This document shows, one piece after another, positions 1 through 32,828 of a DNA stretch of 32,828 bases. The notes below the pieces were generated by a model. That model did no database searches. It saw only the letters and a list, made by a program, of their open reading frames with translations, and was not told the DNA's origin. Each line of letters begins with the position of its first letter. Position 1 is the first letter of the stretch. The stretch spans positions 1 through 32,828 of the forward strand of contig JAHFTY010000017.1 of NCBI GenBank assembly GCA_023265365.1, read 5' to 3'. A program made the position numbers and the translations under genes. Source of the DNA: Acidobacteriota bacterium. Its GTDB lineage: Bacteria > Acidobacteriota > Terriglobia > 20CM-2-55-15.

Positions 1-395
1 CCGCCGATGAAACTGCCTTCCATCGCGCAAATCACGATCGACGAACCGTCGAGCCGCCCCACGCCGCTGATGACGGCCTCTCTCACCCCGAGTTTTCCCG
101 GGAGACTTTCGAGGCTGTCCTTATAAGGCTTGATTCCCTTGAAGTTGAGCGGATCGGTCGAATGCAGACTGGCATCGATCTCCTGCCAGTCGCCATCAAA
201 GAGAAGATGGAGCCGGTCGTAGGCGGAAATCTTGTAGTGATAGCTGCACTTCGGACAGACCTGCAGGTTCGCCTCCAGATCTTTCTTCCAGAGCGGTTCC
301 TTGCAACCCGTGCACTTGATCCAGAGTCCTTCGGTTACCACTCGCCTGCCTTGGACGGACTCGAGGGGCTTCTTCTCGCGCTTGAACCAACTCAT
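1..395 (-). CDS. accD: acetyl-CoA carboxylase carboxyltransferase beta subunit (5' part)
   Basis: This is the N-terminal 131 residues of AccD; the rest lies beyond the left edge. AccD with AccA transfers the carboxyl group from biotin on AccB to acetyl-CoA, giving malonyl-CoA for fatty acid synthesis in the cytoplasm. The start reads MSWFKREKKP, typical of the family. The AccD zinc ribbon is complete: C28-x2-C31 and C47-x2-C50 with 15 residues between the pairs. Downstream family-like stretches such as YKISAYDRLHLLFD and the Gly-rich REAVISGVGRLDGSSIVI, leading into the crotonase fold, are visible. The ATG at 393-395 has no clear Shine-Dalgarno (CCCCCT precedes it). gltX lies upstream on the same strand, separated by a 208-bp gap filled with palindromic repeat sequence, so co-transcription is uncertain. 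Confidence 0.93.
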   Translation of the reverse strand, partial: MSWFKREKKPLESVQGRRVVTEGLWIKCTGCKEPLWKKDLEANLQVCPKCSYHYKISAYDRLHLLFDGDWQEIDASLHSTDPLNFKGIKPYKDSLESLPGKLGVREAVISGVGRLDGSSIVICAMEGSFIG

Positions 396-452
396 AGGGG
401 GTAATGAGAACAGAAAAGTGGCATAAAAAGCAAAACGCCGAGAATTGGCGGA

Positions 453-490
453 CACCACCCCGTCGTTCGCGCCACCCCTTCTCGTGGAGG
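453..490 (-). repeat. inverted core fragment of the palindromic repeat (A-inv)
   Basis: Read on the minus strand this segment gives CCTCC-ACGAG-AAGGGGTGGCGCGAA followed by CGACGGGGTGGTG. That is a degenerate copy of the repeat core found on the plus strand in all other copies. Hairpin arms are decayed here (GGCGC-GAA-CGACG). It faces the direct copy that begins at 495, so the two form an inverted pair. Confidence 0.6.
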
Positions 491-494
491 CACG

Positions 495-585
495 GCTGTC
501 CCAATGAAGCGAAATCGAGGAGAAGCGTTTTTTTTCCCCTCCTCGACGAGGAGGGGTGGCGCGAAGCGCCGGGGTGGTGCTGTTC
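495..585 (+). repeat. palindromic repeat copy A (3'-truncated)
   Basis: It begins with the shared left end GCTGTCC and contains the shared AAGCGAAATCGAGG stretch and a run of eight T. It then has hairpin 1 (arms CCCCTCCTCG and CGAGGAGGGG, 536-556) and hairpin 2 (GGCGC-GAA-GCGCC, 558-570), followed by GGGGTGGTGCTGTTC. The copy stops there, so hairpins 3-5 present in copies B, C and D are missing. It lies between the accD start and the gltX stop. Confidence 0.85.
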
Positions 586-603
586 ATCCATTTGCGCCGC
601 CGC

Positions 604-2034
604 TCACTGTGGGCCGATATGGAGAAGCCGGGAGATGGTCTTCTCCCGCCCGAAAACGAGCATCGTTTCGATGAGGCCGGGCGAAACGCTCTGGCCCGTC
701 AATGCAACGCGGGCGCCGCTCATCAGCGCGCCGGGCTTGATGCCGAGTTCCGTGGCGAGCCCGCGAATCGTCGCTTCAACGGCGTCGTGTGTGAAATCGG
801 GGAGTGCTTCAAGACGTTGGCCCAGTGCCGCCAGGTTCCGGCGAATGGACGGATCGTTCATGGATTTCTCGACCGCTGCCGGGTCAAACTCGACAGCGTC
901 GATGATGAACATCCGCGCCTGCCGGGGGAATTCCAGGAGCGTTTTGGCTCGCGGGCGCAGGAGAGCGAGCATCGAGCAGAACCAGGCATACTTCTCAGTC
1001 TGGAATTCGTCCTTCCAGAGTCCTGCTTTTTCGAATTCCGGCTTCACATATGCGATCAGCTTCTCATCCGGTAGTTTCTGAATGTACTGAAGGTTGAACC
1101 ATGCGAGCTTCTCCGGATTAAAGACCGCGTTTGTGCGTGAGATTCCTTCCAGGGAAAAGCACCGGATCAGTTCTTCCGTATCGAAGAGTTCCTGGTCGTT
1201 TCCGGGCGACCACCCCATCAGAGCAAGAAAATTCCGGAACGCCTCGGGGATGATCCCCTGTTCCGCATACGACTGCACGGACGTTGCGCCATGACGTTTG
1301 CTCATCCGGGTTTTGTCCGGGCCGAGAATCAGCGGCACGTGCGCAAAGACCGGGAGGGTGGCGCCGAGCGCCTGATAAAGGAGGATCTGTTTCGGCGTGT
1401 TGTTGACGTGATCGGCGCCTCGAATCACGTGAGTGATGCGCATCTCGATGTCGTCGGAGACGACACTCAGGTGATAAGTCGGCTGAGTGTTCGAGCGCAC
1501 GAGCACGAAATCCTCGATGGTCTCGCCGGCGATGGTGATATCGCCGATCACGGCGTCTTTGAACGTGACGGCGCCTTGCGGCACTTTGAATCGAATCACG
1601 GCCTTTTCGCCATTCGCGAGCCGGCCCCGGACTTCCTCGGGCCCGAGGCGCAGGCACGTGCGATCGTATTTGAAGTCCGTTTTCCGGGCCGCGGCTTCCT
1701 GCCGCTTTTGCTCGATCGCCTCTGCCGGACAGAAACAGCGGTAGGCGTGACCCGACTCCACCAGCCGTTCCGCGGTGGCCCGGTGCCGGTCGACACCGTC
1801 GGATTGAAGGAACGGACCTTCGTCCCAGGTCAATCCGAGCCACGTCATGGATTCGAGAATTCCCGTCGTCATTTCATCGCTGGACCGCTCGGTATCCGTG
1901 TCTTCGATGCGAAGGATGAACACGCCGCCGGTCTTCCGCGCGTAGAGCCAGTCGAACAAGGCGGTTCGTGCCCCGCCGACGTGCAGATATCCCGTTGGTG
2001 ATGGAGCAAAGCGAACCCGTACTTGATTAGTCAT
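604..2034 (-). CDS. gltX: glutamyl-tRNA synthetase
   Basis: A class I aminoacyl-tRNA synthetase of 476 residues that charges tRNA-Glu (or tRNA-Glu/Gln in organisms with GatCAB). The start MTNQVRVRFAPSPTGYLHVG carries the HIGH-type motif at about 16-21. The KMSKS-type motif is RMSKR at 243-247. The zinc region has C100, C102 and C127, but the fourth position two residues later is Arg rather than His. I placed the start at ATG 2032-2034 because AGGAGACGA precedes it by a normal spacing. The open frame continues 55 codons upstream, but those codons only translate repeat copy B and begin with TTG. The C-terminal anticodon-binding half is intact. Upstream is the HEAT-repeat gene, downstream accD, both across repeat copies. 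Confidence 0.97.
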   Translation of the reverse strand: MTNQVRVRFAPSPTGYLHVGGARTALFDWLYARKTGGVFILRIEDTDTERSSDEMTTGILESMTWLGLTWDEGPFLQSDGVDRHRATAERLVESGHAYRCFCPAEAIEQKRQEAAARKTDFKYDRTCLRLGPEEVRGRLANGEKAVIRFKVPQGAVTFKDAVIGDITIAGETIEDFVLVRSNTQPTYHLSVVSDDIEMRITHVIRGADHVNNTPKQILLYQALGATLPVFAHVPLILGPDKTRMSKRHGATSVQSYAEQGIIPEAFRNFLALMGWSPGNDQELFDTEELIRCFSLEGISRTNAVFNPEKLAWFNLQYIQKLPDEKLIAYVKPEFEKAGLWKDEFQTEKYAWFCSMLALLRPRAKTLLEFPRQARMFIIDAVEFDPAAVEKSMNDPSIRRNLAALGQRLEALPDFTHDAVEATIRGLATELGIKPGALMSGARVALTGQSVSPGLIETMLVFGREKTISRLLHIGPQ

Positions 2035-2052
2035 TCGTCTCCTGATACCGGT

Positions 2053-2275
2053 GCTGTCCCAATAAGGCGAAATCGAGGAAAAGCGTTTTCCCCTCCTCGA
2101 CGAGGAGGGGTGGCGCGAAGCGCCGGGGTGGTGCTGTTCAAGAATTCGATTTTGTTGAACGAACCGCCCCGCCGCTCCGCGGCACCCCGCCTTGGCCAAG
2201 GCGGGGAAAAGTCCCCGTCCTGCGACGCCACAGTTTCATGCAAAAACCACACCTTCCGACAGGTCACATCGCTAC
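2053..2275 (+). repeat. palindromic repeat copy B (full length, five hairpins)
   Basis: A 223-bp copy running from GCTGTCC to CATCGCTAC, the ends it shares with copy C. In order it contains: hairpin 1 (2090-2110); hairpin 2 GGCGC-GAA-GCGCC (2112-2124); hairpin 3 GGGGTGG..GTTCAA / TTGAAC..CCGCCCC (one T.G pair); hairpin 4 GCCGC-TCC-GCGGC; and hairpin 5, a perfect 22-bp palindrome with arms CCCCGCCTTGG and CCAAGGCGGGG (2185-2206). A conserved unstructured tail includes GTTTCATG and AACCACACCTT. Its last bases overlap the TAG stop of the HEAT-repeat gene (2272-2274, minus strand). It accounts for the whole 237-bp gap between that gene and gltX. Confidence 0.9.
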
Positions 2276-3537
2276 CGACTCAATTTGCGCAAGGCGGCTA
2301 CGGCCTCGCGCGCCACGTCGATGTTGGGATCGTTGGTGAGCGGCTGGATCTGGTCGCGTGCGGAGACGTTGCCGATCTCGCCGATGACGTTGACCATTTC
2401 TGCGCGCACTTTGGGATTGGTGCTGCGAAGGTAGCGGTAAAGCTCGTTCATTTTGCCTTCGAACTTCCCGAGCTCGAGCAGATAGACATGAGCCTGCCGG
2501 CGTTGTCCGCTATCGAGCGCATTGGCGATTTCGTTGATAGAGCTGTCTTCACCGGCGGCCGCGAGCGCGAACCGGAGGGCGATCCGGACGTTGAACTTCT
2601 TTTCCTGCGCCAGCCGGTCTTTGAGGAGGGTGGGATCATGATGCAGGCGGGCCAGTCCCTCCGCGGCGAGCTCGCGATAGTAGGGGTCCGAATGCGCAAG
2701 CAACGATTCAAACAGCGCCGCCGATCCCGGATCGCGCATCAGCGCCATCCCCTCGAGCGCTTTGTGTTTGATCATCCGGTCGTTGCTGGAACGAAACAGC
2801 GATTCAACTGCCGGCCGCGCTTGTGTGTAGCCGGCGAGGCCGAGAGCCAGGGCCGATTCTCCGGCAATGTTTCGATCCTTGTCCCGCAGGCCTTTCTCCA
2901 GAGCCGGTCCGGCCGCAGGATCGCGAATGATGGCCAGAGAGCGAATGATTTCCAGCCGGACCTGAGCGTGCTCCCGATTCTTCGGTTCTTCGAGTGCCGC
3001 AATCAGGGCCGGGACCTGGTCCTGCGCTTTCAAGGATCCCAATGCGCGCGCCGCTTCAACGCGCACCTCGTCCACGAAATCTTTCTGCATGGTTTCGGCC
3101 AGGGCGTTTGTGGCGGGAGCATCGAGTTTCACTTCAGGTCCGACCATCGGCCGTTCGGGGTAGAAGAAGACGCTCCGGACTTTGCTGAAGATCGTGCGGA
3201 TCGGGCCGCTGTTCCCGTCCGCAGGGATGTACATTCTCAACAGCGAATCGATGGCCTGGAGTCGCACGTTCTTATCCAGATCGGTTCTCAGCGCCTCGAC
3301 GATCGGCGCGATCGCCGTCTTGTCGTGTATCCGCTCGAGTCCCGCAATGATCTCCGCCCGAAGGTCGCTTTTGGGCTCCTTCTTATACGCTTCGGCAAGG
3401 GCGGCGATCGCCCTGGAATTGCCGATGACGGCCATTTGTTCGATAGCCGCCTGACGCTCCTTCGGACTGGAGCTGTCGAGCGAAGGGCTTTGCAGCAGGA
3501 ACACTCCCAACACTAGTGAAGCGAACACGTGTGGCAT
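2272..3537 (-). CDS. HEAT-repeat protein, probably exported
   Basis: A 421-residue protein with a short hydrophobic N-terminus (PHVFASLVLGVFLLQ) that looks like a signal peptide ending near residue 16-20. The rest is tandem alpha-helical HEAT/PBS-lyase-like repeats of about 30 residues. Recognisable units include DLRAEIIAGLERIHD, VRLQAIDSLLRM, VRVEAARALGSLKAQD, IAGESALALGLAGY and VRAEMVNVIGEIGN. Such repeats bind proteins; no enzyme motif is present and the partner is unknown. The ATG at 3535-3537 lies 6 nt after the stop of the CDF transporter and has a weak AGGT, so it is probably co-translated with that gene. The stop codon lies inside the right end of repeat copy B. Confidence 0.85.
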   Translation of the reverse strand: MPHVFASLVLGVFLLQSPSLDSSSPKERQAAIEQMAVIGNSRAIAALAEAYKKEPKSDLRAEIIAGLERIHDKTAIAPIVEALRTDLDKNVRLQAIDSLLRMYIPADGNSGPIRTIFSKVRSVFFYPERPMVGPEVKLDAPATNALAETMQKDFVDEVRVEAARALGSLKAQDQVPALIAALEEPKNREHAQVRLEIIRSLAIIRDPAAGPALEKGLRDKDRNIAGESALALGLAGYTQARPAVESLFRSSNDRMIKHKALEGMALMRDPGSAALFESLLAHSDPYYRELAAEGLARLHHDPTLLKDRLAQEKKFNVRIALRFALAAAGEDSSINEIANALDSGQRRQAHVYLLELGKFEGKMNELYRYLRSTNPKVRAEMVNVIGEIGNVSARDQIQPLTNDPNIDVAREAVAALRKLSR

Positions 3538-3543
3538 CGTTGT

Positions 3544-4488
3544 TTACCTGGTTGAAGGCGAGTCCCATGCGCCGAAATGGCAGTCGCACGAATCCAACGC
3601 TTCGGCCGGGACATCCGGTTCTTCGATTTGAATCGTCGTGTGGTCGATGTGGAAGCTTTCTTTCGCCACGGATCTCAGCCGGCTCAGAATCTCGGTGCGG
3701 CTGAACTCGGAATTCTGCGCGACGACGTGGCAGCTCATGGCCATCACGCCGGAGGTCAGCGTCCAGACGTGCAGATCATGGATGGACCCCACGCCGCCCA
3801 CCCGGTGAAGCTGTTCACGCAGGTTCACGATGTTGATATGAGCCGGCGTGCCTTCCAAAAGAATGTCGACCGCGTCCCGAATCAGAATCCATGAGCTGGA
3901 CAGGATCAACACCGCAACGAAGGCGCTGATGAGGGGATCCGCGATCGTGTAACCGCCAAACAGGATTGCGAGGCTGGCGATGATGGCCCCCACCGAGCCG
4001 ACGGCATCACTGAGCACATGAAAAAACGCCCCGCGGATATTCAGGCTGTGCTGGCGCTTTCCGAACAACAGATAGGCGCTTGCCAGATTTGCGAGCAGGC
4101 CAATGATGGCCACGGCCAGCATCCAGTCGGCTCTCACTTCCGGTGGATTCAGGAGCCGGTGATAGGACTCGTTCAACACGTAAAGCGCGATGAGCACCAA
4201 CATGACGCCGTTGAGAAGCGCCGCCAGGATTTCAACCCGGTAGAACCCGTAGGTTTTCTGCGGCGTCGCGCGTCTGGTGGAAAACTGCATCGCAAAAAGA
4301 CTCAGGCCGAGCGCGGCGACGTCCGTGAGCATATGGCCGGAATCGGCGAGCAGCGCGAGCGAGTTCGTGTAGAGGGCGCCCAGGAATTCCGCGACCAGGA
4401 ACGTGGCCGTGATGACGAGGGCCAGTCTCAGGCTTCCGCGGGCATTGCGACGGCGGTTGTGCTGGTGAGAATGCCCGTGATGATCCAT
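3544..4488 (-). CDS. cation diffusion facilitator (CzcD/ZitB-type metal efflux)
   Basis: An inner-membrane proton-driven exporter of divalent metal, most likely zinc, of 314 residues with six predicted membrane helices. The His-rich N-terminus MDHHGHSHQH is typical of the CzcD/ZitB branch. The two metal-site motifs are intact: H52-x3-D56 in helix 2 (DSGHMLTD) and H157-x3-D161 in helix 5 (HVLSDAVGS). The C-terminal cytoplasmic domain (about 205-295) contains HDLHVWTLTSG, as expected. The tail carries C301, C303 and H304, an extra possible metal-binding patch. The start ATG at 4486-4488 lies 8 nt after a TATAAT box (minus strand), so the mRNA could be nearly leaderless. It faces an acyl-CoA dehydrogenase gene divergently. 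Confidence 0.94.
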   Translation of the reverse strand: MDHHGHSHQHNRRRNARGSLRLALVITATFLVAEFLGALYTNSLALLADSGHMLTDVAALGLSLFAMQFSTRRATPQKTYGFYRVEILAALLNGVMLVLIALYVLNESYHRLLNPPEVRADWMLAVAIIGLLANLASAYLLFGKRQHSLNIRGAFFHVLSDAVGSVGAIIASLAILFGGYTIADPLISAFVAVLILSSSWILIRDAVDILLEGTPAHINIVNLREQLHRVGGVGSIHDLHVWTLTSGVMAMSCHVVAQNSEFSRTEILSRLRSVAKESFHIDHTTIQIEEPDVPAEALDSCDCHFGAWDSPSTR

Positions 4489-4496
4489 ACCTGCGC

Positions 4497-4516
4497 ATTA
4501 TAACCGATGTTATAAT
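4497..4516. promoter_or_regulatory. divergent -10 boxes forming a 20-bp palindrome
   Basis: The sequence ATTATAAC-CGAT-GTTATAAT is a perfect 8-bp inverted repeat around a 4-bp spacer. The plus strand gives TATAAT at 4511-4516 for the acyl-CoA dehydrogenase, followed by AGGAG at about 4542. The minus strand gives TATAAT at 4502-4497 for the CDF gene. No convincing -35 hexamer is seen on either strand. The symmetry could simply be two facing -10 boxes, or could be an operator for a dimeric repressor; the sequence cannot decide. Confidence 0.55.
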
Positions 4517-4553
4517 CTCCGGTTTTCTCAGCAGTCTGAACAGGAGTTTTCCA

Positions 4554-5702
4554 ATGTCACATATTCCTTTGACGGTGCTTTCCGAAGACGAACAACTATT
4601 CCGGGAGTCGTGCCGCGGTTTTGCCGAAGAACACATCAAGCCGCTGGTTCACAAAATGGACGAAGCGGCCAAGCTGGAGCACAGCCTCATTCCGGAACTC
4701 TTCAATCTCGGCCTGATGGGCATCCACATTCCGGAGAAGTTTGGCGGTTCGGAGGGAAGTTTCTTCATGTCCGTCCTGGCGGTCGAAGAAATTTCAAGAG
4801 TGGATGCGTCCTTCGGAGTGTTTGTCGATGTACAGAACACCCTGGTGAACAACGCGGTCCTCCGCTGGGCCACCGAAGACCAGAAGAAGAGATACCTGAC
4901 GAAACTCGCCAGGGATACGGTCGGGGCGTACGCCCTTTCCGAGGCCTCGTCCGGAAGCGACGCTTTCGCGCTTTCGTGCCGCGCTGTGGATCAGGGCGAC
5001 CACTTTGTGCTGAACGGCAGGAAGATGTGGATCACCAACGCCGTCGAGGCGGGTGTCTTCATCGTTTTCGCAACGCTGAATCCAGCTGACGGCTACAAAG
5101 GCATCACGGCATTTCTCGTTGAGCGCGATTTCTCCGGATTTACCGTGGGCAAAAAGGAGGACAAACTCGGCATCCGTGCTTCGAGCACATGCGAATTGAT
5201 TCTGGAGGACTGCAAGGTTCCGAAACAGAATGTTCTCGGTGAGCCGGGGAAGGGTTACAAGATTGCAATCGAGACGCTGAATGAAGGACGCATCGGCATC
5301 GGCGCCCAGATGGTCGGTATCGCGCAGGGGAGTTGGGAGGCGGGAGCAGCGTACGCCAAGGAACGCAAGGCCTTCGGAAAACCGATTTCGGAGTTCCAGG
5401 GCATCCAGTTCCAGATCGCCGAAACGGCCACGCAGATCGAAGCGGCCCGACTGATGGTTTACAACGCGGCGCGGCTCAAGGATGCCGGCAAGGACTTCCT
5501 CAAGGAGGCCGCGATGGCGAAATACTTTTCGTCGATGGTGGCGGAACACGTGACGTCGACCGTCGTTGAAATATTCGGCGGCTACGGCTACACGCGGGAC
5601 TATCCGGCGGAGAAGTTCTTCCGCGATTCGAAGATCGGTAAGATTTACGAAGGCACCTCGAACATGCAACTTCAAACGATTGCCAAGTATCTTCTGCGAT
5701 GA
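4554..5702 (+). CDS. acyl-CoA dehydrogenase
   Basis: A flavoprotein of 382 residues that introduces a 2,3-double bond into an acyl-CoA, passing electrons to ETF. Visible family landmarks are the flavin-contact segment YALSEASSGSD (126-136), GRKMWITNA (155-163), GRIGIGAQMVGIAQG and RKAFGKPISEFQGIQFQIAE. The catalytic base is E366 in KIYEGTSNMQ near the C-terminus, as in short/medium-chain enzymes. Length is normal. The ATG follows CAGGAG at a good distance, with a TATAAT upstream at 4511. The stop overlaps the ATG of the following DHH gene (ATGA, 5699-5702). Chain-length preference cannot be read from the sequence; a propionyl-type carboxylase also lies in this window, at 24475-26034. Confidence 0.95.
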   Translation: MSHIPLTVLSEDEQLFRESCRGFAEEHIKPLVHKMDEAAKLEHSLIPELFNLGLMGIHIPEKFGGSEGSFFMSVLAVEEISRVDASFGVFVDVQNTLVNNAVLRWATEDQKKRYLTKLARDTVGAYALSEASSGSDAFALSCRAVDQGDHFVLNGRKMWITNAVEAGVFIVFATLNPADGYKGITAFLVERDFSGFTVGKKEDKLGIRASSTCELILEDCKVPKQNVLGEPGKGYKIAIETLNEGRIGIGAQMVGIAQGSWEAGAAYAKERKAFGKPISEFQGIQFQIAETATQIEAARLMVYNAARLKDAGKDFLKEAAMAKYFSSMVAEHVTSTVVEIFGGYGYTRDYPAEKFFRDSKIGKIYEGTSNMQLQTIAKYLLR

Positions 5703-6667
5703 AATCGATGCGCGTTCTTTATCACGACAACTGCTTCGACGGCGTCTCGTCCGCCGCAGTCTTCTCGCGTTTTTACCGGGGACACGTGGATGCGAACGCC
5801 GATATCGAATACGAAGGACTGACGCACAAAGCCGGACAATTGATCAGTCCGGAGTCGTTCAGCGGCGGGGAGAACGCGATCGTCGATTTCAAATACTGCG
5901 CAACGGACAAGCTGACCTGGTGGTTCGACCATCACGAAAGCGCCTTCCTTTCCCAGGAAGACGAAGCCCATTTCCGCCGCGACACCGGCGGCCGAAAGTT
6001 TCACGATCCGGCCTACCGGTCCTGTACCAAGTTCATCGCCCATATTGCGAAGTCGGTGTTCGGCATGGAGTTCCCGGACCTGGAAGAACTGATCCACTGG
6101 GCCGACATTATCGACGGCGCCCAGTTTGAAAGCGTCCAGGCCGCCGTCGAGCTGAAAGAACCGGCGTTGCGGCTGATGCTTGTGATCGAGGCGTCCAAGA
6201 ACTCCAGCCTGATGCACCGCATCATCCGAAACCTCCAGTCCAGAACGATGGCCCAGGTGCTGGACGACCCGGATGTCCGCGAGAAGTTCGAGTCGCTCTA
6301 CAAGCATCACGTGGAGTCCATCGACATCATGCGCCGCGCCGCGCATTTCAAGGATGGCGTGATCCAGTTCGATGTCAGCGATCACGATCTCGACGGCTAC
6401 AACAAGTTCATCCCGTACTACCTGTTTCCTCAAGGCGTGTACTGTGTCGGGGTCAGCAAGTCGCCGCTGCGGTCCAAGGTCTCGGTCGGCACGAATCCGT
6501 GGACGCCTCGCGAACGGCAGCATAACCTGGCGAAACTCTGCGAACACTATGGCGGAGGCGGGCACGCGGTCGTGGCTGCGATCTCGTTCAAACCGGAAGA
6601 ACTCGACACCGCACGAGCGGCCGCCCGTGAAATCGCGGAAAAGCTGCAGCACGACTTGCGGCAGTGA
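5699..6667 (+). CDS. DHH/DHHA1-family phosphoesterase
   Basis: A 322-residue cytoplasmic protein with a DHH catalytic domain and a DHHA1 C-terminal domain. Metal-site motifs: YHDNCFDGVSSA (D10, D14), D63 in IVDFKY, the signature DHH at 77-79 in WWFDHHES, and D136 in HWADIID. The DHHA1 glycine-rich substrate motif is GGGGHAVVAA (285-294). Relatives hydrolyse phosphodiester or phosphoanhydride bonds (NrnA nanoRNase/pAp phosphatase, c-di-AMP phosphodiesterase, polyphosphatase). The first motif (DNCFDG) recalls the polyphosphatase-like/oligoribonuclease branch, but I cannot assign a substrate. It is translationally coupled to the acyl-CoA dehydrogenase upstream (ATGA overlap) and to the rhomboid gene downstream (GTGA overlap). 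Confidence 0.9.
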   Translation: MKSMRVLYHDNCFDGVSSAAVFSRFYRGHVDANADIEYEGLTHKAGQLISPESFSGGENAIVDFKYCATDKLTWWFDHHESAFLSQEDEAHFRRDTGGRKFHDPAYRSCTKFIAHIAKSVFGMEFPDLEELIHWADIIDGAQFESVQAAVELKEPALRLMLVIEASKNSSLMHRIIRNLQSRTMAQVLDDPDVREKFESLYKHHVESIDIMRRAAHFKDGVIQFDVSDHDLDGYNKFIPYYLFPQGVYCVGVSKSPLRSKVSVGTNPWTPRERQHNLAKLCEHYGGGGHAVVAAISFKPEELDTARAAAREIAEKLQHDLRQ

Positions 6668-7803
6668 TTACCGAAAGCGATATCGAGTTTCTCCGGACCG
6701 TCTGGAATCGCCGGCCGTTCTTCACCTATGTGTTTTTCGGTTTCAACATCGCCATTTTCGTGCTGATGACCCTGGCCGGTGGCACGACAAACGGCCCGAC
6801 GCTCGAGGCCTTCGGCGTGAAGGTGAACGATCTGATCAACCGCGGCGAATACTGGCGGTTCGTCACCCCGGTCTCGATTCACATCGGCTTTCTCCACTTG
6901 CTTTTCAATTCCTACGCGCTCTGGATCGTCGGACCACAGGTTGAAAAACTCTACGGCGCCGCCCGCTTCCTTTTGTTGTACGTGGCGGCCGGCGTCGCCG
7001 GGGTTGCCGGCAGCTACTTCTATCGCCCGGACATGCCGTCCGCTGGAGCATCGGGAGCGATCTTCGGTCTGTTTGGCGTGTTGCTCGTTTTCGGAATCCG
7101 GTACAGGCACAACATCCCGCCGTTCTTCAGGCGGGCGGTGGGCACCGGAGTGCTGCCCGTCATCGTGATCAACCTCATCATCGGTTTTTCAGTTCCGCAG
7201 ATCGATAACTCGGCTCACATCGCCGGTCTGCTCGCCGGCATGGCTCTGGCCGCCGTGGTTCCCTACGAACGGCCGCGGACGCAAACCCCGGCCGTCTTCA
7301 CGGCCATCCAGTACGTGTTACTCGGGTTAATTGCGGTCTGCTGGATTCAAGTCGCGCGCCACTATGACGGGCCGCGGCTTGCGTTTCAAAACGTCTACAA
7401 GGGATTCAGTCTCGGTCTGGGAAGCCGGTCGACGACCGGTGAATTCGTCGACGCAATGAACGACACGCAGAACGCGTTTGCGGCATCGGTCGATGCGCTC
7501 CGTTCGAACCAGAAACGGGAACTCGCGGCGTCGATCAAGGATGTGGCCGGGGCCATCGACGAACTGAAGGGCATTCCGTCGCTCAGCGCGAGCTCGGATC
7601 GGATCGCGTCGCAACTGCTCGAATTGCTGGAGAATCAATATGAGCTTTTGCAGGAAGCGAATCGCGCGGACACCGTTACTCTGATGCAGGAAAGACAGGT
7701 CCTCCAGAATCAAAGGAGGTTTCGTGAGCTTGATGAAGCGTTCGATGCGTGGGTGACTGAGGAAGGCGGACGGCACGGTATTCAGTTGCGAAAGCCTCAA
7801 TAA
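6664..7803 (+). CDS. rhomboid-family intramembrane serine protease with long C-terminal extension
   Basis: A 379-residue protein. The first 240 residues form a rhomboid domain. The catalytic Ser is S130 in GASGAIFG and the catalytic His is H185 in NSAHIAGLLAG. H78 and N82 of the oxyanion site lie in HLLFNS, and the L1-loop WR (E62-Y-W-R) is present. Residues about 220-235 form a further membrane segment. After that come roughly 140 soluble residues with helical, charged heptad-like composition (LRSNQKRELAASIKDVAGAI), which looks like a coiled coil. Rhomboids usually lack this tail. The start is GTG at 6664, overlapping the DHH stop; no ATG suits better. Substrates are unknown. Confidence 0.92.
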   Translation: MITESDIEFLRTVWNRRPFFTYVFFGFNIAIFVLMTLAGGTTNGPTLEAFGVKVNDLINRGEYWRFVTPVSIHIGFLHLLFNSYALWIVGPQVEKLYGAARFLLLYVAAGVAGVAGSYFYRPDMPSAGASGAIFGLFGVLLVFGIRYRHNIPPFFRRAVGTGVLPVIVINLIIGFSVPQIDNSAHIAGLLAGMALAAVVPYERPRTQTPAVFTAIQYVLLGLIAVCWIQVARHYDGPRLAFQNVYKGFSLGLGSRSTTGEFVDAMNDTQNAFAASVDALRSNQKRELAASIKDVAGAIDELKGIPSLSASSDRIASQLLELLENQYELLQEANRADTVTLMQERQVLQNQRRFRELDEAFDAWVTEEGGRHGIQLRKPQ

Positions 7804-7827
7804 GGTATGAAATAATCAAACCCTCAC

Positions 7828-10320
7828 ATGGTCAGCACGGAAGTCATCCACAAAATCGGTAAAGAAGTCGGTGCATCCCCGTCGCGCGTGGAAGCCACGC
7901 TGAAACTGCTCGAAGAAGGCGCCACCATCCCGTTCATCGCCCGCTATCGCAAGGAAGCCACCGGCAACCTCGACGAAGTCAAGATCCGCGACATCGACGA
8001 ACGGCGCACCTATTACGGGGGCCTCGACGAACGCCGTGCAACGATTCTGGCATCGATCGAAAAACAGGGGCTCTTGACCGATGAGTTGAAGGCGAAGATT
8101 CAAACCACTCTCACGAAGAGCGAACTCGAAGACGCCTACCTGCCGTTCAAACCGAAACGCAAGAGCAAGGCCCGGCTCGCGATCGAACGCGGACTGCAGC
8201 CGCTGGCCGAATACATCTGGGAGCAGGTTGGTGCGGAAGATGTCGAGAACCGGGCCCAGGAATTCGTGAATCTCGAGAAAGGCGTGAACTCGCTCGACGA
8301 GGCGTTGGAAGGCGCCCTGCACATCATCGCGGAACGGGTCGCGGAAAATTCCGGGTTTCGCAACATGCTTCGAGACGAGCTGTTCCGGAAAGGAATACTG
8401 CGCGCGCGCGTGGTGAAGGGGAAGGAAGCCGAGAAGACGAAGTACGAGATGTACTACAACTTCGAGGAAGCCGTACCCAAAATCCCTTCTCATCGCGTTC
8501 TGGCGATTCGGCGGGGCACCCGCGAGAACATCCTGACCTACACGATCGACATGGAGAAGGACAAGATCATCGAAGCGATCGCGTCCGCCGTGATCAAAGA
8601 CCGGGCATCGATGTTCAACACGCACCTTGAACGCGCGATTCGCGACGGTTTCGAACGCCTGCTGGAGCCCTCCATTCAGAACGAAGTGAAGTCGTTCCTC
8701 CGCGAGCGTGCCGAAGCGGACGCCATCAGGGTGTTCGAAGAGAATCTCCGGACCCTTCTGCTGGCCGCGCCGGCGGGCCCGATCGGTGTGATCGGCATCG
8801 ATCCCGGTCTGCGGACCGGCTGCAAGATCGCGGTTGTCGACCAGACGGGAAAGTTTCTCGAAAACCAGACGATCTATCCGACCGAGCCGAAGAAGGACGT
8901 CGAGGGGGCGGAAAAGATACTTCTCGAGTTGATCGAACGGCACAACGTGCGGGGAATCGCGATCGGAAACGGTACGGCTTCCCGCGAAACGGAATCGTTT
9001 GTCCGGTCGGTGCTCGAAAAGAACCAGAAAGAAATTTTTTCCGTCGTCGTCAACGAGTCGGGCGCTTCGGTCTACTCGGCCTCGAAACGTGCGCGTGAAG
9101 AGTTTCCAAAATTGGACGTGACCGTTCGCGGCGCGATCTCGATTGCCCGGCGCCTGCAGGACCCTCTTGCGGAGCTGGTGAAGATCGACCCGAAATCGAT
9201 TGGAGTCGGTCAGTATCAGCACGATGTCGACCAGAAGAAGCTCAGACTCAGTCTCGCTGCGGCAGTGGAGTCCTGTGTCAACAGGGTCGGTGTGGATCTG
9301 AACACGGCGTCCGTCGATCTGCTGCGATACGTTTCGGGCATCGGCGAGAAACTGGCTGAAGGCATCGTTTCTTTCCGCGACAAGAATGGCGCCTTCAAGT
9401 CGCGCGTGCAGCTTCAGGAGATCGAAGGCTTCGGCGCCAGGGCGTTCGTGCAGGCCGCCGGTTTCCTCCGAATCAAGGATGGTGAAAACCCGCTGGATCG
9501 TACGTCCGTTCATCCCGAGTCGTACTCGATTGTCGAACGTATGGCATCGTCGCTCGGCCTGAGCGTCGCGGATCTGATCGAAAATTCGGAAAAGGTCAGC
9601 GCTGTCGACTTCAAATCGTTTGAAGCGGAGGCCGGACGCTACACGCTGGGCGACATCCGGGAGGAATTGCTGAAGCCGGGACGCGATCCGCGCGATCGGT
9701 TCGTCCTGCCGAAGTTCCGTGACGATGTGAAGGCGATCGGGGACCTGGTCCAGGACATGGAGTTGGAAGGCACGGTCACGAACGTCACCAACTTTGGAGC
9801 GTTTGTGGATCTCGGCGTCCATCAGGACGGGCTCGTGCATATTTCCGAGTTGTCCCACAAGTTCGTCCAGGATGCCCGTCAGGCCGTCAAGGTCGGCGAG
9901 GTCGTGAAAGTCAAAGTCATCGGCGTCGACGCCGGCATGAAGCGCATCAGCCTTTCGATGAAAGCCCTGCAGCCGAAGCCGCCGCGTCCGCCGCGCCGGA
10001 AGAAAGCGGCGAAACCTCAGGGTGAAACGGTTGCGGCTCAGCCGCAGTCTCAGCCGAATCCTGCCGAAGGACGGAAAGAAAGGCCGCGTCCGCCTCGTCC
10101 GCAACAACCCCGTTCGCCGCGTCCGGAGCGCAAGCCCGAAAGTCGGCCGGAAGGTCCACGGCCGCCGGGAACGGAGGCCGGCCAGGCAAGGCCGGAGCGG
10201 CCTCGTCCGGAGAAGCAGGACCGCCCGCCGCGTCCACAGAAGGAGACGGTGCCGGTTCCACCGCTGTCGATGGAAGAAAAGATCCGCCTTCTGAAGGAAA
10301 AGTTTTCTTCCGCCCGCTAG
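7828..10320 (+). CDS. tex: Tex-family S1 RNA-binding transcription accessory protein
   Basis: An 830-residue nucleic-acid-binding protein. The N-terminal helical Tex region is followed by a YqgF/RNase H-like domain (GVIGIDPGLRTGCK at about 321-334), then helix-hairpin-helix repeats (about 495-551: YVSGIGEKLAEGIVSFR and IEGFGARAFVQAAG). The S1 domain at about 646-714 carries GTVTNVTNFGAFVDLGVHQDG and GLVHISELS. In relatives Tex affects transcription and RNA decay. Unlike the usual form of about 720-770 residues, residues 715-815 are a Pro/Arg/Lys-rich low-complexity tail (repeated RPPRP, RPERP), ending in a short helix, SMEEKIRLLKEKF. The ATG at 7828 has no Shine-Dalgarno. A large antisense open frame across the gene is a composition artefact. 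Confidence 0.96.
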   Translation: MVSTEVIHKIGKEVGASPSRVEATLKLLEEGATIPFIARYRKEATGNLDEVKIRDIDERRTYYGGLDERRATILASIEKQGLLTDELKAKIQTTLTKSELEDAYLPFKPKRKSKARLAIERGLQPLAEYIWEQVGAEDVENRAQEFVNLEKGVNSLDEALEGALHIIAERVAENSGFRNMLRDELFRKGILRARVVKGKEAEKTKYEMYYNFEEAVPKIPSHRVLAIRRGTRENILTYTIDMEKDKIIEAIASAVIKDRASMFNTHLERAIRDGFERLLEPSIQNEVKSFLRERAEADAIRVFEENLRTLLLAAPAGPIGVIGIDPGLRTGCKIAVVDQTGKFLENQTIYPTEPKKDVEGAEKILLELIERHNVRGIAIGNGTASRETESFVRSVLEKNQKEIFSVVVNESGASVYSASKRAREEFPKLDVTVRGAISIARRLQDPLAELVKIDPKSIGVGQYQHDVDQKKLRLSLAAAVESCVNRVGVDLNTASVDLLRYVSGIGEKLAEGIVSFRDKNGAFKSRVQLQEIEGFGARAFVQAAGFLRIKDGENPLDRTSVHPESYSIVERMASSLGLSVADLIENSEKVSAVDFKSFEAEAGRYTLGDIREELLKPGRDPRDRFVLPKFRDDVKAIGDLVQDMELEGTVTNVTNFGAFVDLGVHQDGLVHISELSHKFVQDARQAVKVGEVVKVKVIGVDAGMKRISLSMKALQPKPPRPPRRKKAAKPQGETVAAQPQSQPNPAEGRKERPRPPRPQQPRSPRPERKPESRPEGPRPPGTEAGQARPERPRPEKQDRPPRPQKETVPVPPLSMEEKIRLLKEKFSSAR

Positions 10321-10365
10321 TCGTGGAACCTCGGCAGTAATCAATCCGTACATGCATCGTATAAG

Positions 10366-11595
10366 ATGGCGACGATGAATTTTGTCGAGTCCGTCCTCAT
10401 CGCACTGGCTTCGCTTCGCGCGAACCGCCTGCGCTCGCTGCTCACACTGCTCGGAGTCGTGATCGGGGTGACGACCGTGATCACGGTCGTCTCGTTCATT
10501 TCGGGGCTCAACAATTACGTCGAAACGAAGATCTTCAATCTCGGACCGGACGTCTTCATCGTGAGCCGCGCCTCACAGGTCATTACTTCTCTCGACGAGT
10601 TCCTGGAATCCCAAAAACGCAAGATGGTCACCATGGACGATCTGGCCGCGGTTCGCGCCGGTTGCACGAGCTGCAGGGCGGTCGGTGCGACGTTCCAGTC
10701 CAACGCCACGGTGAAGTATGGCCGGGATTTTCTGTCGCAGACTCCGGTGTTCAACTACACCCAGGAAATGATGATGATGCGCGGAATGGATTTGGGGGCG
10801 GGACGCGGTATCACGGACTACGACGTCGAGCACAGCCGGCCGATCTGCGTCATTGGGACGGAGGTGGCCGAGACGTTGTTTGCCGGGGTGGATCCGATCG
10901 GAAAGACGCTTCAGGTTGCGGATCAGGAATTCGAGATTGTCGGCGTTGGGGTGAAGCAGGGAAGTTCGCTCGGGACCTCTCTGGACAAGTGGGTTGCCCT
11001 GCCGATCTCGGTCGGCCTCAAGATGTTCGGCTCCCGGCGCTCGGTGCAGATCTATGGGAAAGCGAGAACGGAACGGCAACTGAACGAAGCGGAGGATCAG
11101 GCGCGCCTGGTACTGAGGATTCGGCGCCACGTGCCGTACGGCGCGAAGGACGACTTTGCCATCTCGGGCAATCAGACTTTCCTGGACCTGTGGGCGAGCA
11201 TCAGCCGCGCTTTCTTCGCGGTGACGATTGGCATCGCGTCGATCTCGCTGGTGGTCGGTGGAATCGTCGTGATGAACATCATGCTCGTTTCCGTTACGGA
11301 ACGGACCCGCGAGATCGGCGTCAGGAAAGCGCTTGGCGCGCGGCGCAGGGACATCATGCTCCAGTTCCTCATCGAGTCGGCGACGCTGTCGCTTGTCGGA
11401 GGATTGATCGGCATTGCGCTCGGTTCGGCCGTCGCCTTGACCGTCGCCAGTTTCACTCCGCTGCCCGCGGTCATCAAATGGTGGGCGATCGCTCTCGCAA
11501 TTTTCGTATCGACCGGCGTCGGGCTTTTCTTCGGAATCTATCCCGCAAACAAGGCCGCGAATCTCGATCCCATTGTGGCACTGCGCTATGAATGA
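10366..11595 (+). CDS. MacB/FtsX-type ABC transporter permease 1
   Basis: A 409-residue inner-membrane permease: N-terminal helix (about 20-45, LRSLLTLLGVVIGVTTVITVV), a periplasmic MacB core domain (about 50-270), then three C-terminal helices with the FtsX signature VTERTREIGVRKALGARRRDI. This class exports peptides, lipids or drugs, or acts mechanically on the periplasm, when joined to a LolD/MacB-type ATPase. No ATPase is nearby in the window. The frame can start at ATG 10366 or ATG 10375 (MNFVESVLIAL). A TATAAG box ends at 10365, nine bases before the second ATG, which favours 10375 if that box is the -10. It overlaps the next permease by 8 nt. Confidence 0.92.
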   Translation: MATMNFVESVLIALASLRANRLRSLLTLLGVVIGVTTVITVVSFISGLNNYVETKIFNLGPDVFIVSRASQVITSLDEFLESQKRKMVTMDDLAAVRAGCTSCRAVGATFQSNATVKYGRDFLSQTPVFNYTQEMMMMRGMDLGAGRGITDYDVEHSRPICVIGTEVAETLFAGVDPIGKTLQVADQEFEIVGVGVKQGSSLGTSLDKWVALPISVGLKMFGSRRSVQIYGKARTERQLNEAEDQARLVLRIRRHVPYGAKDDFAISGNQTFLDLWASISRAFFAVTIGIASISLVVGGIVVMNIMLVSVTERTREIGVRKALGARRRDIMLQFLIESATLSLVGGLIGIALGSAVALTVASFTPLPAVIKWWAIALAIFVSTGVGLFFGIYPANKAANLDPIVALRYE

Positions 11596-12832
11596 AACGC
11601 TGGCGCTGGCCCTCGACTCTTTGGTGAAGAACAAGCTGCGGTCGCTGCTCACCGTTCTTGGAATTGTCATTGGCGTGACCACGGTCATTGGAATGTCGTC
11701 GATCATCAGCGGCTTGAACAACTTCATTGTCGGGGCGATCCAGGGAATCGGCTCAAACGTGATTTTTATCGGGAAGTTCGGTCCGACGACGGGACGCATA
11801 ACTCCGGAAATACTGAACCGGAAAGACCTGACCATTGAGGACGCCGAGGCGATTCGGGAGTTGCCGACGATTCAATCCGTGGCGCCCATTCTGCAGCGCC
11901 GCCAATTTGCAACGAACGCCAAGCAGTACGTCGTCAAGTACAAGGATCAAACCGCGCGAAACACGATCATTCAGGGAGTGACGCCGAGTTTCCAGCAGGT
12001 GTTGAGCCTGGCCATTCAATCCGGCAGGTGGATCAACGATGCGGACCATAAGCACCGGGTGAACGTGGTGGTGCTCGGCTATGGGACCGCGAATACGCTG
12101 TTCCCTTCCGGTGTGGAGCCGGTGGACAAGGAAGTCGAGATCGAGGGAACGGTATTCCGGGTCATCGGCGTGTTGGAGAAGCGGAAGGATTCGCTGACCG
12201 GCGGAGACAATCCGAACGACAACCTCATCGCGATTCCGATCGGAACTTTCAGAAAAATGCATCCCGAGGCGCGAGACGTTCAGATTGGGGCAAAGCCCAT
12301 TTCGCAGGAGGCGTTGCCCCGGGCTCTGGACCAGATCGAAAACCTGCTGAGGCAGCGGAGAGGCGTGCCGCCAAACAAGGACAGCGACTTCGCGCTTTTC
12401 ACGCAGGACGCGATCATCGATATCTGGAATCAGATTTCGAGTGGCATTTTTGCCGTGATGCTGGCGATTTCTTCGGTGGCGCTTATGGTCGGAGGCGTCG
12501 GGGTGATGAACATCATGCTGGTGTCTGTCACGGAGCGGACCCGGGAAATCGGCGTGCGGAAAGCGATCGGGGCGACACGCCGGCACATCATGAGGCAGTT
12601 CCTGTTCGAGGCGATGGTGCTGACCGGAGTCGGAGGGATACTTGGGATTCTCGCCGGCGGCGGCGTGACATTGCTAATCCGGCTTATCGTTCCGTTCCTG
12701 CCGGCGCAGATGTCGGTTTTCTGGACCACGGTTGGATTCTGCACGTCTGTCGGAACGGGCCTCCTCTTCGGAATCTATCCCGCCTACCGCGCCGCGATGC
12801 TTGACCCCATCGAAGCATTGCGGTACGAATAA
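11588..12832 (+). CDS. MacB/FtsX-type ABC transporter permease 2
   Basis: A 414-residue paralogue of the preceding gene with the same layout: N-terminal helix (SLLTVLGIVIGVTTVIGM), MacB-type periplasmic core, and C-terminal three-helix FtsX domain with VTERTREIGVRKAIGATRRHI. The ATG at 11588 lies within the last codons of permease 1 (TATGAATGA), so the two are coupled in translation. Two permeases made together suggest a heterodimer, which would need one ATP-binding subunit encoded elsewhere. The frame stays open 5 codons upstream to a GTG, which I rejected because MNETLALALDSL matches the family start. Confidence 0.92.
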   Translation: MNETLALALDSLVKNKLRSLLTVLGIVIGVTTVIGMSSIISGLNNFIVGAIQGIGSNVIFIGKFGPTTGRITPEILNRKDLTIEDAEAIRELPTIQSVAPILQRRQFATNAKQYVVKYKDQTARNTIIQGVTPSFQQVLSLAIQSGRWINDADHKHRVNVVVLGYGTANTLFPSGVEPVDKEVEIEGTVFRVIGVLEKRKDSLTGGDNPNDNLIAIPIGTFRKMHPEARDVQIGAKPISQEALPRALDQIENLLRQRRGVPPNKDSDFALFTQDAIIDIWNQISSGIFAVMLAISSVALMVGGVGVMNIMLVSVTERTREIGVRKAIGATRRHIMRQFLFEAMVLTGVGGILGILAGGGVTLLIRLIVPFLPAQMSVFWTTVGFCTSVGTGLLFGIYPAYRAAMLDPIEALRYE

Positions 12833-12855
12833 TACCCTCAAAAAAGGAGACATCC

Positions 12856-13962
12856 ATGCGAAAGCTGTTACTGGCCACGTGTCTGGTCCTGCTTGGATCC
12901 AGCGTGATCCTCGCTCAGAAACATACAATCATCGCTCTCGGGCACAATGACTTCAGCGTCAATGAAATCGATCCCGCGACAGGGAAAACCGTTCAGAAGT
13001 TCACTGCCAAAAATCAGCCGCACGAAGCCGCGATTTCGCCGGACGGAAAAACAATCTACGCCTCCGTTCCGCAGGCCGGCCACGTTGTGATTCTCGGACC
13101 GACCCTGGAAGAAAAAGCCAGGATCGAGACCCCGTTCTTTCACGGCCGTACGCCGCAACCTCCCGCCGCCCCCCGTGGCGGAGGACAGCGTGGCGGTCAG
13201 CGCGGCGGCGGAGAAGGCGTCGGCGCACCGGCGATGGTGGGTGAGAGCGCGCCGGACAGTTCGTCGCCCCATGGCATGGGCCTGAACACGGACGGAAGCA
13301 AACTCTACATCGGCGTCGAAAACGGGGATGTGCCGGGTGTCGTCGTGTACGACACGAAGGCGAACAAAGTCCTCAAGAAGATCGATCTGGTGTTGAAGGG
13401 CGGCCACTATCTTCAGGTCCAGCCGAAAACGGACAAGGTGTACTACCCGCACCGCACCGATAACCGCGTCATCGTGATCGACGGCAAGACCGACACGATC
13501 AGGAAAATCATCGATGTTCCCGGCGGGCCGGTCGGCGTCGATTTCGCGCCGAACGGCGAGGTCTGGATTCATGGCGATGGAAACAACGGCATCGAAGGCA
13601 CCGTGACCGTGATCGACAGTAAGACCGACACGATCAGCAAGACCATCCAGACTCCCGGGAAAGGCGCGGGGCGGATGGCGGTTTCGCCGAACGGGAAGTT
13701 TGCGGCATCGACCCACGGGGACTCCAAAGACGTGGCCATCATCGACGCCGAAAAGAAGGAAGTCATCGCCAGCGTGGAAGTGGGCGGTCTCGGTTTCCCG
13801 CTGTTCTCGCCGGACAGCGCAATGCTCTATGTGATGGTTTCTCCGCTCAGCGAAATCGCCGCCATCGATCTGAAAACGATGAAGGTCGTGAACCGCTGGA
13901 AAGCGGGGCAGTCGACCTTTGGAGGCGGCATCCGTTACACAAACGGCCGGACATCGAACTGA
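12856..13962 (+). CDS. secreted YncE-like beta-propeller protein
   Basis: A 368-residue protein with a clear signal peptide (RKLLLATCLVLLGSSVILA, cleavage near residue 20). The remainder is a seven-bladed propeller of the YncE/40-residue type. Repeated blade signatures are visible: EIDPATGKTVQKF, AAISPDGKTIYAS, VIDGKTDTIRKI, VIDSKTDTISKTI, MAVSPNGKFAAS and IIDAEKKEVIASVEVGG. A Gly/Arg-rich loop (RGGGQRGGQRGGG, about 106-118) is inserted between blades 2 and 3 and looks disordered. AAAAAAGGAGA gives a strong ribosome binding site 6 nt before the ATG. It follows the permease pair by 23 nt, so an export-linked role is possible but unproved. The function of YncE-like proteins is not well defined. 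Confidence 0.88.
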   Translation: MRKLLLATCLVLLGSSVILAQKHTIIALGHNDFSVNEIDPATGKTVQKFTAKNQPHEAAISPDGKTIYASVPQAGHVVILGPTLEEKARIETPFFHGRTPQPPAAPRGGGQRGGQRGGGEGVGAPAMVGESAPDSSSPHGMGLNTDGSKLYIGVENGDVPGVVVYDTKANKVLKKIDLVLKGGHYLQVQPKTDKVYYPHRTDNRVIVIDGKTDTIRKIIDVPGGPVGVDFAPNGEVWIHGDGNNGIEGTVTVIDSKTDTISKTIQTPGKGAGRMAVSPNGKFAASTHGDSKDVAIIDAEKKEVIASVEVGGLGFPLFSPDSAMLYVMVSPLSEIAAIDLKTMKVVNRWKAGQSTFGGGIRYTNGRTSN

Positions 13963-13969
13963 CCCGCGA

Positions 13970-13975
13970 TACAAT
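13970..13975 (+). promoter_or_regulatory. TACAAT -10-like box 6 nt before the TPR gene start
   Basis: TACAAT is followed by six bases (TCCGGA) and then the ATG at 13982. A transcript from this box would begin at or next to the start codon, as in leaderless genes. No -35 hexamer is evident and no Shine-Dalgarno is present. Confidence 0.4.
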
Positions 13976-13981
13976 TCCGGA

Positions 13982-14317
13982 ATGACTAAAGAGGAATACT
14001 TCGAGAAGGCCGTGGACGCGTTCGGGGAAGACAGGCTGGACGACGCGATCGAGACGTACAAGAAAGCGTTGGAAATCGACCCGAATTACCAGGACGCGCT
14101 CCACGGTTTGGGCATGGCGCTGCACCATCGAGGCCGGGTCGACGAGGCCATCGACGTCGCCGGGCAACTGATTGCGATCGACCCGGACGATATCCTTGCG
14201 CATACCAGTCTTTCCATGTTTTATATGTCTCAGGGCAAGATCGAGGAGGCGGAAAAGGAAGGAAATGCCGCCCGGATCCTGGGATGGAAACAAGAACTCC
14301 GAAAGGACCCTAAATAG
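13982..14317 (+). CDS. small TPR-repeat protein
   Basis: A 111-residue cytoplasmic protein (no signal peptide) made of about three tetratricopeptide repeats. Unit 1 is EEYFEKAVDAFGEDRLDDAIETYKKALEIDPN split over residues 4-35. Unit 2 is YQDALHGLGMALHHRGRVDEAI (37-58) and unit 3 AHTSLSMFYMSQGKIEEAEKE (73-93). The TPR signature residues (A8, Y26, A29, P34) are in place. TPRs are protein-binding scaffolds; small TPR proteins often act with pili or secretion ATPases, and a PilB-like gene follows after 83 nt. I placed the start at ATG 13982, right after a TACAAT box; the frame is open 21 codons further upstream but inside the YncE-like gene. Confidence 0.8.
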   Translation: MTKEEYFEKAVDAFGEDRLDDAIETYKKALEIDPNYQDALHGLGMALHHRGRVDEAIDVAGQLIAIDPDDILAHTSLSMFYMSQGKIEEAEKEGNAARILGWKQELRKDPK

Positions 14318-14327
14318 GCTGAAACTC

Positions 14328-14380
14328 GCTTGGCGTTTGACTTTGCGCCGGTCCCGATGAGAGACTGGCGCAACGCAAGC
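14328..14380 (+). promoter_or_regulatory. structured leader upstream of the PilB-like gene
   Basis: The 83-bp gap holds an 11-bp stem TTGCGCCGGTC (14343-14353) / GACTGGCGCAA (14363-14373) with one G.U pair and a 9-nt loop. It can be enclosed by GCTTG-g-CG (14328-14335) / CGCAAGC (14374-14380). A competing hairpin GGCG (14332-14335) / CGCC (14346-14349) excludes the main stem. There is no U-run, so it does not look like an intrinsic terminator. The piece GCGCAACGCAAGCC faintly recalls the conserved strand of GEMM (c-di-GMP-I) riboswitches, but the rest of that motif is not found. Confidence 0.35.
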
Positions 14381-14400
14381 CTTCCGAAGATGTGGGGTCA

Positions 14401-16482
14401 ATGTCTGCTGTAGCGGTCGAATCTGATCAACTCGTTCAGTTCCTAAAGAACGTCAAACTCTTCGCCGAACTTAGTCCGGAAAGCCTCGCGAAGCTCGGAA
14501 CCTGCCTCAAGACGGCCGAGTTTCCGCCGGCCGAGGTCATTGTTCGCGAAGGGGCCCCCGGCGTATCGATGTACATCATCAAGTCGGGGCTGGTCGAGGT
14601 TCGCAAAAAGGATCCCGCCACCGGAATCGACTTCCTCGTCGCCCAGCTCAGCTCCGGCGCCGCCGTCGGTGAAATGTCCCTCCTCACCGGCAAGCCGCGG
14701 TCGGCGACCGTTTCGACGGTCCAGCCCACCGTCGTTTTTACGCTGACGCGCGCCGACTTCCGGAATCTGCTGACGCAGCATCCGGAAATTTCACTCGGTC
14801 TGGCCCGCATCCTTGCGGAGCGTCTCGAAGATGCCACCAAGCAGGTCGGCATCGAGTACGTCAGTCTTCTCAAAGGCAACTTCGATCCTCGAGTCGTCGG
14901 GCTGATTCCACAGTCCGTGGTGCAACTCCACAAGGTCGTGCCCATCGCCTTCGTGAACAACTCGGTCACGCTGGCCATGGTGAATCCTTCGAATCTCGTC
15001 GCTTTCGACGACGTCCGCCGCTACATCAAGGGCGTCATCATCGAGCCGGTGGTCTGTACCGAAGACGATTTCCGGAAGTTCCTCGAGCAGGTCTATCCCA
15101 ATCTGATGGGAGTCAAAGAGGAGGCGAAGAAGGAGATCATCGATCGTTCCCAGGCGGAGCGCAAAGAGGACAAGAAAAAAGACGAGAAGAAGAAGTCCAT
15201 GATGGACCAGCCGATGCAGAGTCTCGAGGAGCTGCAGAACGAGATCCTCGGCGGCCTCGAGGTTCAGGACCAGGAAGAAGAAAAAGTCGCCAACAGCATG
15301 GAGCTGACGAGCGCGTCCGAGGACGCCCCGGTGGTCCGGCTGGCCAACAATATCCTCGCCGTCGCCATCAAGAAGGGCGCCAGCGACATCCATATCGAGC
15401 CTCAGGAAAAGGGAGTCGTCCTGCGGCTGCGCGTGGACGGCGTGCTGCGAGTCGAGAATATTCTCTCGAAGAAGATCCAGCTGCCGCTGGCGTCCCGTTT
15501 CAAGATTCTTGCCCGGCTCGACATTTCGGAACGGCGTCTGCCCCAGGACGGACGCATCTCCATCAAGATTGACGATCGCGGCATCGACTTCCGTGTCTCG
15601 ACGGTCCCCGCGAAGTTCGGCGAAAAGATCGTCATGCGTATTCTCGACAAGAGCGGATCGCTGCTCCCACTCGACAAGATCATCGTGCATACGCCCACCG
15701 TCGAAAAGCTGCGATGGATGATCAACCAGCCCTACGGCATCATCTACGTGACCGGACCGACGGGTTCCGGAAAAACCACCTCGCTGTACAGTTCGCTCAA
15801 CGAAATCAACTCGCCGGAAATCAATATTTCCACCGCCGAAGACCCGATCGAATACGATCTCGCGGGTCTCTGCCAGGTTCAGACGCACAAGGATATCGGG
15901 CTCGATTTCGCGCGCATCCTTCGCGCATTCCTCCGGCAGGACCCGGACGTCATTCTCGTCGGTGAAACTCGCGACACGGAAACCGCTAAGATTTCCGTCG
16001 AAGCCGCGCTCACCGGCCATCTCGTGTTTACGACGCTCCATACCAACGATGCGTGCAGCTCGTTTACGCGTCTGGAAGAGATGGGAATCGAGCCGTTCCT
16101 GATGGGGAACTCGACCATCGGCATTCTTGCTCAGCGCCTTGCCCGCCGAATCTGCGGGAAGTGCAAGAAGGAAGTCGAGGTCGACGATACGACTCTCGGC
16201 TACTTCGGGTACAACCGCGAAACCGCGCCGAAGTTCTACAAGGGCGAGGGATGCGAGAGGTGCAGCGGGTCGGGCTATAAAGGCCGCGTCGGTATTTACG
16301 AGCTGCTGCTGATGAACGAAGAACTGAAACGGACCGTTTCCAACGGCGCGAAAACCGACGAGATCAAACGCGTCGCCATCGAAAGCGGCATGATCGATCT
16401 CAAGCACTACGCCATGATCCTCATGGCGGAAGGCCACACCACCGTCGAAGAAGTTCTGACGAACCTGGTCGTTTCCGAGTAG
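14401..16482 (+). CDS. PilB/GspE-type assembly ATPase with N-terminal cyclic-nucleotide-binding domain
   Basis: A 693-residue cytoplasmic secretion ATPase that should power type IV pilus or type II secretion assembly. Residues 10-140 form a cNMP-binding (CRP-like) domain with an intact phosphate-binding cassette GEMSLLTGKPRSATV (90-104; E91, R100). Residues about 150-232 match the second half of the T2SSE_N/MshEN domain. A Lys/Glu-rich linker follows (237-300). The ATPase core has Walker A GPTGSGKTT (452-460), Asp box AEDPIEYD (479-486), Walker B LRQDPDVILVGE (511-522), His box TTLHTND (544-550) and the zinc cysteines C585/C588/C618/C621. ATG 14401 was chosen; an in-frame GTG lies at 14392. 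The fused sensor suggests direct nucleotide control. No other pilus gene is in the window. Confidence 0.93.
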   Translation: MSAVAVESDQLVQFLKNVKLFAELSPESLAKLGTCLKTAEFPPAEVIVREGAPGVSMYIIKSGLVEVRKKDPATGIDFLVAQLSSGAAVGEMSLLTGKPRSATVSTVQPTVVFTLTRADFRNLLTQHPEISLGLARILAERLEDATKQVGIEYVSLLKGNFDPRVVGLIPQSVVQLHKVVPIAFVNNSVTLAMVNPSNLVAFDDVRRYIKGVIIEPVVCTEDDFRKFLEQVYPNLMGVKEEAKKEIIDRSQAERKEDKKKDEKKKSMMDQPMQSLEELQNEILGGLEVQDQEEEKVANSMELTSASEDAPVVRLANNILAVAIKKGASDIHIEPQEKGVVLRLRVDGVLRVENILSKKIQLPLASRFKILARLDISERRLPQDGRISIKIDDRGIDFRVSTVPAKFGEKIVMRILDKSGSLLPLDKIIVHTPTVEKLRWMINQPYGIIYVTGPTGSGKTTSLYSSLNEINSPEINISTAEDPIEYDLAGLCQVQTHKDIGLDFARILRAFLRQDPDVILVGETRDTETAKISVEAALTGHLVFTTLHTNDACSSFTRLEEMGIEPFLMGNSTIGILAQRLARRICGKCKKEVEVDDTTLGYFGYNRETAPKFYKGEGCERCSGSGYKGRVGIYELLLMNEELKRTVSNGAKTDEIKRVAIESGMIDLKHYAMILMAEGHTTVEEVLTNLVVSE

Positions 16483-16564
16483 ACCCCCGTTCGTGAACCG
16501 TGGAGTGGAAATTCAACACCTGAAGAAAAACTTCTCCTGACGCGATGGGACGGACTTCGACGCT

Positions 16565-16787
16565 GCTGTCCAATGAAGCGAAATCGAGGAAAAAGCGTTT
16601 TTCCCCTCCTCGACGAGGAGGGGTGGCGCGAAGCGCCGGGGTGGTGCTGTTCAAGAATTCGATTTTGCTGAACGAACCGCCCCGCCGCTCCGCGGCACCC
16701 CGCCTTGGCCAAGGCGGGGAAGAGTCCCCGACCTGCGCCGCCACGGTTTCATGTAAAACCACACCTTGAGACAGGTCGCATCGCTAC
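16565..16787 (+). repeat. palindromic repeat copy C (full length)
   Basis: A 223-bp copy with the same ends as copy B (GCTGTCC to CATCGCTAC) and the same five hairpins. Hairpin 1 is at 16603-16623, hairpin 2 at 16625-16637 and hairpin 5 at 16698-16719. Hairpin 3 keeps GTTCA/TGAAC but has an A.C mismatch at the next pair. It sits between convergent genes (PilB-like ATPase and fbp), where a double-strand hairpin array could also serve as a terminator. It fills most of the 373-bp gap. Confidence 0.9.
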
Positions 16788-16805
16788 TGCAATTGGACAG
16801 CTCTG

Positions 16806-16831
16806 CCGCCTTGGCCAAGGCGGGGAAAAGT
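16806..16831 (+). repeat. repeat fragment C' (hairpin 5 only)
   Basis: A second perfect 18-bp palindrome CCGCCTTGG/CCAAGGCGG, followed by GGAAAAGTC as in copies B and D. It is a fragment of the 3' half of the repeat lying just beyond copy C, 25 bp before the fbp stop. Confidence 0.75.
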
Positions 16832-16855
16832 CGTCGTGCGGTCGTGCAAAGCCCT

Positions 16856-17860
16856 TCAGTCGGCGGCGGCTCCCGTGGATTCTTTGTAGAATCGTTCGTA
16901 CTCGGCAACGTCCTCGCGGCTTCCGATGATGAGCGGCACCCTCTGGTGTAAAGAGGTGGGTTCGACATCGAGAATCCGCATGTTGCCCGTCGTGGCGGAA
17001 CCGCCTGCCTGCTCCGCGACCATCGCCAGCGGATTGGCTTCGTACAGGAGACGGAGTTTTCCTTTCGGACCCGGGTAAAGAAAGATTCCGCCCTTCAGGA
17101 GATTCCGGTGGAAGTCGGCGACCAGCGATCCGATGTAACGGAGCGAGTAGGGATGACCCCTTTCCTTCCTGTCTTCTTTCACGTGTTCGATGTAGCGGCG
17201 CGTTCCGAGGTCCCATTTCGTCGCGTTTCCTTCGTTGATGCTGTAGATCCTGCCTCTCGGAGGCGTGGTGATGCGCTCGTGCGAGAGAAGGAACTCGCCA
17301 AGGCTGGGGTCGAGCGTGAATCCGTGGACGCCGTTGCCGGTCGTGTAGACCATCATGGTACTGGAACCGTAGATGAAGTATCCCGCGGCGAGCTGTTTCC
17401 ATCCGTGCTGAAGACAGTCCACTTCGCAGCCGTCTTCCTGATCCGTGACTTTCCGGTGGATCGAAAAAATGGTGCCGATGCTTGCGTTGACATCGATATT
17501 GGACGACCCGTCCAGCGGATCGAACATGAGGACGTAGCGTCCGCGTTTGCCGCCGTCGGGGATGGGAATGATGTTCTCCGATTCCTCGGAAGCCATGACG
17601 CAGAGATGGCCGCAATCTCCCATCGCGCGATAGATGGTCTGCTGCGCGAACTCGTCGAGTTTCATGACGACTTCGCCGTGAACGTTGACGTTGTCGGTTT
17701 CTCCGAGAATCTTGACGAGTCCCGCCTTATTGACTTCGCGGGAGATGATTTTGGCAGCGACGATCAGGCTGGTGAGAAGCTGTGTGAAGTCGCCTGTGGC
17801 TGTGGGATGCAGCCGCTCTTCATCCAGAATGTGCTGCTGAACGGTCGTGATTTTGCTCAT
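16856..17860 (-). CDS. fbp: class I fructose-1,6-bisphosphatase
   Basis: A 334-residue enzyme that hydrolyses fructose 1,6-bisphosphate to fructose 6-phosphate in gluconeogenesis. Metal-binding residues are in place: E92/E93 (ASEESENI), and D114 and D117 in the signature DPLDGSSN (114-121). Substrate-site stretches YGSSTMMVYTTG, GRIYSINEGN, RYIGSLVADFHRNLLKGGIFLYP and EANPLAMVAEQAGG are typical of class I. I chose ATG 17858-17860 because GGAGGGGGG stands 4 nt upstream; the open frame extends nine codons further. It is last in the hemE-hemH-hemY-lpxD-fbp run, 47 nt after the lpxD stop. Its stop faces repeat copy C. Confidence 0.96.
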   Translation of the reverse strand: MSKITTVQQHILDEERLHPTATGDFTQLLTSLIVAAKIISREVNKAGLVKILGETDNVNVHGEVVMKLDEFAQQTIYRAMGDCGHLCVMASEESENIIPIPDGGKRGRYVLMFDPLDGSSNIDVNASIGTIFSIHRKVTDQEDGCEVDCLQHGWKQLAAGYFIYGSSTMMVYTTGNGVHGFTLDPSLGEFLLSHERITTPPRGRIYSINEGNATKWDLGTRRYIEHVKEDRKERGHPYSLRYIGSLVADFHRNLLKGGIFLYPGPKGKLRLLYEANPLAMVAEQAGGSATTGNMRILDVEPTSLHQRVPLIIGSREDVAEYERFYKESTGAAAD

Positions 17861-17907
17861 GCTGCCCCCCTCCATTGCACAACCCAAACCTTACCTTGAG
17901 TGCCGCT

Positions 17908-18942
17908 CTATTTCAAAGGTTTCGCCCGCCGGAATTCATTCCATTCCGCGCGAAGCTTGCGCAGTTCTTCGGCCAACCGGGGCAATCGCGACAGGTGGGC
18001 CTGCTGGGCCAGAAATTCCTTCAGCGGCCGGACCGGTGTGCCAAACAGGAGTTCTCCACCCTTGACGCGTTTTCCGGCCAGCACTCCGCCCTGGCCCCCG
18101 ATCATGGTCCCGCGTGCGAGATGGGCCTGCTCGCCCATGCCGACCTGTCCGCCAATCATCGAGTGAGCTCCAATCGTGCAACTGCCGGAAATTCCGGCCT
18201 GAGAGGCGATGACCGTGTCTTCCCCGATCTCGACGTTGTGAGCAACCTGAACCAGATTGTCGAGCTTCACGCCGCGCCGAATCAGCGTCGTTTCCAGCGA
18301 ACCCCGGTCGATGCAGGTGTTTGCTCCGATCTCGACGTCGTCCTCGATCACCACGCGGCCCGCCTGCGGAAATTTCACGTACGACGCGCCATCGCGCACA
18401 AAACCGAATCCGTCGGCGCCAACCACGGCTCCAGAATGAACGATGGCGCGATTGCCGATCGAGACGTTGGCATAGATGACGACTCGTGGATGGATCTTAC
18501 AGTTCTCACCGATCGTTGAATTCCGGCCGATGTAGGTTCCGGCTTCTACGGCACTGCCTTTGCCGACGGTGGCTCCAGGCTCGATCACAACTCCCGGTCC
18601 GATCGAGACACCCTGCCCGATGCGCGCGTCACCGGCAATCACGGCGGTCGAATGGATCGACGGAGGCTCGCTCGCTTCCATCAGCAGCAGGTGTGCCGCT
18701 CGCGCAAAGGCGAGTTTGGGATGCCGCACGCGGATGACGTTTTGGCCGGGAAAGTCGCCCTCCGCGACCAGGACGCAACCGGCGCGGCTTCTTTTGGCGT
18801 CCTCGACGAACTTTTCTTCCGCGTAGGTGAGATCGCGAGGTCCCGCCGTTCTCAGACTCGCGACGGTTTCCAGCACGTGCGAACCGTCGCCATGAAGTTC
18901 TCCGGCGACCATGTCGGCAATTTCCTGCACCGTGTGTTTCAT
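17908..18942 (-). CDS. lpxD: UDP-3-O-acylglucosamine N-acyltransferase
   Basis: A 344-residue lipid A enzyme that adds the second hydroxyacyl chain, from acyl-ACP, to the amine of UDP-3-O-acyl-glucosamine. The N-terminal uridine-binding domain (1-95) is followed by a left-handed parallel beta helix of hexapeptide repeats ([20 protein letters not shown] and many more). The LpxD signature GFGFVRDG at 178-185 is present, and the catalytic His is H235 in [10 protein letters not shown]. The start ATG 18940-18942 overlaps the hemY stop by ATGA and has GGGAG upstream. This gene is the firmest evidence in the window for a lipopolysaccharide outer membrane. A lipid A gene among heme genes implies operon grouping by chance or by growth control rather than by pathway. 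Confidence 0.96.
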
Positions 18943-20240
18943 GCTCTGCTCCCGATGAATGCGGCCGCTTCGCGCGCGACCCGCTCTCCGGTTTCCATAC
19001 AAGCCGCCACCGCCACGCCCTCCATGTAGTTTCCCGCCATGAACAATCCCGGCCATTGCTTCAATTCGTTTTTCAGCGCCATGGTCCAGTCTTCGTGGCC
19101 GATTCTGTATTGCGGGATGGCGCGCGGTTGACGCGTTACCGCGACCGGCAGCGGCGCCTCGGAAGTTCCGAGGATGCGCTGCAATTCCGGACGAACCACA
19201 GTCATTACCTGTTCATCGGTCCAGTGGATCGCATCGCGTTCGTGCGCTCCTCCAACGAAGGAGGTCAGCAGTTGCCTTCCGTCGGGAGATCTGCCCGGAA
19301 ACAGCGCGGAACTGAAGAGCGTTCCGAGCAGATGAAACCCTTCGGATCGGGGAATCAGGAATCCAAAACCATCGAGCGGTTTGGGAAAGGCGGAGTCGGG
19401 AACAGAGGTTGTTGCCGTGACCATTGGCGCATAATCCACCTTGTCCAGTAGAGTTGCCAGCCCGGGGATACTGTTCCCGATCATTCCCGCAGCCCGATAC
19501 GCCGGCGCCGTAACGATGACGGCTTTGGCCGGAAGCGTTCCGGAAGTCCACTTCACCTGCAGTCCCGGTTCGAGGCGAACATCGGCGGCGTCATAAACGA
19601 TGTCGACGTCCGCCGCCAGCCGCTGCGGCAGTCGCTCCATTCCGCCGGCGAAGCTGCACGTGTGTCCGCGACGTGACCCTTTGGGTTTGCCCGACTTCAT
19701 CATTCCCAGAATCAGGCTGCCGTGCTTCCGTTCCAGCTCCGCGAATCTGGGAAACGTTGCAGCCATGTCCAGCTTCGTGGTGTCGCCGGCGTAGATGCCG
19801 GTGACGAAGGGGGCCACGAGACGATCCTGTGCCTGCCGGCCGAAGCGTCGCGCGAAGAAGTCGTGGACGGATTCGTTCTTCGGCGACTTTGAACGAACGA
19901 ACGGTTCGACAGCCGCGCGCAGTAAACCGCCCGGGGTGAGAGGTCCGAAGGGAATTTTGCGGAGTTTTCCGCCGATCACAACATATCGGGGCGATTTCGG
20001 ATCTGCTTCGATGATTTCGCCGGTCAGGCCGGCTTCATCGAGGAGCGGAAAGTTCTCCGAAGCGGGAAGCAGGCTGTTCGGACCACGTTCGATGAGATAG
20101 CCGTCCACGCGTTCGCTCTTGATCACGCCTCCCGGCCGCTGCGACGCTTCAAGGACAAGCGGTTCGATGCCCATCCGCTTCAGACGCCACGCGCAGGAGA
20201 GCCCGGTAATCCCGGCACCGATGATAATGACGTCCGCCAT
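18939..20240 (-). CDS. hemY: FAD-dependent protoporphyrinogen (or coproporphyrinogen) oxidase
   Basis: A 433-residue flavoprotein of the HemY/PPOX family (also called hemG in some annotations), which oxidises the porphyrinogen ring using oxygen. The N-terminal dinucleotide fold is [17 protein letters not shown] (4-20), followed by [13 protein letters not shown]. The second FAD region near the C-terminus reads [25 protein letters not shown]. Whether the substrate is protoporphyrinogen IX or coproporphyrinogen III cannot be read here, because neither hemN/hemF nor hemQ is in the window. The ATG at 20238-20240 has TGAGGAT 9 nt upstream; those bases include the stop codon of a 15-codon ORF that sits between hemH and this gene. 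Confidence 0.94.
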
Positions 20241-20249
20241 TGCCGATCC

Positions 20250-20297
20250 TCAGGGCTTCTGCCAGTCCCAGATGCCCCACTTGAGATGTTCGATCAT
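20250..20297 (-). CDS. candidate 15-residue Trp-rich small protein between hemH and hemY
   Basis: An open frame reading MIEHLKWGIWDWQKP and then TGA. Its ATG overlaps the hemH stop as ATGA (20297-20294), the same type of coupling used elsewhere in this operon. Its own stop TGA is part of the AGGA that serves as ribosome binding site for hemY. It fills almost the whole 53-nt gap. Three Trp in 15 residues is unlikely to be constrained by anything but coding, yet a frame this short can arise by chance. No family is recognised. It could be a microprotein, a coupling peptide that carries ribosomes from hemH to hemY, or nothing. Confidence 0.3.
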   Translation of the reverse strand: MIEHLKWGIWDWQKP

Positions 20298-21256
20298 AGG
20301 GCCGACTCCACAATCTCCGCCAGCGCCCGGATGAAAGCGGGGTCGGAGTTCAATGCCGGGACGCGGCGGAAGTTCCGGATACCGGCGTCCTCAGCCACAT
20401 GTTTGTAGAGGATGTCGAGTTCATAGAGCGTCTCGATGTGTTCGGATACAAAGCTGACCGGAACCACCAGAACATCGGGGACGCCCCGCTTGCCGAGTTG
20501 GATGATCGCGTCATTGGTGAAGGGCTCAAGCCACTTCACCGGCCCGATCTTGCTCTGGAAGGAAAGCTCGTACGAGTTCTTGCGGCCGAGCGCGTCCATG
20601 ATCTTTTCGACGGTTTGTTTGGTCTGGTCGAGGTAAGGATCGCCGTTTCCGACATAGCTCTCCGGGATGCTGTGCGCGCTGAAGAGGATGTGCGTCCCAT
20701 CCGGGGCCGGGAACTGGGCAAGCTCGCGCCGGATCGATCCGGCGAACGACTCGATGTACGACGGCTGGATCTGCCAGGACTCGATCCAGTCCTTTCGGAG
20801 GTTTTTGATGGCGGGCCGATTGGCGATGAGCTTTTTCAGGAGGCCGAATCCCGACCCGGTGGTAGTGACGGAGAATTGCGGAAACAGCGGCAAAACGACC
20901 AGCCGGTCCACACGGCTCTCCTCGATCTTCGCCAGCGCTTCATCCATGAAGGGATGCCACGTGCACATTCCGACGAATGTTTCCACGTCACGCCCGCGGC
21001 GCCGCAATTCGGCCTGAAGCGCGCCGGCCTGCTCCTCCGTCAGGCGGCGCAGGGGCGAGCCGCCGCCGATTTGAGCATAGTAGCCTTCGGATTTCCTGTG
21101 GCGGAGCGTTGCGATCATGAACGCGACGGCCTTGCGCAGAGGCGTGAATTTGATCCGGATGATTTCGGGGTCGGAAAACAGGTTGTAGAGGAATGGTTTG
21201 ACGTCCGCCAGTTTTTCGGGCCCGCCGAGATTGAAGAGAAGGACGCCGGTTTTCAC
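20294..21256 (-). CDS. hemH: ferrochelatase
   Basis: A 320-residue enzyme that inserts Fe2+ into the porphyrin ring. The start is KTGVLLFNLGGPEKLADVKP, as in the family. The central YYAQIGGGSPLRRLTEEQ, the metal-site His in LFSAHSIPESYV, and the conserved Glu in VSFVSEHIETLYELD are all present. The start codon is GTG at 21254-21256, overlapping the hemE stop as GTGA. The open frame upstream of this is only the shadow of hemE. It acts directly after hemY in the protoporphyrin route, or before decarboxylation in the coproporphyrin route. Confidence 0.96.
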   Translation of the reverse strand: MKTGVLLFNLGGPEKLADVKPFLYNLFSDPEIIRIKFTPLRKAVAFMIATLRHRKSEGYYAQIGGGSPLRRLTEEQAGALQAELRRRGRDVETFVGMCTWHPFMDEALAKIEESRVDRLVVLPLFPQFSVTTTGSGFGLLKKLIANRPAIKNLRKDWIESWQIQPSYIESFAGSIRRELAQFPAPDGTHILFSAHSIPESYVGNGDPYLDQTKQTVEKIMDALGRKNSYELSFQSKIGPVKWLEPFTNDAIIQLGKRGVPDVLVVPVSFVSEHIETLYELDILYKHVAEDAGIRNFRRVPALNSDPAFIRALAEIVESAL

Positions 21257-22275
21257 GGCTGGTGCTTGTAGCCTTTGACGAAGTCGATAAAGGCGCGCGC
21301 ATTCTCGACCGGCGTCGGAGGAAGAATACCGTGGCCGAGATTCATGATGTGTCCCGCCGGTCCGGCCTGACGAAGGATGTCTTCCGCGTTGCGCAACAAC
21401 CGCTCCCGATCGCCAAGCAACAGACACGGATCCAGATTTCCCTGCAGCGCCAGCTTGCCGCCAACCCGGCGGCGCGCCTCGGCGATCGGAATCCGCCAGT
21501 CGATGCTGAGAACGTCCGCGCCGGATCGTGCCATCGATTCGAGGATGTTGGCGGCGCCGTTGACATAGAGAATTCGGGGCACCCGCGTCCCGACCGCTTC
21601 AAATATTTTTTGCGTGTAGGGAAGCGCGAATTCTTCGTAATCGGAACGCGTCAGATCGCCGGCCCAGGTATCAAACAACTGGATGACCTGAGCGCCCGAC
21701 TCGATTTGAAACAGCAGGTAGGCGCCGATCGTGTCGGCAATCTTGTTCAGAAGGTTGTGAAGCGTCCCGGGCTCGCGGAACGCCATGCCTTTGATTTCGC
21801 CGAAACTCCTGGAACCGCCGCCCTCGATCATGTAGGAGGCGAGCGTCCACGGCGCACCGGCGAATCCGATGAGCGGCACCTGATCCACGAGTTCGCTGCG
21901 GAGTTTCTTCAGGATCGAGCCGACGAAAGGGACCGTGCTTGCAGGGTCCGGCACACGCAACCGGTCGATGCCGGCTTGAGAGCGAATGGGATTTGGAAGT
22001 TCGGGTCCCTTGTCCGTGAGTTCCACCCCGATCCCCATCGCCTCGACCGGGATCAGGATGTCGGAAAAGAAGATGACCGCATCAACGCCGACAATGCGCA
22101 GGGGCTGCAGCGACACTTCGGCCGCGAGGTCGGTGTCCTTGCAGAGTTCGAGGAAACCCACCTTCTGACGGATTGCCCGGTATTCTTTGAGATAGCGGCC
22201 GGCCTGGCGCATCATCCAGACCGGAGTGCGATCCAGCGGCTCACGACGACAGGCACGGATTAGACGATCGTTCAT
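21253..22275 (-). CDS. hemE: uroporphyrinogen decarboxylase
   Basis: A 340-residue enzyme that removes four carboxyl groups from uroporphyrinogen III to form coproporphyrinogen III. The signature near the N-terminus, REPLDRTPVWMMRQAGRYLKEYR split over 11-33, contains the conserved Arg residues of the active site. The second signature GFAGAPWTLASYMIEGGGS is present. The ATG at 22273-22275 (MNDRLIRACRREP) is the family start; the frame continues to a TTG seven codons upstream, which I rejected. It heads the heme/lpxD/fbp run and diverges from a glycosyltransferase gene, with 32 nt between start codons. Confidence 0.97.
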   Translation of the reverse strand: MNDRLIRACRREPLDRTPVWMMRQAGRYLKEYRAIRQKVGFLELCKDTDLAAEVSLQPLRIVGVDAVIFFSDILIPVEAMGIGVELTDKGPELPNPIRSQAGIDRLRVPDPASTVPFVGSILKKLRSELVDQVPLIGFAGAPWTLASYMIEGGGSRSFGEIKGMAFREPGTLHNLLNKIADTIGAYLLFQIESGAQVIQLFDTWAGDLTRSDYEEFALPYTQKIFEAVGTRVPRILYVNGAANILESMARSGADVLSIDWRIPIAEARRRVGGKLALQGNLDPCLLLGDRERLLRNAEDILRQAGPAGHIMNLGHGILPPTPVENARAFIDFVKGYKHQP

Positions 22276-22291
22276 TGCGAAATTGAGATGA

Positions 22292-22297
22292 TACAAT
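22292..22297 (+). promoter_or_regulatory. TACAAT -10-like box before the glycosyltransferase
   Basis: TACAAT is followed by ten bases, including the palindrome ACCGCGGT (22298-22305), and then ATG 22308. Any leader would be about 3 nt long. The opposite strand of the same 32-bp gap must hold the hemE promoter (TATCAT or TATTGT are candidates), so the two promoters overlap. No -35 box is clear. Confidence 0.4.
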
Positions 22298-22307
22298 ACC
22301 GCGGTTT

Positions 22308-23084
22308 ATGGCGGTATCCGAAACCTCGATGAAGACGCGCGACCTGCCTGAATCCGAAGAGCTTCAACCCACTTTGTCGATCGTGATTCCCGCCTTCAAC
22401 GAGGCTGCCCGCATCGGAAATTCCATTCATGAAATCCGCTCTTTTATCGAATCATCCCCCTTATCCATCGAGGTGATCGTCGTCGATGACGGCTCGGTTG
22501 ATGCGACCGCCGAGATTGTGCGCCGTCTGGCGAACCGTTCTCTCAGGCTTCTTCGCAACGATGAGAATCATGGCAAGGGTTACAGCGTTCGTCAGGGAGT
22601 CCTGAACGCCAGAGGCACATACGTCCTTTTCACGGACGCGGACCTTTCGGCCCCCATCGGCGAACTCTCCAAACTGCTCGACGTCGCGGTCCGCGATGGC
22701 GTGGACGTCGTCATCGGTTCCCGTGCCGCCGACCGGACCACGATCGAGAAACGGCAGACCCGTTTCCGGGAACTGGGCGGGATTGGATTCAACAAAGCCG
22801 TCCGGTTGCTTCTGGGACTGAACATCAGCGACACGCAGTGCGGATTCAAACTGTTTCATCGCGAACGCACTCGCGCCGTTTTCGAGAAGCAGACCACGTT
22901 CGGCTTTGGGTTCGATCCGGAGATTCTCTTTCTCGCCCACCGCCGGGGATTGAGAATCCGCGAAGTGCCGGTGCGGTGGAGCCACTCCGAAGGCAGCAAG
23001 CTTAACCCGGTCCGCGACGGGCTCCGCATGTTCGGCGATCTCGCGCGCATTCGCTGGAACGATCTCATCGGCCGGTACCGGTGA
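22308..23084 (+). CDS. family 2 glycosyltransferase, dolichyl-phosphate glucosyltransferase type
   Basis: A 258-residue GT-A fold enzyme. The nucleotide-sugar motifs are LSIVIPAFNEAARIG, VIVVDDGS and the metal-binding FTDADLSAP. NHGKGYSVRQGV and SDTQCGFKLFHRE match the DPG/ALG5-like branch, which transfers glucose or mannose to a polyprenyl phosphate. There is no C-terminal membrane segment pair of the GtrB type. The product would be a lipid-linked sugar donor for cell-surface glycosylation, but the acceptor is inferred. The ATG 22308 follows a TACAAT box; no Shine-Dalgarno is seen. It converges with tyrS. Confidence 0.9.
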   Translation: MAVSETSMKTRDLPESEELQPTLSIVIPAFNEAARIGNSIHEIRSFIESSPLSIEVIVVDDGSVDATAEIVRRLANRSLRLLRNDENHGKGYSVRQGVLNARGTYVLFTDADLSAPIGELSKLLDVAVRDGVDVVIGSRAADRTTIEKRQTRFRELGGIGFNKAVRLLLGLNISDTQCGFKLFHRERTRAVFEKQTTFGFGFDPEILFLAHRRGLRIREVPVRWSHSEGSKLNPVRDGLRMFGDLARIRWNDLIGRYR

Positions 23085-23087
23085 GGG

Positions 23088-23122
23088 ATTCCGGGAGGAT
23101 GCGATTCGTCCTTTGCCGGAAT
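23088..23122. terminator. hairpin between convergent glycosyltransferase and tyrS
   Basis: Arms ATTCCGG (23088-23094) and CCGGAAT (23116-23122) enclose AGGA (23096-23099) / TCCT (23109-23112). It fills most of the 45-bp gap between two stop codons. No T-run follows on either strand, so it is at best a weak or factor-assisted bidirectional terminator. Confidence 0.4.
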
Positions 23123-23129
23123 TCACGAA

Positions 23130-24404
23130 TCAGGCGACCTGGACCAGCGTGTAGGCCTTGGCGCCTTTTCGCAGGACGAGAAACTTTCCGTCGATCGCCT
23201 CTGAAAGTCCAACCTGAAGCTTTGGATCGCCGACACGCCGATTGTTCAAATAGAAGCCGCCATTTTCGATCAGCCGCCGCGCTTCACCCTTCGACGGCGC
23301 GATTCCCGTTTCAATCATGAGATCCAGAGCGCCCACGCCGGTTTGAAGGCGGTCTCGGGCGACGGTCGTCGAGGGGACCTCGGCGAAAATCTCGGCAATA
23401 TCCGCGGCGGACATGGCGGTCACATCGCCTCCAAACAACGCCTTTGAGGCTTCGATCGCGGCCGCCAGCGCGGACTCGCCATGGACCATGCGCGTGCATT
23501 CCCCGGCCAGCTTCTTCTGGGCCTCCCGCGCTTCCGGCGCGCCGGCAACGCGGGCTTCGAGGGCGGAGATTTCGTCGCGTGAGAGCAGCGTGAAGTACTT
23601 CAGGTATTTGACGACGTCGCTATCGGGACTGTTGAGGAAGAACTGGTAGAACTTGTAAGGCGACGTCCGGTTCCTGTCGAGCCACACCGCCCCGCTGACA
23701 CTCTTGCCGAACTTCACTCCGGCCGAATTGGTGACCAGAGGCGAGACCAGACCGTGGACGTGTTTGCCGGTGACTTTGCGAATGAGGTCCATGCCGGCGG
23801 TGATGTTGCCCCACTGATCGCTCGCCCCCATCTGAAGCGTGCAGTTGAAGCGCCGGTGAAGCTGGAGGTAGTCGTACGCCTGCAGGAGCATGTAGCTGAA
23901 CTCCGTATACGAAATGCCTCCTTCGTCCGCGCCGAGCCGTCGGTCAACCGAGTCTTTCGCGAGCATGTAGTTAATGCTGAAGTGCTTTCCTACGTCGCGC
24001 ATGAAGTCCACCATGCCGACCGGCACCAGCCAATCCGCATTGTTGACGATCTTCGCGGCGTTGGACGTGCCGGGCGAGAAGTCGAGGAACCGGTCGAGCT
24101 GGCTCTTGATTCCCTGAAGATTGGCGTCCGTTGCTTCCTTCGTCAGCAGTTGCCGCTCGCTCGTCCGGCCGGAAGGATCGCCGATAAGTCCCGTTCCTCC
24201 CCCAACAATGGCAATGGGTGTATGCCCTGCGCGCTGGAGCCGCACCAGCAGCATGATCGGAAGAAAATTTCCGGCGTGAAGACTATCGGCAGTCGGATCG
24301 AAACCGATGTATGCGGTGATCTTGTTTGTGTCTGTGTATTCTTCGAGACCGTCCGACCCCGTGTGCCACAGATCCCGCCATTTGATCTCTTCTGCAAAGC
24401 TCAT
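23130..24404 (-). CDS. tyrS: tyrosyl-tRNA synthetase
   Basis: A class I synthetase of 424 residues. The HIGH-type motif is HAGN at 43-46 in DPTADSLHAGNFLP, and the KMSKS-type motif is KFGKS at 231-235. Tyrosine-site residues lie in YTEFSYMLLQAYDY and QMGASDQWGNI. A C-terminal S4 RNA-binding domain (about 350-420; GEARRLIENGGFYLNNRRV) completes it. KFGKS is the usual form in the TyrS branch of E. coli/Bacillus type. AAGGAAAACC gives a ribosome binding site before ATG 24402-24404. It follows the carboxylase gene by 70 nt on the same strand. Confidence 0.97.
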   Translation of the reverse strand: MSFAEEIKWRDLWHTGSDGLEEYTDTNKITAYIGFDPTADSLHAGNFLPIMLLVRLQRAGHTPIAIVGGGTGLIGDPSGRTSERQLLTKEATDANLQGIKSQLDRFLDFSPGTSNAAKIVNNADWLVPVGMVDFMRDVGKHFSINYMLAKDSVDRRLGADEGGISYTEFSYMLLQAYDYLQLHRRFNCTLQMGASDQWGNITAGMDLIRKVTGKHVHGLVSPLVTNSAGVKFGKSVSGAVWLDRNRTSPYKFYQFFLNSPDSDVVKYLKYFTLLSRDEISALEARVAGAPEAREAQKKLAGECTRMVHGESALAAAIEASKALFGGDVTAMSAADIAEIFAEVPSTTVARDRLQTGVGALDLMIETGIAPSKGEARRLIENGGFYLNNRRVGDPKLQVGLSEAIDGKFLVLRKGAKAYTLVQVA

Positions 24405-24474
24405 GGTTTTCCTTCAGCTATCATTGTCCACATTGTCCGCGGTCAGTCATCATCGACGGGACCGGCTTCGGATT

Positions 24475-26034
24475 TTACAGCGGGATGTTGCCGTGTTTTT
24501 TGGACGGGTTGGTGTCGCGCTTCGAGTCCAGCATTCGGAGCGCGGCGATCAGCTTTCGGCGCGTATCCCGCGGCTGGATGATTTCGTCGACGAATCCGCG
24601 TTCGGCGGCGATGTAGGGATTTGCAAACTTCTCCGTATACTCCTCGATCTTTTCCTGGCGGGCGTTCTGGACGCTTTTTGCGCCGGTGAGTTCCCGGCGG
24701 TAGAGGATGTTGACCGCGCCTTCCGCGCCCATCACGGCAATTTCCGCCGTCGGATAGGCCAGGTTCACATCGGTCCGAATGTGCTTGCTCGACATGACGC
24801 AGTACGCGCCACCGTATGCCTTGCGGGTGATGACCGTGACTTTGGGCACCGTTGCCTCGGCGAAGGCGAAGAGCAGCTTGGCGCCATGCTTGATGATCCC
24901 GCCGAATTCCTGGTTCGTGCCGGGAAGAAAGCCGGGAACGTCTTCGAACGTCACCAGGGGGATGTTGAACGCGTCGCAGAAGCGCACGAAGCGGGCGCCT
25001 TTGATCGACGCTGCAATGTCCAGGCATCCCGCGAGATAGGCCGGCTGGTTCGCGACGATGCCGACCGGCCGCCCATCCAGCCGCGCATAACCGATCACGA
25101 TGTTCTTTGCGTAGTATTCCTGGACCTCGAAGAAGTAGTTCTCATCGACGACCGCGTGAATCACATCCTTGATGTCGTACGGCATGTTCGATTCGGCGGG
25201 AACCATCTTGTCGAGCGCTTCGTCGGCGCGATCCCATGGATCGCTGCACGGCTTCTTCGGTGGATCCTCCAGGTTGTTGGAGGGCAGGAACGAGAAAAGC
25301 TCCCGCAGCAGCAGAAGGCACTCCTCGTCGTTGTGTGCCAGGAAATGGGCCACGCCGCTGGTGCTGTTGTGCGTCATCGCGCCGCCGAGCTGTTCCTTGG
25401 TGACCTCTTCGTGCGTGACGGTCCGGATCACGTCCGGTCCCGTGACGAACATGTAACTCGTCTTGTCCACCATCGCGATGAAGTCGGTGATCGCGGGCGA
25501 GTAGACCGCGCCGCCGGCACACGGGCCCATGATCGCGGAAATCTGCGGGATGACGCCGGATGCGAGCGTGTTTCTCAGAAAAATGTCCGCGTAGCCGCCG
25601 AGGGACATGACGCCTTCCTGGATTCTTGCGCCTCCGGAATCGTTCAGGCCGATGACGGGCGCGCCCATCTTCATGGCGAGATCCATGATCTTGCAGATTT
25701 TCAGGGCGTTCGTTTCGCTGAGCGAGCCCCCGAAAACGGTGAAGTCCTGCGCGAACACGTAAACGAGGCGGCCATCGATCCGGCCGTGTCCGGCGACCAC
25801 TCCATCACCCGGATACTGCTGTTCCTGCATGCCGAAATCGAGACAGCGGTGCGTGACAAACTTGTCGATTTCCTCGAACGTATCCTTGTCGAGCAACAGC
25901 TCGACGCGTTCGCGAGCCGTGAGTTTTCCTTCCGCCTTCTGACGGTCGATCCTTTCCTGGCCGCCGCCCAGTTCGGCGGCGCGGTTCAAGGCCGTCAGGC
26001 GTTGTATTCGATCGTGTGAGGTGAGCTTCGGCAT
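24475..26034 (-). CDS. acyl-CoA carboxylase carboxyltransferase subunit (propionyl-CoA type)
   Basis: A 519-residue biotin-dependent carboxyltransferase containing both halves of the fold in one chain, as in PccB/MmdA. Landmarks: [23 protein letters not shown], the acyl-CoA oxyanion segment [70 protein letters not shown] and the C-terminal KKHGNIPL. It makes methylmalonyl-CoA from propionyl-CoA (or malonyl-CoA) together with a biotin carboxylase/biotin carrier, neither of which is in this window. It starts 4 nt after the transaldolase stop, so they are probably one operon. It is distinct from the AccD subunit at the left edge. Methylmalonyl-CoA decarboxylase alpha is an alternative that needs partners to judge. 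Confidence 0.93.
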
Positions 26035-26038
26035 CGGC

Positions 26039-26689
26039 CTACTTGATGACGGGAACCTTCTCCCAGTCTTTGAGGAACTGCTCGACGCCGCGGTCCGTGA
26101 GCGGGTGTTTCAACATCTGCTCGAACACCTTGGCCGGAAGCGTACAAATATCGGCGCCGATCAACCCGGCCTGCACGACGTGAATGGGATGGCGGACGGA
26201 CGCGACAAGGACTTCGGTTTTGAATTCGTAATTGTTGTAGATCTGGACAACATCGCGGATAAGACCCATGCCGTCCTGGCCGATGTCGTCCAGCCGGCCC
26301 ACGAACGGACTGACGAAGTACGCCCCCGCCTTCGCCGCAAGGATGGCCTGCGGCGCAGAGAACACGAGAGTGACGTTCACGCGGATACCTTCGTCGCTCA
26401 GCGTCTTCGTCGCTTTCAGTCCTTCGCGGGTCATGGGGCATTTGACCACGATGTTTTGATGCAGCTTCGCCAGGTGCCGGCCTTCCTCGACCATGCCGGC
26501 CGCATCCGGACTGACGGTTTCCGCGCTGATCGGGCCATTGACGATGGCGCAAATCTTCAGCAGCTGATCTTCGAACGCGTTGCCTTCCTTCGAGATCAGC
26601 GTGGGGTTGGTGGTGATGCCGTCCAGAATGCCGGTGGCGGCAGCTTCTTTGATCTCGTTCAGATTGGCGGTATCAAGGAAAAATTTCAT
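26039..26689 (-). CDS. tal: small transaldolase (TalC/Fsa family)
   Basis: A 216-residue TIM-barrel aldolase. The start is [20 protein letters not shown], followed by [10 protein letters not shown]. The Schiff-base lysine is K83 in NIVVKCPMT. In the acid/base position (ISAETVS) it has Glu57. Published work on this family associates Glu here with transaldolase and Gln with fructose-6-phosphate aldolase, so I call transaldolase. It would transfer dihydroxyacetone units in the non-oxidative pentose phosphate pathway. AGGAG precedes ATG 26687-26689. Upstream, on the same strand, is the fibronectin-III gene whose frame ends 32 nt away within repeat-derived sequence. Confidence 0.93.
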
Positions 26690-26721
26690 CTAAGGTCTCC
26701 TGAATGAACTTCCGTATCTTA

Positions 26722-27972
26722 TCAAACTGAGCGGGCACTGATCTCCGGAGTGAATGAATTGGCGGCGCTGAGGCACTGCTGTTCCAGGAAAAGCGTTTTT
26801 CCCCTCCTCGACGAGGAGGGGTGGCGCGAAGCGCCGGGGTGGTGCTGTTCACGAAATTGATTTTGTTGAACGAACCGCCCCGCCGCTTCGCGGCACCCCG
26901 CCAAGGCGGGGAAAAGTCCCCGTCCTGCGACTCCATGCTTCATGTAAAAACCAGACCGCATCGCCCAACGTTTTTTCTTGCCGAGGGAAAATGTCACCGG
27001 CGTTGGGTGGCGCGGAGCGCCGGGGTGGTGTCCGCCGAGTCGTTCACTCGGTCCATCGCGGTCAATGGGACTCTCCGACGGGGAGCTTTCATTGCCTGAT
27101 TCGTCCACTGCCGAAACGGAGTACTTCATACCGTCGCGGTAGGCTGGATCAAAATAGGAGTTGCCGGTCTGCAGGGCGTCTCCGGCCCGTTCACCGTTCC
27201 GGTAGACCCGATATCCGGCCAGATCCAGCTCCCGATTCGCTTCCCAGGTCACGATGGCGCCGCCATCCACAACGACCAGTTGAATCCCGGCCGGCGGCTG
27301 CGGCGAAGTTTTGTCGAGCGCGATCACGCGAATGGGGGGCGAGGCCGGTCCGGGAATCCATCCGGACTCGATCTGGCGGGCGGCGACGACTTCATACGCA
27401 TACTCTGCGCCGAGATCGAAGGTGGAGTCCTTATATTCGAGACCTGGGTTCGGGATGGGTGGACCGGTCCGATCCAGGCGTCGAACGAAGTAGCGTTCCG
27501 CGAGTCCCGGATTTTCCTGCGGAGGCTCCCAACGGACGATGATGGAATACTGGTCCACGATCGCCTTCAGGCCGGTCACCGGTCCGGGCACGAGAACGGG
27601 CGCGATGCTCACTTCGGCGGCGCCGGACTGTTTGTCCCGGACGGTCTGAAGCCAGACCGTGAATCGCCGGTTCGTACCGATCCACGACTGCGCCGGAATC
27701 GAGTGCGACTGCGGACGTCCCGCCCCGGTCGGGGCAACCTTTGCAACCTCTTCGCCGTCACTCGTGATGTGGACAAGAGACAGGCCGGCCGCCGGCGAGC
27801 CGTCGATGTTTCGAGCGGGATTCGTCCAGCTGAGCACGACGTCTTTACCGCTTTGAGTCGCGGTCAGGTCGCGAATGCGTTCCGGAATCCGGATGAATGG
27901 AGGCAGCGGGGCTGCGACCCTGCCGCAACCGGTCGTCAGCAGGAAGCCCAGAACGAGTGCGAGTCGTGGCAC
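26722..27972 (-). CDS. fibronectin type III lipoprotein with repeat-derived C-terminal tail
   Basis: A 416-codon frame starting at GTG 27972. The N-terminus PRLALVLGFLLTTGC looks like a lipoprotein signal with C16 as lipid anchor (the lipobox is imperfect, Thr at -3). Three fibronectin-III-like domains follow at about 29-125, 128-220 and 224-305 (SGKDVVLSWTNPARN; YSIIVRWEPPQENPGLAERY; GGAIVTWEANRELDLAGYRVYRNG; KYSVSAVDESGNESSPSES). From about residue 306 the frame translates repeat fragment E and copy D (GGHHPGAPRHP, EQHHPGASRHPSSSRRGK) and looks unlike any domain. The original stop has probably been lost or displaced. It begins 6 nt after hslU. Function is unknown; likely a surface or periplasmic structural protein. 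Confidence 0.8.
   Translation of the reverse strand: MPRLALVLGFLLTTGCGRVAAPLPPFIRIPERIRDLTATQSGKDVVLSWTNPARNIDGSPAAGLSLVHITSDGEEVAKVAPTGAGRPQSHSIPAQSWIGTNRRFTVWLQTVRDKQSGAAEVSIAPVLVPGPVTGLKAIVDQYSIIVRWEPPQENPGLAERYFVRRLDRTGPPIPNPGLEYKDSTFDLGAEYAYEVVAARQIESGWIPGPASPPIRVIALDKTSPQPPAGIQLVVVDGGAIVTWEANRELDLAGYRVYRNGERAGDALQTGNSYFDPAYRDGMKYSVSAVDESGNESSPSESPIDRDGPSERLGGHHPGAPRHPTPVTFSLGKKKRWAMRSGFYMKHGVAGRGLFPALAGCREAAGRFVQQNQFREQHHPGASRHPSSSRRGKTLFLEQQCLSAANSFTPEISARSV
26778..26969 (+). repeat. palindromic repeat copy D
   Basis: Begins GCTGTTCC but lacks the AATGAAGCGAAATCG stretch of copies A-C. Hairpin 1 is at 26801-26821 and hairpin 2 at 26823-26835. Hairpin 3 keeps GTTCA/TGAAC with a changed loop. 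Hairpin 4 is GCCGC-TTC-GCGGC, with a loop change only. Hairpin 5 is shortened to CCCCGCC-AA-GGCGGGG by losing TTGGCC from the centre, so it is still symmetrical. The tail (AAAAGTCCCCGTCCTGCGAC and TTCATGTAAAAACCA) is conserved to about 26955; the right boundary is uncertain. It lies inside the open frame of the fibronectin-III gene on the opposite strand. Confidence 0.85.
26964..27032 (+). repeat. repeat fragment E with flanking inverted repeat
   Basis: The fragment at 27006-27030 is GGTGGCGCGGAGCGCC then GGGGTGGTG: hairpin 2 with loop GGA instead of GAA, plus the following G-rich arm. Just left of it, CCCAACG (26964-26970) and CGTTGGG (27001-27007) form a 7-bp inverted repeat with a 30-nt loop. 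The fragment is separated from copy D by about 35 bp. Confidence 0.7.
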
Positions 27973-27978
27973 AGGCGG

Positions 27979-29358
27979 TTAGAGGATGTAACGGCTGAGG
28001 TCCTGATCTTTGACGATGTCCGCGAGCATTTTCTGAACGTATGCGGCGTCGATCCGGATCGTTTTCTTCTTCATGTCCGGACCTTCGAACGAGATTTCGT
28101 CCAGAAGCTTCTCCATGATCGTATGCAGGCGGCGCGCACCGATGTTTTCGGTGCCGTCGTTGACCGTTGCCGCGAATCGGGCGATCTCCTGAACGGCGTC
28201 GTCCGTGAATGAGAGTTTGATGCCTTCGGTCTCGAGCAGCGCGATGTATTGCTTGATCAGAGCGTTCTGCGGCTCGGTCAGGATACGCACGAAATCGGCG
28301 ATGGTGAGCGACTCCAGTTCGACGCGAATCGGGAAACGGCCCTGCAGTTCCGGAATGAGGTCCGAGGGTTTGCTGACGTGAAAGGCGCCCGCCGCGATGA
28401 ACAGGATGTGATCGGTGCGCACGAAACCGTAGCGCGTATTGACGGTGGTTCCCTCGACGATCGGCAGGATATCGCGCTGAACGCCTTCACGGCTGACGTC
28501 CGGGCCGTGACCGGATTCGCGGCCGGCAATTTTGTCGATCTCGTCGAGAAAGATGATGCCGTTGTTTTCGACCCGCTCGACGGCAACGCGCGTGACCTGG
28601 TCCATGTCGACGAGTTTCTGTTCCTCTTCCTGGATCAGGTACTCCATGGCCTCGCCGACCTTCATCTTGCGTTTCTTGGTCTTCTGGCCGAGGAATCCGG
28701 GAAGGATGTCCTTGATGTTGATATCCATCTCCTCGATGCCGGTCGACGAAATAATTTCGAATGCCGGGAAGTTCCGCTCCTTGACATCGAGTTCCACGCT
28801 GCGCTCATCCAGCTTACCGTCGCGGAGCTGGACGCGCAGTTTCTCGCGAGTCCGGTTCCAGTTTTCCTGGGCGGCTTTACCGGCGTCGTCGACGGGCGCG
28901 GTCGTGAGAGGAGGAAGCAGCAGATCGAGAATGCGTTCTTCGGCGTTCTGGTCGGCCTTTTCGGCCACTTCTTCGAGCTTTTCGTTTCGGACCATGTCGA
29001 CTGCGATCTCGACCAGATCGCGGATCATCGATTCCACATCGCGGCCGACGTATCCGACTTCGGTAAACTTCGACGCCTCGACCTTCAGGAAAGGGGAATT
29101 CGCGAGCTTCGCCAGCCGGCGCGCCAGTTCGGTTTTTCCGACGCCGGTCGGTCCCATCATGATGATGTTCTTCGGCATGACCTCTTCGGCCATTTCCGGA
29201 GCCAGTTTCTGGCGCCGGATGCGGTTCCGCAGGGCGATGGCGACGGCCCGTTTGGCGCCGGATTGCCCGATCACGTACTTGTCGAGCTCTTTGACGATTT
29301 CCCGTGGGGTCAGTTCATCAAGGTGTGGCGCTTCATCGACTGTTTCGTTCACATACAT
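27979..29358 (-). CDS. hslU: HslU ATPase of the HslUV protease
   Basis: A 459-residue AAA+ unfoldase that feeds proteins to HslV. Near the start it has [17 protein letters not shown], the usual family opening. Walker A is GPTGVGKTE at 69-77, Walker B is [12 protein letters not shown]. The I-domain (about 110-240) contains the usual variable insert. The sensor/arginine region reads [14 protein letters not shown], and the C-terminal tail DLSRYIL is the one that docks into HslV to activate it. ATG 29356-29358 lies 44 nt after hslV; a TAGAAT about 12 nt upstream could be a secondary promoter. hslU stop and the next GTG are 6 nt apart. Confidence 0.97.
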
Positions 29359-29380
29359 AAGACGGCTTCAATTCTACTGT

Positions 29381-29403
29381 AGCGGCGGTCCGGAACGGCC
29401 GCT
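29381..29403 (-). promoter_or_regulatory. intercistronic hairpin hslV/hslU
   Basis: AGCGGC (29381-29386) and GCCGCT (29398-29403) are perfect 6-bp arms around an 11-nt loop, overlapping the hslV stop codon. No U-run follows on the minus strand (TACAGTAGAAT instead), so it may be an RNA-processing or stability element in the mRNA rather than a terminator. Confidence 0.3.
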
Positions 29404-29939
29404 CAAAGTTCTTCGATCGTGACGCTCTCGTTCGTATAAATGCAGATTTTGCCGGCGATGCGCATGGCCTCTTCCGCGATCTCTCTGGCCCCGAGCTCCG
29501 TGTATTTCAGCAGCGCGCGGGCTGCAGCCAATGCATATGCGCCGCCGGACCCAATTGCAACGATTCCGTCGTCCGGTTCGATCAGGTCGCCGTTGCCGGC
29601 GATGAGGAAGGTGGTCTTGTCGTCGGCCACGATCATGACCGCCTCGAGATGCCGCAGCGCACGATCGGTGCGCCAGTCCTTGGCCAGCTCGACGGCGGCC
29701 CGGCCCAGGTTGCCGTGGAACTGTTCGAGTTTCGCCTCGAATCTCGAGAAGAGCGCGAAACTGTCCGCGGAGGAACCGGCGAAACCGGCAATGATCTTTT
29801 CGTTGTACAGGCGCCGGATCTTGCGCGCGCCATGCTTGATCACGGTGTCGCCCAGCGTGACCTGGCCGTCTCCGGCAAGGGCCACCTTGCCGTTTCGGCG
29901 CACAGCAATGATCGTTGTCGAACGTGTTTGAAAATTCAT
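29403..29939 (-). CDS. hslV: HslV peptidase of the HslUV protease
   Basis: A 178-residue Ntn-hydrolase, the proteasome-like peptidase. The sequence [21 protein letters not shown] contains the mature N-terminal Thr (T8 after a 7-residue propeptide MNFQTRS, the cleavage point being inferred from the family). Later motifs are [17 protein letters not shown] and [15 protein letters not shown], which are standard. I chose ATG 29937-29939; the frame runs 23 codons further upstream but that part overlaps the preceding gene's stop. CAGGAAA lies about 9 nt upstream. It is followed by hslU, the normal order. Confidence 0.97.
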
Positions 29940-29946
29940 CGGAACC

Positions 29947-30681
29947 CTATTTCCTGGGGGCGGTAAACAGATTGTCGGAGAGTCCGGAATTGTATGCGGC
30001 GCCGTCAAGCCGTATTTCCATGGTCTTGACGCCGTCGGTGGAACGGCTGATGAAAAGAGACGTCAACACTCCGGAAAATTTGTGCCAGTTCCCATACCGT
30101 TCCTCCCGCATCACTTTTTCATCGGATCGACGGACCTGCATCTTCACCGGAAGCTTCGTGGTGCGGTCGACGAAGAAGACGATTCTGTTCTTTGCGGCAT
30201 CGCGAAGCTCGATCATATCGGCTCGATTGAAGTCGATGATTTCGCTGCCGACGTGCTGCACCGTGGTCTTGGACTCCGATAGCGTGAATCGAAGAATGTA
30301 GTCGAAGGAGGTCTTGAAGTTGTTGATGAACTCCTGAACCTCGGCAGGAACCTGCTCCTGCGGCTCCTTGTCCTTCGGCGTGATCTTCCAGCCTTCGTTG
30401 GCGTTGTTGATGGTGATCTCCTTGTTCTTGGCTTTCCCGAACTCGGTTCGCTCCATCAGGGGAAACTTCATGTAGTCCTCGAAATTGTCGACCCCCGCAA
30501 GGTCTCCGCGCTTGAACTGGTAAAAACGGCCCGTCGTATGGATGTCCTTCACATCCAGGAAAATCTGCCCGCCAAGTTCTTCCAGCATGTCGTTGAGGAT
30601 CTTCCGGGGTTGCGGGGATTGGGCCTGAACCGGCACGCCGCTGAGGCACGCGGCCAGGAGGACGACGAGGAGTCTGGGCAT
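29947..30681 (-). CDS. exported protein with LolA/outer-membrane-lipoprotein-sorting-like features
   Basis: A 244-residue protein with signal peptide [19 protein letters not shown] (cleavage near residue 20). The body, with alternating strands ([50 protein letters not shown] and a C-terminal DNLFTAPRK), resembles the half-barrel of LolA/LolB-like and DUF-type sorting proteins common in diderms. I cannot name the family with certainty. GAAGGTG stands 6 nt before ATG 30679-30681, so I preferred this to a TTG five codons upstream. A TATACT box lies in the last codons of the preceding puuD-like gene. It stops 7 nt before the hslV start. Confidence 0.75.
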
Positions 30682-30692
30682 CGTGAACACCT

Positions 30693-31421
30693 TCAAAAGT
30701 ATAGCATCGCCGCTTCGATGAAGGACTTAAACAGGGCCTGAGACAGCGGATCGTTCTGGAATCCGCGCTCCGGATGCCATTGCACGCCGACAATGAATCG
30801 TCCGCGCGTGTCCTCCACCGCCTCCACGACTCCGTCCGGCGCGTAAGCCACGGGCCGAAGATCGCGGCCGGTGTTTTGGACGGACTGATGATGATAACTG
30901 TTCACTTCGACCTGGGTTTTTCCGGCAAGCTTCGCGATCAGGCTGTCCTCGGAAATCCGAATGTGATGTCTGGCCGGATCCGCAGGCTGGTCCGCCGCAT
31001 CGTCGGTGTCGTGTGCGACCGGGTTGTCGATAACAGAGGGGATGTCCTGCACCAGCGATCCTCCCCGGTAGACGTTCAGGCTCTGCACGCCAAAGCAGAT
31101 GCCGAGCAACGGCTTCTCCGCCTCTTCGGCGTGTTGGAGGAGAGTGAAGTCCGTGGTCTCGCGCTCCGGATACAACCTGCCGAGCCGCGGGTGCGGCTCA
31201 ACACCGTAAACTTTCGGGTCAATGTCGGTCGGGCTTCCGGGAAGCAGCACGCCCGCGACACGTTCCGCGTAGGCGCGCACGATTTCGGGGTCGCTGAGGG
31301 TCGGTATCATCAGCGGCAGACCACCCGCCCAGAGAATGGCGTCGAGGTAGTGCCGGATTTGTCCGATGTAACCGGACTTTTCGTGGTAGCGGGTGGGAAT
31401 TCCGATCCAGGGTTTCTTCAT
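30693..31421 (-). CDS. puuD: gamma-glutamyl-gamma-aminobutyrate hydrolase-like amidotransferase
   Basis: A 242-residue class I glutamine amidotransferase-fold hydrolase (peptidase C26). The catalytic triad is C109 in LLGICFGVQ with H216 and E218 in VQWHPE. The N-terminal PWIGIPTRYHEKSGYI and GVLLPGSPTDIDPKVYG are characteristic of PuuD-like enzymes, which cleave gamma-glutamyl amides such as gamma-glutamyl-GABA in putrescine breakdown. No other putrescine gene is nearby, so the substrate here is inferred only. ATG 31421 overlaps the plsC stop as ATGA. Its last codons contain the likely -10 box of the following gene. Confidence 0.85.
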   Translation of the reverse strand: MKKPWIGIPTRYHEKSGYIGQIRHYLDAILWAGGLPLMIPTLSDPEIVRAYAERVAGVLLPGSPTDIDPKVYGVEPHPRLGRLYPERETTDFTLLQHAEEAEKPLLGICFGVQSLNVYRGGSLVQDIPSVIDNPVAHDTDDAADQPADPARHHIRISEDSLIAKLAGKTQVEVNSYHHQSVQNTGRDLRPVAYAPDGVVEAVEDTRGRFIVGVQWHPERGFQNDPLSQALFKSFIEAAMLYF

Positions 31422-32143
31422 GTCCGTTCGAAAACTTTGAGCATCTGATCGCGAACCGCTCCCGCAAGGTCGGCGTTGGCCACGCCTTCCGAACGAATGG
31501 GCGGTCCGATGTTCACTTCAACGTGGCCGCCGCGAACGTGATAGGTCCTGGGGGGCAGAACGTCACGGGAGCCTCGAATCGTGACCGGAACGGTGTCGAC
31601 GCCGGATCGCGTCGCAAGCAGGAAGCCGCCGCCCTTGAAAGGCCGGATGGATCCGTCCTGGCTCGTACCGCCTTCCGGGAAAATGGCCACCGGCGTCCCG
31701 TTCCGGATGGCGGCCGCCGCCTTGGCGAGCGACCGGATGGCCGCCCGGGGATTCTCGCGATCGATCGGAACGTGTCCCGAACGCCGGAGGTGCCAGCCGA
31801 GAAAAGGAACTCGAAACAGCTCTTTTTTGGCGGCAAATCGAAACTGGATAGGGATCGACACCAGGACGATCGGAATATCCATATGACTCTGATGATTGAT
31901 GCAGAGCACGTACGGAACATTCGGCTTCAGGCATTCGGCGCCCGAGACTTTCAATTTCACGCCGGCCGTGAACAGAATCAATCTGGACCAGATCCTCGAG
32001 CAGGCGTGTTGCATGCGGCCATTCGCGTCGAACACGGAACTCAGCACCGAAATGGTTCCCATCACCGCGGTGTAGAGAATGATCAACGGCGCCGTGATCA
32101 ACAGCGACCGCGCATAACTGAGTTTCCCGGACGCGCTGGACAT
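31418..32143 (-). CDS. plsC: 1-acylglycerol-3-phosphate O-acyltransferase
   Basis: A 241-residue membrane-bound acyltransferase that makes phosphatidic acid from lysophosphatidic acid. N-terminal hydrophobic helix (LLITAPLIILYTAVMGTISVL, 14-34), catalytic motif NHQSHMD with H84-x4-D89, and substrate motif FPEGGTS at 155-161, all in normal order. The ATG at 32141-32143 is 7 nt after the folC stop and has no strong Shine-Dalgarno, so coupling to folC is likely. It overlaps the puuD-like gene. Confidence 0.93.
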   Translation of the reverse strand: MSSASGKLSYARSLLITAPLIILYTAVMGTISVLSSVFDANGRMQHACSRIWSRLILFTAGVKLKVSGAECLKPNVPYVLCINHQSHMDIPIVLVSIPIQFRFAAKKELFRVPFLGWHLRRSGHVPIDRENPRAAIRSLAKAAAAIRNGTPVAIFPEGGTSQDGSIRPFKGGGFLLATRSGVDTVPVTIRGSRDVLPPRTYHVRGGHVEVNIGPPIRSEGVANADLAGAVRDQMLKVFERT

Positions 32144-32150
32144 GCGTTCG

Positions 32151-32828
32151 CTAATTTAACATGTTGCGAGCGTCGCCGATGAGGAAGAGCGACCCGCAGA
32201 CCACGACAGTCGTGCCTTCCGGCGCATTCGCCCGCGCGTACGCGATGGCGGCCCGGACGTCCGGCTCGACAACGCCGGACTCGACCGGCGCCGCCAATTC
32301 CGCCGGTTCCCTGGCCCGCGCGCTGCCCGGTCTGGTGAAGATCCATTGCCGGACGTGCGGCGAAAGCAGCGCGATCATGTCCTCGTGTTTCTTGTCCGAC
32401 ATCACGCCGAAAATCATCCACACGCCATCCGGACAATACTCGGCAAGGTGATTCGCCAGAGCTTTCGCAGCATGCGGATTGTGGGCGCCGTCCAGAATGA
32501 AAGCCGGCCGCCCGGCGAACCGTTCCAGACGCCCCGGCCAGACCGCCGTTTCGATTCCGTGACGGATTTCATCGGCGGTCCAGCCCAGACATTCCGCGGC
32601 ACGGATGGCGATAATCGCGTTTTCCACCTGGTGCCGGCCGGCCAGTCCGGGCCGGAGCGATTTGTAGGCGCGGATGGGCGTGCGGACGTCGACCTCGAAG
32701 TATCCGGAGCCGAGCGGCCGCATCTCCCTGAAGATTCTCTGGGTCGGGAAAAGCCGCCGGTCCGCGCGTTCGCGTATCGACGCGTAGTCGGCATCCGGGC
32801 CGATGACCACGGGTTCGTCCCCTTTGAT
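32151..32828 (-). CDS. folC: folylpolyglutamate/dihydrofolate synthase (3' part)
   Basis: The C-terminal 225 residues of FolC, an ATP-dependent ligase of the Mur fold that adds glutamate to folates. The start lies beyond the right edge. The signature LDGAHNPHAAKAL and the mid-domain GRHQVENAIIAIRAAECLGW are typical of FolC. The C-terminal domain is complete, ending VVVCGSLFLIGDARNML, with TAA/TAG-type stop at 32151-32153. The N-terminal ATP-binding loop is outside the window. It leads into plsC on the same strand. Confidence 0.93.
   Translation of the reverse strand: MKGDEPVVIGPDADYASIRERADRRLFPTQRIFREMRPLGSGYFEVDVRTPIRAYKSLRPGLAGRHQVENAIIAIRAAECLGWTADEIRHGIETAVWPGRLERFAGRPAFILDGAHNPHAAKALANHLAEYCPDGVWMIFGVMSDKKHEDMIALLSPHVRQWIFTRPGSARAREPAELAAPVESGVVEPDVRAAIAYARANAPEGTTVVVCGSLFLIGDARNMLN

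Follow-up and report, generated by a model that had tools for sequence, protein, structure and literature searches.

An orphan acidobacterial PilB/GspE-type ATPase with a cyclic-nucleotide-binding domain in place of one half of MshEN

A 32,828-nucleotide stretch of the genome of a soil acidobacterium (GCA_023265365.1, contig JAHFTY010000017.1, positions 1 to 32,828; here called the window) encodes an assembly ATPase in which a cyclic-nucleotide-binding domain (CNB) stands in the place of the first half of the MshEN domain (MshEN_N). Its sequence suggests an orphan extension-type member of the PilB/GspE superfamily that is allosterically controlled by cAMP (or cGMP), a reading to which we give a probability of about 0.55. 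A motor that carries a CNB in the c-di-GMP-sensing place would probably be switched by a different messenger. If true, this would let cAMP act quickly and directly on pilus or secretion activity.

Domain architecture of the ATPase

The open reading frame of the ATPase (14392..16482, + strand; CNB-MshEN_C-T2SSE, delimited by ORF reading and Pfam) encodes 696 amino acids from a GTG and 693 from an ATG at 14401. The first start codon in three of five close homologues (L010-L012) falls at the same position as this ATG, which is the probable start of the protein. A Pfam scan of the 696-aa frame, with residues numbered from the GTG, identified cNMP_binding (residues 43-130, E 7.6e-19, 67.9 bits against a gathering cut-off of 27.5), MshEN (153-237, E 1.4e-15) and T2SSE (308-689, E 9.6e-124), in the order that the preliminary description of this DNA had proposed. 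A CRP/FNR-type HTH domain was not found in the protein by Pfam at E values up to 1. The same architecture recurs in 11 further loci from separate records, which rules out an assembly chimera or a chance join.

Numbered from the ATG, the CNB spans residues 11-145 (14431..14835, +; PF00027 and PDB CNB domains) around a Pfam core at 14518-14781 (+). Column conservation marks the phosphate-binding cassette GEMSLLTGKPRSATV at residues 90-104 (14668..14712, +; G90-E91-M-S-L-L-T-G-K-P-R100-S-A-T-V104). A CRP-like cNMP domain with a complete cassette, including E91 and R100, had been proposed for the N-terminus of the ATPase, and the PF00027 match and the ATG numbering agree on it. The domain is followed by the second half of the MshEN/N1 domain, MshEN_C (14848..15102, +; PF05157), which has PilF and PilB chains among its PDB matches. 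Next comes the charged linker of the preliminary description (15103..15300, +), which is also variable: none of its 66 columns is invariant among 12 CNB proteins. The T2SSE motor (N2D and CTD; PF00437 and invariant motor motifs) occupies 15313..16458 (+).

The motor motifs of the ATPase are intact. Walker A (GPTGSGKT, 15754..15777, +; identified by motif conservation), GASDIH[IV]EP, LVGETRD and TTLHTN are kept in the 12 CNB proteins, and the four cysteines C585, C588, C618 and C621 (16153..16263, +) are invariant among them. A tetracysteine motif in the C-terminal domain is a mark of PilB/GspE extension-type ATPases. The protein scores 558.7 bits against the NCBIfam PilB model (TIGR02538, cut-off 675.65) and 545.8 bits against that for GspE (TIGR02533, cut-off 630.25); since both scores lie below the cut-offs, we refer to it as a PilB/GspE-type ATPase rather than as PilB.

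In VcMshE, the c-di-GMP site is made up largely by two 24-residue motifs (residues 9-61) and only to a small extent by MshEN_C (65-145), as described in PMC5013675. In the canonical PilB of the window genome (L001), the Pfam MshEN match covers residues 56-143, after two 24-residue motifs at residues 3 and 32. To look for this motif pair in 44 ATPase rows, pairs of 24-mers at spacings of 27-33 were scored against the published RLG...Q motif, with Met additionally accepted at one place. The canonical PilB L001 reached 20 of 22 at the published 29-residue spacing, the 13 rows of the PilB clade 16-20, and the PilBs of all seven sampled carriers of the CNB form 17-20. The motif was missing in 12 of 12 CNB proteins, where the best scores were 8-10 of 22 at scattered places; the best for the window protein (10/22) lay inside MshEN_C. 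The Pfam MshEN model thus corresponds to MshEN_C alone, and the proposals that the domain is reduced to its second half and that the CNB stands in place of the other both hold. Judged by these scores, the c-di-GMP half is gone from the CNB clade, with the CNB ending where MshEN_C begins. Seven rows without a CNB (L002, L017, L018, L019, L091, L092, and L093) likewise scored only 8-11 of 22. Loss of MshEN_N is not unique to CNB proteins, and some ATPases lose it without gaining a CNB.

Conservation and distribution of the sensor

Cassettes were compared across 22 sources, of which 21 yielded sequence and 15 distinct sequences were obtained, with the consensus GEM[SA]LLTG[KQ]PR[STV]A[TS]V. In the cassette 11 of 15 columns are invariant, compared with 17 of 120 across the remainder of the CNB (Fisher 3.8e-6), and E91 and R100 are present in every distinct sequence. 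From the substitution patterns, the CNB sensor is kept by selection. Four of five comparisons between the window and its relatives gave the CNB a dN/dS of 0.02-0.07 (in the fifth, dS is saturated) and the motor one of 0.07-0.09, above the CNB value in each of the four. Five other pairs gave 0.02-0.18 for the CNB, and in three pairs of distant relatives (L053/L054, L052/L053, and L055/L056) the CNB evolves faster (0.14-0.18 versus 0.06-0.14 for the motor). All these values are rough because synonymous sites are often near saturation.

PDB relatives of the CNB include the cAMP/cGMP-binding domains of PKA, PKG, MloK1 and CRP; MloK1 (1vp6) matches with E 1.1e-13 by sequence and 2.6e-19 with a profile built from 9 of the 12 sequences. 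AlphaFold models based on a 12-row alignment had a mean pLDDT of 65.0 for residues 1-242 and of 48.9 for the whole protein, with values below 50 in the CNB core, too poor for inspection of the pocket. A Foldseek search with the 1-242 model placed cAMP-bound CRPs on top (7pzb, E 8.8e-7), with a TM score of 0.32 and an rmsd of 16.2 that support the fold class only.

A quick tree of MshEN_C plus T2SSE was constructed from 44 rows. Frames shorter than 380 aa had been removed beforehand, as had any that showed a PilT-like pattern or a Walker A ahead of residue 180 (L004 among them) and L085, which duplicates L001. All 12 CNB proteins fall into a single clade (SH-aLRT 100). This clade shares an open fork with canonical PilBs and further ATPases, where branches are long and the deep forks are weak. 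The full form is present in at least 7 of 396 evenly drawn Acidobacteriota genomes (the window genome, G265, G121, G073, G355, G107, and G116). After these, the best genome matched at E 1.8e-23; the CNB-only matches of this draw could conceal divergent forms. The N-terminal half was matched in 11 of 61 relatives, including 8 of the 11 from the window's own family. Eight of the ten matches outside the window genome have Walker A in frame; L101 and L108 lack it within the stretch examined. A scan of genome contigs with exact peptide patterns, which reach close relatives only, points to Candidatus Sulfopaludibacter MAGs (Acidobacteriota, Bryobacterales) as the nearest relatives with a name, at 84% identity.

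Besides the Acidobacteriota draw, the search covered the phylum of L018 (82 genomes), in which none of the 31 genomes with a match at E 1e-25 spans both domains, and plasmids, where none of the 356 records with a match covers 80% of the CNB-MshEN_C query. L014, titled 'Bacteroidota bacterium CSMAG_3093', falls in the same phylum listing as the genomes of L015, L017, L018, and L019, and its record title may therefore be wrong.

Two further genomes carry variants of the fusion. G280 (L058:994-2844, +) encodes a CNB-MshEN_C-T2SSE protein whose cassette has Asp for Glu (GDIGLLLNQPRTATI) and whose motor reads as PilT-like from its sequence. G136 (L059, frame from 4312, +) has a truncated CNB/MshEN_C-like frame near a contig end, without a recognisable cassette. 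Searching the phylum with the G280 protein returned six genomes at E 1e-17, namely these two and four PilB-type carriers. These forms suggest that CNB and MshEN_C may have joined such motors more than once, or may have passed between them. A 261-aa frame in which the first part of the CNB is fused to the last part of T2SSE (G229:C60:37996-38598) is probably a decayed or deleted copy. Acidobacteriota also have PilB-like ATPases with extra C-terminal zinc-ribbon segments (L088:1222-3213, -; L096:943-2823, +).

Genomic context and candidate messengers

The gene for a small TPR protein (13982..14317, +; Pfam TPR) lies just upstream of the ATPase gene and is found at the same place in all five close relatives (L009-L013). 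It was not seen among the neighbours scanned in distant loci; being common to close relatives only, it was rejected as a conserved operon partner. Farther upstream are two tandem MacB/FtsX-like permease genes (10366-12832, +), both upstream also in L009, L011, and L013. Between this pair and the TPR gene is a WD40/beta-propeller gene (12856-13962, +) with no counterpart in L009-L013 at E 1e-8, perhaps a lineage-specific insertion.

No other pilus gene is present among the scanned ORFs of the window. In six distant loci, none of 24 neighbouring genes (four of them without any Pfam match) belongs to a pilus or secretion family in Pfam, and they have no common theme except a GAF-HD_5 gene in genus g5. 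In both genomes of this genus (L053:10238-12517, +; L054:10813-12900, +), the ATPase gene is arranged head to head with this HD-GYP-like gene, whose product is perhaps a c-di-GMP phosphodiesterase beside the motor. The neighbours scanned in the four remaining distant loci did not include it.

The CNB ATPase gene is an orphan, with no platform gene beside it. The genome has 11 T2SSE matches in all, 9 of them over the cut-off, and seven T2SSF matches on four contigs. Contig C307 has a separate pilB-pilC-pilS-pilR cluster, in which a PilS-type histidine kinase gene and one for a sigma-54 response regulator accompany pilB and pilC. Contig C235 carries a T2SS run with T2SSF at the contig edge, two N_methyl pilin-like genes, T2SSK, a PilN-domain gene and T2SSM. 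A second orphan motor of the genome is a T2SSE-only ATPase adjoining a DnaJ-domain gene (L141:3420-5230, -, contig C5), in which neither MshEN nor a sensor was found.

The genome contains eight class III cyclase matches and seven GGDEF matches, so that both messengers are plausible. The pattern of metal Asp, Lys/Asp and Asn/Arg is clear in cyclases L061 and L065; in L060 and in L063, one residue of the pair is missing. We take the Lys/Asp pair in the former two to denote adenine-type (adenylate) specificity. In the draw of 396 genomes, a cyclase at E 1e-10 was found in 7 of 7 carriers versus 239 of 389 non-carriers (p 0.048), and at least three matches, counted by hand from the table, in 5 of 7 versus 46 of 389 (p 0.0005). 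Within family f2, the latter numbers are 3/3 versus 0/41 of those listed (p 7.6e-5); relatedness is ignored in all three p values. In two of the carriers, G355 and G107, a single match reaches E 1e-10. A further, hand-picked set had cyclases in 12 of 12 carriers versus 6 of 10 non-carriers. On contig C72 of the window genome, a protein (L138:687-2897, +) combines Lactamase_B_2, a weak receiver, cNMP_binding and GGDEF domains in Pfam and might couple cyclic mononucleotides to the synthesis of c-di-GMP.

Proposed mechanism, alternatives and known systems

The preliminary description had suggested that the motor responds directly to a cyclic nucleotide. The part of this claim that concerns a cyclic-mononucleotide input is supported by cassette conservation and the class III cyclases; we infer the rest, namely that the CNB binds cAMP, how the ligand acts directly on the motor and which machine is served. 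In the proposed mechanism, cAMP (or cGMP) would occupy the cassette and close the helix at the CNB C-terminus (roughly residues 128-148, where block confidence in the AlphaFold model drops from 78 to 49). Since this helix runs almost directly into MshEN_C, its closure would reposition the N1 domain, and the shift would alter N1 seating on the hexamer or on the platform/stator and so switch the motor. With no platform gene nearby, the ATPase most likely serves a machine that has its own ATPase. One candidate is the type IVa pilus of contig C307, for which it would be an alternative, cAMP-tuned motor. As a tentative extension, a c-di-GMP-type PilB and a cAMP-type paralogue might load onto the same pilus machine, such that two messengers choose the extension motor and cAMP acts directly on the motor and not via transcription.

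Ligand-free CNB domains, and ones that serve as oligomerisation modules, are numerous in bacteria, and the CNB here could be a structural module for dimerisation or localisation in an ATPase regulated by its partners. The broken cassettes of the G280 and G136 forms lend this some weight; in the PilB-type clade, however, the cassette far exceeds the remaining CNB in conservation and always retains both key residues, and we regard a ligand-free module as rather unlikely. It is less probable still that the sensor serves a ligand other than cAMP, be it cGMP, cCMP/cUMP, a cyclic dinucleotide or a non-nucleotide. Among the 15 distinct sequences, the cassette Arg is followed by Ser in 8, Thr in 6 and Val in 1, a variation that makes cGMP possible; Thr at this place favours cGMP, and the Pfam Guanylate_cyc family alone does not separate adenylate from guanylate cyclases. 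The Lys/Asp pair, presumably adenine-type, in at least two cyclases of the genome points instead to cAMP, and to our knowledge cyclic dinucleotides do not fit a canonical CNB cassette.

The machine served may also differ from that proposed, if the protein powers type II secretion or a different filament system. Its PilB and GspE scores are close, both under the cut-offs, and the contig with the T2SS cluster, C235, has no T2SSE match. That system may, however, have its own GspE, since an ATPase on contig C333 runs off the contig end. In the tree, whose deep forks are weak where long branches meet, the ATPases of C179 and C333 fall outside the open fork that the CNB clade shares with canonical PilBs and others. 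We consider service to a system other than a type IV pilus about as unlikely as the ligand-free module.

The CNB and its phosphate-binding cassette are common to MloK1, the PKA/PKG regulatory regions and CRP, in which the output is a channel, kinase or DNA-binding domain, whereas here it is a secretion-type motor. The mycobacterial protein lysine acetyltransferase Pat (4ava) also has a CNB at the enzyme N-terminus; its enzyme is unrelated, and in the window protein the fusion replaces an existing second-messenger sensor. Assembly ATPases are tuned by c-di-GMP through MshEN, a domain reported beside REC, HD-GYP, CheA, CheX, cyclase and kinase domains (PMC5013675, section 12); a cNMP domain is not among the partners named there. 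Nor was replacement of MshEN_N by a CNB found in titles and abstract openings among the open-access matches listed, and public domain databases may well already show this architecture. MshE, PilB and PilF share with the window protein the motor, MshEN_C and the N-terminal place of the sensor, but keep MshEN_N, the main c-di-GMP site, where the window protein has the CNB (PMC5013675). Type IV pili are under cAMP control via Vfr/CRP, at transcription (PMC11656802). If the cAMP reading is right, messenger and organelle class are the same in the two cases, but in the window protein cAMP would act on the motor itself.
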